Positions 1 through 64,000 of a DNA stretch of 64,000 nucleotides are shown in pieces (position 1 is the first letter of the stretch; each line of letters begins with the position of its first letter). The stretch is from Syntrophales bacterium. Lineage in GTDB: Bacteria; Desulfobacterota; Syntrophia; Syntrophales; UBA4778. The DNA is taken from assembly GCA_028712885.1 (NCBI GenBank), contig JAQTPK010000008.1, forward strand, positions 19,096-83,095, written 5' to 3'. The notes beneath the pieces were generated by a model. The model searched no databases, was not told the origin of the DNA, and saw only the letters and a program-made list of their open reading frames with translations. The translations under genes were made by a program, and so were the position numbers.

Positions 1-63
1 AAGCCTTGTCTGGGAGCGGGAGACGTAGATTCCATTTAAACCAAATACAATGAGGGAGGAAAT

Positions 64-1398
64 ATGGACTGGAAAGATGAATATCAGAGAAAGCTGGTTT
101 CATTGGAGGAGATGGCCAAACAGATCAAATCAGGAGATACCATAGGAACCGCCATGGCCATCAGTATGTGTTCGCCGGACGTGTATAATGCCATTCTGGA
201 CCGCGCCGGTGAATTGAGGAATGTAACCATCCTGGATGCGGTGCCTGTCCGCCCCTGTAAACTCTACGATCCTAAATTTATGGCGACAATCGACGGCCAT
301 GTCAATTATCTGTCCGCCTTCTTCTCGCCGGCGGCACGCGCGCAGGGACAGCCCAATAACGCTGATTTCCTCATTGTAATGAGCGCCGATATCGGCGATA
401 AATTCGCCGCTCGATCGGACGTGTACGCGACAATGGTTACGCCTCCCAATAAGCAGGGCTATGTAAATCTTGGCCTGACCCATTTTTATACGCACGATAC
501 GATTCGAAGAGGGAGAAAATCGGGAAAGCTGCGCCTGGCCATCGGTGAGGTAAACGACCAGATGCCGACGGTGCTGGGCGACAACTGGATGCATGTATCC
601 GAATTCGACTTGTTTGTGGAAAATTCCACCAAAATTCCCGCAGTCACAAGAAAGCCGGCGGGAGAGATGGAGGCCAGGATCGCCAGATATGTCCTGGAAC
701 TGATCAATGACGGGGATACGATCCAGATGGGCATCGGCGGTATTCCCGAGGCGGTTATCGCGGGCCTTGAGGGAAAACATGATCTCGGAGTTCATACCGA
801 GATGTTTCCGGTCGGGCTGCAGGACCTGGTGCCGAAGGGGATCGTAACCAATGCAAGAAAGCCCTTCCACAGGGGTAAAACTATCGCCACGTTCTGCATG
901 GGCGATCAGGCGCTGTATGAATTCATCAACGAGAATCCCAATTGTGAGTTACATCCGGCCTCGTATACCAATAATCCCGCCTTTATCGCCCAGCATCCGA
1001 ACATCGTGGCGATCAACATGGCTCTGCTGATCGATTTCAGCGGCAACATCGCCTCCGAGGGGATGGGATACAGGATGATCAGCGGAACGGGCGGCCAGCT
1101 CGATTTCATGATCGGATCGTATTATTCCCCCGGGGGAAAGGGGATTACCCTGATTTCATCGGCTAGAAAATTGAAGGACGGCACGCTCGCTTCCTCGATC
1201 GTTCCGGAACTGCCTCCATTCACGCCCGTTACCGTTCCGAGGACTTTTACGCAGTATGTCGTGACGGAATACGGAATCGCCGACCTGAGATTCAAAACCG
1301 TGCGGGAGAGGGCCGAGGCCCTGATTAATATCGCGCATCCCGATTTGAGGGGAGAATTGCGCGACAGTCTGAAAAAGAAGCTTTACATTAAGAAGTGA
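64..1398 (+). CDS. acetyl-CoA hydrolase/transferase family (4-hydroxybutyrate CoA-transferase-like)
   Basis: 444 aa ORF; GGIPEAVIAGL, HTEMFPVGLQDLV, VVTEYGIADLR motifs of the family. Confidence 0.9.
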   Translation: MDWKDEYQRKLVSLEEMAKQIKSGDTIGTAMAISMCSPDVYNAILDRAGELRNVTILDAVPVRPCKLYDPKFMATIDGHVNYLSAFFSPAARAQGQPNNADFLIVMSADIGDKFAARSDVYATMVTPPNKQGYVNLGLTHFYTHDTIRRGRKSGKLRLAIGEVNDQMPTVLGDNWMHVSEFDLFVENSTKIPAVTRKPAGEMEARIARYVLELINDGDTIQMGIGGIPEAVIAGLEGKHDLGVHTEMFPVGLQDLVPKGIVTNARKPFHRGKTIATFCMGDQALYEFINENPNCELHPASYTNNPAFIAQHPNIVAINMALLIDFSGNIASEGMGYRMISGTGGQLDFMIGSYYSPGGKGITLISSARKLKDGTLASSIVPELPPFTPVTVPRTFTQYVVTEYGIADLRFKTVRERAEALINIAHPDLRGELRDSLKKKLYIKK

Positions 1399-1425
1399 GG
1401 AACGGATTGCTTCATCCGGATCACG

Positions 1426-1454
1426 AGGCCCGGTCAAATGACCGGGCCTTTTTC
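1426..1454 (+). terminator. Rho-independent terminator
   Basis: aggcccggtc-aaat-gaccgggcct followed by T-run, just after the CoA-transferase stop. Confidence 0.9.
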
Positions 1455-1635
1455 TGAAAATGATTTACAGTAAGAGCAAGGCATGATTTTTGTTGCGGTA
1501 TGACAGCTGATCGATTAAAGAGATCAGGGACGCCCGGGAGATCATTGCCGGCAGGGTTTCCGGCGTTCCTATCCCGTGGTCCGGTGCGTCTTCCGGCGAA
1601 AGAACAGACCGACCGGACCGGAAGACCATCGTGAC

Positions 1636-3747
1636 ATGAAATATACCGCAAACCCGCGGACGTCCGCCGGGATCAGAAAAAGGGACAAACTCCTCTCTTC
1701 CATTTTCAGGATATCGAGCCTTCTCACGCGCTCCATTTCCATTGACCGCATTCTGACGGACATTGTCGAAGAGACGGCCCGGGCCTTCGATTTCACCCGT
1801 GTTGCAATATTCCTCATCGACCGCAAAAAGAACCTGCTCGAATGCAAGTACATCCTTGGCTTCAGCCCCGTGGAAGGAGAACGCGCCCTCAGCCGCCCCT
1901 TTAATCTCCAAAAGCACTGCTGCATAGAGACATCCGTGGCCCTTTCCGGAAAGACCATTTATATCCGGGATCATGCAAGTGACCGGCGCATCACGCCCAT
2001 TGATCTGAAAATATCGAGGATCCACGGACGGGTATCCACGGTGGCCGTTCCGCTGCGCATCAAGCGCGACGTGATCGGACTTATCGAAGCCGACAGGAAC
2101 CGCGTAAAAATGCAACTCACCCGGAGAGACATAGAACTATTCTCGATTTTTGCGAACCAGGCGAGCATCGTTATTGAAAATGCCCGGCTCCAGGTTCAGA
2201 ACAAGAAAAAGATACGCGAGCTCCTTTTTCTTCAGAAAATCAGCAGGAAGACCGGTTCCACGCTCAATCTGCGCCGGCTCTTCCAGGTCGTGAGCGCGGG
2301 GGCGGTCAGCATCACAAACGCCACTGCCTGCATTCTCTACCTGCGGGACGAGGAAATCGGGACGCTGAGAGCCGTCTCCCGCCGCGGCTGTCACGGGCGG
2401 AAGCCGGAGATCCCGACGGGAGGACTTGCAGTCTGGGCGGCTCTCAGCGAAGCCCCGCTGCTTTCCGAGGACACCTCGACCGACCCGCGCTGCACCGCAA
2501 CAGTTCCCGGGGTCCGCTCGGAAGCGGCCGTTCCGCTGATCAGCGAAAAACGCGTTCTGGGCGTTCTCAATCTCTTCAGCATGGAGAGGGGCTCTTTCAC
2601 CGAAGACGACATCAAACTTCTGACGATTTTCGCCAATCATGCGGCAAGCCTGATCCGCAACGCACGGCTCTATGATCAGGTGATTGCGGAACGAAACTTG
2701 GGGGACAGCATTCTGGAGAGTTCCCCCAACGGGATTATAACCGTGGACCTCTCCCGCCGCATTACATCCGTGAACAGGAGAGCCGAGGAAATTTTTCAAT
2801 GGGACAGGCGCCGGGTGGTGGGATGCCGCATTTCGGATTTACTTTCGGGTGAGATCCCGGGGATCGTCGAGCAGGAACTCAGGAACAGGGGGGCGGATTC
2901 CCGCGAAATCAGGCATGAAAGGAAAGGGACCACGCTGATCCTGGGCGTGAGCGCCACACTGCTCAGGGAGCCCGGGGGGGCGAGTGGAGCCCTTATCATC
3001 TTTCAGGACCTCACCGAGAGCAAGCGCACCGAGGAGCTCATCCGGCGCGTGGACCGGCTCACCTCCCTCGGCCAGCTCTCGGCGGGCATCGCCCACGAGA
3101 TCCGGAATCCGCTGGCAAGCATCAACTTCAACGTGCAGATGCTGATGAAGAAATCCCCGCCGGCGGACGGGGATCGAAGCAGGGAAATACTGCGGGATAC
3201 TCTGCGGGGGGTCGACAGGATCAAAACCCTTGTCAAGGGAATGCTTGATTTCGCCAAACCCGCCGCTCCTCGCTTTAAGAGGGCTTTTCTCAGCAGCGCC
3301 CTCTCCGAAACAATTTCGCTCCTCGAAACGGAGTTGCGAAAGAAGCGCATCCGGCTGGAGATGAAGCTCGCAGATCCCGAGCCCGAAGTGGTTTTTGATC
3401 CGTACCAGATTCAGCAGGTCTTTATGAACCTGATCCTGAATGCGATGGAAGCCATGCCGGACGGCGGAAAAATCATGATCAGGAGCGTACTCGAAGGAGA
3501 GTGCCTCTCGGTGCGCATTGCGGATACAGGCGCGGGAATAGCCGCCCCAGACCTCGCGAAGATTTTTGATCCATTTTTCACTACCAAGCCGGAGGGAACC
3601 GGTCTCGGCCTCTCGATCGTCCACAAAATACTGGAACAGCACCATGCCCGGATCGAGATCGAAAGCAGGGTGGGCGGGGGCACCACTTTTCTCATCCGGT
3701 TTGCCGTAAACGGCAGGGAGGGAACATGTTCCGCCATAAGATACTGA
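1636..3747 (+). CDS. GAF/PAS-domain sensor histidine kinase
   Basis: GAF-like repeats, PAS region, H-box GIAHEIRNPLASI, HATPase N/G boxes (NLILNAMEAMP, GTGLGLSIV); ORF opens at 1576, start at 1636 preferred. Confidence 0.9.
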   Translation: MKYTANPRTSAGIRKRDKLLSSIFRISSLLTRSISIDRILTDIVEETARAFDFTRVAIFLIDRKKNLLECKYILGFSPVEGERALSRPFNLQKHCCIETSVALSGKTIYIRDHASDRRITPIDLKISRIHGRVSTVAVPLRIKRDVIGLIEADRNRVKMQLTRRDIELFSIFANQASIVIENARLQVQNKKKIRELLFLQKISRKTGSTLNLRRLFQVVSAGAVSITNATACILYLRDEEIGTLRAVSRRGCHGRKPEIPTGGLAVWAALSEAPLLSEDTSTDPRCTATVPGVRSEAAVPLISEKRVLGVLNLFSMERGSFTEDDIKLLTIFANHAASLIRNARLYDQVIAERNLGDSILESSPNGIITVDLSRRITSVNRRAEEIFQWDRRRVVGCRISDLLSGEIPGIVEQELRNRGADSREIRHERKGTTLILGVSATLLREPGGASGALIIFQDLTESKRTEELIRRVDRLTSLGQLSAGIAHEIRNPLASINFNVQMLMKKSPPADGDRSREILRDTLRGVDRIKTLVKGMLDFAKPAAPRFKRAFLSSALSETISLLETELRKKRIRLEMKLADPEPEVVFDPYQIQQVFMNLILNAMEAMPDGGKIMIRSVLEGECLSVRIADTGAGIAAPDLAKIFDPFFTTKPEGTGLGLSIVHKILEQHHARIEIESRVGGGTTFLIRFAVNGREGTCSAIRY

Positions 3748-5105
3748 TAGTTGACGACGACCGGCTCCTGCAGAACTCGCTGCGCAATATCCTGACCGAG
3801 AATTACGAGGTCACGATCGCCGGCAGCGGCGAGGAGGCGGCCGGGATTATGGCCCGGAGCCGGGTTGATCTTGTGCTCCTGGATATAAGGCTCCCGGGAA
3901 TGGACGGCATGGAGACGCTGGAGACGCTGCGGGGAATAAGCCGGGAAACCGTGGTCATCATGATGACCGCTTACGAGGACATAAAAAGCGTTGTGACGTC
4001 CATGAAGAGAGGCGCCTTTGACTACTTGGTTAAGCCGCTCGATATCGATGAGCTGGAGGTGATCATTGAAAAGGCCCTGGAAACGCTCCGGTTGAGAAAG
4101 GAACTGGAGGAACTGCGGGGGCAGTACCTGCGCGAGTTCGACTTTGACAACATTATCGGGGAGAGCGCTGGGATCCGAAATGCCCTTATGCTCGCCGCCA
4201 AGATCGCGCAGAGTCCCGATACGACTGTTCTCATCGAAGGCGAGACCGGGACCGGCAAGGAGGTTATCGCCAAAGCCATTCATTACCGAAGCGCCCGTTT
4301 CGGGATGCCCCTCGTGGAGATCAACTGCGGCGCTATCAGCCGCGATCTCGTGGAAAGCGAGCTCTTCGGATACGATGCGGGAACTTTTACCGGGGCGCTT
4401 CACGCCGGCAAAAAGGGGAAATTCGAAACCGCGGCGGGAGGCACACTGCTTCTGGACGAGGTTGGAGAACTGCTGCCGTCATCCCAGGTGAAACTCCTGC
4501 GCTTTCTTGAAGAGAAGGCCTTTTACCCTGTGGGCGGTGCGGAAAAGAAGCAGGTGGACGTGCGGGTGATTGCCGCGACCAATAAATCGCTCGAAGAGGC
4601 GATGCAGGCGGGAACATTCCGCAGTGATCTCTACTACAGGCTAAACGTGGCGAGGATCTGGCTTCCGCCCCTTCGGGAGAGGCGGGAGGATATTATTCCC
4701 CTGGCGCTCCATTTTTTGGACTGTTTCAACAAGAAATTCGGAAAAAATTTCGAGGGAATTTCTTCCGAAGCAGGAGAGAAATTCCTGCAATACCATTGGC
4801 CGGGCAATGTCCGTGAATTGAGGAATATCCTGGAAAGAATCGTCCTGACTGAAAAAGGGCCTTCCCTGGAAAGAGGTCATCTGTCGCAGGCCGGATTCCC
4901 CCTCGAAAAAACCGGCAAGCCCTGCAATCTCAACTTTTCCCTCCCGCTGTCCCGCGGTCTCGAAGAACTCAACCGGGAACTGATCTGCAAAGCCCTGGTG
5001 GAAGCGGGAGGAAACCGCAGCCGGGCCGCAAAGCTCCTGGGAATCTCCCGCCCCACCCTGGTCTACCGCATCGAGAAATACGGCATAAATACGGATCGGT
5101 CCTGA
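3726..5105 (+). CDS. sigma-54-dependent NtrC-family response regulator
   Basis: Receiver (DLVLLDIRLPGMDG), AAA+ Walker A GETGTGKE, variant GTFTGA loop, Fis-type C-terminal HTH; overlaps the kinase. Confidence 0.95.
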   Translation: MFRHKILIVDDDRLLQNSLRNILTENYEVTIAGSGEEAAGIMARSRVDLVLLDIRLPGMDGMETLETLRGISRETVVIMMTAYEDIKSVVTSMKRGAFDYLVKPLDIDELEVIIEKALETLRLRKELEELRGQYLREFDFDNIIGESAGIRNALMLAAKIAQSPDTTVLIEGETGTGKEVIAKAIHYRSARFGMPLVEINCGAISRDLVESELFGYDAGTFTGALHAGKKGKFETAAGGTLLLDEVGELLPSSQVKLLRFLEEKAFYPVGGAEKKQVDVRVIAATNKSLEEAMQAGTFRSDLYYRLNVARIWLPPLRERREDIIPLALHFLDCFNKKFGKNFEGISSEAGEKFLQYHWPGNVRELRNILERIVLTEKGPSLERGHLSQAGFPLEKTGKPCNLNFSLPLSRGLEELNRELICKALVEAGGNRSRAAKLLGISRPTLVYRIEKYGINTDRS

Positions 5106-5140
5106 AACGGGTGCGGCATTGCCGGCCGGCTTTCCTTCTT

Positions 5141-5251
5141 CCGGTTTCCGGATTTCAGTTTCTGGTTGTAAAAATTGCAATTGCGGAATAAAAGCATTGA
5201 AATCGGATTTTGAAAAAGGGCTGCCTGGAATTGAAACCAGAAACCGGAAAC
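5141..5251. repeat. quasi-repeat hairpin, GAAACCG word family
   Basis: ccggtttccggatttcagtttctggtt ... aaccagaaaccggaaac. Confidence 0.7.
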
Positions 5252-6580
5252 CTGACGGATGAGCCTGTTATCCGCGTCGGCCTTCTCGAACTGAAAAGAG
5301 AGATCAAGGGAAGGCTTGACGGATTTTTCGAAGTCGCTTCCGATGCGGCCGCCGGGCTCGTATTTCCCGGCGAGTTTCGCGCGCGGAATGCGGCCGGGGA
5401 TATCGTCCTGGCGGGGGATTTCGGTGAAATGCGTACCGCGCGGGAATGCGTTCTTGCCCCCCGCCCGGGGTCTCTTTTCACGCTGTTCGGCATAACGATC
5501 GGGTCCGGCTTCCACTGGGAGAGGGACGAAGGGCAGACCTTTCGCGGCCGCCTGCTGCTTTCAGCGGACGAGCATGGGACGATTTCCGCCATCAACGAAG
5601 TTCCTCTGGAAGCCTACCTGGAAAGCGTCGTGTCCTCGGAGATGAGCGCCGACGCCCCGATGGAGTTCATCAAGGCGCACGCGATTATTTCGCGGAGCTG
5701 GCTCGCCGCCATGCTGGAAAGGCGCGACCGGCCTCTGCAGCAGCCGCCCGGATTCGTATCGGAACAGGAGATTGTGCGCTGGTACGGCCGGGAGGAGCAC
5801 GACCGCTTCGACGTGTGCGCGGACGACCACTGCCAGCGCTATCACGGAATCGCCGGGCGGGTGAACGAACGGGCCCGCACCGCGGTGGAGGCGACGCGGG
5901 GCCTTTTTCTTGTCTACAACGGCGGCATCTGCGACGCACGTTTCTATAAGGCCTGCGGCGGGCGTACCGAGTGTTTCCAGAACGCATGGGAAGACGCGCC
6001 CGTACCTTACCTGGTCTCGATTTCGGATGCGGAAACGGAGCATCCGGCGATAGATGAGGAGAAGCTCGCCGAAGAGTGGGTCCTGGCGAGGCCGCATGCC
6101 TTCTGCAATACGTCGGATGAGTCGCTGCTGAAAAGCATTCTCCCGTCATTCGACCGTGAGACAGGCGATTTTTTCAGGTGGCGGGTTGAATACGGGCGGG
6201 AGGAATTGGAGCATATCGTCCGCACCAAATCGGGGATGGATTTCGGGACGCTCCTGGATATGGTTCCGCTGACGAGAGGTCCGTCCGGCCGGATAACGCG
6301 TCTGCGGATCGAGGGGACGAGGGCGGCCGTTACGATCGGCAAGGAGCTGGAGATCCGCAGGTGGCTTTCTCCCAGCCATCTCTACAGCAGCGCCTTCATC
6401 ATAAGGATGACCAGGAACGAGCGGGGCATTCCCGACCGCTTCGTCCTGTACGGGGCGGGATGGGGGCACGGCGTCGGCCTGTGCCAGATCGGGGCGGCGG
6501 TAATGGCCTCAACAGGTTTCAGTGTGGAAAGGATACTGAAGCATTATTACAGGGGAGCGGAACTGAAAAAGCTTTACTAG
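5210..6580 (+). CDS. SpoIID/LytB domain protein
   Basis: VPLEAYLESVVSSEM, A...ISRSWLAA, DARFYKACGGRTE, GAGWGHGVGLCQIGA motifs; true start may lie downstream because the first ~15 aa are encoded by quasi-repeat DNA. Confidence 0.88.
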   Translation: MKKGCLELKPETGNLTDEPVIRVGLLELKREIKGRLDGFFEVASDAAAGLVFPGEFRARNAAGDIVLAGDFGEMRTARECVLAPRPGSLFTLFGITIGSGFHWERDEGQTFRGRLLLSADEHGTISAINEVPLEAYLESVVSSEMSADAPMEFIKAHAIISRSWLAAMLERRDRPLQQPPGFVSEQEIVRWYGREEHDRFDVCADDHCQRYHGIAGRVNERARTAVEATRGLFLVYNGGICDARFYKACGGRTECFQNAWEDAPVPYLVSISDAETEHPAIDEEKLAEEWVLARPHAFCNTSDESLLKSILPSFDRETGDFFRWRVEYGREELEHIVRTKSGMDFGTLLDMVPLTRGPSGRITRLRIEGTRAAVTIGKELEIRRWLSPSHLYSSAFIIRMTRNERGIPDRFVLYGAGWGHGVGLCQIGAAVMASTGFSVERILKHYYRGAELKKLY

Positions 6581-6924
6581 TTTACGGTTTCTGGTTCCAG
6601 TTTGCAGTTCCAGGTTTAAAAATGATGAGTGGTTTACTTTCTGCTCCGGACTTTGTTCGTCATTCCGGCGGAACTTGTCCCCGAAGTTTTTAATCGGAGA
6701 GCCGGAATCCAGTGTATGAGAAATATATTGACCTGGATGCCGGATCGCGTCCGGCATGACGTGGGAGTATAAGCGGTCGGTCAGTTGTTTTTTGTTTATA
6801 AATGGAAATCAAAACGCCGGAAGTAAAAGATTGGCCAAGGACGCATTAATAACTCCCGAAAAAGAACCGGAACTCGAAGCTGGAATGCTTAAACCAGAAA
6901 CCGGAAACCAGAAACCGGAAACTG
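6578..6924. repeat. paired quasi-repeat arms, GAAACCG word family
   Basis: tagtttacggtttctggttccagtttgcagttccaggttt ... aaaccagaaaccggaaaccagaaaccggaaactg. Confidence 0.75.
6658..6761. repeat. MITE-like imperfect palindrome
   Basis: cgtcattccggc...ccggaatccag...ctggatgccgg...ggcatgacg. Confidence 0.7.
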
Positions 6925-8192
6925 TTCGCCGTTCTCCCTGGCTCTGGGTCCCGTCGCTGTATTTCGCCGAAGGCATCCCTTACGTTATCGTGATGATGGT
7001 CTCGGTCGTCATGTACAAGAGACTCGGGATCTCCAATACCGATATCGCCCTGTACACGAGCTGGCTTTACCTCCCGTGGGTCATCAAGCCGCTCTGGAGC
7101 CCCTTCGTCGAGATGATCCGGACGAAGCGGTTCTGGATAGTGGCCATGCAGGTCCTGATCGGGGCCTCGCTGGCGCTGATGGCGCTGGCCGTTCCCGGCC
7201 CCGGTTTTTTCCGCTGGACCCTTGCGGTATTCTGGCTTCTAGCCTTCAGCTCCGCCACCCACGACGTTGCCGCCGACGGCTTTTACATGCTGGGACTTCC
7301 CCAGTATCAGCAGGCCGCGTTCATCGGAGTCCGGACGATCTTTTACCGGGTCGCCATGATCGCCGCGCAGGGGGGGCTTGTTGTCCTGGCGGGACAGCTT
7401 GAGCCATCCCTCGGCATCCCGCAGGCCTGGGCGGTTATCCTGTGGCTGACCGCCGTCGTCTTTGCGGCTGCGTCCCTGTATCACTTTTTCATCCTGCCTT
7501 ATCCGCCCGCCGACAGGCCGGCCGGGCAGGGCGGAAGGGAAAACCTTGCGGCCGGTTACTTCCGCAGCATCTCGGCTTTTTTCCGGAGGAAAGATATCCT
7601 CGCGGTGCTGGCCTTCCTCCTTTTATACAGGTTCGCCGAGGCCCAGCTCGTCAAGATGGTTGCCCCGTTTCTCCTCGATCCCGCCGGAAAGGGAGGCCTC
7701 GGGCTAACGACCGGCGAGGTGGGATTGATTTATGGAACGGTCGGCCTGATAGCGATGATGGCGGGCGGGCTGATCGGGGGTTACGTGATCTCCCGCAAGG
7801 GCCTCAAATTCTGGGTCTGGATCATGGTTTTCGTCATGCACCTCCCGGACCTGGTTTTCGTCTATCTCTCCTTCGCCCTTCCTCAAGACATGAAACTTAT
7901 CGCCTCGCTGGTGGCGGTGGAGCAGTTCGGGTACGGGTTCGGGTTCAGCGCCTATGCCGTTTTCATGCTCATGGTTGCCGAAGGGGAATACAAGACGGTG
8001 CATTACGCGCTGGCTACCGGCTTCATGGCGCTCGGGATGATGATCCCCGGAATGTTCAGCGGCTGGATCCAGGAACAGGTCGGCTACCGGAATCTCTTTC
8101 TCTGGATAATGCTGTCGACGATACCCGGATTCATCGTGCCCGCCCTGGTCAGGATAGACCCGGAATACGGCCGAAAGGGGAGGCGCGATTGA
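6893..8192 (+). CDS. AmpG-like MFS transporter (putative muropeptide permease)
   Basis: Multi-TM MFS; SLYFAEGIPYVIVMM, KPLWSPFVE, ATHDVAADGFY resemble AmpG/SLC33; ORF opens at 6756 but its N-terminus is repeat-encoded (KPETGNQKPET); start approximate. Confidence 0.8.
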
Positions 8193-8908
8193 AAGAGAGG
8201 ATCGGAACCGCATTCATCCTCGGCGCCGGTCTCGGCACGCGGCTTCGCCCGCTCACGGAGAACTGCCCCAAACCGCTCCTTCCGGTCGGGGGAAGGCCTC
8301 TCATAACGTATTCCATGGACCACCTGATCGGGGCGGGGGTCAATCGGTTTATCGTGAACACGCACCACTGCCCGGAACGGTACGCGGATGCATTCCCGGA
8401 TGGCGCCTGGCGCGGCGTGCCGGTCACCTTCCGTTTCGAGCCCGTTCTTCTTGAGACGGCCGGCGGGATAAAAAACATCGAAGACCTCGTCGCGGGCGAC
8501 GAGAGATTTTTCGTCTATAACGGGGACGTCCTGACCGATCTTCCCCTGGAGGACCTGATCGACGCCCATTTCCGGAGAAAACCCGAGGCAACGTTGGCCC
8601 TGAGAAGCGAAGGCCCGGTCCGCAATGTTGACCTGGACGAGGACGGAAATATCTGCGATATGCGGGGTCTCCTCGGGCGCCCGGGGGTGAGGAAGGTGCT
8701 TTTCAGCGGCGTGTACATTGTCGAGCGCTCTATCCTCCGCAGGCTGGAGGCCGGGCGGATAGAATCGATAGTGCCTGTTTTTGTGCGGATGATCCGGGTA
8801 AAACCCGGCTCGATCGCAGGCGTGGTCATAGATCGGGGCCGGTGGCGGGATGTCGGATCGGTCAGCGAATACGAAGAGATTTCGGCAAGCCACGACTTAT
8901 TGCAATAA
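8189..8908 (+). CDS. nucleotidyltransferase, MurU-like (sugar-1-phosphate nucleotidylyltransferase)
   Basis: AFILGAGLGTRLRPLTENCPKPLLPVGGRPLI signature; TTG start overlaps the MFS stop; ORF frame extends upstream to 7442. Confidence 0.85.
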   Translation: MKERIGTAFILGAGLGTRLRPLTENCPKPLLPVGGRPLITYSMDHLIGAGVNRFIVNTHHCPERYADAFPDGAWRGVPVTFRFEPVLLETAGGIKNIEDLVAGDERFFVYNGDVLTDLPLEDLIDAHFRRKPEATLALRSEGPVRNVDLDEDGNICDMRGLLGRPGVRKVLFSGVYIVERSILRRLEAGRIESIVPVFVRMIRVKPGSIAGVVIDRGRWRDVGSVSEYEEISASHDLLQ

Positions 8909-9996
8909 CTAATTCAATCGAGGCATTGAACGAATTGTTTAAAGGTGAACTTGAGGCATACGCCAGGGAGGCCATGGGAATAGGCAAGAAGGGCGCGATG
9001 CATGCCGAACCTATTCTCCGGGGCGGATCGGACCGGGAATTCTTCCGGGTAAGTTCGGGCGGGTATACCGTTATCCTGATGCAGTACGGGACTGTGCGCC
9101 CGGAGAACGCTCTCTATGCCGGTATCGCGAAATTCCTTTCCCGGATCGGAATTGCCGTTCCCCGCATCTTCAGGCACGATCCCGAGCGGCGCATTGTTGT
9201 CATGGAGGACCTCGGAGACCGGGACCTTTATGCTTTGAGAAATGATGACCCGGAACTGCGCGGCCGGTATTATCGGATTGCCCTGCGCGAGATTTCCAGG
9301 CTTCATTCCTTTCCTCTCGAAGATTTCCCCGAAGCGAAAATCCCCCTGATGGAAGGGTTCGGTCCTGCTCTCTACCGCTGGGAAAGGGATTATTTCCGCG
9401 AAAGATTCGTCCGGGACGTCTGCGGAATTTCTCTTTCGCCCGGCGACGGAGACATCCTGGAGAAGGAACTGGACGGTCTGGCGGAGCGCCTCTCGCGTTC
9501 GGCGCCTTGCCTGGTTCATCGCGATTTCCAGTCCCAGAATATCATGCTCGTCAGGAACGGGGTCTCACTGATCGATTTCCAGGGAATGAGGCGGGGGACG
9601 GCCTGCTACGACCTCGGATCGCTGCTTTACGATCCCTATGTCTCCCTGGCAAACGAGGATAAAATAGCCCTCCTGGGATTCTATTGCGATACGGTCCGCC
9701 CCCCTGAAGGCAGCGACGAATTCCGGAGCCTGTTCTTTAAAGCATCCGCGCAGCGGCTGATGCAGGCGCTGGGGGCCTTCGGATACCTCGGGCTGGCGAT
9801 GGGGAAGAAGCAATTCCTCCGCCATATTCCAGGCGGTCTTGCCGGCCTCATCGACGCCTCCGGCCGGGCGGGCCTGCTTCGGCTTCAGGCTGTCGCTCTG
9901 AGATGCCGGGAAGGGATGGATGCTGAGAGGCTGAGAAAAGACGAAGATGAGAAGTTGCGAAGATGCGGGGATAGGGGGCTGAAAGATAGAAGCTGA
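8842..9996 (+). CDS. phosphotransferase (APH/choline kinase fold), AmgK-like sugar kinase
   Basis: CLVHRDFQSQNIML catalytic loop, SLIDFQGMRRG, YDLGSLLYDPY; true start probably 8929-8974; C-terminal tail repeat-encoded. Confidence 0.82.
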   Translation: MAGCRIGQRIRRDFGKPRLIAITNSIEALNELFKGELEAYAREAMGIGKKGAMHAEPILRGGSDREFFRVSSGGYTVILMQYGTVRPENALYAGIAKFLSRIGIAVPRIFRHDPERRIVVMEDLGDRDLYALRNDDPELRGRYYRIALREISRLHSFPLEDFPEAKIPLMEGFGPALYRWERDYFRERFVRDVCGISLSPGDGDILEKELDGLAERLSRSAPCLVHRDFQSQNIMLVRNGVSLIDFQGMRRGTACYDLGSLLYDPYVSLANEDKIALLGFYCDTVRPPEGSDEFRSLFFKASAQRLMQALGAFGYLGLAMGKKQFLRHIPGGLAGLIDASGRAGLLRLQAVALRCREGMDAERLRKDEDEKLRRCGDRGLKDRS

Positions 9997-10072
9997 GAAG
10001 CTGAGTAAAGACGAAGATGAGAAGTTGCGAGGATAGGGGACTGAAAGATAGAAGCTGGGGGGGTGAGAGGCT
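9915..10072 (+). repeat. quasi-repeat tract with ~55-nt imperfect tandem duplication, GCTGAGAAG family
   Basis: ctgagaaaagacgaagatgagaagttgcga...ggata...ggctgaaagatagaa repeated as ctgagtaaagacgaagatgagaagttgcga-ggataggggactgaaagatagaa. Confidence 0.85.
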
Positions 10073-10079
10073 TCTTATT

Positions 10080-10200
10080 TGTCATATCGAGCCCTTCGGC
10101 ATCCTACGAGGACTCAGGTAAACTCCGCGAGATATCTTTCAATCTCGACAGGTTTTTTCTTAAAGCAGGATTTCTCGTCGCTGCGCTCCTCGAAATGACA
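10080..10200. repeat. MITE-like imperfect palindrome
   Basis: tgtcatatcgag ... ctcgaaatgaca ends. Confidence 0.7.
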
Positions 10201-10374
10201 TTTTAAGAAGAACTCGAAATGACATTAAGGGCGGGCCATACAATATTTTTCACGTGGAGCAAATCCTTTGCATCTTTGCGTGAGAATAAATAAGAAATGC
10301 TGAAGGTTGATTTTCATATTATAAAAATATAACTACTTAGGGCGTTTTTAACCCAGAAACCAGAAACCGTTTTT

Positions 10375-11841
10375 ATGATTACCGCCGTTATTCCCTTCAG
10401 CACTACAGAGTCCTTTGCCGTCAACTGCAGGTTGTTTTCCGGTCTGCCCGGGATCGAGCGAATTCTGGTCGTCCATTCCGGCGCATTCCGCCCGTCGGAT
10501 GCGATGTTGTCCGGAATTGAAGCTGGCTCCTATCTTTCAGGCCCGGCCTGGAACAGGATAATCGAAGAGGCTGGGACAGATTACATTCTTGCCGTGCTGG
10601 ACTGTTCGCGGATAGACTTGCCGCCGGCAAGCCTCGTGAGACTGGTTGAAACAGCGGAGCTTACCGGGGCCGGTCTGGTCTTCTCCGATTATCACGAGAT
10701 CGTGAAAGGTCAGAGGAAGGAGCGGCCGCTGATCGATTACCGCGAGGGAAGCATCCGCGACGGATTTGATTTCGGAAAAATGGTCCTGATCCGCACGGAG
10801 ACGGCGAAATCCTCATTGGCGAGACACGGCGCCATACCCGACGGGCGCCATTGCGGATTTTACGATCTGAGGCTGAAGATAGCTGCGGACCGCCTCCCGT
10901 ACCACGCGGAAGAGGCGCTGTATACGGCGGCTGGAAACGGCGGAATGACGGATCGGGAAACTCATTTCTCATACGTCGATCCCTCCAACAGGGAAGTACA
11001 GGAGGAAATGGAGAGAGCGGCTACGGAGCACCTGCGCCGGATTGGCGCCTGGCTCGAGCCTTCTTTCCAGCCGGTCCCCGCTGATGACTCCGCCTATCCG
11101 GTGGAGGCCAGCGTAATCATCCCCGTCCGCAACAGGGCGAGGACGATAGCCGAGGCGGTGAAAAGCGCCCTGGGACAGAAAACGGAATTTCCCTTTAATG
11201 TCATTGTAGTTGACAATTATTCATCCGACGGGACGACGGCGATTCTGGACGGACTGGTGAAAAAGAATCGCCGGCTCGTTCATCTGATCCCGGGCCGGTT
11301 CGACCTCGGGATCGGGGGCTGCTGGAACGAGGCGGTTTTTTCCGAGCATTGCGGCAGGCATGCGGTTCAGCTCGACTCCGACGATCTCTACAGTTCGGAT
11401 AATTCCCTGTCCGAATTGGTAAATGCCTTTCCGGCCGGCGACTGCGGGATGGTGATCGGGTCGTACCTCCTCGTCGACGGCGCCATGAATGAAATCCCGC
11501 CGGGCCTGATAGACCACCGCGAGTGGACGGATGAAAACGGCCGCAACAATGCCCTGAGGGTAAACGGGCTGGGCGCCCCCCGCGCCTTCAGGACTTGCCT
11601 GCTTCGCGAGAGAGGATTTCTAAATGTAAGCTATGGGGAAGACTACGAAATGGGTCTTCGCCTCTCCCGCCGTTACCGCGTCGGGAGAATATACGAAAAT
11701 CTTTACCTCTGCCGGCGCTGGGAAGGGAACACCGATGCGGACCTGACTACCGCGACAAAAAACCGCTACGATCTTTTCAAAGACAATATCCGCACGCTGG
11801 AAATTGCGGCGAGGCGGGAAATGAATAAAGGCCATGGGTAA
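10375..11841 (+). CDS. two-domain family 2 glycosyltransferase
   Basis: VEASVIIPVRNRARTIAEAVKSALGQ...VIVVDNYSSDGT; upstream degenerate GT-like half. Confidence 0.85.
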   Translation: MITAVIPFSTTESFAVNCRLFSGLPGIERILVVHSGAFRPSDAMLSGIEAGSYLSGPAWNRIIEEAGTDYILAVLDCSRIDLPPASLVRLVETAELTGAGLVFSDYHEIVKGQRKERPLIDYREGSIRDGFDFGKMVLIRTETAKSSLARHGAIPDGRHCGFYDLRLKIAADRLPYHAEEALYTAAGNGGMTDRETHFSYVDPSNREVQEEMERAATEHLRRIGAWLEPSFQPVPADDSAYPVEASVIIPVRNRARTIAEAVKSALGQKTEFPFNVIVVDNYSSDGTTAILDGLVKKNRRLVHLIPGRFDLGIGGCWNEAVFSEHCGRHAVQLDSDDLYSSDNSLSELVNAFPAGDCGMVIGSYLLVDGAMNEIPPGLIDHREWTDENGRNNALRVNGLGAPRAFRTCLLRERGFLNVSYGEDYEMGLRLSRRYRVGRIYENLYLCRRWEGNTDADLTTATKNRYDLFKDNIRTLEIAARREMNKGHG

Positions 11842-12051
11842 TGGGTTATAGGCTAAGGCGCGAAAAGCGGGAAAGATACTCTATATGTCATTCCGAATCC
11901 GCCTGAGGCGGATGAGGAATCTTTTAGACTTGTAATAATAGTTGGGTGAAAAGCACTGCTCTGATCCGGCCGAAGGGTTAATAATTGTGCTCAGGAATCG
12001 GGATTAGAGCAGGATGAGTGGCCTGCCCCATTACCCATGACCTATGACCGC
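11832..12051. repeat. paired quasi-repeat arms, GGGTAAT word family
   Basis: ccatgggtaatgggttatagg ... cctgccccattacccatgacctatg. Confidence 0.75.
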
Positions 12052-12065
12052 TACCGCCTTGAGAA

Positions 12066-13085
12066 TTGTGGTTTGAAGAAGTGAAGAATATCCTGTTTGC
12101 GGATTATGAAGGAAAAGGGGAGGCCGGAGCTCTTTCCCGGATTTGCGAAGCACTGCTGGAACAGCAGAAAGGGTCATGGCGAGAGTTGGCCGAGGCTTAT
12201 GAGGGCCTCTCCGGAACGGAACAGCGGACGCTCGATTGCGGCCGTTTTGCCGTTGTCCTCCAGTTCAATCCCCGTCGCGCCGCAAGCAGCGGCGCCAAAG
12301 TCGATCCTGAATCCATCCGGAACCGGAGGTGTTTCCTCTGTACCGGAAATCTCCCCCCCCTGCAGAGAGGGGTGCTGTACCGCAGGGAGTTCCTGATTCT
12401 CTGCAACCCTGCTCCCATTTTTCGCCGCCATTTCACTGTGTCCAGCCTGCGGCATCGTCCCCAATCCATTGCCGGTTCATTCGGAACGATGCAAGCCCTG
12501 GCTGAAGATCTCGGCCCGCAGTACCTGGTATTCTATAACGGCCCCCGCTGCGGGGCATCTGCTCCCGACCATCTGCATTTTCAGGCAGTTCCCGCCGGCT
12601 GCCTGCCTGTTGAAGAGGAGCTTGGAAAGGCTGGAAAAGGACAGCCGGGCTTTGAAACTGCATTCAGGGGCGGATTATCCGTTTACCGGCCGGAGGGGCT
12701 GGGCAGGGAGACAATAATCCTGGAGGGGAGCGATACCGCCCGGATTACATCCGCGCTTGACGCAATGCTCTCCGCGATGCGGGAAATAACGCCTCCCGGC
12801 GTCGGGGAACCGATGCTGAATATCATCTGCACGCGTCAAAAAACCATCAGAGTGATTATTTTTCCCAGGAATAAGCACCGGCCGGATGTTTTTTACCGGG
12901 AAGGAGAGGGGAGAAAGCTCATCAGCCCGGCAGCCCTCGACATGGGGGGACTGATGATATTCCCAATCAAAAGAGACTATGATTCCATGACTTGCGATGA
13001 TATTCTTCAAGTATACGGCGAGGTTTCGACGGGAAAGGAATCCATGAGCCGGATATTCGAACTTCTTACCGGCTTCCAATATTGA
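12066..13085 (+). CDS. DUF4922-like protein, predicted HIT/GalT-superfamily nucleotide phosphorylase
   Basis: RRCFLC Cys pair plus HLHFQ (HxHxQ) motif at 12570-12584. Confidence 0.7.
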   Translation: MWFEEVKNILFADYEGKGEAGALSRICEALLEQQKGSWRELAEAYEGLSGTEQRTLDCGRFAVVLQFNPRRAASSGAKVDPESIRNRRCFLCTGNLPPLQRGVLYRREFLILCNPAPIFRRHFTVSSLRHRPQSIAGSFGTMQALAEDLGPQYLVFYNGPRCGASAPDHLHFQAVPAGCLPVEEELGKAGKGQPGFETAFRGGLSVYRPEGLGRETIILEGSDTARITSALDAMLSAMREITPPGVGEPMLNIICTRQKTIRVIIFPRNKHRPDVFYREGEGRKLISPAALDMGGLMIFPIKRDYDSMTCDDILQVYGEVSTGKESMSRIFELLTGFQY

Positions 13086-13119
13086 CAGTGCCTTATGCAT
13101 GTGGTACAAATCATTTAAG

Positions 13120-13148
13120 CCGCTTCCCACTACGGAAGCGGTTTTTTT
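13120..13148 (+). terminator. Rho-independent terminator
   Basis: ccgcttcc-cactac-ggaagcgg + T7. Confidence 0.9.
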
Positions 13149-13186
13149 GATAAATTGGTATATTATTTGCTTTTTTTCCTGATCTA

Positions 13187-13214
13187 TTGACAAAGAGCGA
13201 CCAGAAATTATAAT
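13187..13214 (+). promoter_or_regulatory. sigma-70 promoter, full consensus
   Basis: TTGACA-N16-TATAAT upstream of tRNA-Leu/tig. Confidence 0.85.
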
Positions 13215-13251
13215 GAATCCGGGGGTAAACAAAGGCGGACCAGCCTCCCAG

Positions 13252-13337
13252 GCGAGAGTGGCGGAACTGGCAGACGCACTGGACTTAGGATCCAGCCCGG
13301 AAACGGAATAGGGGTTCGACTCCCCTCTCTCGCACCA
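13252..13337 (+). tRNA. tRNA-Leu (anticodon UAG)
   Basis: gcgagag/ctctcgc acceptor stem, ctTAGga anticodon loop, ggttcgac T-loop, encoded CCA. Confidence 0.95.
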
Positions 13338-13370
13338 TGCGGCCAATAAATCTGGAAGGAGATAGCAGTA

Positions 13371-14669
13371 GTGAGTGAAGCGGCGTTGAGCGTGAAAGTC
13401 GAAGACCTTAGCCCTGTCAAGAAGAAGCTGTCATTTGATATTCCCTGGGAAGAAGTCAGAAGAGAACTGGATGACGCTTACAACCTTATCGGCAAAAAAG
13501 CGAAAATAAAAGGGTTCAGGCCGGGCAAAACGCCCCGTCGCCTGCTCGAGATATATTTCAAGGAACAGGCGGAAGACGAAGCGATTCAGAAACTGATTAA
13601 CCGCTTCTACTGGGACGCCGTGGAAAAGAACAGCATTGATCCCGCTTCCCAGCCGGTGATCGACCAGAAGGGAATCGCGCCCCAGGCAAGCTACAGCTTC
13701 ACGGCGACTGTGGAAATAAAACCGGTAATTGAGCCGCAGGGATATCTCGATCTCGAAGTGGAAAAGGAAGAACCGAAAGTTACGGATGAAAGCGTACAGA
13801 AGCGCCTGGTTGAACTGCAGCAGGTTTACAGCACCCTCGAGAACGCCCCGGAAGACCGGCTCGCCGAAAAAGGCGATTTCGTCACCCTCGATTTCGAAGG
13901 GAAAATGGACGGAAAGGAAATCGAGGACGCCAGGGGACGCAATTATCTCCTCGAAATCGGCTCCGGCCGCTTCATTCCCGGTTTCGAGGAACAGATCGTC
14001 GGGATGAAGAAGGGGGAAACGAAGGAATTCACGGTGAAGTTCCCCGAGCCTTATCAGAATGGTGAATTGGCGGGAAAAGACGTGACCTTTACTGCGATGG
14101 TCAAGGAGATAAAATCAAAAAAGGTCCCCGCTTTGGATGAGTCCTTCCTTAAGAATTTCGAAAAGTACGATTCTCTTGAGGCTTTGAAGGACGATATCCG
14201 GAAAGCCCTGGAGGACGAGGAGCAGATGCGGACCGAGTCGGAATTCAATAGAAAGCTTACGGACGCCCTGCTCGCCGGGAACGAGTTTGAAGTGCCGCAG
14301 TCTCTTGTGGACAGGCAGATCTATCTGATGATGGCCAACGCGCAGCGGCGCATGGCCGCGGGCGGAATGGACCCGGAGAAAGCAGCCGAATTGTCCTTCC
14401 AGATGAAGGATAGATTCCGGGATGAAGCGGCCCGGGGAGTAAAAATTTCGCTTCTGCTCGAAAGCATCGCGCGGAAGGAATCGATCGAGGCAGGCGATGA
14501 CGACCTGGAGAAAAAGCTCAACGAAATAGCCGAGAGAAGCGGGCGGGAAGTGGATTCCATCAGGGAGGCATACGGCAGGGAAGGGCTGCTGGAGAGCGTC
14601 CGTTCCGAATTGCGAGAACAAAAAACCCTTGATTTTGTCCGGCGCAGAGCTAAAATTAAATCCGTCTGA
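13371..14669 (+). CDS. tig: trigger factor
   Basis: [12 protein letters not shown] ribosome-binding signature; FKBP domain [16 protein letters not shown]; precedes clpP. Confidence 0.97.
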
Positions 14670-14688
14670 CTTGCAGGAAAGGACTGTG

Positions 14689-15291
14689 ATGGCGCTGATT
14701 CCCATTGTTATCGAGCAGGACGGCAGGGGCGAGAGGGCGTTTGATATATATTCGAGGCTGTTGAAAGACAGAATCGTTTTCCTCGGAACGGCGGTCGACG
14801 ACGATATCGCCAATCTCATAATTGCTCAGATGCTTTATCTGGAGTCCGAAGACCCGGACAAGGAGATTTTCTTTTACATCAATTCGCCGGGCGGACTTGT
14901 CAGCGCTGGAATGGCCATTTACGATACAATGCAGTATGTCAAGCCGAGCGTCTGCACGGTTTGCATGGGACAGGCCGCCAGCATGGCGGCGCTGATTTTG
15001 GCGGCGGGGGAAAAGGGAAAGCGTTTTGCCCTGCCCCATGCGAGAGTGCTTATCCACCAGCCGCTGGGAGGATTTCAGGGCCAGGCGACGGATATCGGGA
15101 TCCAGGCCAATGAGATTCTGAGGCTGAAACGGGAACTGAACAGCCTGCTGTCTCGCCATACGAATCAGCCTTTCGAGAAGATCGAAGTCGACACGGAGCG
15201 GGACTATTTCATGACAAGCGATCAGGCAAAGGAATACGGCATTATCGACAGAGTGATCTCCAAGAGAGAAAGCGTAAAACAGGGGGTGTAA
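14689..15291 (+). CDS. clpP: ATP-dependent Clp protease proteolytic subunit
   Basis: [14 protein letters not shown] and [17 protein letters not shown]; start at [10 protein letters not shown]. Confidence 0.98.
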
Positions 15292-15295
15292 TCCC

Positions 15296-16558
15296 ATGGC
15301 CAAAAGATACAGGGATAGTGAAGGGACCAGGGGAATGCTTTTCTGCTCATTTTGCGGGAAAACCCAGAATGAGGTCAAAAAACTTGTAGCCGGACCTTCC
15401 GCGTACATCTGCGACGAATGCATCGAGTTGTGCAGAGGTATTATCCAGGAAGAAAACGAAGTTCAGAGGGTCGAAGCCTCCAGGAAGAGGATCCCCGAGC
15501 CGAAGGATATAAACAAGTTCCTCGATCAGTACGTGATCGGGCAGGAGAGGCCGAAAAAGGTGCTCTCCGTGGCGGTTTATAACCATTACAAGCGCCTGTA
15601 TTCGGGAGCGAATCTCGACGGTGTGGAAATGCAGAAGAGCAACATCCTTCTGATCGGCCCCACCGGATCGGGAAAGACCCTGCTTGCGAAGACGCTGGCG
15701 AAGATGCTTGACGTACCTTTCGCCATTGCGGACGCAACCGCCCTGACCGAAGCCGGATACGTCGGGGAAGACGTGGAGAACATAATCCTGAGCCTGCTTC
15801 AGAACGCCGATTACGACGTGGAAAGGGCGTCGAAGGGAATCGTCTACATCGACGAAATCGACAAGATCTCGCGCAAGTCGGGAAGCCCTTCCATCACGAG
15901 GGACGTCTCCGGCGAAGGCGTCCAGCAGGCCCTGCTGAAGATAGTCGAGGGCACGCTGGCGAATATTCCGCCCAAGGGCGGGAGGAAGCACCCGCAGCAG
16001 GAATTCATCCAGGTAGACACGACCAACATCCTGTTTATCTGCGGAGGGGCGTTCGTCGGGCTTGAGGACATAATCCAGAAGAGGACCGGCTCAACCGCGA
16101 TGGGGTTCGGAGCCGATATAAAGACAAAAAGGGAAAAGAAAATAGGGGAGATCCTGGCCGAGATCCAGCCGGAAGATCTCCTGAAATACGGTCTTATTCC
16201 GGAATTCATCGGGCGTCTGCCCGTGATCGCTACCCTCAACGAACTCAATGAAGAGGACATGATCCGGATCCTGGTGGAACCGAAGAATTCCGTCATCAAG
16301 CAGTACGTGAAATCGCTGGAGCTCGAGGAAGTCAAGCTGAAGTTCAGCGACGGCGCCCTCAAAGCGATCGCCAGGCTCGCCATCGAGAGGAAGTCGGGCG
16401 CACGAGGTCTCAGGGCCATCCTGGAGAACATCATGCTGGATATCATGTACGATATACCATCGCGCAATGACGTGAAGGAATGCGTAGTGAGCGAAGAGGT
16501 GGTTCTGAAGAAGGAGACTCCGCTCCTGATCTTTGAGAAACGGACGGAATCTGCATAA
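15296..16558 (+). CDS. clpX: Clp protease ATPase subunit ClpX
   Basis: N-terminal zinc finger CSFC...[15 protein letters not shown]. Confidence 0.98.
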
Positions 16559-16573
16559 AGGGCTGGGTTAAAA

Positions 16574-19000
16574 ATGTTCAATTTCAAGAAAACAAACGAA
16601 AAAGAAGAAAAAGAAAAGGGGATCACCGTTCCTCTGCTTCCGCTCAGGGACGTGGTGGTATTCCCCCACATGATAGTTCCTTTGTTTGTGGGAAGGGAAA
16701 AGTCCGTCAATGCCCTGGAGTCAGCGATGAAGCTGGAAAAGGGCATCTTCCTTGCCGCGCAGAAGAGCGCGCAGAAAGACGAGCCGTCGGAAGAGGATAT
16801 CTACCGGATCGGCACCGTGGGGACTATTATCCAGCTGCTCCGTCTTCCGGACGGCTCCGTAAAGGTCCTCGTCGAGGGGAAGAAAAGGGGAAGAATCCGG
16901 GATTATATCTACAATCCGGACTTCTTCATGGTGGAAATAGAGGAGTTAGAAGAAGCAGGAATGGTGAACGTAAAGACCGAGGCCCTGATCCGCAGCGTGA
17001 AAGAGGCCTTTGAAGCCTATGCAAAACTGAGCAAGCGTGTTCCGCCCGAAATGATCGGGACGATTTCGTCCATCGACGAGCCGGACAAGCTTGCGGACGT
17101 GGTGTCTTCCCATATAAACGTCAAGCTGGAAGACAAGCAGCGCGTGCTCGAAATCATCGACATAACCGAGCGGCTCGAGAAGATCTATGGTCTGCTCGTC
17201 TCCGAGACGGAGATCCTCGAAGTGGAAGAGAGGATCAAGCGGCGGGTCAAAAAGCAGATGGAAAAGACCCAGAAGGATTACTACCTCAACGAGCAGATGA
17301 GGGCGATCCAGAAGGAGATGGGCGAGAAGGACGACTTCCGCAACGAAATAGAAGAGCTGGAAAAGAAGCTCAAGGCGAAGAAGATGTCCGAAGAGGCCCA
17401 TAAGAAGGTCAAGAACGAGATCAAGAAGCTGAAGATGATGGCGCCCATGTCGGCCGAGGCGACCGTGGTCCGGAATTACATCGACTGGATCATGGACCTG
17501 CCCTGGTTCGAAAAGACCGAAAACAAGTTCTCGCTCAAGGAATCGGAGACCGTCCTCGAAGAAGACCATTACGGCCTCAAGAAGGTAAAGGAGAGGATCC
17601 TCGAGTACCTAGCCGTGCAGAGCCTGGTGCAGAAAAACAAGGGATCGATCCTGTGCCTGGTGGGTCCTCCCGGAGTGGGGAAGACCTCAATTGCGAAATC
17701 GATCGCCCGCGCGACGAACCGCAAATTCGTGCGCCTCTCGCTGGGAGGGCTGCGCGATGAGGCGGAAATCCGCGGACATCGACGTACGTATATCGGCGCG
17801 CTTCCGGGAAAGATCGTCCAGCTCCTGAAGAAGGCCGGATCGAACAACCCCGTTTTCTGCCTTGACGAAATCGACAAGCTCAGCTCGGATTTCCGGGGAG
17901 ACCCGGCATCGGCCCTGCTGGAGGTTCTCGATCCCGAGCAGAATTTCGCGTTCAACGACAACTATCTCGAGGTCGATTACGATCTGTCGGATATCATGTT
18001 CATCACGACGGCCAACGTGCTGCCGACCATTCCGGCGCCCCTCCAGGACAGAATGGAGGTTATCAGGATTGCCGGATATACCGAGCCGGAGAAGCTCAAC
18101 ATCGCCCGCAAGTTCCTGGTCTCCAAGGAGATGGAGGCGAACGGCCTGAAGGCGGAGAACATCACCTTCACTGAAGGCTCGCTCCTGCGGATCATCCGCC
18201 AGTACACGCGGGAAGCCGGGGTACGCAACCTCGAACGGGAGATCGCGTCCATCTGCAGAAAGGTGGCCCGGGAGATCGTGACAAGCGGGCAGAAGGGACA
18301 GATACGCATAAACTCCAAAAGCGTCGAGAAGTATCTTGGAATTCCGAAGTTCCGTCACGGCGAGACCGAAGGTAAGGACGCCGTCGGGCTTACAGTGGGC
18401 CTGGCATGGACGGAATTCGGAGGCGAACTCCTGCCGATCGAAGTCTCGATCATGAAGGGGTCCGGCAAGCTGACCATGACGGGCAAGCTCGGAGACGTGA
18501 TGCAGGAATCGGCGCAGGCGGCGTTCACGTACGTGCGGTCGCGTGCCGACGAGCTGGATCTGCCCGAGAATTTCTATAAGGAAATGGACGTCCACGTCCA
18601 TGTCCCGGAAGGGGCGATCCAGAAAGACGGGCCGTCCGCCGGGATCGCGATCGCGACCTCGATTACTTCCGCCCTCACACGAAGAAAAGTGAGAGGGGAC
18701 CTGGCCATGACCGGGGAAATAACTCTCAGGGGAAGGGTCCTTCCGATCGGCGGGTTGAAGGAAAAGCTCCTTGCCGCCCACAGGGGGAATTTGAAAACGG
18801 TGGTCATTCCGAAAGACAACGAGAAGGATCTGGTGGATATTCCAAAGAACGTTCTCAACGCTCTTGATATCAGGAAAGTGGAGAACGTGGATGAAGTTCT
18901 TAACGTTGCCTTTTCCAGGGATGGAAAGGACGTGGAAGAGATCATCCCTCGAGAGGATTTCGTACGGAAAGGACGTCCGGAAGTTCGGCTCAACGCCTGA
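16574..19000 (+). CDS. lon: endopeptidase La
   Basis: [15 protein letters not shown], catalytic PKDGPSAG-like ([10 protein letters not shown]) motif. Confidence 0.98.
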
Positions 19001-19016
19001 TTTGAGATTGAATAAC

Positions 19017-19054
19017 TGCGCCCGGCTGTCCTGGTTCAAGAACAGCCGGGCGCA
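19017..19054 (+). terminator. stem-loop after lon
   Basis: tgcgcccggctgt...acagccgggcgca perfect 13-nt arms; weak T-tract. Confidence 0.7.
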
Positions 19055-19076
19055 CTATTATCTCTCATAATAATTC

Positions 19077-19104
19077 TTGACAGAACAGGATAAGTTGCTA
19101 AAAA
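19077..19104 (+). promoter_or_regulatory. putative sigma-70 promoter for tRNA-Val/tRNA-Asp
   Basis: TTGACA-N16-TAAAAA upstream of tRNA-Val. Confidence 0.5.
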
Positions 19105-19120
19105 TAAGCGTTCATTCAGT

Positions 19121-19196
19121 GGGCGGATAGCTCAGCTGGGAGAGCGCCACGCTTACACCGTGGATGTCACAGGTTCAAGTCCTGTTCCGCCTACCA
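19121..19196 (+). tRNA. tRNA-Val (anticodon UAC)
   Basis: gggcgga/tccgcct acceptor, cTTACac loop, ttcaagt T-loop, encoded CCA. Confidence 0.95.
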
Positions 19197-19237
19197 TGGA
19201 CTTGAAAAGCCCTTCATGCTTCGGGATTATTTTATAC

Positions 19238-19315
19238 GGGGTCGTAGTTAAGCTTGGTTATAACGCCGGCCTGTCACGTCGGAGGGCGTGGGTTCAAATC
19301 CCATCGGCCCCGCCA
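19238..19315 (+). tRNA. tRNA-Asp (anticodon GUC)
   Basis: ggggtcg/cggcccc acceptor, ctGTCac loop, ttcaaat T-loop, CCA-like end. Confidence 0.93.
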
Positions 19316-19321
19316 GAAACG

Positions 19322-19362
19322 AAAAGGGGATTGATCCGATCTGGGGATCGATCCCCTTTTTC
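19322..19362 (+). terminator. Rho-independent terminator after tRNA-Asp
   Basis: aaaaggggat...atccccttttt hairpin. Confidence 0.85.
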
Positions 19363-19371
19363 TTACGACCG

Positions 19372-19490
19372 GCACGTTTAAAACGCCCATATGCTGCGTT
19401 GCGCTTCGAATCTCGCATGCTCACGTACAAGAAGAGTACGCTCCGCTGCTCGATCCTCGCGCGCCTTGCCTCTGGACATTTTAACCGTGC
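19372..19490 (+). repeat. imperfect palindromic intergenic element
   Basis: Terminal inverted ends gcacgtttaaaacg / cattttaaccgtgc; central CGTAC-aagaaga-GTACG hairpin; no good ORF. Confidence 0.6.
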
Positions 19491-19630
19491 CTCTTGGAAA
19501 CTGAATTTAATGACCGCAGCTGGACATTCTTGAACAGCCTGTCGGTCTGATTTATGACTCGGGACTCCGGACTTGGGACCGGGCATAGTGGTATGGAAAT
19601 TGCTCGAAATTCCGGTGTATTGGTGATTAT

Positions 19631-19831
19631 ATGATTTCGACGGATGGAAAGACCCCCTGCGCGCTGTGCGGAGAGCCTTCGGTTCTTTTCTGCGACGGCT
19701 GCGGGAAGCCCCTGTGCAGGAGCTGCCGGAAATTCGATTTGTGGGGGTACGGTTGCGGCCACGTCGACACGAAGGTCTTCTGCCGTTCGTGTTTCGGCGA
19801 CAGCAGGGTGAATCCCTACGGAGGGGAATGA
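19631..19831 (+). CDS. small Cys-rich zinc-finger protein
   Basis: 66 aa with multiple CxxC (CALC, CDGC, CRSC, CRSC); 7 nt upstream of the radical SAM gene. Confidence 0.65.
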   Translation: MISTDGKTPCALCGEPSVLFCDGCGKPLCRSCRKFDLWGYGCGHVDTKVFCRSCFGDSRVNPYGGE

Positions 19832-19838
19832 AATCCGC

Positions 19839-20711
19839 ATGAAGTACGAGGGCGATATCATCCGGCCTCCCAGCGAGGCAGGCAGTCTCCTGCTGCAGGT
19901 CACGGTCGGATGCTCGCACAACCGGTGCACGTTCTGTCCGGCTTATAAAAGCAAACGGTTCCGGATCAAAAGCCGGGAAGAGATCGAAGAGGATCTGCTG
20001 GAAGCTTCACGGTTCGGAACGGTCGAAAGGGTGTTCCTGTGCGACGGGGACGCGTTGATTATTCCGCAGGAAAGGCTTTCCGCGATTCTTGCCTCCGTCC
20101 GCAGGCATCTGCGGGGCGTCCGCCGGATAGGCGTTTATGCGAACGCCAAAAGCATTCTCAGGAAATCAGTCGAGGATCTTGCGCAGCTGAAGGAACTCGG
20201 TCTGGGAATCGCGTACCTCGGCGTGGAATCGGGGAGCGACGAGGTCCTGAAGGAAACAGGCAAAGGGGTGGATTCCCGTAAGATGGTCGAAGCGGCGCTC
20301 CGGGTAAAGGAGGCGGGCATTACGCTTTCCTGCACCGTGATACTGGGATTGGGCGGCAGGGAAGGGAGCGATATGCATGCGGCGGAAACGGCGGATATTC
20401 TCACCGAGATCGATCCGGACTACGCGAGCGCGCTGACGCTGATGCTTGTGCCGGGGGCGCCTCTGTACGACAAGTTCAGGAAGGGGGAGTTCCTTATCCC
20501 GGACACTTTCGGGCTGATCCGGGAGCTCGGCGTAATTCTTTCGCGCTCCCGCTTTTCCGATTGCTTCTTCACTTCCAACCACGCCTCGAATTACCTGCCG
20601 ATCAGGGCGAAAATGCCGCGGGACAGGGAGCGCGTCCTCGGGCTTATTTCGGACGTTATCGCGTCGAGGGACGGCGGCCGGCTGCGGCCGGAATACCTTC
20701 GCGGCTTGTGA
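19839..20711 (+). CDS. radical SAM protein
   Basis: CSHNRCTFC (CxxxxCxxC-type cluster motif) and downstream TIM-barrel motifs GVESGSDEVL. Confidence 0.85.
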   Translation: MKYEGDIIRPPSEAGSLLLQVTVGCSHNRCTFCPAYKSKRFRIKSREEIEEDLLEASRFGTVERVFLCDGDALIIPQERLSAILASVRRHLRGVRRIGVYANAKSILRKSVEDLAQLKELGLGIAYLGVESGSDEVLKETGKGVDSRKMVEAALRVKEAGITLSCTVILGLGGREGSDMHAAETADILTEIDPDYASALTLMLVPGAPLYDKFRKGEFLIPDTFGLIRELGVILSRSRFSDCFFTSNHASNYLPIRAKMPRDRERVLGLISDVIASRDGGRLRPEYLRGL

Positions 20712-20729
20712 TCGGGACGGAACCGGCAA

Positions 20730-21551
20730 ATGAAGATCATTGAAAAGTACAAGGAGATTTTCGGATCGGGCAGGGACAAGGAGCGCCTCGAGCGGGAAAT
20801 CCAGTCCATCATCAATGAAGGCGAAGAGACGGGGCTCATCGACCAGGATTCCGGCGAGATGATCCAGAGCATTCTCGAATTCCGCGAAACCGTCGTGCGC
20901 GAGGTCATGGTCCCCCGCACGGAAATGGCGGCCCTGCCGATCGATGCCGGGATCGAGGAGATCATCGCGACGGTGGACCGGCACAACCATACGCGGATGC
21001 CCGTGTACCGCGATAATCTCGACAACATCATCGGCATTCTCAACGTGAAAGACCTGCTCCGCTACTGGTCGAGGCCGGTTACGGAGCAGGACATCCTTCA
21101 GAATCTGAGAAAGCCGTATTTCATCCCGGAGACGAAGAACGTTCATCAGCTTCTTCCCGAATTCAAGATCAGAAAATCGCATATGGCGATCGTCATCGAC
21201 GAATACGGAGGCACTTCCGGCCTGGTGACGCTGGAGGATCTGCTGGAGGAGATCGTCGGCGAGATCCGGGACGAGCATGACGGGGACGAGAAGGGGCTGG
21301 TTGAGCTTCCCGACGGCCAGGTGATGGCCGACGCCCGGACGGAGATAGAAGAGGTCGAGGAGCATTTCAACGTCGGATTCCCGGAGGGGAAATTCGAGAC
21401 CCTGGGGGGACTGGTGCTGCACCTGATCAAGAGAATACCGGTCGCCGGCGAGATCGTTTCCTGCGGAGAACTCGAGATGACGATTGAATCCGCCGACGAG
21501 CGCAGCATCAAAAAGATCAAAATACGGAAGACCGACGGACTGGGGAGTTGA
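20730..21551 (+). CDS. corC: CBS-domain CorC/HlyC-family protein
   Basis: VMVPRTEMAALPID, two CBS domains, CorC_HlyC C-terminal domain; precedes lnt. Confidence 0.92.
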   Translation: MKIIEKYKEIFGSGRDKERLEREIQSIINEGEETGLIDQDSGEMIQSILEFRETVVREVMVPRTEMAALPIDAGIEEIIATVDRHNHTRMPVYRDNLDNIIGILNVKDLLRYWSRPVTEQDILQNLRKPYFIPETKNVHQLLPEFKIRKSHMAIVIDEYGGTSGLVTLEDLLEEIVGEIRDEHDGDEKGLVELPDGQVMADARTEIEEVEEHFNVGFPEGKFETLGGLVLHLIKRIPVAGEIVSCGELEMTIESADERSIKKIKIRKTDGLGS

Positions 21552-21558
21552 TGAACAG

Positions 21559-23094
21559 ATGATTTGGCAGAAGCTGGGTCTCGCGCTCCTTTCGGGTTTG
21601 CTGCTGTTCCTGTCTTTTCCGAAATTCGGATCCGGGATTTTCGCCTGGATAGCGCTCGTCCCGTTATTGCGCTCTCTAAAGGGGATCAGTCCCAATGCAG
21701 CGCTTGCGCAGGGTTTTACGGCGGGGATCGTCTACAACATCGGGATCGTCTACTGGGTTACCTACGTCATTGCGAATTACGGGGATCTTCCGTTCTACGC
21801 ATCGGTCCTGGCGATGGTCCTGCTTGCATCGGCCCTGAGCTGTTACGTCGCCCTCTTTGCCGCGGGAACGGCGTGGATGAAAAAGAGGGGGATTCCGGAG
21901 TTCCTTTCCGCCCCCGTTCTCTGGACCGGAATCGAATTTGCGAAAGGTTACCTTTTCACGGGGTTCCCGTGGGAGAATCTCGCCTATTCGCAGCATGCTT
22001 TCCCTCTCTTCATCCAGATCACGGACATCACCGGCACATACGGGCTCAGCTTCCTGATCGTGCTGGTCAACGCGGCCGTTCTGGATCTCCTCTTCTCGGG
22101 TGCGACCCGGAGAAGGGTGCTGGCGCAAACCGCAGTCGCCGTTCTGCTCGTTGCGGGAACGGCGGTGTACGGATACATCCGCCAGGGCGAGATCGACCGG
22201 ATAGCGGCGGCCGGGGAAGAAAGGACGGTGGCGCTTATCCAGGGCAATATCGACCAGAGCATAAAATGGAACCCCGAGTTCCAGGAGGAAACGCTTGAGA
22301 TCTACCGGGAGTTGTCGCTTGCCGCGATCAGGACAAATCCGTCCCCGGAGCTGATCGTCTGGCCGGAAACCGCCACCCCCTTCTTCTTTCAGAATGAGGA
22401 CCAGCGGCAGCGCCGGATCACGGATATCTCGATCGTGGGCAAAAGCCATCTGCTGCTCGGGAGCCCGAGTTTCCGCAGGGAAGGCGGAATGGAGAATTGC
22501 CAGAACAGCGCCTTCATGGTATCTCCGGACGGACGCATCACCGGCAGGTACGATAAGGTTCACCTGGTGCCCTTCGGGGAATACGTTCCCCTTCGCGAAT
22601 CTTGTCCTATATTGACGAAAATCGTGGCGGGAGTGGGTGATTTTCTCCCCGGTTCCGGTTTTAACCCGCTCCAGATGGGGCCGCTCAGGGCGGGGGTGCT
22701 GATCTGTTACGAGGCGGTGTTCCCGGACATCGGCGCGGCGTACGCCCGCGCCGGCGCGCAGTTCTTCATCAACATAACGAACGACGCCTGGTTCGGGAGG
22801 ACGTCCGCCCCCTACCAGCACCTGACAATGGCTGCTTTCCGTGCGGTGGAAAACCGGCGGTACCTGGTCAGGGCCGCCAACACCGGGATCAGCGCGGTCA
22901 TCGGCCCGACGGGGGCGATCGAGTCGGCTTCCGGCCTGTTCGAGCGAACGGTGCTGAAAGGGCGCTTCCGGGCGATGAGCGTTAAAACTTTTTACACCGA
23001 GTACGGAGATGTTTTTGCGTACGCCTGCCTGGCGTTCATCTTCGTTCTCGGCATCAGGGCTATATTCTTTAGAAAGGGGAGGAAATATGTCTGA
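21559..23094 (+). CDS. lnt: apolipoprotein N-acyltransferase
   Basis: N-terminal TM domain, ALIQGNIDQSIKW, nitrilase-like core VWPETATPFFF, ICYEAVFPD. Confidence 0.95.
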   Translation: MIWQKLGLALLSGLLLFLSFPKFGSGIFAWIALVPLLRSLKGISPNAALAQGFTAGIVYNIGIVYWVTYVIANYGDLPFYASVLAMVLLASALSCYVALFAAGTAWMKKRGIPEFLSAPVLWTGIEFAKGYLFTGFPWENLAYSQHAFPLFIQITDITGTYGLSFLIVLVNAAVLDLLFSGATRRRVLAQTAVAVLLVAGTAVYGYIRQGEIDRIAAAGEERTVALIQGNIDQSIKWNPEFQEETLEIYRELSLAAIRTNPSPELIVWPETATPFFFQNEDQRQRRITDISIVGKSHLLLGSPSFRREGGMENCQNSAFMVSPDGRITGRYDKVHLVPFGEYVPLRESCPILTKIVAGVGDFLPGSGFNPLQMGPLRAGVLICYEAVFPDIGAAYARAGAQFFINITNDAWFGRTSAPYQHLTMAAFRAVENRRYLVRAANTGISAVIGPTGAIESASGLFERTVLKGRFRAMSVKTFYTEYGDVFAYACLAFIFVLGIRAIFFRKGRKYV

Positions 23095-24203
23095 GGATCT
23101 GATTCAGGACATCGGAGGACTGGAGGAGCGCCTGCATAATCTGCGAGGTTGTCTTTGAAATAGAGGCAAAGGAAGACAGGATCCGCGAGCTGGACAAGCT
23201 GTCCCAGCGCGAAGACCTCTGGAGCGACCCCGAGAAGGCGAAAGAGCTGATGCGGGAAAAAAACAAGCTCCTGGGAATCATCGAGCGAATCAGAAGCAAG
23301 GGATCCGCATTGAAAGACCTGCGGGAGCTTAACGATCTGGCCGTGGAGGAGGGAGACGAAGAGACCCTCGAGGAAATCCGCGCCGAGATCGGAAAGCTGG
23401 AGAGGAGCATCCGCGACGAAGAGCTGAAGCTGATGCTCGGGAGCGAACAGGATCCGCATAACGCGATCGTCACCATCCATGCGGGGGCGGGCGGCACCGA
23501 GGCTCAGGACTGGGTGGAGATCCTGCTGCGGATGTATCTCCGGTGGGCGGAAAGGCGCGGCTATACTGCAAAGATCATCGACATCCTCGCCGGCGAGGAG
23601 GCCGGCCTCAAGAGCGTGACCTTCACGGTCGAGGGCGATTACGCGTACGGATACATGAAAGCCGAAAACGGGATTCACCGCCTGGTGAGGATATCGCCGT
23701 TTGACGCAGGCAGCAGAAGGCACACATCATTCGCATCGGTTTTCGTATACCCCGAGATCGATGATGAGATCGTCATTGATATAAACGAGAAGGATCTGCG
23801 CATAGATACGTACCGCTCGCAAGGCGCCGGCGGCCAGCACGTGAACAAGACGGACTCGGCCGTCCGCATCACGCACATTCCCACGGGAATTATTGTCCAG
23901 TGCCAGAATGAGAGATCGCAGCACAAAAACCGGGCCACCGCCATGAAAGTGCTGAAGTCGAGGCTGTACGAGCTGAAGATGCGCGAGCAGAGCGAAAAGC
24001 GCAGCGAAATCGAAAAAACGAAAAAGGATATCGCGTGGGGAAGCCAGATCAGATCTTATGTGCTTCAGCCCTATAAAATGGTAAAGGACCACCGGACAAA
24101 CAAGGAAATAGGGAACGTCGGGCGCGTGCTTGACGGGGATATCGACGACCTTATTGAAGCGTTTCTGCTGAGCGACAGGCCGAAGAATAAAGGCGCATCC
24201 TGA
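23087..24203 (+). CDS. prfB: peptide chain release factor 2, programmed +1 frameshift
   Basis: MSEDLIQDIGGLEERLHNLRGCL then CTT TGA (23153-23158); +1 frame continues EIEAKEDRIRELDKL...; GGQHVNKTDSAVRITH RF motif. ORF track shows only 23250-24203. Confidence 0.95.
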
Positions 24204-24357
24204 GGACGTGAAAAGACTTTATTTGCGGCGGAAAATGTTATATGTATGTAGCACCCCATTCAAAAAGCACGTCTGCCTCGATCCCGGTTCCTGCTGAAAC
24301 ATGCCGGAATCGCGCTGAGGGGCGCCTAAAGCCCAATTTGATTTCAGGAGCTTTTGC

Positions 24358-26097
24358 ATGAAATTCAGAAAGCCGACTTTTGTTTTTTTCTGGCTCATCT
24401 TCATGCTGTCGTGTTCTCTGCCCAGGAATGCAACATCCCAACCTTCTCAGGCCGCCGACCGTGATTCGCTGATGCGATCGTCCCCGGCCTACGCCGCCGC
24501 CGGGAGCTATGAGGAAGCCGGCGAGACGCACGGCGCGGCATCAGACAAGAATCCGGTCTCGAATAAAAAGCCCGATCTCACGGCGACAGGCCAGGCCAGG
24601 AAACCGGAAGCGAAAAAAGCGGCCGGCCTCCTCGGTTCGACAGACGCGCAGGAAAACGATATTATCGAGCAGCAGGAGCTGCTGGAACAGGCGCTCGATC
24701 TGCTGAATCAGTCCCAGCGCTTCTGGCAGAGGGGCGATATAGACAATTCGCTGCGGTGCCTGGACGAGGCGTACGGATTGATCCTGGAAGTGAACGGCGA
24801 TCCGGAGACGTCACGTCAGAAGGACGATTTGAGACTGATCATCTCCAAAAGGATCATAGAGATCTCATCGTCGAAGCACACGACGGTTACGGGAAAGACC
24901 AGCGAGATTCCTCTCCTCGTTAATGATGACGTGGAAAGGGAGATCCGCAGTTTTCAGACGGTAGAGCGGGGATTTTTTCTGCGGTCTTATCACAGGTCCG
25001 GACTGGTTCGCGAAGCCATTCTAAAGCACCTGAAAGAGGCGGGGCTCCCGAAAGAGCTGTCCTGGCTTCCTCTCGTCGAGAGCGGTTTTCAGATCAATGC
25101 GCTGTCGCGGGCGCGCGCGCTGGGGCTCTGGCAGTTCATCCCGTCCACGGGATATAAATACGCGCTCCAGAGGGACAGGTGGATAGACGAAAGACTCGAC
25201 GTCGAAAAGTCCACGAAGGCCGCCATCGCCTACCTCAAAGAGCTGCACGGGCTCTTCGGCGACTGGCTCACCGCTCTCGCCGCGTACAATTGCGGCGAGG
25301 GAAGGGTGCTCCGGGTCATCTCGAAACAGCACATCAATTACCTGGATCACTTCTGGGATCTTTACCGCCAGCTCCCGAACGAGACGGCGCGGTACGTTCC
25401 CCGGTTTCTGGCCACGCTGCACATAATACGCGATCCGAAGAAATACGGGTTTGATTTCGGCGAAATCGAAAAGCCGCTCAGATACGAAACGGTGAAAACG
25501 GGAAAATGCATGCGGCTGCAGGATATCGCCACTCACCTGAGCATTTCCAAGGAAGTCCTCTGTTTTCTCAACTCCGAGCTCAAGCTGCAGATGACCCCGG
25601 AAAGCGACTACCTGCTGAAGGTGCCGAGCGGTAAATCCGTATTACTGGCTTCATCTCTCGACAGCATCCCCCGCTGGGAGCCGCCCCGGCAGGCGGCGAG
25701 GGCCAAAGGATCGGTTGTCCGGCACAGGGTCAAGAGGGGCGAGTCCATGAAGAGCATCGCGCGGCGGTACCGCAGCTCGGTTAACGAGATCATGGATTTC
25801 AACGACTTGTCGAGCCGAAGGGTTAAAATCGGGCAGGTCCTTCGCGTTCCGGTCCGGGGTTATGCAAAGAAGGCGAAGGGAAAGGTCAAAACGGTAAAAA
25901 CCAGGAAGAGGGCGAGCGTTGCGGATGATGCTGAGCATAAGCAAAGGACAAGCCGGCACAAAGTGAAAAAAGGCGATACAATAGTTTCGATCGCCAGAAA
26001 ATACGGAACGACCACCGATGAAATCCGCAAGCTGAACGGGATATCAGGGAGCAGGATCAAAATCAATGAGTCGTTGAAAGTGCCGAAAAATCAATAA
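24358..26097 (+). CDS. membrane-bound lytic murein transglycosylase (MltD-like) with LysM repeats
   Basis: Lipobox FMLSC; SLT motifs ARALGLWQFIPSTG, LTALAAYNCGEGRV; two LysM repeats. Confidence 0.93.
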   Translation: MKFRKPTFVFFWLIFMLSCSLPRNATSQPSQAADRDSLMRSSPAYAAAGSYEEAGETHGAASDKNPVSNKKPDLTATGQARKPEAKKAAGLLGSTDAQENDIIEQQELLEQALDLLNQSQRFWQRGDIDNSLRCLDEAYGLILEVNGDPETSRQKDDLRLIISKRIIEISSSKHTTVTGKTSEIPLLVNDDVEREIRSFQTVERGFFLRSYHRSGLVREAILKHLKEAGLPKELSWLPLVESGFQINALSRARALGLWQFIPSTGYKYALQRDRWIDERLDVEKSTKAAIAYLKELHGLFGDWLTALAAYNCGEGRVLRVISKQHINYLDHFWDLYRQLPNETARYVPRFLATLHIIRDPKKYGFDFGEIEKPLRYETVKTGKCMRLQDIATHLSISKEVLCFLNSELKLQMTPESDYLLKVPSGKSVLLASSLDSIPRWEPPRQAARAKGSVVRHRVKRGESMKSIARRYRSSVNEIMDFNDLSSRRVKIGQVLRVPVRGYAKKAKGKVKTVKTRKRASVADDAEHKQRTSRHKVKKGDTIVSIARKYGTTTDEIRKLNGISGSRIKINESLKVPKNQ

Positions 26098-26178
26098 AGA
26101 ACCGGGTAATTGGTTATTGGTGACAGGTGATTGGAATCGGTTGAATGCCTGACCCTTAACCCATGACCCATTAACCGA
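26098..26178. repeat. quasi-repeat arms, GGGTAAT word family (degenerate)
   Basis: gggtaattggttattggtgacaggtgattgg ... cccttaacccatgacccattaacc. Confidence 0.6.
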
Positions 26179-26180
26179 GA

Positions 26181-26214
26181 AAGGCCGGGCGAACACTGCC
26201 ACGGCCTTTTTATT
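26181..26214. terminator. stem-loop between convergent genes
   Basis: aaggccg...cggcctttttattt. Confidence 0.7.
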
Positions 26215-26245
26215 TAAGTGAATGCTTCCGCGATCCAGAGATATA

Positions 26246-26962
26246 TTACATCCCCATATAGGCTTTGCGGATTTCCTCGGATTCAAGGAGGTCGCGGGCG
26301 GCGCCGGACTGAACTATTTTCCCGCTCTGGATCACGTATCCCCTGTCGGCGATTTCCAGCGCCTCCTGGACCATTTGCTCGACAAGAAGAACCGAAGTCC
26401 CCGCGTTGTTGACAGCGGTGATGGTCTCCATCATCTTTTCCACCATGGTGGGCATCAGCCCGAGAGACATTTCGTCCAGCATCAGCAGCTGCGGGCGGGA
26501 CATGAGGCCGCGCGCAATGGCCAGCATCTGCTGTTCTCCTCCGCTCAGGGTCTCCGCGATCTGCCCTGAGCGCTCCCTGAGAACCGGAAAGATTTCCAGG
26601 GTCTCTTCCAGGCGGCGGCGGACCTCGGCATGGGATTGTTCGGCATAAGCGCCGAGCACGAGGTTTTTCTCCACCGAAAGCTTGGCGAAGAGGCGGCGGC
26701 CTTCAGGAACGTAGCTGATGCCGAGTTTCAGCGTCTGGTGCGCCGCAAGCCGGGAAATATCCGCTCCTCCGAAATAAACCCTGCCGCCCAGGGGACGGGA
26801 GAGCCCGCAGATGGCGCGCATGAGGGTGGTTTTGCCTGCTCCGTTCGCGCCGACGATGGCGACCAGTTCTCCGGGCATCACCTCGAGCGAGATCCCGTAT
26901 ACGACCGGCGCCCCGTCGTACCCGGCATACAGATCATCTGCCTTCAGGATCGGATCAGCCAA
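26246..26962 (-). CDS. livF: branched-chain amino acid ABC transporter ATP-binding protein
   Basis: GANGAGKTTLMRAI, LSGGEQQMLAIARGLM; probable TTG start inside ORF 26246-27025. Confidence 0.93.
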   Translation of the reverse strand: MADPILKADDLYAGYDGAPVVYGISLEVMPGELVAIVGANGAGKTTLMRAICGLSRPLGGRVYFGGADISRLAAHQTLKLGISYVPEGRRLFAKLSVEKNLVLGAYAEQSHAEVRRRLEETLEIFPVLRERSGQIAETLSGGEQQMLAIARGLMSRPQLLMLDEMSLGLMPTMVEKMMETITAVNNAGTSVLLVEQMVQEALEIADRGYVIQSGKIVQSGAARDLLESEEIRKAYMGM

Positions 26963-27713
26963 CGGGGGCGCCCTCCTTTCCGGTCCTGAACCTCCGGCCG
27001 TATTTGGCGCCGAGATAGGCCACAATCACGCGCTCGTCGCCGGCGATGCGAAGGGGGATGTCTTCGGCGATCTTGACTCCGCCTTCGAGGACAACGATCT
27101 TGTCGGCGATCGGCATGATCCCCTCCATGACGTGTTCCACGATCATCAGGGTAATTCCGCTCTCCCGAAGGCGCAGGATAACATCCATCGCAGCCTTCAT
27201 CTCGGTCGAGGTCAGGCCCGCCATGACCTCGTCGAGCATGAGCAGTCGGGGTCGGGCGGCCAGGGCGCGCGCGAGTTCCAGCCGTTTTTTCCCCCCGATG
27301 GGGAGGTCTCCTGCGGGCCTCTCCCGCACCGATTCCAGATTGCAGATGCGGATGCACTCGGACGCGCGCTCAAAAGCTTCACCGCTGTCCGGGCATTTCA
27401 GGAATGCGCCGACCAGCACGTTGTCGAAAACGGTCATCTCCTTGAGGGGGCGCACTACCTGAAACGTACGCACCGCGCCCATCCGTGCGATCCGGTAAGG
27501 CGCAAGCCCGGTAATGTCCGCGCCGCCGAAGAGGATGCGGCCGCCTGTCGGCCGGTACAGGCCGGAGATGCAGTTGAAGAGCGTGGTCTTTCCGGCGCCG
27601 TTGGGACCGATCAGTCCCACAATCGAACCTTCCTCCACGGAGAAGCTCACGCGGTCGTTGGCGACCAGCTCTCCGAATTTCATGGTCAATTCCCGCACCT
27701 CAAGAAGAGACAT
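26955..27713 (-). CDS. livG: branched-chain amino acid ABC transporter ATP-binding protein
   Basis: GPNGAGKTTLFNCISG, IGGKKRLELARAL, LivG-type motifs. Confidence 0.93.
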   Translation of the reverse strand: MSLLEVRELTMKFGELVANDRVSFSVEEGSIVGLIGPNGAGKTTLFNCISGLYRPTGGRILFGGADITGLAPYRIARMGAVRTFQVVRPLKEMTVFDNVLVGAFLKCPDSGEAFERASECIRICNLESVRERPAGDLPIGGKKRLELARALAARPRLLMLDEVMAGLTSTEMKAAMDVILRLRESGITLMIVEHVMEGIMPIADKIVVLEGGVKIAEDIPLRIAGDERVIVAYLGAKYGRRFRTGKEGAPVG

Positions 27714-28734
27714 GAGCCTCGCCTCCTCTTTCGGCCGATTTTTTCCCGGAGAAGAATTTCCCGGCGCTGCGGAGTATGCCGATCATCCCGGCGGGCTGCT
27801 TCACGACCATGATGATGATGAGGAGCCCGAAAATAATCAGGTCCACGCCGCCGCCCAGGCCGCCCCAGAAAGCGCGCGTGTACTCCTGAAGGGGGATCAG
27901 TACCGCCGCTCCGAGGAGGGGGCCGGCGAGCGTCCCGGAGCCTCCCAGGATAGTGATCAAAACGAATTTCATCGACATGTCGAGCGACATTACCATGGGC
28001 GGGTCGACCCGCAGATTGTACTGGACAAAAAATGCTCCGCAGAGCGCGGCCAGGGCGGCGGAAAGGGACATGGCGGCCAGTTTTACTGCGGTGCTGTTCA
28101 CTCCGAGCGATTCCGCCGTCTCCTGTCCTTCCCTGACGGCGCGCATGTAGTATCCGAAACGATGGCCCTCGAGCCAGCGGACGATCCCGAACGTCACGAT
28201 AAAAATGGCCAGCGCCGCGTAATAGTATTCCGTCTTGGAATCGTGCCACATCAGGTTTGCGAGCCCCTCCTCGATGAGAGGGTAATCCAGCCCCAGGGCG
28301 CCCCCGACCCAGTCCCAGACAAGAAAGCCCCGGTTGAATATTTCGACGATGGCGAAGGTGGCGATGGCGAAGTAGTGGCCGCTCAGCTTGAAGCAGGGAT
28401 AGCTGATGACTACGGCGACGGCGGCGGCCAGAACCATGCCGATAATTACGCCCGGCCAGGGCGTTCCGCCGTAAGTGACTACCGCCATTCCCGCGCCGTA
28501 CGCTCCGATGCCGAAAAATACCGAGTGGCCGAACGAGACCTGGCCGCAATACCCGCCGATGATGTTCCACGCCTGGGACATCCCGGCAAAAAGGAGGATA
28601 AGGATCATAACATGCATGCGGAAAGAGTTGGCGGCGAAGGCCGGAACCAGCGGCGCCAGAGCCAGCGCCGCGAGGAAAGCAAGCCAGACCGCATCTGTTC
28701 CGTTGAAGAATTTCCGCTGCATGGAGATTACCAC
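27700..28734 (-). CDS. livM: branched-chain amino acid ABC transporter permease
   Basis: Multi-TM; GGYCGQVSFGHSVFFGIGAYGAG. Confidence 0.93.
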   Translation of the reverse strand: MVISMQRKFFNGTDAVWLAFLAALALAPLVPAFAANSFRMHVMILILLFAGMSQAWNIIGGYCGQVSFGHSVFFGIGAYGAGMAVVTYGGTPWPGVIIGMVLAAAVAVVISYPCFKLSGHYFAIATFAIVEIFNRGFLVWDWVGGALGLDYPLIEEGLANLMWHDSKTEYYYAALAIFIVTFGIVRWLEGHRFGYYMRAVREGQETAESLGVNSTAVKLAAMSLSAALAALCGAFFVQYNLRVDPPMVMSLDMSMKFVLITILGGSGTLAGPLLGAAVLIPLQEYTRAFWGGLGGGVDLIIFGLLIIIMVVKQPAGMIGILRSAGKFFSGKKSAERGGEAHVSS

Positions 28735-29588
28735 CCGAAAATGCCTTTCGGCCGCAGAAACACAACCGCCAGATAAAGCCCGAAGACGGCGATATACTTG
28801 AAAACCGGCGCAATGTAAAAACCGGCCACGGACTCCACTACTCCCACCAGTATGCCGGCAAGAAACGCGCCCGGGATGCTTCCGAAGCCGCCCATGGCTA
28901 CGCAGATAAAGGCAATAAGCCCGAAGAGGGAGCCGACTTCCGGGTGCACGGACAGGTAGGAGGGCATGATGCCTCCGGCGATTCCGACGCAGGCCCCGCC
29001 GATGCCGAAGATCAGAATATAAACGCGCTCGGTGTTGATGCCCATGAGCTCGGCTGCATCGCGGTCCATGGCGGTCGCCTGGACGGCCCAGCCGAAGCGG
29101 GTGGAACTGATAACAGCATATACCAGGCCGACTACGACGAGCGACAGAATTGCGGCCGCAAGCTGGGGCGCAGGAAATATGAGGTTGCCAAGCTGGAATG
29201 TCTTGTCGCCGAGCCAGGTGTCGGAGAGGATGAGAAAATTGGGCGAAAAGCGGTTAAGGCAGAGGTTCTTGAGAAGCATGGCAAGTCCGAAGGTAGCCAG
29301 CAGCGCCGCCAGGGGAGGCTTCCCGATGGTGTAATGAATGATCAATTTATACGTGAGCGCTCCCAGGATGAAGATAAAAGCCCCGGAAGCGACGATGGAC
29401 ACGACCGGATCTACATTGGCGAGGAAACCGAGCCAGTAGCTCACATACATGGCGATCATCAGGTATTCGCCGTGGGCGAAATTGATGACGTCCATGACGC
29501 CCCAGATGAGGCAGAGTCCGGCGGCAACGAGCGCATATACCATGCCGCTGAGCATGCCGTCGATCAGGACCTGAAGGAAAGTCTCCAT
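28728..29588 (-). CDS. livH: branched-chain amino acid ABC transporter permease
   Basis: GVMDVINFAHGEYLMIAMY. Confidence 0.93.
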   Translation of the reverse strand: METFLQVLIDGMLSGMVYALVAAGLCLIWGVMDVINFAHGEYLMIAMYVSYWLGFLANVDPVVSIVASGAFIFILGALTYKLIIHYTIGKPPLAALLATFGLAMLLKNLCLNRFSPNFLILSDTWLGDKTFQLGNLIFPAPQLAAAILSLVVVGLVYAVISSTRFGWAVQATAMDRDAAELMGINTERVYILIFGIGGACVGIAGGIMPSYLSVHPEVGSLFGLIAFICVAMGGFGSIPGAFLAGILVGVVESVAGFYIAPVFKYIAVFGLYLAVVFLRPKGIFGW

Positions 29589-29600
29589 GATAATCGAAAT

Positions 29601-29644
29601 AAAACCGGCCCCGCGGAGCGGATGTCGACCGCGGGGCCGGCTTT
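29601..29644 (-). terminator. stem-loop between livK and livH
   Basis: Perfect 12-nt arms ccggccccgcgg/ccgcggggccgg with U-rich side on minus strand. Confidence 0.8.
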
Positions 29645-29655
29645 CACGCTTCCTT

Positions 29656-30930
29656 TTATCTCTTGGCCCACGGCCTCATCGGGAGGACGATCGTGCTGTC
29701 CGACATCTTTTCCGGGTAGATCCGCTTGTATTCGTTTTTCTGGATCTGGGTGAGAATGCTCTTCGCCAGTTTATTCTGGCCGCCCTTCTGGAAAGCCACT
29801 TTGCCTCCCAGGGAGAGGGGCGATTCCCAGGTGTTCGCGTGCAGCGTTTTGGCTACCTTGTCGGGATCGAGGCTTCCGGCCTTATCTATGGCCTGGGCCA
29901 GCACCAGCATGGCCACGGCCTCCTGGATGCTGTCACCGTCAAAGGGCACCCCTCCGGTCTTGGTCTTGAAGATCTTCTCCACCTGGGCCACGGCCGGCAT
30001 CAATCCGGCAAACTGAGGAGAATAGGCCGTCGCTCCCATGAAGTATTCCGCATCCCCGCCTAGCTGCTTCATGATGACCGGGTCCTGGTAGCCTGAGCAG
30101 TAGTTGAGGGCGGCTTTGGGCAGCCAGTTGGACTGCTTCATCGTGCGGACCCACAGGGAGTAGTCCGCGCCGAGCACGGCGCCGAATACCGCATCCGGAT
30201 TGCTCTTTTTCAGCGTCTGGACCTCACTGTTGAGGTTGGTGGCGCCGGGAGAGAAGGGGACGTCGGCCACAACCCTGAATCCTCCATGGGCTGCCGCCTT
30301 CTTGGCCTCCTCGGCCGCGTGTTTGCCGAACTCGGTATTTTCATAAATAACGCCGATTGTCTTTATCCTCGCGTTCTTCTTTTTATTCATCCATTGCAGG
30401 GCGTCCACGAATTCGATGGATTCGGTTTCATCGGTGGGGGCCAGGCGGAAGAAGAAGTTAAGATTGCGTTTCGTCAATGCCGCGGAGCTTGATGCGCCGC
30501 ACATGAAAATGCGCTTCATGCGCTCGGCGACCAGGCTGGCGGGCTTGCTGACAGAGCTGTTGTAGGAGCCGATAATGGCCCAGACGCCTTCCTGGTTGAA
30601 GAGTCTCTCTGCTTCGGCCTTGCCCACGTCGGGTTTTCCCTGGCTGTCCGCATGCACCAGCACAATTTTATATCCGTTCATGATTCCCGCCTGTTTCGCA
30701 AGCGGCACTTTGATTCCGGGGTGCCTGTTGTTGATGATTTCCACCGCCGTCTGTACCGCCGCCTGGCAGCGCTGGCCGGCGCTTGCCACCGGGCCGGTGA
30801 GGGGGAAAAGCGTGCCTATCTTGATCACCTTTTCCGCCGCCGGAGCGGATCCCGGGCCGAAGCCGATCAATAGACAGATTACAGCAAAGAATACGATCCA
30901 ACGGCTCAGAGATGAGAAACCGCGAGTCAT
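29656..30930 (-). CDS. livK: branched-chain amino acid/amide ABC transporter substrate-binding protein
   Basis: Signal peptide; IKIGTLFPLTGPVASAGQ periplasmic-binding type 1 fold. Confidence 0.9.
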   Translation of the reverse strand: MTRGFSSLSRWIVFFAVICLLIGFGPGSAPAAEKVIKIGTLFPLTGPVASAGQRCQAAVQTAVEIINNRHPGIKVPLAKQAGIMNGYKIVLVHADSQGKPDVGKAEAERLFNQEGVWAIIGSYNSSVSKPASLVAERMKRIFMCGASSSAALTKRNLNFFFRLAPTDETESIEFVDALQWMNKKKNARIKTIGVIYENTEFGKHAAEEAKKAAAHGGFRVVADVPFSPGATNLNSEVQTLKKSNPDAVFGAVLGADYSLWVRTMKQSNWLPKAALNYCSGYQDPVIMKQLGGDAEYFMGATAYSPQFAGLMPAVAQVEKIFKTKTGGVPFDGDSIQEAVAMLVLAQAIDKAGSLDPDKVAKTLHANTWESPLSLGGKVAFQKGGQNKLAKSILTQIQKNEYKRIYPEKMSDSTIVLPMRPWAKR

Positions 30931-31149
30931 AACGCGCCTCCTTTTCTTCTGTGGTTGTAGGTTGATTACAGACAGGTAAGGCTGTCAAACAGGGAAAGGG
31001 ACTATCTGAAAAACGTCAGGATGTCAATGAAAAACAGGGCGGATAATTGAGCGCTTGACAGGAGCAGGCAGAAAACGCGATATAAATAAATTGAGGAGAA
31101 GATCGAATCCCCATACCGGAAATTTGGGATCAATTTTTCAGGAGATCAC

Positions 31150-32112
31150 ATGGAAACAGGCGAGAAAATCAGGTCAGGCAACATCAGGGCGGCATCGAGG
31201 CTGATCAGGGACATTGAGGACGGGGAGCCCGGGACAAAGGAAATCCTGAAACAGATATACCCGCACACGGGGGGCGCTCATATCATCGGTTTCACCGGCC
31301 CTCCCGGAGCGGGAAAAAGCACGCTGATCGACGCCCTGATCAGGCTGCTGCGGAAACGGAACCTCCGGGTCGGAGTCCTCGCGATCGACCCGTCCAGCCC
31401 GTTTACCGGAGGCGCCATTCTCGGCGACAGGATCCGCATGCAGAAGCATGCCTCGGACCCCGGCGTATTTATCCGCAGCCTGTCGACGCGCGGCTCCCTG
31501 GGAGGGCTTTCCCGGGCCGCCGGCAATGCAATTCACATCATGGATGCGATGGGAATGGATTACATATTGATCGAGACCGTCGGCGCGGGGCAGCAGGAAG
31601 TGGATATAATCAACCACGCCCATACCGTTCTGGTGGTGATGGTGCCCGGCCTGGGGGATGAGATTCAGATCATGAAGGCGGGCATACTGGAGATCGCCGA
31701 CGTATTCGTCATCAACAAGGCGCATTTCGACGGCGGCGCGAAACTTAACCGGGAGCTGCTGATCATGATCGATATGTCTCCCATTCCCAAGGGAGACTGG
31801 AGGCCGCCCGTCCTGCAGATCAAGGATCTGGAGGAGCAGGCCGCTTACGAGGCGGGGATCGGAGAAGTATTCGACAATATGGAAAAACATCGCAAGTACC
31901 TGTTCGAAACGGAGCACATGGGAAAGCGCATGCATCGCAAGATGACGCGCGAGCTGGAGGAGGCCCTTTCCTCGGCGATACTCGATCCCGTGCTCCGGGC
32001 GATCGCGGATACCGGCGAACTGGAGTGCATCATAGAAAAACTGGTCAAAAAAGAGACGGACCCGGTCACGGTATCGGAAGAGATCGCGAATAAATATTTA
32101 AGACCTGAATGA
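31150..32112 (+). CDS. meaB: methylmalonyl-CoA mutase-associated GTPase MeaB/ArgK family
   Basis: GFTGPPGAGKSTLIDALI, AIDPSSPFTGGAILGDRIRM, VGAGQQEVDI. Confidence 0.93.
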   Translation: METGEKIRSGNIRAASRLIRDIEDGEPGTKEILKQIYPHTGGAHIIGFTGPPGAGKSTLIDALIRLLRKRNLRVGVLAIDPSSPFTGGAILGDRIRMQKHASDPGVFIRSLSTRGSLGGLSRAAGNAIHIMDAMGMDYILIETVGAGQQEVDIINHAHTVLVVMVPGLGDEIQIMKAGILEIADVFVINKAHFDGGAKLNRELLIMIDMSPIPKGDWRPPVLQIKDLEEQAAYEAGIGEVFDNMEKHRKYLFETEHMGKRMHRKMTRELEEALSSAILDPVLRAIADTGELECIIEKLVKKETDPVTVSEEIANKYLRPE

Positions 32113-32190
32113 TCTTATTTTGCCCGGCAGCTTGAGGCAGGTCCGTTGGTTTTTTGCGGCCGGGGAGAGCGTTTTTCAGCAGAGGATGCT

Positions 32191-33195
32191 CTACAAGCCG
32201 CCGAGCGCCATTCCCGCCCCCCTGGCTACGGCCAGCAGGGGGTCCTTGGAAACAGTAACGGGAAGCCCGATCTTATCCGAAAGAATATTATGGATATTGG
32301 CGAGGAGCGCGCATCCCCCGGTCAGGACGATGCCGCGATTAACGATGTCGGCCGACAGTTCCGGAGGACATTGTCCAAGCACCTCTTTGATCGCGTCCAC
32401 AATGTGCTCGATCTGCGGCATCATGGCGAATCTGAACTCCTCCCCGTTCACCTCGCGGTAGCTCGGAATTCCCGATATCGGGTCCATGCCCTTCACGGTT
32501 ACAACCGTGTTCCCTTTTCCGTCAAAGAAAGCGCAGCCGATAGTGGTCTTTATTTCTTCTCCCAGTTTATCTCCGATCAAGAGACTGTAATTTTTTTTCA
32601 TGTACTGCACGATAGCCGCATCCATGTGATTGCCCGCTACGGGAATGGTTTTCGAACAGACTATTCCCGACAGGGACAGGACGGCCGTTTCCGTTATGCC
32701 GCCGCCGATATCAACAATCAGGGAGCCTTCCGGCTCGTTGATCCTGATCCCGGATCCCAGCGCCGCTGCAATCGGTTCCTCTATCAGGCGGACTTCGCCG
32801 GCGCCTACGGATTCGATCAGGTTGATCAGGCTTTTTGATTCGACCGGGGTGATAGCGGTCGGCGCAGTCACCATAACCCTCCGGTTTTTCCCGAAACGCC
32901 GGGTTCGAGTCCGCCCGAGATAATGCTTCAGCATCAGAGAGGCCATTTCGAAGTCGACGACGACACCCTCCCTGACCGGCATGATCGCCTTGATGTTCCT
33001 TGATTCCTTTCCGATCATCCTCTTGGCTTCCATGCCGGCGGCGGCCAGTCTTTTGCCGCCGCTCGCTTCCTGTCGAACGGCTATAACGGACGGCTCGTTT
33101 ACCAGCACATCGCCGTGAGAAAGGACAAGCGTGTTGCTGGTTCCCATGTCGATTGCCACATCATCTGAAAAACACGCAAAAAAATTCCTGATCAT
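32191..33195 (-). CDS. MreB/Mbl-like actin homologue
   Basis: AIDMGTSNTLV, EPIAAALGSG, VDIGGGITETAVLS, GIVLTGGCALL. Confidence 0.88.
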   Translation of the reverse strand: MIRNFFACFSDDVAIDMGTSNTLVLSHGDVLVNEPSVIAVRQEASGGKRLAAAGMEAKRMIGKESRNIKAIMPVREGVVVDFEMASLMLKHYLGRTRTRRFGKNRRVMVTAPTAITPVESKSLINLIESVGAGEVRLIEEPIAAALGSGIRINEPEGSLIVDIGGGITETAVLSLSGIVCSKTIPVAGNHMDAAIVQYMKKNYSLLIGDKLGEEIKTTIGCAFFDGKGNTVVTVKGMDPISGIPSYREVNGEEFRFAMMPQIEHIVDAIKEVLGQCPPELSADIVNRGIVLTGGCALLANIHNILSDKIGLPVTVSKDPLLAVARGAGMALGGL

Positions 33196-33247
33196 CGCTC
33201 ATCCAATACCAAGGAACGCACCTTTCGGCTTCATAAAGCGCTTCAGT

Positions 33248-33664
33248 TTAGAGATGGTAATCACCCGAGGCTTCAGGCTGATAAATGATTTTGACGACTC
33301 GCATTCTTCTCAATCCGGACGGGACTTTCCATTCGATGGCGTCACCCTCGCGATATCCGAGCAGCGCTGTCCCGATAGGGGCGAGGATCGATATCCTGTT
33401 TTCCTTGATGTCGGCGCCGGAAGGAAAAACAAGAGTGAGGATGAGGTCCTCTCCGGAATCAAGGTCTTTGAGGTGCACCCTGGAGTTCATCGTGATAACA
33501 TCGGCGGGGACATGCTCGGGGTCGATCAGATTTGCCCTGTCCAGCTCTTTTTCCAGTTCGTTGAGATCACTTCTGATCTTGCCGCGGCTATCACGGATTC
33601 CATCGATCAGATTCCGCAAACGCTCCATATCGAATCGGGTAATGAAAATCGTTCTCTCTTTCAT
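33248..33664 (-). CDS. Rnk/GreA-like nucleoside diphosphate kinase regulator
   Basis: GreA/GreB C-terminal-like fold: ISILAPIGTALLGYREGDAIEWKVPSG. Confidence 0.75.
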   Translation of the reverse strand: MKERTIFITRFDMERLRNLIDGIRDSRGKIRSDLNELEKELDRANLIDPEHVPADVITMNSRVHLKDLDSGEDLILTLVFPSGADIKENRISILAPIGTALLGYREGDAIEWKVPSGLRRMRVVKIIYQPEASGDYHL

Positions 33665-33862
33665 GGCGGCAGCCCTCTCTTCCATGCGCACTCCGTAAAA
33701 TCATGCAATTCCCTCAGGAACAGGAAAGGGGTACCGTTAGTGTTAACAAGGTACCCCGTCCCCCCTTGCCTATAATGTGGAGTCTGCCACAAGCAATCAA
33801 AGTTATCAAGCCCCGTAAGGCGGGTTTGGTCAAAGTCTTGAGACTTGTCTGGTTAACCGGCA

Positions 33863-34492
33863 TCACACAGGTACACGATAGACTGTTTCACAAGCACCAG
33901 CAGCCAGTTTTCCAAAATAAAGGCAGTACAATTCATGGCTTTCTCCCAAATAAAGTTTCTGGCGTTCATTTTGAGGCAACCCTGTCAACTCTCGTATATC
34001 CAGCAGCGGTGGCAGCACAATGGCAACATTTTCAGTCCGCTCCAGCATTGTCTTGAGCAGTGTATCCGCGGGTGGTTGAGTGTTGGAGTGAATGAAACGA
34101 TATACGTGATCAGGGCCGGTAATAGCCCAATCCGGATCCAGAAATGCTGCATCGAAGGGCGGAAGTCCTGTCAAGAGGCTTTGGTCGAGGATGCTGCCGG
34201 AAACAAATTCTACTGAGTTCAAAAGACCTGCTCTTTGCAGGTTCTTCTTAGCTTGGGCTTGGTGGGATCTATCGATCTCCACGGTTATTACCCGGGATGC
34301 TACCCGAGCTAAAGCGATGGTCGTAAAACCAGCGCCAGTGCACGTCTCAAGGACTCGTCGTCCACGAAACCTCTCGGCTAGAGCTGAGGCGAACCGCTGA
34401 TCAATACCCATCATGAATGTACGCTCATCTGCTGTATAGTCATCTCCATACTTCATCCGGATTGCATTTGGATTCATCTTGGCTATCTTCAT
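33863..34492 (-). CDS. class I SAM-dependent methyltransferase, TGS1-like (cap guanine-N2 MTase family)
   Basis: RRVLETCTGAGFTTIALA, VEIDRSHQAQAKKN, AAFLDPDWAI; ORF opens at 34567. Confidence 0.65.
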   Translation of the reverse strand: MKIAKMNPNAIRMKYGDDYTADERTFMMGIDQRFASALAERFRGRRVLETCTGAGFTTIALARVASRVITVEIDRSHQAQAKKNLQRAGLLNSVEFVSGSILDQSLLTGLPPFDAAFLDPDWAITGPDHVYRFIHSNTQPPADTLLKTMLERTENVAIVLPPLLDIRELTGLPQNERQKLYLGESHELYCLYFGKLAAGACETVYRVPV

Positions 34493-34575
34493 ATGTCGAA
34501 TAGTTTTATGTGCATGGTTTTGATGAACGATTACGGGAGAAACAAAATAATTCGATGATGTGGTCACGATCCTGA

Positions 34576-35028
34576 TTAACGTATTTCCAATTTATGAACC
34601 GCCTCAAATAATTCCCTCTCCATTTCCTTCATCTCCTTCGCCTCCTTTTTTGATTTCTCGTGATCGTAGCCGAGGAGATGCAGTATCCCGTGGATGGCCA
34701 GGAAATCGAGTTCCTGCTCTAAGGTCAGGCCGCCTTTGCTGGCGTCGCGTTCGGCCGTTTCGACCGAGATGGCGATATCGCCGAGGATATGGGGATTGAT
34801 GTCCGAATGTTCCCCTTCCTGCATGGGGAAGGAGATGACGTTGGTGGGACGGTCCCGGTCCAGGTGCCGCGCATTGAGCTCCCGGATGCCGGCGTCGTCA
34901 AGGAGGATGACCGTGATTTCCCGGCCGGAGGGATCCAGCCGCTTCATGATCTTCTGCAGGGCTCCCCGAAAGCGCCTCTTATCGACCTTTGCCTTTTTCT
35001 GCCGGTCTATTATCTGGATGGCCGCCAT
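34576..35028 (-). CDS. ybeY: endoribonuclease/rRNA maturation factor YbeY
   Basis: Zn motif AIHGILHLLGYDH; downstream of phoH-pgpH. Confidence 0.95.
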   Translation of the reverse strand: MAAIQIIDRQKKAKVDKRRFRGALQKIMKRLDPSGREITVILLDDAGIRELNARHLDRDRPTNVISFPMQEGEHSDINPHILGDIAISVETAERDASKGGLTLEQELDFLAIHGILHLLGYDHEKSKKEAKEMKEMERELFEAVHKLEIR

Positions 35029-37345
35029 TGCCCTCTTTTTTCGGTCCGCCGTTCCCTTCTTTTTTGGGGAGGGCCTGGCTGACACCCTGCGACTCGTTAT
35101 AGTCGATCCTGTGGTGAAAGATACCAGTGAGCGTCCGCGTGAAGCTGTCGGCGATGCCGTTCAGGTCGGCCATCGTCAGCTCGCATTCGTCGAGCTGGCC
35201 GTCCATGAAGACCTGCTTGATCCGCCCCTGGACCAGGTTCCTGATCCGCGACGGGGTGGGTTCGGTGAGAGTCCTGGATGACGCCTCGACGACGTCGCCG
35301 AGCATGACTATTCCGGCCTCCTTGGTCTGGGGCTTGGGACCGGGATAGCGGAAATCGCTTTCGGGAATGGAGCGGATGGAGGGGTCCTTGTCCTTCTGCG
35401 CCTTTTCGTAGAAGTAGCTGACGATCCCCATGCCGTGATGCTGGCGGATGATGTCGGTGAGGACCCTGCCGAGCCGGTGCTTCTGCGCGATTTCGCAGCC
35501 GTCCTTCACGTGCGAGATGATCACGAGGCTGCTCATCCGGGGGGAGAGCTTGTCGTGCTTGTTCTTCCAGCCCTGCTGGTTCTCTATGAAATAGAGCGGC
35601 TTGCTTGTCTTGCCGATGTCGTGGTAGTAAGCCGCGACTTTCGCCAGGAGCGAATTGGCGTGGATCGCCTCGGCCGCCGCCTCCGCCATGGAGGCGACTA
35701 TTATGCTGTGGTGATAAGTGCCGGGCGCCTCTACGATCATGCGCTGGAGAATGGGCTGGTCGAGATTGGCGAGCTCAAGCAGGCGGACGTCGGTCGTGTA
35801 CCCGAACAGGCTCTCGAACATGGGGATGACGCCGGCGACCAGGATGCCGGAAAGGACGCCGCCCGCCATGCCCATAAGGAGCTTGAAGAAGATGTCCGTC
35901 TGGGCGAACTTTCCGGACAGGAGCGAGATGCTGATGATGACCGTCATGTTGACCAGGCCCGCCAGGACGCCCGACCGGAAATAGGAAGACCGGTGCTTCC
36001 CGTAGGCGGACATATGGTACGCCGATACGGAGCTGCCGAGAAAGGCGAAGAGAAACATGGTCATCTTCGCCTCGAACAGGAATGTCATCAGCACGGCGGA
36101 AAACACGGAAAAGACGAGCGCGACGTTGCGGTTCATGAACACCGCCACCATCCACGTCGCGAATGTAAAGGGCAGGGCGTAATAAACGGCGTCGGCCTGG
36201 ATGTAGGGAAAGGCATGGGAAATGGAATCGGAGAAGAAGATCCCCGCCCGCACCAGGATAACCTGGAGCAGCGCCAGTGACGACAGGAACAGAACGTCCA
36301 CGATGCTCTTTTCGATGTTCTTCGCCAGCCCCCGCGATATATTGTAAAACACCGCGCAGAGAATCATTATCGTGAACAGGATGCCGAAGAACGCCTCGTG
36401 CGCCCGGGGCGAATCCTTCCGTCCGAAATACACGTCGAGCTTGTTCAGCGTTTCCGGGGTAAGGCTTTCGCCGGCCCTGGCGATCACTTCATTTTTCTGG
36501 ATCCTGAAATAGAGCGGCTGGAAGTTCTCGATAAGGCTCTGCTTTCTTTTTTCAGTGGCGTCCCTGTTGAACGTGAGATTCGGCTGGACGAGACCCCGCA
36601 GGAAGGTGAACGCGAATATTCTCTGCTCCTCTTTTTCCCTGCCGAAAAACGAGATCGACTGTTTTTCCAGGTAATAATCCAGATCCTCCATATCGATGAC
36701 GTTCGTCAAGTTCCTGCGTTCCTCTTCCCGCTGCGTCTTGAGGTCCCGGGTGATGATGCCCTTCTTTTTAGACCATTTGACGTACTCGTCGTGGCGGACG
36801 AAATCGGCCCGGTACACTATCTGCAAGAACTGGTTCAGGCTGTTTTCCACGTCGCTGGAAAACGCCCTCCTGTGCAGGTACTGGAAGTTGGCGCCGGAAA
36901 TCGGGACGCCGAGGGCCCTTTCCAGATCCGCCCTGACCTTCCTCAGATCGCGCGCGCGGGTTTCCCCGGTGTCGTCCCGGCGGTAATGGCGCTCGCGCAC
37001 CTGGGAAAAGGCCCTGGATATCTGGCCGGCGAGATTGGCGGGAAACTCCCTGTCGTAGTCGTAGACGGGCTCGAGGTTCCTCTCTGCTTCCGTTTTGCGC
37101 TGTTCGGTGGCCGCGCGGTCCTTCACGACGAAATCACGGTCGGCGATCACGTCCTTTTCGAGGACCATGCCGACGGAATACACCGGAGAAAAGAAATGGA
37201 AGCGCGGAATCAGCAGGAGAGTCAGGATAACGCTCAGGACAACAAGGATGCTCCACTTCTGCAGGGCGGGATTTTTCAGGAAAAGAGGAATCTCCCTCTG
37301 TGCGGGAGTTCCCTTGACCTTCAGCGCTGTGCCGTTCTTTTGCAT
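34979..37345 (-). CDS. 7TM-HD domain phosphohydrolase (PgpH-like)
   Basis: 7TM extracellular + 7TM + HD (TYHHSIIVASMAEAAAEAI, YYHDIGKTSKPLYFIENQ). Confidence 0.92.
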   Translation of the reverse strand: MQKNGTALKVKGTPAQREIPLFLKNPALQKWSILVVLSVILTLLLIPRFHFFSPVYSVGMVLEKDVIADRDFVVKDRAATEQRKTEAERNLEPVYDYDREFPANLAGQISRAFSQVRERHYRRDDTGETRARDLRKVRADLERALGVPISGANFQYLHRRAFSSDVENSLNQFLQIVYRADFVRHDEYVKWSKKKGIITRDLKTQREEERRNLTNVIDMEDLDYYLEKQSISFFGREKEEQRIFAFTFLRGLVQPNLTFNRDATEKRKQSLIENFQPLYFRIQKNEVIARAGESLTPETLNKLDVYFGRKDSPRAHEAFFGILFTIMILCAVFYNISRGLAKNIEKSIVDVLFLSSLALLQVILVRAGIFFSDSISHAFPYIQADAVYYALPFTFATWMVAVFMNRNVALVFSVFSAVLMTFLFEAKMTMFLFAFLGSSVSAYHMSAYGKHRSSYFRSGVLAGLVNMTVIISISLLSGKFAQTDIFFKLLMGMAGGVLSGILVAGVIPMFESLFGYTTDVRLLELANLDQPILQRMIVEAPGTYHHSIIVASMAEAAAEAIHANSLLAKVAAYYHDIGKTSKPLYFIENQQGWKNKHDKLSPRMSSLVIISHVKDGCEIAQKHRLGRVLTDIIRQHHGMGIVSYFYEKAQKDKDPSIRSIPESDFRYPGPKPQTKEAGIVMLGDVVEASSRTLTEPTPSRIRNLVQGRIKQVFMDGQLDECELTMADLNGIADSFTRTLTGIFHHRIDYNESQGVSQALPKKEGNGGPKKEGNGGHPDNRPAEKGKGR

Positions 37346-37355
37346 GCTCGGATGC

Positions 37356-38348
37356 TTATTTCGCCGGCTTCCGTCTTACCCGGTCGAGATGATTATACGC
37401 CCTTATTATGTCCTGAACGAGCGGATGTCTTACCACGTCCACTTCTGAAAAGTAAATAAAGCTGATCGCCTCCGTCCTGCTGAGGATCTCTTCGGCTTCG
37501 ATCAGCCCCGATATCTTGTCCGGCGGCAGGTCGGTCTGGGTCACGTCCCCGGTGATGACGGATTTTGAGCCGAAACCGAGCCTGGTCAGGAACATTTTCA
37601 TCTGCTCCGAGGTCGTATTCTGCGCTTCGTCGAGTATGACGAACGAGTCGTTCAGCGTCCGGCCCCGCATGAAGGCGAGGGGCGCGACCTCGATTATTCC
37701 CTTGTGGACGAGGGCGGTTGCCCGGTCGAAATCCATCATTTCGAACAGGGCATCGTAGAGCGGCCGGAGATAAGGATTGACCTTCTCGGCGATATCGCCC
37801 GGCAGAAATCCCAGTTTCTCCCCGGCTTCGACCGCAGGGCGGGCGAGCACGATGCGGCTTACCCTCCTCTCCATAAGCGCCGACACCGCCATCGCCATGG
37901 CGAGATACGTTTTGCCGGTTCCCGCCGGTCCAATCCCGAAGACCATGTCGTGGCTGCGGATCGCGTCTATGTAAGCCTTCTGGGCGATGCTTTTGGGGGT
38001 AACGGAGCGCCTTTTTGAAGGCACGAGTATCGTATCCAGGAAAACGTCTTCCAGGCGGACGTTCGGATCTTCGGTGAGAATCCTCCTGGCGTAATCTATA
38101 TCGGCGGGATAGATCGGAACCCCTTTTCCGATAAGGGAATACAGCTGCAGGACAAGGCTCTCGACTATCTCCGTTTCCCGCTTTCCCCCGGTGATCTGGA
38201 TCTCGTTGCCGCGGGCCTGCAAATGTACCTTCTGCAGTTTTTCAATCAGCTTCAGATTTTTGTCGTGTTCTCCGAGAAGGACCTTGAAAAGGTTCACATC
38301 CGGAAAGCCGACCGTCTTTGTCACGGTTTTTTCTGTTTTCGACTTCAT
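37356..38348 (-). CDS. phoH: PhoH-family protein
   Basis: [33 protein letters not shown]. Confidence 0.95.
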
Positions 38349-38509
38349 CTACCCCAAGTAAAAAAGACGGTTCCTTTTTCCGGAAAATCCGGGAAAAACC
38401 GCCTGTCAAATACTTGCTTATAATTATATCATTTTGGGCTCCTTTATAGCATAAAAAGGGCCTGATGCAAATATGGGCAATTATCGTCCTGTGCAGGTCT
38501 TTTCTTTAG

Positions 38510-38583
38510 CCGTTAAACTGCGTTTTCCCGCTCACGCGCTTCCCGCCTTCCCGCTTTCCCTCATTTCTCGCATTTCCCGCCTC
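38510..38583 (+). repeat. single-arm quasi-repeat tract, TTCCCGC word
   Basis: ttcccgctcacgcgcttcccgccttcccgctttccctcatttctcgcatttcccgcc. Confidence 0.65.
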
Positions 38584-39821
38584 TAATCATTCCCGCAAAG
38601 GAACAAGTACCCGAAAACCTTGGCATTTCCGACCATGTAGTCGATAATGCAGAATTCATTCGGCTGATGCGCCATATGTCCCAGCCTGCCCCAGACCGCA
38701 GCGGGAAAACCGAGGTGCCTCAGGCAGGCGGCGACCGTGCCACCTCCGATGCCGATCGGATGCGCCTCGACGCCGTAGACTTCCCTTATTGCACGCGTAA
38801 GGAACCGGACGACAGGGGCATCGACAGGGGTCGGCCGCGGGGCCTGCGCCATCTGGACGGGCGTAGTCTCGACAGACACGCCGTAAGTCTCCTCCACTTC
38901 GGAGCACATCCTCCTGATCTGAGAAAGTACGTCGGCCAGGGAATACTGGGGGAGAATACGGCTGTCCAGATAAAAGATATCTTCGCCGGGGATGGTATTC
39001 ACATTGGAGACGTTCGCGTCCTTGCGGGTCGGCTCGAACGTGCTCATCGGAGGATCGTACAGGCTGTCGGTATGGTTGAAAATTTCGTACAGATCGTGCA
39101 GCCGGACGACCAGGCGGCTTCCCGCCGCGAAGGCGTTTATCCCCAGGTAGGGCCTGCTGGCGTGGCACTGCTTGCCTACCGTCTTGAGACGAAGCCACAG
39201 GATGCTTTTCTCGGCGATTTCGATCCGGTCCCCTCTCTCATTGCCGAAGTCGGGCACCACAAAGAAGTCCTCGGGCTGGAAGAGGGAGGCGTGCGCCTTC
39301 AGCAGGTACTTGAGCCCGTACTCGCTGCCCATTTCCTCGTCCGAGACGATGGCCAGGCGAATCCGGCAGGGCGGCTCCGCTTTTTCGTCCAAGAGGGCCT
39401 TGGCGGCGAAAACGGAGGCGACGAGGTCCTGCTGGTTGTCCTCGGTGCCCCTGCCGTATATCTTTCCGTCTTCTACCCGGGCCTGATACGGATCGGATTT
39501 CCAGAAGCCCCGCTCGCCGGGAGGGACGACGTCCATATGGGTCATAATCCAGACGGACCGGCTGTTTTCGCGTCCAGGAATCGTCACGACGATATTGGGC
39601 CGAACGCCGGACGGGACGCGGTCGTCGGGAGCATCATATACCAGGATATCCCGGAAACCGAGGCCCGCAAGCGTACGCAGGAGGTATTTCGCTTTCTCCG
39701 ACTCTCCCTCTCCGCCGCTTTCCGGGCCCACGGCAGGTATCGCCGTGAGCTCGCATTGCATGCGGATCATGTCCTCGCGATAGGATTCGATCCTTCGGTT
39801 CAGGCGTTCGAACAGCTGCAT
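38583..39821 (-). CDS. M20-family metallopeptidase
   Basis: IMTHMDVVPPGE, GRGTEDNQQ, SDEEMGSEYGL. Confidence 0.9.
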   Translation of the reverse strand: MQLFERLNRRIESYREDMIRMQCELTAIPAVGPESGGEGESEKAKYLLRTLAGLGFRDILVYDAPDDRVPSGVRPNIVVTIPGRENSRSVWIMTHMDVVPPGERGFWKSDPYQARVEDGKIYGRGTEDNQQDLVASVFAAKALLDEKAEPPCRIRLAIVSDEEMGSEYGLKYLLKAHASLFQPEDFFVVPDFGNERGDRIEIAEKSILWLRLKTVGKQCHASRPYLGINAFAAGSRLVVRLHDLYEIFNHTDSLYDPPMSTFEPTRKDANVSNVNTIPGEDIFYLDSRILPQYSLADVLSQIRRMCSEVEETYGVSVETTPVQMAQAPRPTPVDAPVVRFLTRAIREVYGVEAHPIGIGGGTVAACLRHLGFPAAVWGRLGHMAHQPNEFCIIDYMVGNAKVFGYLFLCGND

Positions 39822-41251
39822 CAGAAATTCTCTTTCATCCGGATGAGTTTGCCGGACGGCGCGACCGGTTTCTCGAAACCGTCCTCATTGCCCACAATGA
39901 GGACGACAGCGCCGTCCGAAGGCAAATGCCGGACGGCGCTCTCCCGGACCTCTGCGGAAGTGACCTTTTCGATCCTGTCCCGGAAAGAGGAGAGGAAGTC
40001 CGCCGGCAGGCCGTAAAATTCGACCCGCAGCATCTCGGCGGCGATCTGCTCGGCGGTCTCCAGATCGAAAACGAAACTGTTATTGATCGATTTCTTGGCC
40101 CAGGAAAGCTCCTGTTCGGTTATCCCCTTTTTCCGGAGCGAATCGAGGGTCTCCCTGATCACCTGGAGGACTTCGGCCGTCGATGCCGTATTCGTAATCG
40201 AATATGCCTGGATCGCGCCGTAATTCCCGTGCGCTGAATAGAAGCTCCCGGTGCTGTAGGAAAGGCCGCGCCTGTTGCGGATCTCGCCGGTCAGGCGGGA
40301 ATTGAAGCCCCCGCTTCCGAGCAGGAAATCGAGGACCGACAATGAGTAAAAATCGGGGCTCGATTTGCCCGGAACTACGTATCCGAGGATGATCGTGGAT
40401 TGCGGAACGGTCTTTTCGATCAGGTGAACTGATCCATGCGAGACGGGCCGGGGCGGGTCGGGATAGGCTGCCGCTGCGGGTTTCGTCTTCCAGTCGCCGA
40501 AACGCAGCTCCGCCAGCTTGAGCGCCTCTTCCCGCGAGATGTCGCCCGTTATGGCGACGAGCATGTTTCCGGGGCGGAACCTGTCGGCATGAAAGCGGGT
40601 CAGGTCTTCGCGCCGGATCGAGCCCACGGAACGGATGGTGGCCAGTCTGCCGCGCGGATTGTCGCGGTAAATCAACGGGCGGAACTCCCGGAAGGCGGTT
40701 TTTTGCGGGTCGTCCTTTATCCTCCGCAGCGACTCTATCTTGAGGTTTTTGGCGATGGCGAGTTTTTTCACGTCGAAGGCCGGCTTCCGGACCATGTCCG
40801 CAAACAGGGCGAAGGCCTCGGGGAAGTGATCCCGGTGTGCGTTGACCGATCCGGTGCAGGCATCCAGGCCCGCGGTGAAGGAGACGACCGATGCCGAGTA
40901 ATCCAGCCTTTCGTCTATGCGGTCTCCGCTCAGCGACGCGGCGCCGCCTGTCCTCATCACGGTTGCGGCGATCTCCGCTATGCCTTCTTTTCCCGGAGGA
41001 TCGTACGCGGACCCCGCCCGTATGAGGGCGGCCGCCCGGACCAGCGGGAGCTCCCTGTCCTGAATGATATAGACAGTAAGGCCGTTCTTCAGGACAACTC
41101 TTTCGGTCTGCGGAACTTCAAACTTCAGCGGCGGGTAGCGGAGAAGCCCGGGGTCAGCCGTGATTTCCGCAGCGCCGGCGTTTGCGCCGCACAGGACGAA
41201 TATAAAGAGGATGCACAGCCGTGAAATCAGGAGCAGGAATCGGGTTTTCAC
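39821..41251 (-). CDS. M16-family protein, likely non-catalytic subunit
   Basis: M16 fold but HxxEH replaced (EIAATVMRTGG); overlaps the M16 catalytic gene. Confidence 0.85.
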   Translation of the reverse strand: MKTRFLLLISRLCILFIFVLCGANAGAAEITADPGLLRYPPLKFEVPQTERVVLKNGLTVYIIQDRELPLVRAAALIRAGSAYDPPGKEGIAEIAATVMRTGGAASLSGDRIDERLDYSASVVSFTAGLDACTGSVNAHRDHFPEAFALFADMVRKPAFDVKKLAIAKNLKIESLRRIKDDPQKTAFREFRPLIYRDNPRGRLATIRSVGSIRREDLTRFHADRFRPGNMLVAITGDISREEALKLAELRFGDWKTKPAAAAYPDPPRPVSHGSVHLIEKTVPQSTIILGYVVPGKSSPDFYSLSVLDFLLGSGGFNSRLTGEIRNRRGLSYSTGSFYSAHGNYGAIQAYSITNTASTAEVLQVIRETLDSLRKKGITEQELSWAKKSINNSFVFDLETAEQIAAEMLRVEFYGLPADFLSSFRDRIEKVTSAEVRESAVRHLPSDGAVVLIVGNEDGFEKPVAPSGKLIRMKENF

Positions 41252-42753
41252 CGGTCGGTTCCTCCCAGAACGGCAACCGTACGGTTCTCCCGTTTTAAAT
41301 AACGGTTCGCAACTTCCAGGATATTCTTTGGAGTTATCCGTTCGATCGTCTCCAGATGCTGTTTTATATACCTGTAATCCCCGGCGACCACTTCAAAATA
41401 GGAGAGCTTCCCTGCCAGGCCCTCGTTGGAGTCGAGGTCGCGGAGATAATCCATCCGGATCTGATTTTTGACTTTCTCCAGCTCCGCCGCCGCAACGGGT
41501 TCCTTACGGAGTTTCTCGAGCTCCGCGAGAATCTCCTTTTCCAATTCCGCGGCCGAGTGGGGGCCGCGCGGCGTCCCGTAAACGACAAACAGATTGGGAT
41601 AACGGCTGCCCGGGAAACCGTTTGCCGCGTCTATCCGTTCGGCGATGTTTTTGCCCTCAACCAGTCGTTTCTGGAATCGGGAAGTCCGGCCCCGCGAAAG
41701 CAGGGCTTCGATAATATCGAACACGGTATCGTCGAAAGAGGGCAGGGGGGGCTTGTGCCAGCCCATGGCGATCCGGGGCGAGGCTTTCATGCTGATGAAG
41801 ACGCGCCGCTCGCCCGATTGGACCGGCTCCTCCGTGATGTGCGGCCGGTATATTTTCTGGGCTGGGATGCCCCCGAAATATTTCCTGATCATTTCCATCA
41901 CCCGGGGGGCGGAAACGTCGCCTGCCACGGCAATCACCGTGTTGTTCGGCGCGTAAAAAGTCCTGTAGAATTCCCGGACAAAATCGTAATTAAAATTGGC
42001 TATATCGGACGGCCAGCCGATAATCGGGCGGCGGTAAGGGTGCGCCGTGAATGCGGTGGCGAGGAACTGCTCCCACAGCTTCCTCTCCGGCAGAGACTCG
42101 ATCATCTGTCTCCTCTCTTCCATGATGACGCTTCTCTCGGAATAGAACTCCCTGAATATCGGCTCCCGCATGCGCTCCGATTCTATCCGCGCCCAAAGTT
42201 CGATTTTATTTGAGGGAAGGCTCACGAAATAGCTTGTTATGTCCTGTCCCGTGGAGGCGTTCATCCGGGTGCCCCCGTTTTCGGTGTACAGCCTGTCTAT
42301 CTCGTTGTGCACGATAAGCCTGCTTTCCCGGTCCTGGAGCTCCGCGAGCCGGCGGGCAAGCTCTTTTATTTTTTCCCCGTCCGCAGCTTTGCCCTTCCTC
42401 TTCTCGCGGTCGAGCTCGTTTCCGGTCCTGATCAGCTCTTCCCTGATTTTTTCCTCGGCCTTAAAATCCTTCGTTCCGATCGTCCGCGTGCCTTTGAACA
42501 GCAGGTGCTCGAGGAAATGGGCGGTGCCGGTCCGGCCCGAGATTTCATCAACCGCCCCCACGTCGTGCCGGATATAAAGGGAGACGGTAGGGCTCAAATG
42601 CCTTTCCTGGATAAGCACTTTCAGTCCGTTTTCGAGGGTAAAGGACTGGACGCGCTGTTCAAGCTCGAAGGACAGGGCGGCGGAACCGAACAACAGAAGA
42701 ATCGGAATGACCGCGGCGATTGCCGCGATACAGGGAACCGGTCTTTTTCTCAT
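41248..42753 (-). CDS. M16-family zinc metallopeptidase
   Basis: HFLEHLLFKGT (HxxEH). Confidence 0.92.
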   Translation of the reverse strand: MRKRPVPCIAAIAAVIPILLLFGSAALSFELEQRVQSFTLENGLKVLIQERHLSPTVSLYIRHDVGAVDEISGRTGTAHFLEHLLFKGTRTIGTKDFKAEEKIREELIRTGNELDREKRKGKAADGEKIKELARRLAELQDRESRLIVHNEIDRLYTENGGTRMNASTGQDITSYFVSLPSNKIELWARIESERMREPIFREFYSERSVIMEERRQMIESLPERKLWEQFLATAFTAHPYRRPIIGWPSDIANFNYDFVREFYRTFYAPNNTVIAVAGDVSAPRVMEMIRKYFGGIPAQKIYRPHITEEPVQSGERRVFISMKASPRIAMGWHKPPLPSFDDTVFDIIEALLSRGRTSRFQKRLVEGKNIAERIDAANGFPGSRYPNLFVVYGTPRGPHSAAELEKEILAELEKLRKEPVAAAELEKVKNQIRMDYLRDLDSNEGLAGKLSYFEVVAGDYRYIKQHLETIERITPKNILEVANRYLKRENRTVAVLGGTDR

Positions 42754-43031
42754 TGTTGCTCCTTTTGCCTGAACCGTCTGAAAATCTGCATGGCCGGGTA
42801 GAGGATACCGACGGCGCTGGCGAGAATCATGAAATTTGAGGCAAAAAATACGGCGATAAACTCGAGGGGATTTTTAAGGTCGTAAGATCCGATCAGCATA
42901 CTGACCCCGACTGAAAAAAAGGCCGCGGAGAATACTGAGATCACGAGAAGCTTTCCCCACCAGATAATTTCCTGCAGCATCGTTTTATCCTGAAAATAAG
43001 TCATTTTAGTCCCATTCAGGCCTCCTGGCAA
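42750..43031 (-). CDS. small two-TM membrane protein of unknown function
   Basis: 93 aa hydrophobic ORF overlapping both neighbours by a few nt. Confidence 0.55.
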   Translation of the reverse strand: MPGGLNGTKMTYFQDKTMLQEIIWWGKLLVISVFSAAFFSVGVSMLIGSYDLKNPLEFIAVFFASNFMILASAVGILYPAMQIFRRFRQKEQQ

Positions 43032-44383
43032 GCCCCAACCTCCGGGGGAGTCCTGGAATAAATTTTCAGATGCTGAAAGGATTCCTCCGTCAGCGATGCA
43101 TCACGGCAGGGGAGAAGGGTGTTGTTATGGAAGAGGGGCTCCCGCTCGATATCCAGGGAGGATGCCGCTATGCAATCTTTCCAGATAGCCGTCCCCGGGA
43201 TGGGGGAAAACTCCGTCAGGTACGGGCGGCCGCCGCACGACCGGACGAATTCCAGACTCTCTTTGATTTCGGCAAATTCCTGTCCCGGCAGACCGCACAG
43301 GATATACACCCCGATGTCCATTTCCCGGAAGCCGGATTCCCGCAGCCGGGCGATCGCCTCCCTCAGCTCTTCCGAGCGGACCTTTCCCCCGGTTGCGGCC
43401 TGCCTTTCCGAGTCCGATGTTTCAAAGCCGAGCCGCACCGTCCGGAAGCCGGCACGGAACATCAGGGAGGCGGCTTCGGCCGTCAGCCAGCGGGCGTGCA
43501 GCCCGTTGGGCGTATGGAAAAAGCAGTCCAGTTTCCTGCGGATTATTTCCCGGAGGAGAGGGATGGCCGAACTTTCCGCTTCCGCGAGGAAACCGTCATC
43601 GTAAAAGGAAAACTCTCTGACCCCGAATTTACGGCGCCAGAATTCAATCTCATCCGCCGTCCTTGCGGGGTCCCGGACCAGAAATTTCTTCCGGAGCAGG
43701 TGCGAAGCGCAGTACGTGCACCGGAAACGGCAGCCATGGGATGACAGGATCGGGACCTGCTCCAGACGGGAGAGCAGGTCGAATGCAGGATAGGGGAAGG
43801 TGTCGGGATCGTTTGCGTTCGGAATGCACAGCGGCGGGAATCCGAATGTTTTTTCGAGAAAGGACGGAACGGCTTCACAGCCGCCGGGCAGGACGAAATC
43901 CGCCCCCGAGTGGCTGACAGCGTGGCTGGTGCACAATGAGGCGTAGACCCCGCCCAGGATGACGGGGGCGCCGGGGAAGACCTCCCGGACCGAGCGGATG
44001 GATTCAAACACTCCCGGGTACCAGTAGGTCATCATCGAGGTGACAAACACCGCGTCGGGAGGATGCTTTCGGAGCAGTTCATCTCTGAGCATCCGGGGAC
44101 TGATGCCGAAGCGCCGGTATTTTCTCCTGGCGAACGCGATCGGTTCGGGCTTCGGGATTACCTGAAAGGGAAACTTGCCTCGGCCGGTATGCCTGCGCAC
44201 AGGGACCCGGAGTTCGCCGTCGAACGGTATTCCGGGGTGCCACGGGTCCATGCAGTCGATCAGGTCTACCTCATGGCCGTTTTCGCGCAGCAGGGCCGCC
44301 AGATAAAGCAGGCCGAGAGGCTTCATCCAGAAATCGAAAGCCGAAAAATCGTGGATATTCGGGTTGATTAGAAGGGCGCGCAT
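43016..44383 (-). CDS. B12-binding-domain radical SAM protein
   Basis: KPLGLLYLAALLRENGHEVDLID; SSHGCRFRCTYCASH. Confidence 0.88.
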   Translation of the reverse strand: MRALLINPNIHDFSAFDFWMKPLGLLYLAALLRENGHEVDLIDCMDPWHPGIPFDGELRVPVRRHTGRGKFPFQVIPKPEPIAFARRKYRRFGISPRMLRDELLRKHPPDAVFVTSMMTYWYPGVFESIRSVREVFPGAPVILGGVYASLCTSHAVSHSGADFVLPGGCEAVPSFLEKTFGFPPLCIPNANDPDTFPYPAFDLLSRLEQVPILSSHGCRFRCTYCASHLLRKKFLVRDPARTADEIEFWRRKFGVREFSFYDDGFLAEAESSAIPLLREIIRRKLDCFFHTPNGLHARWLTAEAASLMFRAGFRTVRLGFETSDSERQAATGGKVRSEELREAIARLRESGFREMDIGVYILCGLPGQEFAEIKESLEFVRSCGGRPYLTEFSPIPGTAIWKDCIAASSLDIEREPLFHNNTLLPCRDASLTEESFQHLKIYSRTPPEVGACQEA

Positions 44384-44398
44384 GCTAATTTGCAGAAT

Positions 44399-44491
44399 CC
44401 GAGGGTTCGAGGGTTCAAGGTTAAATCAGGCTGGTTTAATTTCCTTTTAGCGATCAAGCAGGCATTTAAGTACTCGAACCCTCGAAACCTT
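44399..44491. repeat. paired quasi-repeat arms, AGGGTTCG word family
   Basis: ccgagggttcgagggttcaaggtt ... actcgaaccctcgaaacctt. Confidence 0.8.
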
Positions 44492-44495
44492 CTTT

Positions 44496-45944
44496 TTATC
44501 TTTTCGCTTTTTCTTTTGAGAAAAGTGACTTCTTTACCTTCTGCAGCGATTCGATTTCGCGGTCCAGTTCGGCCGTCCTCCCCGGGGATGAGGGGTGTTT
44601 CAATGCCTCGCGGAAATGAAAAAGGGCGCTTTCGCTTTTACTTTTTTTCTTGAAGTAAAGCCCGAAGTGGTAATGCGATTCTCCGGGATTTCCGGTTCGG
44701 CCGTAATTCATCGCCACAGCGTACAGGACCTGGTCGTCTCCGGGATATCTCTTGCGGTATTTCAGGAAGAGGTCGAGCGAGGTCTTGTAGTCGCCCAGCT
44801 CGTCATAACCGCGCGCAAGCTGAAGCAGCGTTTCGTAATCGTTTTCCTGGAGCATGTAGGCCTGGCGGAGTGTATTTACGGCATCAACAGTTCGGCCGGC
44901 TTTCAGATAAGCGAGGCCGAGTTGGCGGATGACATCGACGTCCGAGGGCGCGACTGCGAGCGCCTTTCGGAATCCCGCCAGGGCCTCTTCCGTCTGCCCC
45001 TTGCGGCTCCGCACCACAGAAATCCCGAAAAGACCCTCCAGGTCCTTCGGATTCCGTTTCAATCTGCCGGCGAAGTATCTCTCCGCAACGGAGGGATCTT
45101 TCTCTTCGAGGACGAGGATGCTCTTGACGCGGGGCAGGCCGCCCAGAATGTTCAGCTTCCCGCCCGACTTGTACCGGGATTCGATCAGCGCGTCGAGGTA
45201 CCGGATCCGCTCGTCCGTGCCGGGGTGGGACAGGAAATAGGACGGAATCGAGCTGGAGTAAAACTCGTAATTTTTCATCGTTTTCATGAACGTGAGCATT
45301 CCTCTTCCGCTGTACCCCGCCGCCGCGAGATACGAAATGCCGAGCCGGTCCGCCTCTTCCTCGTTCTCCCGGCTGTAGGCAAGCTGCATGTGGGACGCCG
45401 TCGCCATCGAGAGTCCGAGGACCGCTTCCGTTCCCGTGCCTCCGCCGAGCAGAATGCCCGCGACGATGGCGGCAAGGCTGGCCATGCCGATTTTCTGGGA
45501 TTTTTCAATATTGCGGGCGATATGCCGGCAATTGACATGGGCGATTTCATGGGCGATAACGCCGGCCAACTCGGATTCGTTGTCCACAAGGCCGATAAGG
45601 CCCCGATTGATGTATACGTATCCGCCCGGAGTGGCAAAGGCGTTGATCGCACTGCTGTTCAGGATGAAGAACCGGAAATCAAAGGAGGGAGTTCCGCTCT
45701 GGGCCAGTATTTTCCGGCCGAGACGGTTTATGTAATCCTCGGATTTGACGTCGTGAAACAGTAACTTGGCGCCCTCGATCTTCTGGTGGATTTCCTTTCC
45801 CAGCTTGTTCTCGTCATCAATGGAAAAGGAGGCGTCGGCCGGGCGCGCGAGGAGGGCGACGCCGATTATCACCGGAAGAATAATCAGCAATCTGCAAAAA
45901 AGAACGCGGCGGCGGGCCGGTTTATTACGAAATAAGCTTTCCAT
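44496..45944 (-). CDS. M48-family metalloprotease with TPR repeats (BepA-like)
   Basis: VIAHEIAHVNCRH; C-terminal TPRs. Confidence 0.92.
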   Translation of the reverse strand: MESLFRNKPARRRVLFCRLLIILPVIIGVALLARPADASFSIDDENKLGKEIHQKIEGAKLLFHDVKSEDYINRLGRKILAQSGTPSFDFRFFILNSSAINAFATPGGYVYINRGLIGLVDNESELAGVIAHEIAHVNCRHIARNIEKSQKIGMASLAAIVAGILLGGGTGTEAVLGLSMATASHMQLAYSRENEEEADRLGISYLAAAGYSGRGMLTFMKTMKNYEFYSSSIPSYFLSHPGTDERIRYLDALIESRYKSGGKLNILGGLPRVKSILVLEEKDPSVAERYFAGRLKRNPKDLEGLFGISVVRSRKGQTEEALAGFRKALAVAPSDVDVIRQLGLAYLKAGRTVDAVNTLRQAYMLQENDYETLLQLARGYDELGDYKTSLDLFLKYRKRYPGDDQVLYAVAMNYGRTGNPGESHYHFGLYFKKKSKSESALFHFREALKHPSSPGRTAELDREIESLQKVKKSLFSKEKAKR

Positions 45945-46124
45945 GGTTCCGCGTGATATTAGCTCTTTTGGCCCTGTTAATCAACCCTCGGAAGTCTCCC
46001 CGGATTGGGGAGAACTGCGAACTGTGGACTGTTTGAGCCAAATCCGAGCTGTTTTATGCGCAGCGGATATGATATTCAGTCCGGGTCAATAAGGAGCCGG
46101 CGGGAGAGGCCGGCGGGAGGGAAA

Positions 46125-47327
46125 ATGGATAAAAAACTGATCCACAGGAGGAGCGTGATCGTCGAATCATTCGAAACCGGATCTGGTCTGGTTATAGAAG
46201 GAAGGCTTCAGGACGAGCGTTTTTTCCCATCATATTATTATACGCGCGAGTCGTTTGTCGATCCCGGTGTAATTCACGGAATGAGGGTCAGGCTCCAGGT
46301 ATCGATGCCGGACATGACCATCCGGACGGCGGAGGCGGAGATCGGTGAAGTGCCTCTTCCGGAATGCAGGGAGATCAGGGAATCCGTCGGGTTGCTGGCA
46401 GGAACCCCCATCAGGAAGGGATTCAGCGGAAAGGTGAGAGGCATGTTCGGAGGGAAAAAAGGCTGTCTTCACATTATGAATCTTATTCTGGTCATGGGTT
46501 CCGCAGCCATGCAGGGGTTCTGGGCGTATTACAGCCGGGTGCGGAAAGATGACCGGGTCAGGAAGCCCGCATTCGATGAATCCCTGCTTGTCGACAGCTG
46601 CTGGCTCTGGCGCAGCGACGGGCCCCTGTGGGAGAAATTCAGGAAAGCGCAGAATATTCCGGACGCCTTGCCGCGGAAACACATAATTACAATCGACGGT
46701 CCGGCCGGCGCGGGCAAGAGCACGATTGCCCGGGAAGTGGCCAGGCGCCTTTCTTATCGATACCTCGATACGGGCGCCCTGTACCGGGCTCTCGCATACA
46801 AGGCCCTGCGGAAGGGAATTTCCGGCGAAGAAGGCCTGGCCTCTCTCTGCCGGGAGACCCGGATCGAAGTGCGGCTCGACCAGGATAAGACAAGCGTGTT
46901 CGTGGACGGGGAAGATGTCACCGGCAGGATCCGGACTCCGGAGATCGGAATGGCGGCTTCGGAGATTTCCGCTCTTCCGGTGGTCCGGGAGGCGCTGCTG
47001 TCCGTGCAGAGGGACATAGCGAAGGAGGGCGGCATAGTAGCGGAGGGCCGTGATATGGGAACGGTCGTATTTCCGGAGGCGGATTTCAAGTTCTTTCTCG
47101 ACGCCTCCCCGGAGGAAAGGGGCCGCAGGAGATTCCTGGAGCTGAGGGAAAAGGACCCCGAAATTGAAGCGGAAGGCGTTTTGAGGGACCTTGAGAAGCG
47201 CGACATCCAGGACAGGAAGAGAAAAATCGCGCCGCTCAAGCCGCCGAAAGGGGCGATAATCGTCGACAGCACCGGATTAAGCGTGGAGGATGTAGTGGGA
47301 AATGTTATCAAAGCAATCGATAAGTAA
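46125..47327 (+). CDS. cmk: DUF2889-like domain fused to cytidylate kinase
   Basis: N-term ~190 aa (GVIHGMRVRLQVSMPDMTIRTAEAE...GKKGCLHIMNL) then ITIDGPAGAGKSTIAREVARRL...VAEGRDMGTVVFPEA in one uninterrupted frame. Confidence 0.9.
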   Translation: MDKKLIHRRSVIVESFETGSGLVIEGRLQDERFFPSYYYTRESFVDPGVIHGMRVRLQVSMPDMTIRTAEAEIGEVPLPECREIRESVGLLAGTPIRKGFSGKVRGMFGGKKGCLHIMNLILVMGSAAMQGFWAYYSRVRKDDRVRKPAFDESLLVDSCWLWRSDGPLWEKFRKAQNIPDALPRKHIITIDGPAGAGKSTIAREVARRLSYRYLDTGALYRALAYKALRKGISGEEGLASLCRETRIEVRLDQDKTSVFVDGEDVTGRIRTPEIGMAASEISALPVVREALLSVQRDIAKEGGIVAEGRDMGTVVFPEADFKFFLDASPEERGRRRFLELREKDPEIEAEGVLRDLEKRDIQDRKRKIAPLKPPKGAIIVDSTGLSVEDVVGNVIKAIDK

Positions 47328-47521
47328 CCGGAAACCGGCTTTTCACCGGGTGTTCCTGTCCTTTTCCTCCCTCCCTGCCTTCAGGCGCATGTCATTTGCC
47401 TTCAGGGGTATCCTGCGCCGGAGGCTTCAATTTGCTTGATCTTTTATTTTCGTTGTGTTAGTCGAAAAAAGTTAAAATATCCTGTTCACTGTTTCAGTGA
47501 ATATTTTTGAGGGGGGAGATA

Positions 47522-49279
47522 ATGGCAATCGTCAACAACCGGGAGATGGTAAACGAACAAAAGAAACTGGAAGATGAAGGCGGAGAGATGTCCGGAATTC
47601 AGGAATCCGAACACAAGATGATGAGTTTCAGCGAGTTGTACGAACAGAGCCTTCAGGAGGTCCCGCTCGGGGAAGTGGTGACGGGCAGGGTAGTTCAGCT
47701 CGGAAACGATGTAGTAATGGTGGACGTGGGGTACAAGACGGAAGGGCAGATCCCGGCTGCCGAGCTGAAAGACGAAAATGGAAATTTCACCATATCCGTA
47801 GGCGACATGATCGAGGTCCTGGTTGACCGGAAAGACGAGGAGTACAATCTCATCCTGTCCCGGGATAAGGCGACCCGGATGAGGATGTGGAATGAAGTCA
47901 AGAAGGCCTGCGAAACGAACGGGCTGATAAAAGGAACGATCACCGAGAGAGTAAAAGGCGGTTTCTCGGTTGACATAGGAATAACGGCATTTTTGCCCGG
48001 CTCACAGGTGGACGTCCGTCCCGTCAAGGATATGAACAGCTACATCGGACAGGTGCTTCAGTTCAACATTCTCAGTTATGACCGCAAGCGAAACAACGTC
48101 GTGCTTTCCCGCAGGTCCATTCTCGAAAAAGAGAGAGAAGCCGAAAGAAAAATGATCCTCGAATCAATCGAGGAAGGCAAAATTTTAGAAGGCCTCATAA
48201 AAAATATTACTGACTACGGCGTCTTTATCGATCTCGGCGGAATTGACGGTCTCCTGCATGTAACCGACATCTCCTGGGGAAAAATAAGCCGGCCGTCCGA
48301 CAGTTTCTCCAAGGGCGACAAGATCAGTGTAAAAGTCCTCTCCTTCGACAGGGAAAAAGGCAGGATATCGCTGGGGCTGAAGCAGCTCAAGGAAAATCCC
48401 TGGGACGGCGTGCTGGGCAGATACCCGGTCGGGTCCGTTTCCGAGGGCAAGGTCGTCAGCATCATGGATTACGGAGCCTTCGTGGAGCTGGAGGAGGGAG
48501 TGGAAGGCCTTATCCATATTTCCGAAATGTTCTGGACGACCAAGAAATTCCGCCATCCCTCAAAGATTCTCAATATCGGGGATCAGATAAAGGTCATGGT
48601 CCTCGACATCAATCCCGAAGCCAAGAGAATATCCCTCGGTCTCAAACAGACTGTTTCCAACCCCTGGATGATCCTGAAAGATAAGTACCCCCCCGGGACC
48701 GTCGTAAAGGGCGTCGTACGCAATATTGCCGACTTCGGGATTTTCGTCGGCGTGGAGGAGGGAATAGACGGTCTGGTCCACGTTTCCGATATCTCATGGA
48801 AGCAGCGTGTAAAGCATCCGTCGGAGTTCTTCAAAAAGGGACAGGAGATAGAGGCGGTCGTTCTCAATATCGACGTGGAGAACGAAAAATTCTCCCTCGG
48901 CATCAAGCAGCTGGAAAAGAACCCCTGGGAGGAAGTCGCTTCCCGCTACAACCAAGGATCGGTGATTACGGGAAAAATAACGAACGTTACTGATTTCGGA
49001 CTTTTTGTCGAGATTGAAGAAGGAATAGAGGGTCTGATCCATGTTTCGGAAATCGGGAACCGGAAAGTAAAATCCCCCTCGGAGATATACAACGTCGGCG
49101 ATGCGGTTTCCGCCATGATCAAGAATATCGATCCGAGAAACAAAAAGATCAGGCTGAGCATCAAGGACTATGAATCTTCCATGAACGAAGTTCCGTCCAA
49201 TCAGTACATCAATAACCAGGAAAAGGTCGCCTCCAATCTCGGAAAAGCCCTTGCAAACATCAAAGTCTCGGATGTCTGA
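47522..49279 (+). CDS. rpsA: 30S ribosomal protein S1
   Basis: Six S1 repeats; starts MAIVNNREM; downstream of cmk. Confidence 0.97.
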   Translation: MAIVNNREMVNEQKKLEDEGGEMSGIQESEHKMMSFSELYEQSLQEVPLGEVVTGRVVQLGNDVVMVDVGYKTEGQIPAAELKDENGNFTISVGDMIEVLVDRKDEEYNLILSRDKATRMRMWNEVKKACETNGLIKGTITERVKGGFSVDIGITAFLPGSQVDVRPVKDMNSYIGQVLQFNILSYDRKRNNVVLSRRSILEKEREAERKMILESIEEGKILEGLIKNITDYGVFIDLGGIDGLLHVTDISWGKISRPSDSFSKGDKISVKVLSFDREKGRISLGLKQLKENPWDGVLGRYPVGSVSEGKVVSIMDYGAFVELEEGVEGLIHISEMFWTTKKFRHPSKILNIGDQIKVMVLDINPEAKRISLGLKQTVSNPWMILKDKYPPGTVVKGVVRNIADFGIFVGVEEGIDGLVHVSDISWKQRVKHPSEFFKKGQEIEAVVLNIDVENEKFSLGIKQLEKNPWEEVASRYNQGSVITGKITNVTDFGLFVEIEEGIEGLIHVSEIGNRKVKSPSEIYNVGDAVSAMIKNIDPRNKKIRLSIKDYESSMNEVPSNQYINNQEKVASNLGKALANIKVSDV

Positions 49280-49280
49280 T

Positions 49281-49400
49281 CAAAGGCGCAAGGCTCAAGG
49301 CTCAAGGCTCAAGGGAAACAGGTCGCCTCATCATCCCTTTAGCCCTCAGCCTTTCGAGCTTTGACCCTTCGCCCTTTGCCTTTAGCCTTCAGCCCCTTTA
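49281..49400. repeat. paired quasi-repeat arms, CAAGGCT word family
   Basis: caaaggcgcaaggctcaaggctcaaggctcaaggg ... ccctttagccctcagcctttcgagctttgacccttcgccctttgcctttagccttcag. Confidence 0.85.
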
Positions 49401-49470
49401 TTTAATCATCCCGCGAAGGGTAAAGCGGCGCCTCCTGACTCTCTTTTCAAAGAAGGGAATCTGTTAAACG

Positions 49471-50370
49471 ATGAGAAAGCATCCCGTTCTTTCAGGCGTC
49501 CTGCTGCTGTTCGCCGTGGGCATCCTTCTGTTCGTCTTCACGTCCGGCCTGTCCGTTTTCCGGGGAGAGAGGAAATCCCTCTCCGGCGACAGGGTGGGGA
49601 TCGTTCCCATCAAGGGAATAATTACCGATTCGAAGACGATCATAGAGCAGATAACAAAATATGGAGACGACAGCAGGATCAAAGCGGTCGTGATCCGAAT
49701 CGACTCGCCCGGCGGCGGCGTCGCCCCTTCACAGGAGATATACGATGCGGTCCTGGAACTGAGAAAAAAGAAGAACGTGGTCGCTTCCATGGGATCGGTC
49801 GCCGCGTCCGGCGGATACTATATCGCCTGCGCCGCTGAGAGGATAATCGCCAACCCCGGAAGCGTCACCGGGAGCATCGGTGCGGTAATGCATTTTTCTA
49901 ATTTCGAAGAAACCTTGAAGAAACTCGGCATTCGGGCATCGGTGGTGAAAAGCGGCAGGTACAAGGACAGCGGCTCGCCCCTGCGGGACATGACGAGCGA
50001 AGAGAGAAACCTGTTTCAGGGGGTTATCGACGACATTCATGACCAGTTTGTCGAGGCTGTCTCCGCGAACAGAAAAATACCCAAGGAGAAGATGAAGGAA
50101 TACGCGGACGGAAGGATCTTTACCGGCCGCCAGGCGCTGAAGCTCGGACTTGTGGATTCGCTCGGGGACCTGGAATCGGCGGTGCGGACGGTGGCGGAGC
50201 TTGCAGGCATCAAAGGTAAGCCGGACATCGTCTATCCCAAGGAGAAGGGGATTTCATTCTGGAAATATCTCCTGGAAGAGGCAAGTTCGCAAATCACAGG
50301 GAAACTGAAAGAGGAATTAACGGGAGCATATTTCCTTTCGCCGGCGTCCCGGATGCGTATTGAATACTGA
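49471..50370 (+). CDS. sppA: signal peptide peptidase SppA
   Basis: IDSPGGGVAPSQEI, MGSVAASGGYYIACAAE. Confidence 0.95.
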   Translation: MRKHPVLSGVLLLFAVGILLFVFTSGLSVFRGERKSLSGDRVGIVPIKGIITDSKTIIEQITKYGDDSRIKAVVIRIDSPGGGVAPSQEIYDAVLELRKKKNVVASMGSVAASGGYYIACAAERIIANPGSVTGSIGAVMHFSNFEETLKKLGIRASVVKSGRYKDSGSPLRDMTSEERNLFQGVIDDIHDQFVEAVSANRKIPKEKMKEYADGRIFTGRQALKLGLVDSLGDLESAVRTVAELAGIKGKPDIVYPKEKGISFWKYLLEEASSQITGKLKEELTGAYFLSPASRMRIEY

Positions 50371-50455
50371 AAGAAAGAAAGAAAGTTGAGAAGCTGAGAG
50401 GCTGAGAACCGAAGATGCGAAGTTGCGAAAATGCGAGGATAGCTAACGGTAACCT
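50371..50455 (+). repeat. quasi-repeat tract, GCTGAGAAG family
   Basis: agaaagaaagaaagttgagaagctgagaggctgagaaccgaagatgcgaagttgcgaaaatgcgaggata. Confidence 0.75.
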
Positions 50456-50521
50456 GAAGCTGCGATGAGGATTGAGTATATAATTTATTCCCTTTGAAAA
50501 GGGCAGGGAGACTTTTGAAGC

Positions 50522-51295
50522 GTGGAATTCCGGGAAATCAAAGTAGAAAAAGAGCACGGGTACGCGATTGTGACCCTCAACCGTCCTTCGGAAATGAATG
50601 CGCTGACCAGGGTGATGCGTCTCGAGCTGGAACGCTGTTTCCAAGGCCTGGAGGATGACGAGTCCGTGCGGGCCGTAATAATTACCGGAGGTGATTATAT
50701 ATTTTCCGCAGGCCTCGACCTGAATGAAATCGAGGCCCTGCCGGACGGCGAGATCGACGATTTCTTCCATTCAATCATACGATATCTGCAACGGATTTAT
50801 CAGTTTAAGAAGCCTGTTATTGCAGCCGTCGGCGGGATCGCCCTTGGAGGGGGTTTCAATCTTGCGCTCGTCTGCGACATTATCATCGCTTCGGAAAGCG
50901 CGATCTTCGGACACCCGGAGCTGAAATTCGGTTTGAATCCCCTGTTCGATCCCCTGAGCCGCATAGTCGGAATATCCAAAGCCAAGGAGATAACCATGCT
51001 GGGCGAACCGATCGGCGCCATCGAGGCGTTAAGGATCGGCCTGGTCAACAAGGTAGCCCAGCCGGACACGCTGATGCCGGAAGCCAGGCTGATGGCCGGA
51101 GAGCTCGCAAAACGGTCTGTAAAAGCCGTCGAAGCGGTAAAGAGAATATCGGATGTGGTCTTCCGCATGGAAAAATCATCCGCGCTCGAGTACGAGTTCG
51201 AGATATCGGCGCTGCTTTTCTCGAGATCCGAGCGGAAGGAATGCATGAAAGCCTTTATGGAGGAGTTGCAGAGAAGGAAGAAACGGCAAACTTAG
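50522..51295 (+). CDS. enoyl-CoA hydratase/isomerase family
   Basis: AVGGIALGGGFNLALVCDIIIASESAIFGHPE. Confidence 0.92.
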   Translation: MEFREIKVEKEHGYAIVTLNRPSEMNALTRVMRLELERCFQGLEDDESVRAVIITGGDYIFSAGLDLNEIEALPDGEIDDFFHSIIRYLQRIYQFKKPVIAAVGGIALGGGFNLALVCDIIIASESAIFGHPELKFGLNPLFDPLSRIVGISKAKEITMLGEPIGAIEALRIGLVNKVAQPDTLMPEARLMAGELAKRSVKAVEAVKRISDVVFRMEKSSALEYEFEISALLFSRSERKECMKAFMEELQRRKKRQT

Positions 51296-51437
51296 AAATC
51301 CCAAATCCCAAGCAACAAATCCCAAACAGTGATAAAATTAGAAACTCAAAATTCAAAACCCTTGATAGGGGCATTTTGGATTTTAAATTTGGAATCTTTA
51401 ATATTGTTTGGGATTTGTTGCTTGGGATTTGTACTTA
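51295..51437. repeat. long inverted repeat, AAATCCC word
   Basis: Perfect 26-bp arms 51303-51328 and 51405-51430 (aaatcccaagcaacaaatcccaaaca) plus further partial pairing inside. Confidence 0.95.
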
Positions 51438-51719
51438 AAAGATATCTTCATCGTAGTTAGGCGAAGCGAAATCCTTAAGCTGGTCACGTCTTTTCTTGTG
51501 CTGAAGCTTTCTGAGGGCCTTCGCTTCGATCTGACGGATTCTTTCCCGGGTAACACCCATCATCTCGCCCACTTCTTCCAGAGTGAAGGGTCCGTAATTG
51601 CAGGCGACCCAGGTGCAATTACAAAACGTCTCGTTTTTCAGCCACCACTCGCACATGTTGTCCTGGCAGGGCTCGGTAATAAAGACGTTTGTTTTCTTGC
51701 ATTTATAAAGGTTAGACAT
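51435..51719 (-). CDS. orphan sigma-70 region 4-like protein with Cys-rich N-terminus
   Basis: C-term [32 protein letters not shown]; 94 aa only; Cys 7,18,23,33,35,40. Confidence 0.8.
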
Positions 51720-51747
51720 TCGCTTTACACCTTTGTTTTTTTTAAAT

Positions 51748-51775
51748 ATTTTATAGCATCTCGGGCTATTGTCAA
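51748..51775 (-). promoter_or_regulatory. sigma-70-type promoter for the orphan region-4 gene
   Basis: TTGACA-N16-TAAAAT on minus strand. Confidence 0.6.
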
Positions 51776-51852
51776 TATAAATTTCCCCCTCGCCGCGCTC
51801 CTTGCAGGGCCGCTTAAGGGGAAATCACAGTGTTTTGGTCAGTTTGCATTCA

Positions 51853-51890
51853 TTTCCCCACAGCAGTTGTTAAAAAGCTGTGGATAACCC
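51853..51890. promoter_or_regulatory. DnaA-box-like inverted pair
   Basis: ttCCCCACAGC-N12-GCTGTGGATAA; TGTGGATAA is an exact DnaA box. Confidence 0.4.
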
Positions 51891-52079
51891 TGTTGAAGAT
51901 TTGCGCGCCCGCGAGTATATTGGAAAAGACAACGGTTTGCCCGTTTTTTAATCATGGGGATGGTGTTTGCAAGGTCCGGGAAAGACAGCAGATACGGGCT
52001 TTTCAGGAAATCATTGGCCTTGACAACTTAAAGGTAATCCATTAGCTTACGCAGACAATGCGGCAGGGGGGGGGATTCC

Positions 52080-52490
52080 ATGATCGGTGTACTGATCATC
52101 ACTCACGGCAATCTTGGCGGCGAATTGATCCTGGCGGCCGAGATGATTAAAGGCCAACTCACGGGAGTGATTCCCATTTCGGTGGACTCCGAAAAAGGGA
52201 TCGAAGAGATAAAAAAAGAGATCACAAGCGCGATTAAGAAGGTTGACAGGGGGGAAGGCGTGCTCATCCTGACCGACCTTTTTGGGGGGACGCCTTCCAA
52301 TATTGCCCTTTCCTTTCTGAAAGAAGGTAAAATTGAGGTAGTCACGGGCGTAAACCTGCCGATGTTGCTCAAACTGGAAATCCGCAAAGAAAAATCATTG
52401 GCCGAATTAGCCTATTTCCTGAAGGATTACGGCAGAAAAAACATTTCCCTCGCGAGCGAGATCCTCAAGCGGGAAGTAGGAGCGAAATAG
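52080..52490 (+). CDS. PTS mannose-family EIIA
   Basis: GVLIITHGNLG with His10; LTDLFGGTPSNIAL. Confidence 0.9.
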   Translation: MIGVLIITHGNLGGELILAAEMIKGQLTGVIPISVDSEKGIEEIKKEITSAIKKVDRGEGVLILTDLFGGTPSNIALSFLKEGKIEVVTGVNLPMLLKLEIRKEKSLAELAYFLKDYGRKNISLASEILKREVGAK

Positions 52491-52499
52491 GCGGGCGGG

Positions 52500-53012
52500 G
52501 TGTCTCTGCAGTCTACGGTCGAAACTGGTGGGCTCTTGGATTTTACTCTGATAAGAGTGGACAACCGGCTCGTCCATGGACAGATCCTTGAAGCATGGCT
52601 GCCCTACGTCAAGGCTTCATGCATAGTCATAGCCGATGACGAAGTCGCGAACGATTTCTTCCGGGAGACGGTCATCAAGATGGCCGTGCCGAGGGATATA
52701 GAAGTCCTGATATACAGTATTGAGGAATTCGGAAAGTCGCACGTTTACGACGAGTCGTATGGAAGAAAGGCGATCCTGCTGTTCAGCTCCATCGCCGACT
52801 CCCTGCGATGCTTCGATCTAGGCTTCAAATTCAGGCGCCTGAATATCGGAAACGTGTACAGCGACCAGAATTATATCCGATGCGGAGCTTCGCTGTTCCT
52901 GAGCGAGTCGGATATGGTCCGGCTGAAGCGCATGTCCGATGCCGGAGTCCGCATTGATCTGAGATGCGTTCCGAGAGACAAGTCGCTCGATTTCAAAGAA
53001 ATAGGCAGATAA
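52500..53012 (+). CDS. PTS mannose-family EIIB
   Basis: IRVDNRLVHGQILEAWLP, active-site His. Confidence 0.9.
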   Translation: MSLQSTVETGGLLDFTLIRVDNRLVHGQILEAWLPYVKASCIVIADDEVANDFFRETVIKMAVPRDIEVLIYSIEEFGKSHVYDESYGRKAILLFSSIADSLRCFDLGFKFRRLNIGNVYSDQNYIRCGASLFLSESDMVRLKRMSDAGVRIDLRCVPRDKSLDFKEIGR

Positions 53013-53061
53013 ACGCCCCACCTGCAATTCCGGGTCTTAAGATTCGCCGGAGAGGTCGCCC

Positions 53062-53757
53062 GTGCTGATGCATACGGCCATGATTTCCGTGTTCGGGGCC
53101 GTTTTATGCCTTGATCGGATTTTTCTGCAGTCGCTGGTCTCGAGACCCGTAGTAGCCGGGACGCTGACGGGTTTCTTTCTCGGAGATATACGCTCCGGAC
53201 TGACTGCCGGAGCTCTCGTGGAACTCCTCTGGATCGATTACTCGCCTATCGGGGTATCCGTTCCTCCGAACGACACCCTTTCCGCCGTTCTGATCTCCGC
53301 CTGTACCGTGATGGCAGGGTGGGAGATAGGAGAGGTTCGAAACGAACTGATAGCTCTTTCCGTTTTAGGTCTCCTTCCTGCGGCGCTGATCGCCCAGAAA
53401 ATAGATGTGCTGATTTTCCGGTCAAACGACCGCCTGGCGCAGGCGGCCATTAAAGACGCGGAGGCGGGCAACCTGGACGGGGTGCAAAGGAAACACTTAT
53501 TCGCCGCGGCAAAACATTTTCTGTACGCGCTGCCCATGATATTTATTTTTTCCGCAGCGGGGACAATGGCCCTGGCGAAGATCTTTCCCGTTCTCCCTGA
53601 TACCTTTATCAGAACGTTGTCTCTCGTTTATTATTTCCTGCCGGTGCTCGGCATCGGCATAGCACTGAACACGATCAATCTGAGGGGGATGATTCCGGTG
53701 CTCTGCAGCGTCTTCCTGATCGCGGGGGTCATAATCGACCTGTTCGGTAAGGGGTAA
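53062..53757 (+). CDS. PTS mannose-family EIIC
   Basis: GTLTGFFLGDIRSGLTAGALVELLWID; multi-TM. Confidence 0.85.
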   Translation: MLMHTAMISVFGAVLCLDRIFLQSLVSRPVVAGTLTGFFLGDIRSGLTAGALVELLWIDYSPIGVSVPPNDTLSAVLISACTVMAGWEIGEVRNELIALSVLGLLPAALIAQKIDVLIFRSNDRLAQAAIKDAEAGNLDGVQRKHLFAAAKHFLYALPMIFIFSAAGTMALAKIFPVLPDTFIRTLSLVYYFLPVLGIGIALNTINLRGMIPVLCSVFLIAGVIIDLFGKG

Positions 53758-53760
53758 GTA

Positions 53761-53860
53761 GCAGGTTATGGGTAATGGGTAATGGGTCATGGATACAAGA
53801 AGAGAGCTCTTTCCATTTTATACCCAAAACCCAAAACCCCGATACCCATAACCCAAACCA
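53761..53860. repeat. paired quasi-repeat arms, GGGTAAT family
   Basis: gcaggttatgggtaatgggtaatgggtcatgg ... tacccaaaacccaaaaccccgatacccataacccaaacc. Confidence 0.85.
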
Positions 53861-53861
53861 T

Positions 53862-54344
53862 ATGGATATGGCAAAGGTCAGAATAAGGAATATGTCGGCC
53901 GATGACCTGGATGAGGTCATAAAAATAGAGAGGATATCTTTTCCGACTCCCTGGTCGGAGGAGATGTTCAGAGCGGAGCTGCGGTCTCCCATCTCGAGGA
54001 CACTGGTCGCCGAAACGGAAGGGAACGGCGGCGCGGCGATCGCGGGATACATAAATTTCTGGCTGGTTGCAGACGAATTTCACCTGAACAGCATCGCGGT
54101 CCGCGGAAAGCTGAAGAGAAAGGGAATCGCTTCCGTTCTCATGAGGGAGATGATCCGGATCGCACGGCGCAGGGGCTGCGTTCACGGGACTCTCGAGGTC
54201 CGGAGGTCGAATCTGGCGGCGCGCAAGTTGTACGAGAAATTCGGCTTCACCATGAGGGGAGTGAGACCGCGCTATTACAGCGATACGGGCGAAGACGCCA
54301 TCATCATGTGGGTTGAGCTGGATGAACAGGAAGGCATTGATTAA
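53862..54344 (+). CDS. rimI: ribosomal protein alanine N-acetyltransferase
   Basis: GNAT fold; ERISFPTPWSEEMF, EVRRSNLAARKLYEKFGF. Confidence 0.92.
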   Translation: MDMAKVRIRNMSADDLDEVIKIERISFPTPWSEEMFRAELRSPISRTLVAETEGNGGAAIAGYINFWLVADEFHLNSIAVRGKLKRKGIASVLMREMIRIARRRGCVHGTLEVRRSNLAARKLYEKFGFTMRGVRPRYYSDTGEDAIIMWVELDEQEGID

Positions 54345-55143
54345 AGCGGAAATACTCAGAAACAGGGAAATCGCCCCTGAAGTTTTCCTGCTGTCCATGA
54401 GAGTCCCGGAAAGCTTTTCCGGCGCGCCGGGGCAGTTCGTGATGGTCAGATTCGAAGGCTTGGATTTTCCCCTTCTCGGAAGGCCCATCAGCATCCATTC
54501 GCTTTACCGGGACCGGAAGGGCGCAATATGCGACCTGCTGTACCGTGTTGTCGGGATCGGCTCCGCCGTCCTGTCCCGGATGAAAAAAGGAGGGCGGCTG
54601 CTGATACTTGGGCCGCTCGGGAGAGGCTTTACGGTACGCGCTGAAATCGAAAGGGTGTTCCTTGTCGCCGGGGGTATGGGGGTAGCGCCGCTCTTTTATC
54701 TTGCCGAATATTACCGGAAATGCACCGGAGGCAGGAAGAGGGAGATCATCTGCTTTCTGGGGGCGAGGAACGCGGATACCCTTCTCGATCTTGAACGTCT
54801 GAGAAAGACCTGTTCCGAGGTCCTGATCTGCACCGACGACGGCAGCAGGGGCTTTCACGGCCAGGTAACGCAGCTCCTGGCCGCAGAGATGGGGAAGTAT
54901 ACTGGTGAAAAGACGGCCGTTTTTGCCTGCGGCCCCCGTGCGATGCTGGCCGCATTGAGCCGGCAGATAGCCGGGGAGAGTTTCCCCTGCGAAGTGTCGG
55001 TCGAGGAAAAGATGGCCTGCGGCATCGGCGCCTGTCTCAGTTGCGCCGTTTCGCTCAGGGGAGGCGCGTACGCGAGAGTGTGCAAAGAGGGGCCGGTTTT
55101 CGATATCCGCGAACTGGATTGGGACCATGGCAGCACTGAATAG
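54313..55143 (+). CDS. pyrK: dihydroorotate dehydrogenase electron transfer subunit
   Basis: GRPISIHS, VAGGMGVAPLFYLAE, C-terminal Cys cluster CGIGACLSCAV. Confidence 0.93.
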   Translation: MSWMNRKALIKAEILRNREIAPEVFLLSMRVPESFSGAPGQFVMVRFEGLDFPLLGRPISIHSLYRDRKGAICDLLYRVVGIGSAVLSRMKKGGRLLILGPLGRGFTVRAEIERVFLVAGGMGVAPLFYLAEYYRKCTGGRKREIICFLGARNADTLLDLERLRKTCSEVLICTDDGSRGFHGQVTQLLAAEMGKYTGEKTAVFACGPRAMLAALSRQIAGESFPCEVSVEEKMACGIGACLSCAVSLRGGAYARVCKEGPVFDIRELDWDHGSTE

Positions 55144-56080
55144 ACAAGCCGTACTCGAAACCGACATCGGCGGAGGGTTAACGCTCAGGAATCCACTCCT
55201 CACGGCGTCCGGCACATTCGGCTACGGCGAGGAGTATTCGGAGTATCAGGACCTGGAGAAACTCGGGGCCGTGATCGTCAAGGGGCTTTCCCTGCTCCCC
55301 AGAAAAGGCAATCCGCCGCCGCGAATCATTGAGACGCCTGCGGGAATGCTGAACTCGATCGGTCTCGAGAACGTGGGCGTGAGGGCCTTCATCAGCGAAA
55401 AACTGCCCTTTCTCAGGAGATTCGATACGAAGGTCATCGCCAACGTATACGGCGAGTCGATTGATGAGTTCAGGGAGATTGTCGAGATCCTGGACGGCGC
55501 GCCGGGGGTTCACGGAATAGAAGTCAACGTGTCCTGTCCAAATGTAGAGAAGGGTGGAATTTCCTTCGGGGCTGATGAAAGACTCACGGCCCAAGTGACG
55601 CGTACGGTGAGAGAGGCTACACGGCTGCCGGTAATCGTGAAGCTTACGCCGAATGTGACGGATATTGCTTCCATAGCAGCGGCCGCCCGGGACTCCGGGG
55701 CTGATGCGGTATCTCTCATAAATACCCTGAAGGGCATGTCCATAGACGTCGAGACAAGAAGGGCGCATCTCGGGAACATTACCGGCGGATTGTCCGGTCC
55801 CGCGATCAGGCCCGTAGCCGTCCGGATGGTCTGGGAAACGGCGCGGCGGGTATCAATTCCGGTAATCGGGATCGGCGGCATAATTTCCGCGCGGGACGCC
55901 ATCGAATTCCTGATAGCCGGGGCGTCCGCCGTGCAGATAGGAACCGCAAATTTTCTGGATCCCGGGGCGCCGATGCAGATCCTGAAAGGAATCACGGAGT
56001 ATCTTGACAGGCATTCCATTCCCGATATCAAGCGGCTGATCGGGAGTCTCAAGCAGGGTGGAAGCCATGAAAATTGCTGA
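55127..56080 (+). CDS. pyrD: dihydroorotate dehydrogenase B catalytic subunit
   Basis: LTASGTFGYGEEY, VNVSCPNV, GIGGIISARDAIEFLIAGASAVQIGTA. Confidence 0.95.
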   Translation: MAALNRQAVLETDIGGGLTLRNPLLTASGTFGYGEEYSEYQDLEKLGAVIVKGLSLLPRKGNPPPRIIETPAGMLNSIGLENVGVRAFISEKLPFLRRFDTKVIANVYGESIDEFREIVEILDGAPGVHGIEVNVSCPNVEKGGISFGADERLTAQVTRTVREATRLPVIVKLTPNVTDIASIAAAARDSGADAVSLINTLKGMSIDVETRRAHLGNITGGLSGPAIRPVAVRMVWETARRVSIPVIGIGGIISARDAIEFLIAGASAVQIGTANFLDPGAPMQILKGITEYLDRHSIPDIKRLIGSLKQGGSHENC

Positions 56081-56738
56081 AGGAATATATCTGATCGGAG
56101 GACCGAACCTAACCAGGTCGGAAGACGCCGCAGCTTATGTGATCGACTTCTCGGGCGATCTCGTCATGATCGATGCGGGGGCGGGACGCAGCGCCCGGAT
56201 GCTGGCCGGTAATATCGAGGAAGCCGGTCTCGACCCCGGCCGCATTACCCATCTGATTCTTACCCATTGCCATATCGACCATATCGGCGCCGCCCCCTGT
56301 TTCAGGGACAAGTACGGCTGCCGGCTTGTCGCCCATGAGCTCGACGCCGGAGCAATCGAAGAGGGCGATCCCGTGATGACGGCGGCAAACTGGTATGAGA
56401 CCGAATTTCCTCCTACGCCGATAGATATAAAGATCAGCGGCCCGGAGCATTCTTTCCGCTTTCAGGACCGGGAACTCCTGTGCATTCACACTCCCGGGCA
56501 TACGCCCGGCTCGATTTCCGTTTTTCTCGAGCGGGACGGCAGGAAGGTCCTTTTCGGGCAGGATATTCATGGTCCGTTTCTCCCCTCCTTCGGCTCGGAT
56601 ATAAACGTCTGGAGGCAGTCGATGGAGAAGCTGCTTGCCCTCGAGCCCGACATCCTCTGCGAAGGCCACTTCGGGATTTTTCGGTCCCGCGCTTCGGCCG
56701 AGGCGTATATAAAGAAATACATGAAGATGTATGGGTAA
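56058..56738 (+). CDS. MBL-fold metallohydrolase
   Basis: LTHCHIDHIGAAP, HTPGHTPGS. Confidence 0.9.
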   Translation: MEAMKIAEGIYLIGGPNLTRSEDAAAYVIDFSGDLVMIDAGAGRSARMLAGNIEEAGLDPGRITHLILTHCHIDHIGAAPCFRDKYGCRLVAHELDAGAIEEGDPVMTAANWYETEFPPTPIDIKISGPEHSFRFQDRELLCIHTPGHTPGSISVFLERDGRKVLFGQDIHGPFLPSFGSDINVWRQSMEKLLALEPDILCEGHFGIFRSRASAEAYIKKYMKMYG

Positions 56739-56801
56739 GCCCATTACCCAATAACCCCTTAAAAACCTTTCCCGCCTTTCCCGCGGCTGATGCCCAACGC
56801 C

Positions 56802-56831
56802 TTGACAAATTGCTGAGGCGCGTACTATATA
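56802..56831 (+). promoter_or_regulatory. putative sigma-70 promoter
   Basis: TTGACA-N18-TATATA about 175 nt upstream of the PA2779-like gene. Confidence 0.45.
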
Positions 56832-57006
56832 CATTCAGAGCAGATTCAGGCCTGAAAGTCCGCTCCAATCCTTCTGCACTCCCGACCTCCCACGATGAGT
56901 AGTAGATCTAAGGATCGAGACTTACCAACAGTCATCAGGGACAAGATGCCGTACCCGATGCCCAAGTCTGACGCCTGCTCGTTAAAACACTTTCGGGAGG
57001 TAGAGC

Positions 57007-57396
57007 ATGAACCGGTTATTGGTCAGAAGAGTAAGCCTGTATCTTGTGGTGGTTATGTTTTTCATAGGCATAGTTCCGAGAGTTGAGGCGGGATTTGTGC
57101 CGTCTCCGGCCCTTACAGGGGGGACGGAAAACCGGGAAGCGGATATGGAAAAGATCCGCCAGTGCATCGAGAACAAAATGGTCGGCGACAGGCTTGAACA
57201 GCTCGGCTTTACTCCGGGGGAAGTCAAGGCGAGGCTGGACGCAATGACGGACGAGCAGATACATCAGCTTGCGCTGAACCTCGATGAGATCAAAGTCGGC
57301 GGAGACGCTCTCGGCGTCATAATCGCCCTGCTGGTTATCGCCATTCTGGTCGTCATTTTGCTCCAGCTTACAGGGCACAAGGTCATAATCAAATAG
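57007..57396 (+). CDS. PA2779-family secreted/membrane protein
   Basis: Signal peptide, LGFTPGEVKARLDAMTDEQIHQLA, VGGDALG + C-terminal hydrophobic helix. Confidence 0.8.
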   Translation: MNRLLVRRVSLYLVVVMFFIGIVPRVEAGFVPSPALTGGTENREADMEKIRQCIENKMVGDRLEQLGFTPGEVKARLDAMTDEQIHQLALNLDEIKVGGDALGVIIALLVIAILVVILLQLTGHKVIIK

Positions 57397-57403
57397 TCGG
57401 ACG

Positions 57404-58003
57404 ATGTCTATTCCGCCGGTATTGCGGAAAAAGTTATTGAACGGCATGAGCGCGGCGAGCGCCGCGCTCATGCTGACGGCCGCAGCCTGGTGCGCCGGTG
57501 CGGGGACGCCCGGACTCTATGCCGAGGACTCCCCCATGCGGGTAATCCGGAACGTCCCCTTTTACCCTCAGAAAAAAAATCAATGCGGTCCGGCCTCCCT
57601 GGCCGGAGTGATGGTTTTCCGTGGAGTTTTTACTTCACCCGAGGAAATAGCGGCGGAGATATACAGCCCAACGGCGGGCGGCAGCCTTGATTCCGACCTC
57701 CGACGGTATGCGGTCAGGAAGGGACTGCATGCGGAACAGTATCGGGGAAGTGTGGAGGATCTCAAAGCCCAGATCGACCGCGGCAATCCCGTGATCGTTC
57801 TGGTAGACAATGGTTTCCTTTCCTACCGCGCCCACCATTTCATGGTGATAATCGGTTATGACGGCCGAGGCGTAATTGCAAACTCCGGCATTGAGCAGTC
57901 CAGGCGCATATCCATACAGAAATTTCTGGATTCCTGGGGAAAAACGGATTTCTGGACGCTTCTGATCCTGCCGGGAAAAAGGAAATTGGACGAACGGAAA
58001 TGA
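57404..58003 (+). CDS. PA2778-family C39-like cysteine peptidase
   Basis: KNQCGPASLAGV (Cys), AHHFMVIIGYD (His). Confidence 0.8.
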   Translation: MSIPPVLRKKLLNGMSAASAALMLTAAAWCAGAGTPGLYAEDSPMRVIRNVPFYPQKKNQCGPASLAGVMVFRGVFTSPEEIAAEIYSPTAGGSLDSDLRRYAVRKGLHAEQYRGSVEDLKAQIDRGNPVIVLVDNGFLSYRAHHFMVIIGYDGRGVIANSGIEQSRRISIQKFLDSWGKTDFWTLLILPGKRKLDERK

Positions 58004-58452
58004 TTTCGAAGCGGTTTCTGGTATTCGGCCTGATTCTTACGGTCTTGGGGGCGGTGTCATGCACTCTGCCCCGTATCATTACCCTTGAAGACAGGCTGAC
58101 TCCGGAGGAACACCTTAATCTGGGCGCCGCTTACGAGAGAAAAGGAAAATTAGACGACGCGATCCGGGAGTACGAAACAGCGGCAAAACGGCTGCCCCGG
58201 GCCAATCTCCACCTCGGCAACGCCTGGTTCGGCAAGGGAGACTACGGCCGCGCCGAGAAATACTACAGGAAGGCCCTGGAAGAGAAGGCGCCGCCGGCGG
58301 ATGCATACAACAACCTGGCCTGGCTGCTGTACGTGAAGGGCCAAGACCTGGCGGAGGCGGAAACACTTGCCGCAAAGGCGGTCCGGATGGAACCCAGGAA
58401 GGAATACCGCGATACGCTGGACAAAATCAGGGCAGCCCGAAGTGAAAAGTGA
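58000..58452 (+). CDS. TPR-repeat lipoprotein
   Basis: LGAVSC lipobox-like; TPRs. Confidence 0.8.
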   Translation: MISKRFLVFGLILTVLGAVSCTLPRIITLEDRLTPEEHLNLGAAYERKGKLDDAIREYETAAKRLPRANLHLGNAWFGKGDYGRAEKYYRKALEEKAPPADAYNNLAWLLYVKGQDLAEAETLAAKAVRMEPRKEYRDTLDKIRAARSEK

Positions 58453-58556
58453 AAACTAAAGAGGGTTCAAGGGGTCGAGGGTTCGAGTGAACTTGATAAG
58501 AACACTACCCTTGACCCCTCTTTACTTTTTACATTTCACTTTTTACCTTTTACAAC
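58435..58556. repeat. paired quasi-repeat arms, AGGGTTCG family
   Basis: agtgaaaagtgaaaactaaagagggttcaaggggtcgagggttcgag ... acccttgacccctctttactttttacatttcacttttta. Confidence 0.85.
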
Positions 58557-60530
58557 TTAGATGATACGCCCGATTTCGAATCCCTCGCGAATCGCGTCCA
58601 GGGCTTTTCTCGGATTGAGGGCGTCCCCTATGACATGTATTTCCCTCGGCCTCGCTTTCCACTTTTCTATTCCTATATCATTTCGCACCGACCCGAGGGC
58701 TATTACCGCATGATCGAAATCCTCCAGAACGGAGTGGCCCCCGGCTTCGTTGCAGATTTCGATTTTTCCCCCGGTGATGCGTATAACTTTCGTGTTTCGC
58801 CTCAGGGAGACCCCCCTTCCGGCAAGAAGCCTTCTCAGATAGGAGCTCATTATCCCGCCCATGTCCCGTCCGAACTGGCCCGCAGCCTCCAGAACGGTTA
58901 CCTTTTTGCCGAGGCCTGAAAGGTAGAGGGCCGTCTCCAGGCCGACTGCTCCTCCCCCGATCACTGTGATTCTTCCCCCGTCGAGTCTTTTCCCCCTGAG
59001 GACTTCCCATGCCGTTGCAAAAGGGACCTCGACCGGAAAAGGGGGAGCCAGGGGAACTGCTCCCGCCGCGACAATTACGGCGTCGTAGCCGTCCCGGACC
59101 GAGGATTCGTCCGCCTCACTTCCGCACATCACTTCCGCTCCGGCGTTCCGGACTTTCCTTTCGAGGTGATCGAGGTATATGAGAAATTCCGACCGGCCCG
59201 GCACCTGCCCCGCGAGGCGAAGCTGACCGCCGGGTCGAATGTCTTTTTCCCAGAGTTCCACGCGGTGTCCTCTCCGGGCGGCGGCAAGTGCGGCGCTGAG
59301 CCCCGCCGGGCCGCCCCCTATCACGAGGATGCGGCGCCGGGTTTCGGCATTCCGGAGCGCCGTCTCCGCCTCGCGTCCCGCCGCGGGATTTACAAAGCAG
59401 GAGATCCCCCGCGTCATGTCCGACATCATGCTCTCGTTAATGCGGTCGATGCAGCCCTGGTTGCACCCCGTGCACTTCACGATATCCGCCGTTTTTCCAT
59501 GCTCGGCCTTCCGGGGCAGGTCGGGATCGGCGATCAGAGCTCTTCCCATGGCGACGAGATCGGCTTTCCCCTCGCGCAGGATGGACTCGGCCAGAACAGG
59601 ATCGTTTATTCGACCCGCCGCGATAACGGGGATCTTGACAGCTTTTCTGATGCCGGCCGCGAGGTCGGCAAAGCACCCGGGCGGCTCAAACATCGGGGCC
59701 ACGGTGGCCCGGTAAGAGCCGTAGACGCCGGCCGAAACGCTCAGGGCGTCGGCGCCCGCGCCGGCGATCAGAGCCGCTATTTCCGCCATCTCCTCCGGAC
59801 CGGCCCCGTCTTGAATGTAATCATGGCCGTTTATTCTCGCGATGACCGGCATTTCGGGTCCGGGAAGATCCTTGATTGCTTGGATGATCTCACGGCAGAA
59901 ACGGGTTTTCCCCTCCAGGCTCCCTCCGTACTCGTCCTCCCGCCGGTTGGTCCGGGAGGCGAAGAATTCCCCGATCAGATACCCGTGGCAGGCATGAAGT
60001 TCCACCATGTCGAAGCCTGCATCGCGGGCGAAAGAGGCCGACCGGGCGAATTCGAGCACGATTGCCCTGATCTCCTCGCGCGTGAGCTCGTGGGGGATAT
60101 CCCGGCATACCGGACAGGGGAGGGGAGAGGGGGCGACCGGCTGTGCGCCCGAAAAGGAGGAATGAATCTGCCTGCCGAGACGGCTTAACTGCATGGCGAT
60201 ACGCGCGCCGTGCCCATGGACCGATTCAGCCAGCCTGCGGAAATCACTTAAGCTTTCCCGGTTGGCGGCATTGAGGTGGAAGCGGCCGAGCTTGCCTCCT
60301 GCGGGATGGATCATCGTGGCCTCGGTGACGAGGAGTCCCGCGCCTCCCTGAGCCCTCCGTTTGTAATAATCTATCATCCTGGGCGAGGGACGCCCATTCT
60401 CGGCGTAGTTTGTCGCCATGGCGGGCATGACGATCCTGTTTCTCAAGGTCTTCCCGCCGATTGAAACGGGACTGAAAATCAGCTTATCCATCTGGTTTCT
60501 CCGGTGTCTCAGTCTTGGATTAACAAGCAT
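58557..60530 (-). CDS. 2,4-dienoyl-CoA reductase-like NADH:flavin oxidoreductase (old yellow enzyme + FAD/NAD domains)
   Basis: LFSPVSIGGKTLRNRIVM, CTGCNQGCID, VIGGGPAGLSAALAAA, VIGGGAVGLETALYL. Confidence 0.92.
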   Translation of the reverse strand: MLVNPRLRHRRNQMDKLIFSPVSIGGKTLRNRIVMPAMATNYAENGRPSPRMIDYYKRRAQGGAGLLVTEATMIHPAGGKLGRFHLNAANRESLSDFRRLAESVHGHGARIAMQLSRLGRQIHSSFSGAQPVAPSPLPCPVCRDIPHELTREEIRAIVLEFARSASFARDAGFDMVELHACHGYLIGEFFASRTNRREDEYGGSLEGKTRFCREIIQAIKDLPGPEMPVIARINGHDYIQDGAGPEEMAEIAALIAGAGADALSVSAGVYGSYRATVAPMFEPPGCFADLAAGIRKAVKIPVIAAGRINDPVLAESILREGKADLVAMGRALIADPDLPRKAEHGKTADIVKCTGCNQGCIDRINESMMSDMTRGISCFVNPAAGREAETALRNAETRRRILVIGGGPAGLSAALAAARRGHRVELWEKDIRPGGQLRLAGQVPGRSEFLIYLDHLERKVRNAGAEVMCGSEADESSVRDGYDAVIVAAGAVPLAPPFPVEVPFATAWEVLRGKRLDGGRITVIGGGAVGLETALYLSGLGKKVTVLEAAGQFGRDMGGIMSSYLRRLLAGRGVSLRRNTKVIRITGGKIEICNEAGGHSVLEDFDHAVIALGSVRNDIGIEKWKARPREIHVIGDALNPRKALDAIREGFEIGRII

Positions 60531-61014
60531 AGGACGGGCCTTTTTTCAATCGGAAAAAAGAATTTGCTGGAATTTCTCTGGGATAAAATGGTAAAAAGGC
60601 AAGCGTCTTTTCTTTTGGCATTCTCTTTTTTCACCCCTGGTATCTCGGTCACCGGCGCCCCCGTCGTTGTATCGAATCCCGAGTCGCTGCCATGCTCATC
60701 GATATGAAAAGAGAGATCGGCAACAAGAAGTCATCTGCAAGACTGCCTCAAAGCGGTGCAGATCGTTTCCGGGAGGAAATAGATCGGCCCGCTATCTTTG
60801 CCGCGGAGAAACCCCGCGCTTGCTCTCAAAGAATGATCGCCGGCCGATCAACCCATCAGGTCATCTATTGCGCATTCCGTATCAGGAAAAATCCGTTCGA
60901 ATCAAAACCGCGATTCTCTTAAAAAGGGGGTGATAACCGGATTACCTTGCCATCTTGTCCATGGGCCATGAGTCGTCTCTAAATATTCTCGTGATGTAAA
61001 CAGGAGGGAAAACC

Positions 61015-62343
61015 ATGACAAGTGCATTCAAGGATTATGTCAAAAACAAATACAGCCGTCCGGCGCCCCTGAAGGGCCTGCGGGTGCTGGAAGTGTGCAC
61101 CCTTCTTTTCGGTCCCGCCGGGCCTTCCTTTCTTGCCACGATGGGGGCGGAGGTCATAAAGATCGAGCTTCCGCCTGTCGGCGACGTCACGCGCTCCCTG
61201 AATCCTTTCGGCTGGTTTTACAAGGAGCAGGGGCCGATGTTCATGCATATCAACCCTTCCAAGCTTTATATGGCGCTCGACCTCCACAAGGAGGAAGCCC
61301 AGAATATATTCAAGGAACTGTGCGGGAAGGCGGATGTAGTGGAATTCAACCTCAGGCCGGGCGTGACGAAGCGCTGGAATATAGGCTATGAGGATATTAG
61401 AAAGGCCAACCCGGGAATTATTTATGTCGAGAAGAACGGATTCGGCCAGTGGGGCCTTTATGCTGAGCAGGACCGCCCTTCGAACGACGGCGCGGCGCAG
61501 GCCCTGTCCGGGTATGCCTGGATGTCGAGTTTTGCCGGCAGGCCGCCCCTGAAGCAGAGCATCTGGGTGTGCGATGTTTATGGAGCGTTAATGGGAGAGG
61601 CAGCAGTCCTGGCGGCGCTTCACCACAAGAGAAAAACCGGCAAAGGCCAGTACATCGAAATGTCCCAGAGCGAGAATATCATGCGGGCGATGACCTGGAT
61701 CTGGCCTTACCAGCAGATGTCGGGAAAAGGAGCGGAGCCCTCGGGGAACCGGGATCTGTGCATCTGTCCTGCTGATACTTTCCTCTGCAAGGACGGCAAA
61801 TTTGCGGCCCTGGCGGCGCCGGCCCCGGATGAATTCAAGGGTCTGTGCGAGGCGATGGGCCAGCCGGACCTGGCGAAGGATGCCCGGTTCCGGGACCATT
61901 CGATCCGGCTTAAAAACGAGAACGCCATCGCCATCCTGAAGATCATCGCGGACTGGGCGGTTACAAAAACAGCCGACGAAATCGAAGGGCTCGGGAAGAA
62001 ACACGGCTTCGCGGCCACCCGGCTGCATAATGCCGTGGATGAAAACAATGACCCTCACCGCCGCGGGCGCGATTTCGTGAAGATGATCGACGATCCGATG
62101 TACGGCCGGTACCCTGACCACGAGTTTCCGGTGATGATGTCGAAGAGTCCTCCCAAGAACCGCTGGACGGTACGTCCCGTGGGATTCGACAACGACTATA
62201 TCCTGACGACCATCCTTGGCCGAAGCCAGGAGCAGATCGAAACCCTGTATACCAACGGGGTGGTCGGCAAATGGAAGGATCAACAGGGTCGGCGTCCTCC
62301 CGCGGACTGGGACGGAAAATCCGGCGCAATTTTAAGGAGGTGA
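61015..62343 (+). CDS. CaiB/BaiF (class III) CoA-transferase
   Basis: LKGLRVLEVCTLLFGPAGPSFLATMGAEVIKIELP. Confidence 0.92.
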   Translation: MTSAFKDYVKNKYSRPAPLKGLRVLEVCTLLFGPAGPSFLATMGAEVIKIELPPVGDVTRSLNPFGWFYKEQGPMFMHINPSKLYMALDLHKEEAQNIFKELCGKADVVEFNLRPGVTKRWNIGYEDIRKANPGIIYVEKNGFGQWGLYAEQDRPSNDGAAQALSGYAWMSSFAGRPPLKQSIWVCDVYGALMGEAAVLAALHHKRKTGKGQYIEMSQSENIMRAMTWIWPYQQMSGKGAEPSGNRDLCICPADTFLCKDGKFAALAAPAPDEFKGLCEAMGQPDLAKDARFRDHSIRLKNENAIAILKIIADWAVTKTADEIEGLGKKHGFAATRLHNAVDENNDPHRRGRDFVKMIDDPMYGRYPDHEFPVMMSKSPPKNRWTVRPVGFDNDYILTTILGRSQEQIETLYTNGVVGKWKDQQGRRPPADWDGKSGAILRR

Positions 62344-62348
62344 TGACC

Positions 62349-63698
62349 ATGACCGAGCACAAAAGACCGAAATGGGCGGAATGGGCTGATTACATCAGGG
62401 CTCTTGACGATCCGGCGAAGAATTATGAAAAGCCGGAAGCCCTGGACGATATACTGGTGCTGGACCTGAGCTCCCGCAGCATGGCGGGTTGTTACTGCTC
62501 GTCCCTGCTGGCCGAACTCGGCGCGGAAACGATAAGGGTCGAACCTCCGGGAGGCGATCTGGTCCGGACATATTCTCCGGACGGCATTATGCACATGGGG
62601 ACGGGGCTGGCATATCTTCAGGAAGGCCGCAACAAGTACCACGTGACGATCAATCTGGAAACGGCGGAAGGGCGCGAAATGGTCAAGGCGCTGGCGGGCC
62701 AGGCGGACGTCCTCATCGAGACTTATCCCGCGGGGACAATGGACGCATGGGGACTCGGCTACGATGAACTGAGCAGGAGCAATCCGCGCCTGATCTACGC
62801 GTCGCTGACGGCGTTCGGGCAATTCGGTCCGGAAAGCGGCCGGAAGCAGTACGACTACGACAACGTCAGCCAGGCCCGCTCGGGAATACAGTATGCGACG
62901 GGAGAGATGCTTCCGGAGGGAAAAACGGCGAAAGAGGTCCCGTATGCCGTGCCCACCAAGGCGGGGCCGTGGATCGCATGGGCTACTTCGGGAACCTTCG
63001 GCGCAGTCGGGATCCTCGGCGCCCTTTATTACCGGAGTCTCACCGGAGAGGGACAGGCGATAGACGCCGCCACCTACGAGGCGTATGAAAGATTTACGGA
63101 TTACCAGCTCCACTGGTACGCGGACCAGGGTGTTGTCAATGAGCGGTTCGGAAGTCTTGATACGGCCTTGTGGCTCTACGGATTCTTCCCGACAAAGGAC
63201 GGGGGCGTGTTCCTGGGCGGATTGAGGCTCGAGATGTGGAAGGCCTTCGTCGATATACTCGGAAAGTGGGACGAGTGGAAAGCGGATGAATGGACGACGC
63301 TGGCGCCGTTCATGAAAAGGGACAGTCAGGTCAAATACCAGGCAATGATGAACCCGCTTACGTCCCAGTATACGAGCCATGAGCTTACAAGGAAATCGAT
63401 TGAATACGCAAAAACAGGACGTCTGGCGCCGATCACCACGGTTGTCGCGGAGATCGTTCCGCCCTGGAAAACGATGGAGGATCCGGTCTGGAAGGACCGG
63501 GGAATATTCACTCCGGTAAAGGATCCCGTATATGGGGAAGTTGTGTGCGCGCAGGCGCAATGGAAATCAACGGAGACTCCGCCGCGGACAAAGTGGGTCT
63601 GCCGTCCCGTCGGATACGATAATGGATTTGTCTTCCTGAAGTATTTCGGCTACGGACCGGTTAAACTGAAAGAGCTGGAAGGAAAAGGGGTAATCTAA
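62349..63698 (+). CDS. CaiB/BaiF (class III) CoA-transferase
   Basis: DDILVLDLSSRSMAGCYCSSLLAELGAETIRVEPPGGD; ATG at 62349 in frame with ORF 62271-63698. Confidence 0.92.
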   Translation: MTEHKRPKWAEWADYIRALDDPAKNYEKPEALDDILVLDLSSRSMAGCYCSSLLAELGAETIRVEPPGGDLVRTYSPDGIMHMGTGLAYLQEGRNKYHVTINLETAEGREMVKALAGQADVLIETYPAGTMDAWGLGYDELSRSNPRLIYASLTAFGQFGPESGRKQYDYDNVSQARSGIQYATGEMLPEGKTAKEVPYAVPTKAGPWIAWATSGTFGAVGILGALYYRSLTGEGQAIDAATYEAYERFTDYQLHWYADQGVVNERFGSLDTALWLYGFFPTKDGGVFLGGLRLEMWKAFVDILGKWDEWKADEWTTLAPFMKRDSQVKYQAMMNPLTSQYTSHELTRKSIEYAKTGRLAPITTVVAEIVPPWKTMEDPVWKDRGIFTPVKDPVYGEVVCAQAQWKSTETPPRTKWVCRPVGYDNGFVFLKYFGYGPVKLKELEGKGVI

Positions 63699-63853
63699 AA
63701 AAGGCCAAAGGCAAAAGGCAAAAGCAGAAGGCAAAAGGGATGCTTGCCGGAGCAGGATCCCTTTTGCTTTGATTCATGGCGCAAGGCCAGGGCAAGAGAC
63801 AAAGTGTGATCTTCATTGCCCTTAGCCTTGCGCCTTCAGCCTTATGCCTCTTA
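63695..63853. repeat. paired quasi-repeat arms, CAAGGCT/GGCAAAA family
   Basis: ggccaaaggcaaaaggcaaaagcagaaggcaaaaggga ... tcccttttgctttg ... ttgcccttagccttgcgccttcagccttatgcc. Confidence 0.85.
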
Positions 63854-63872
63854 ATCGAAAGGAGATAAACAA

Positions 63873-64000
63873 GTGGAAATCAAGAAAATATGCGTATTGG
63901 GTGCGGGCCTGATGGGCAACGGCATCACGCAGGTATGCGCGCAGGCGGGCTACCAGGTAGCGATGCGGGACATAGAGCAGCGCTTTGTGGACGGCGGGAT
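63873..64000 (+). CDS. 3-hydroxyacyl-CoA dehydrogenase, N-terminus only (runs off window)
   Basis: GTG start; [35 protein letters not shown]. Confidence 0.85.

Follow-up and report, generated by a model that had tools for sequence, protein, structure and literature searches.

The window analyzed here is a 64,000-nucleotide stretch of DNA from a Syntrophales bacterium. It carries a three-gene operon whose members are tightly spaced on one strand in the order PA2779-family gene, peptidase gene, and TPR lipoprotein gene. A preliminary description had placed a PA2779/C39-like peptidase/TPR lipoprotein module at this location, and all three open reading frames have been confirmed with their coordinates unchanged. 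The features relevant to the discussion below are as follows.

57007..57396, + strand: PA2779-family protein and putative substrate (129 aa; NF033919 at 89.1 bits; PF20332, DUF6627), composed of a signal peptide, a helical periplasmic body, a GG hinge, a C-terminal membrane helix, and a basic tail
57298..57303, + strand: Gly98-Gly99, candidate cleavage site and helix break (sequence, homologue counts, and structure model)
57301..57393, + strand: C-terminal tail from Gly99, with the membrane helix (residues 99-122) and the basic end GHKVIIK
57404..58003, + strand: exported C39-like cysteine peptidase, corresponding to the N-terminal half of the PA2778 family (199 residues; PF13529, PF03412)
57584..57586, + strand: Cys61, presumed catalytic cysteine of the peptidase (conserved in 148/148 family members)
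57836..57838, + strand: His145, presumed catalytic histidine of the peptidase (conserved in 146/146 family members)
58000..58452, + strand: TPR lipoprotein, corresponding to the C-terminal half of the PA2778 family (150 residues; NF033920 profile and TPR families)

Each protein of the proposed pair is a member of, or similar to, a family that NCBI has already named, and the designations PA2778 and PA2779 derive from Pseudomonas. The first protein surpasses the curated cutoff of 40 bits for NF033919. The peptidase aligns with positions 2-148 of the NF033920 (C39_PA2778) profile at 124 bits, and the TPR protein, whose gene overlaps that of the peptidase (ATGA), aligns with positions 152-255 at 42.9 bits. 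Because these matches cover complementary halves of the profile, the PA2778-type gene is split in the window, which explains why the peptidase falls below the curated cutoff of 150 bits; neither window protein reaches this value alone. Judged by sequence, the two together equal one fused PA2778-type protein, which adds a split PA2778-like pair to what had been described earlier. Thus, the locus presents the same two NCBIfam families in the same gene order, but with the peptidase and TPR halves encoded separately. Among 149 family peptidases, 35 have a C-terminal extension of >70 aa, and 91 loci have a separate TPR gene after the peptidase gene. The TPR lipoprotein is likely to be a substrate-binding or scaffold partner. 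No published function for PA2778 or PA2779 was found in the literature (NCBIfam curator comments aside), where there are only incidental mentions. One of these concerns Pseudomonas stutzeri DSM4166, whose PA2779 gene was selected as one of several candidates for a strong constitutive promoter (PMC10155442). Likewise, no convincing relative of PA2779 was found in the PDB, either by sequence or by fold, and no homologues were found on plasmids.

The surroundings of the operon vary. No ABC transporter gene is seen in the 52.5-62.4 kb portion of the window, as the preliminary description had indicated for the peptidase. Flanking genes differ between loci and, apart from the three module genes, none is widely recurrent, which suggests that the module is self-contained. 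A larger conserved cluster was considered and rejected, because lipid-transport, translation, and other genes occur near the module in only part of the family. Genes for an ABC-ATPase (24 loci), an MlaE-like protein (13 loci), and an MCE/MlaD-like protein (14 loci) are located ~2.5-5 kb downstream of PA2779 in related loci. Upstream of the operon in the window, a promoter-like arrangement of TTGACA, 18 nucleotides, and TATATA is visible by eye at 56802-56831; it was omitted by the promoter scan, whose rule requires T at the last position. Farther upstream (56058-56738) is a gene for an MBL-fold protein that resembles subclass B3 beta-lactamases and scores far below all curated cutoffs shown. 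Downstream, in the opposite orientation (58557-60530, - strand), lies a gene for an OYE/FadH-type flavoenzyme that is nearest to mycofactocin-system and bile-acid reductase families and is below their cutoffs.

A functional partnership between PA2779 and the peptidase is well supported by their distribution. Co-occurrence with PA2778 had been proposed as a check of the module, and among 198 genomes sampled from the phylum of the window, both genes are present in 47 and neither in 149. PA2779 and the peptidase half of PA2778 are each found in 48 genomes, and each occurs without the other only once (Fisher p ~3e-43, with relatedness not corrected for). The two single-gene genomes (G148 and G150) are cases at contig ends, and one of the 47 shared genomes (G208) has its peptidase in fragments at contig ends. 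Co-inheritance extends across several phyla. Of 399 genomes in the phylum sample built around G252, to which the Rhodospirillales contig L162 belongs, 41 carry PA2779; for the phylum sample built around the Nitrospirae genome G253, the figure is 40 of 100.

Physical linkage follows the same trend. When 150 distinct PA2779 homologues were gathered without using the GG motif, 123 were found to have a peptidase gene in the same orientation no more than 4 kb away (120 downstream and 3 upstream), with the remainder located at a contig edge (6) or unlinked (21). Linkage is evident in 34 of 35 non-edge cases among genomes with a single PA2779 copy, and five multi-copy genomes hold extra unlinked copies. 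Furthermore, 20 genomes in which a PA2779 copy is unlinked or at a contig edge were checked, and 18 of them encode the peptidase elsewhere; the dependence is therefore not merely a matter of operon hitchhiking. In four of these genomes, the peptidase gene adjoins prfA-, prmC-, and sugar-nucleotide-enzyme-like genes with no PA2779 match beside it, and both partners are kept nonetheless. This distribution is close to the genomic pattern described by Haft and Varghese for a dedicated sorting pair, GlyGly-CTERM and rhombosortase, which exhibit near-perfect co-distribution and adjacency in genomes with one target (PMC3237569). In its genomic behavior, the PA2779-peptidase pair thus resembles sorting systems in which co-distribution led to the discovery of the enzyme.

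The assignment of the peptidase to the C39 papain-like fold, with the Cys and His residues pointed out previously, is borne out by family matches, profile comparison, and modeling. Its family profile matches the peptidase domains of ComA and PCAT at ~3e-12, and among solved structures its nearest relatives by profile are double-glycine peptidases. An AlphaFold2 model (mean pLDDT 87) matches 6mpz and 3k8u with target-normalized TM scores of 0.82-0.83. In addition to the invariant Cys and His, the family shares with these enzymes the preceding Gln (141/148). The C39 double-glycine peptidase LahT carries its catalytic Asp (Asp117) 16 residues after the His (PMC6363468), and the window peptidase has no Asp at this distance. 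Rather, almost the entire family has [H/N/R/Y][S/D/T]G in place of the canonical Asp(-Pro), including Asn-Ser-Gly in the window, and an Asp is present in 18 of 146 members at one of two possible positions, where the alignment is ambiguous. The enzyme is likely to be active. Also unlike the ComA and PCAT proteins, the window enzyme is a stand-alone, exported protein rather than a cytoplasmic domain fused to an ABC exporter, and its candidate site is near the C-terminus of its partner. A lipobox-like motif precedes the peptidase domain in 109 of 149 relatives, and the window protein is without a standard lipobox (Trp precedes the Cys). The lipobox examples listed have a residue other than Asp after the Cys, a feature that in E. 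coli directs lipoproteins to the outer membrane.

The candidate site itself was examined in the 147 homologues that could be scored. The Gly-Gly pair (positions -2 and -1) is widely conserved just before the C-terminal helix, as had been noticed in the window protein, and it is not invariant: GG is present in 102 homologues, GA in 24, AG in 14, GK in 3, GQ in 2, and GS and GT in 1 each. C39 substrates typically end in GG, GA, or GS (PMC6363468), and these three pairs together account for 127 of 147. The other 20 carry AG, GK, GQ, or GT, and 13 of these have a peptidase gene downstream. A set of 52 loci from the A2 alignment scan was excluded from every GG count because that scan used a GGD pattern. 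It had been proposed that homologues lacking the C-terminal helix would speak against cleavage; three of 150 aligned proteins stop before the GG site, one because it runs off a contig end and two because they are disrupted, and the rest reach the site. VGG is retained before a C-terminal hydrophobic stretch even at L107 and L112, where the partner encoded near a PA2778-like peptidase has diverged so far that its body is barely recognizable.

Given these findings, we favor a model in which a dedicated exported C39 peptidase, together with the TPR protein, cuts PA2779 at or near the Gly-Gly hinge, thereby freeing or maturing its body, although we regard the chances of this model being correct as roughly even. 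PA2779 would be exported by Sec and lose its signal peptide, after which its C-terminal helix would hold it in the inner membrane with the body outside and the basic tail inside. The C39 peptidase, also exported and predicted to be a lipoprotein in most relatives, would act with the TPR protein, which is fused to it in some lineages, and would cut at or beside the hinge. The ~70-residue helical body would then be freed or matured from its membrane anchor. That PA2779 is the substrate seems probable, whereas a cut at GG itself might or might not occur with similar likelihood, and the freed body would be the product. The model draws on the co-occurrence, the linkage, the variable flanks, the invariant Cys and His, the kinship with double-glycine peptidases, the prevalence of Gly at -2 and of GG/GA/GS, the VGG of the two diverged partners, the hinge position, and the divergence of the tail. 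Several observations count against it. The AG, GK, GQ, and GT variants adjoin intact peptidases, the canonical catalytic Asp is replaced, and by the rule that holds in E. coli the lipobox examples mentioned above would be sorted to the outer membrane, whereas the target would be in the inner one.

The residues surrounding the site also count against the cleavage model, because they contradict known C39 leader recognition. Hydrophobic residues are expected at -4, -7, and -12 relative to GG, and the window protein has Lys at -4, Asp at -7, and Leu at -12; Asp at -7 is a family rule (120/148). LahT150 fails to process leaders in which -4 is Lys or Asp, and its activity suffers strongly when either residue occupies -7 (PMC6363468). 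The preliminary description had cautioned that the textbook double-glycine leader is not matched, and this caveat holds. Either recognition differs from that of known C39 enzymes, perhaps occurring via the TPR part, or the site is only a hinge.

It is a serious possibility, though one we consider less than probable, that PA2779 serves as a membrane anchor, activator, or inhibitor of a peptidase that cuts something else, and that Gly-Gly is only a flexible hinge and helix cap. In addition to the missing recognition residues, the structure of PA2779 is compatible with such a role. An AlphaFold2 model (mean pLDDT 79, pTM 0.44) includes helices at residues 3-22, 40-65, 70-79, 82-96, and 99-122, and Gly-Gly falls exactly at the sole break (residues 97-98) between the helical periplasmic body and the C-terminal membrane helix. 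Asp is a normal helix N-cap residue, and Asp100 is suitably placed for this purpose. Because Gly followed by Asp also suits a helix end and N-cap, conservation of GG alone is no proof of a cut. Moreover, residue -2 (Gly in 133/147) is more conserved than residue -1, and conservation within the family peaks at Gly67 (147/147), which sits in the body. On the other hand, several PA2779 paralogues per peptidase, whether in tandem or unlinked, fit substrates better than a stoichiometric regulator, and the variation from GG to GA mirrors C39 tolerance.

The preliminary description had also raised the prospect that cleavage at VGG releases the ~30-residue hydrophobic tail; on this reading, the tail would be a bioactive peptide (a pheromone or bacteriocin-like). 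The tail has a conserved length (median 31 residues), and the sequence after GG is recognizable across the family, both of which speak for such a product. However, where homologue pairs share 50-70% identity in the body, identity is 42-49% in the helix and 40-51% in the signal peptide, and the tail thus changes at about the rate of the signal peptide and more quickly than the body. Such a rate is more easily reconciled with a disposable anchor than with a peptide under selection, as is the usual net positive charge at the end of the tail, since a membrane helix with a basic end is typical of anchors. Furthermore, the conserved neighbors include neither an exporter gene nor an immunity-like gene. 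A released peptide is therefore quite unlikely, and the interpretation offered previously is, overall, partly supported.

The resemblance to GlyGly-CTERM proteins, which share the arrangement of C-terminal motif, membrane helix, and basic tail (PMC3237569), extends only so far. The protease here is a papain-like cysteine peptidase rather than a rhomboid, and a rhombosortase was rejected as the processing enzyme because no match to TIGR03902 exceeds the cutoff in 11 PA2779-bearing genomes. Also unlike GlyGly-CTERM, the PA2779 tail has no convincing match on an unrelated protein in 12 genomes searched with a tail profile. Apart from PA2779 paralogues, this search recovered three partial matches in other frames, all of them weak (E values of 0.0096 to 0.087), and a general sorting signal on unrelated proteins was therefore rejected. 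It is similarly improbable that the Cys-His enzyme acts as a sortase-like transferase that passes a Gly acyl-enzyme to an amine and joins PA2779 to another molecule: the tripartite C-terminus recalls LPXTG and GlyGly-CTERM proteins (PMC3237569) and the third catalytic residue differs from that of hydrolytic C39 enzymes, but an acceptor is without evidence and the tail is not common to unrelated proteins.

Returning to cleavage of PA2779 by its partner, C39 peptidases are chiefly known for cutting leaders on the cytoplasmic side as part of ABC exporters. Perhaps such a peptidase has been reused as an exported envelope enzyme that recognizes a C-terminal signal composed of Gly-Gly and a membrane helix, a tentative proposal whose chances we place somewhat below even. 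If true, the pair would join the sortase, exosortase, and rhombosortase systems as a new type of protease and sorting signal. Should the cut be confirmed, C39 enzymes would gain a role in the envelope, and the two families would be assigned a function.

Several individual loci depart from the common arrangement. Tandem arrays of two or three PA2779 genes are present at L245 (G669:C18) and other loci from the phylum sampled around G253, and the L245 array includes GG and GA copies together with a peptidase gene downstream. At L101 (6704-7063, - strand), a second small exported protein, with SAGAD before its hydrophobic C-terminus, is encoded between PA2779 and the peptidase. A PA2779-like protein at L180 (2305-3252, + strand) has ~200 extra residues that resemble two copies of one domain. 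Lastly, an intact PA2779 gene at L077 (G132:C7) lies beside broken peptidase fragments with stops, and that genome also encodes another set whose peptidase is full length.
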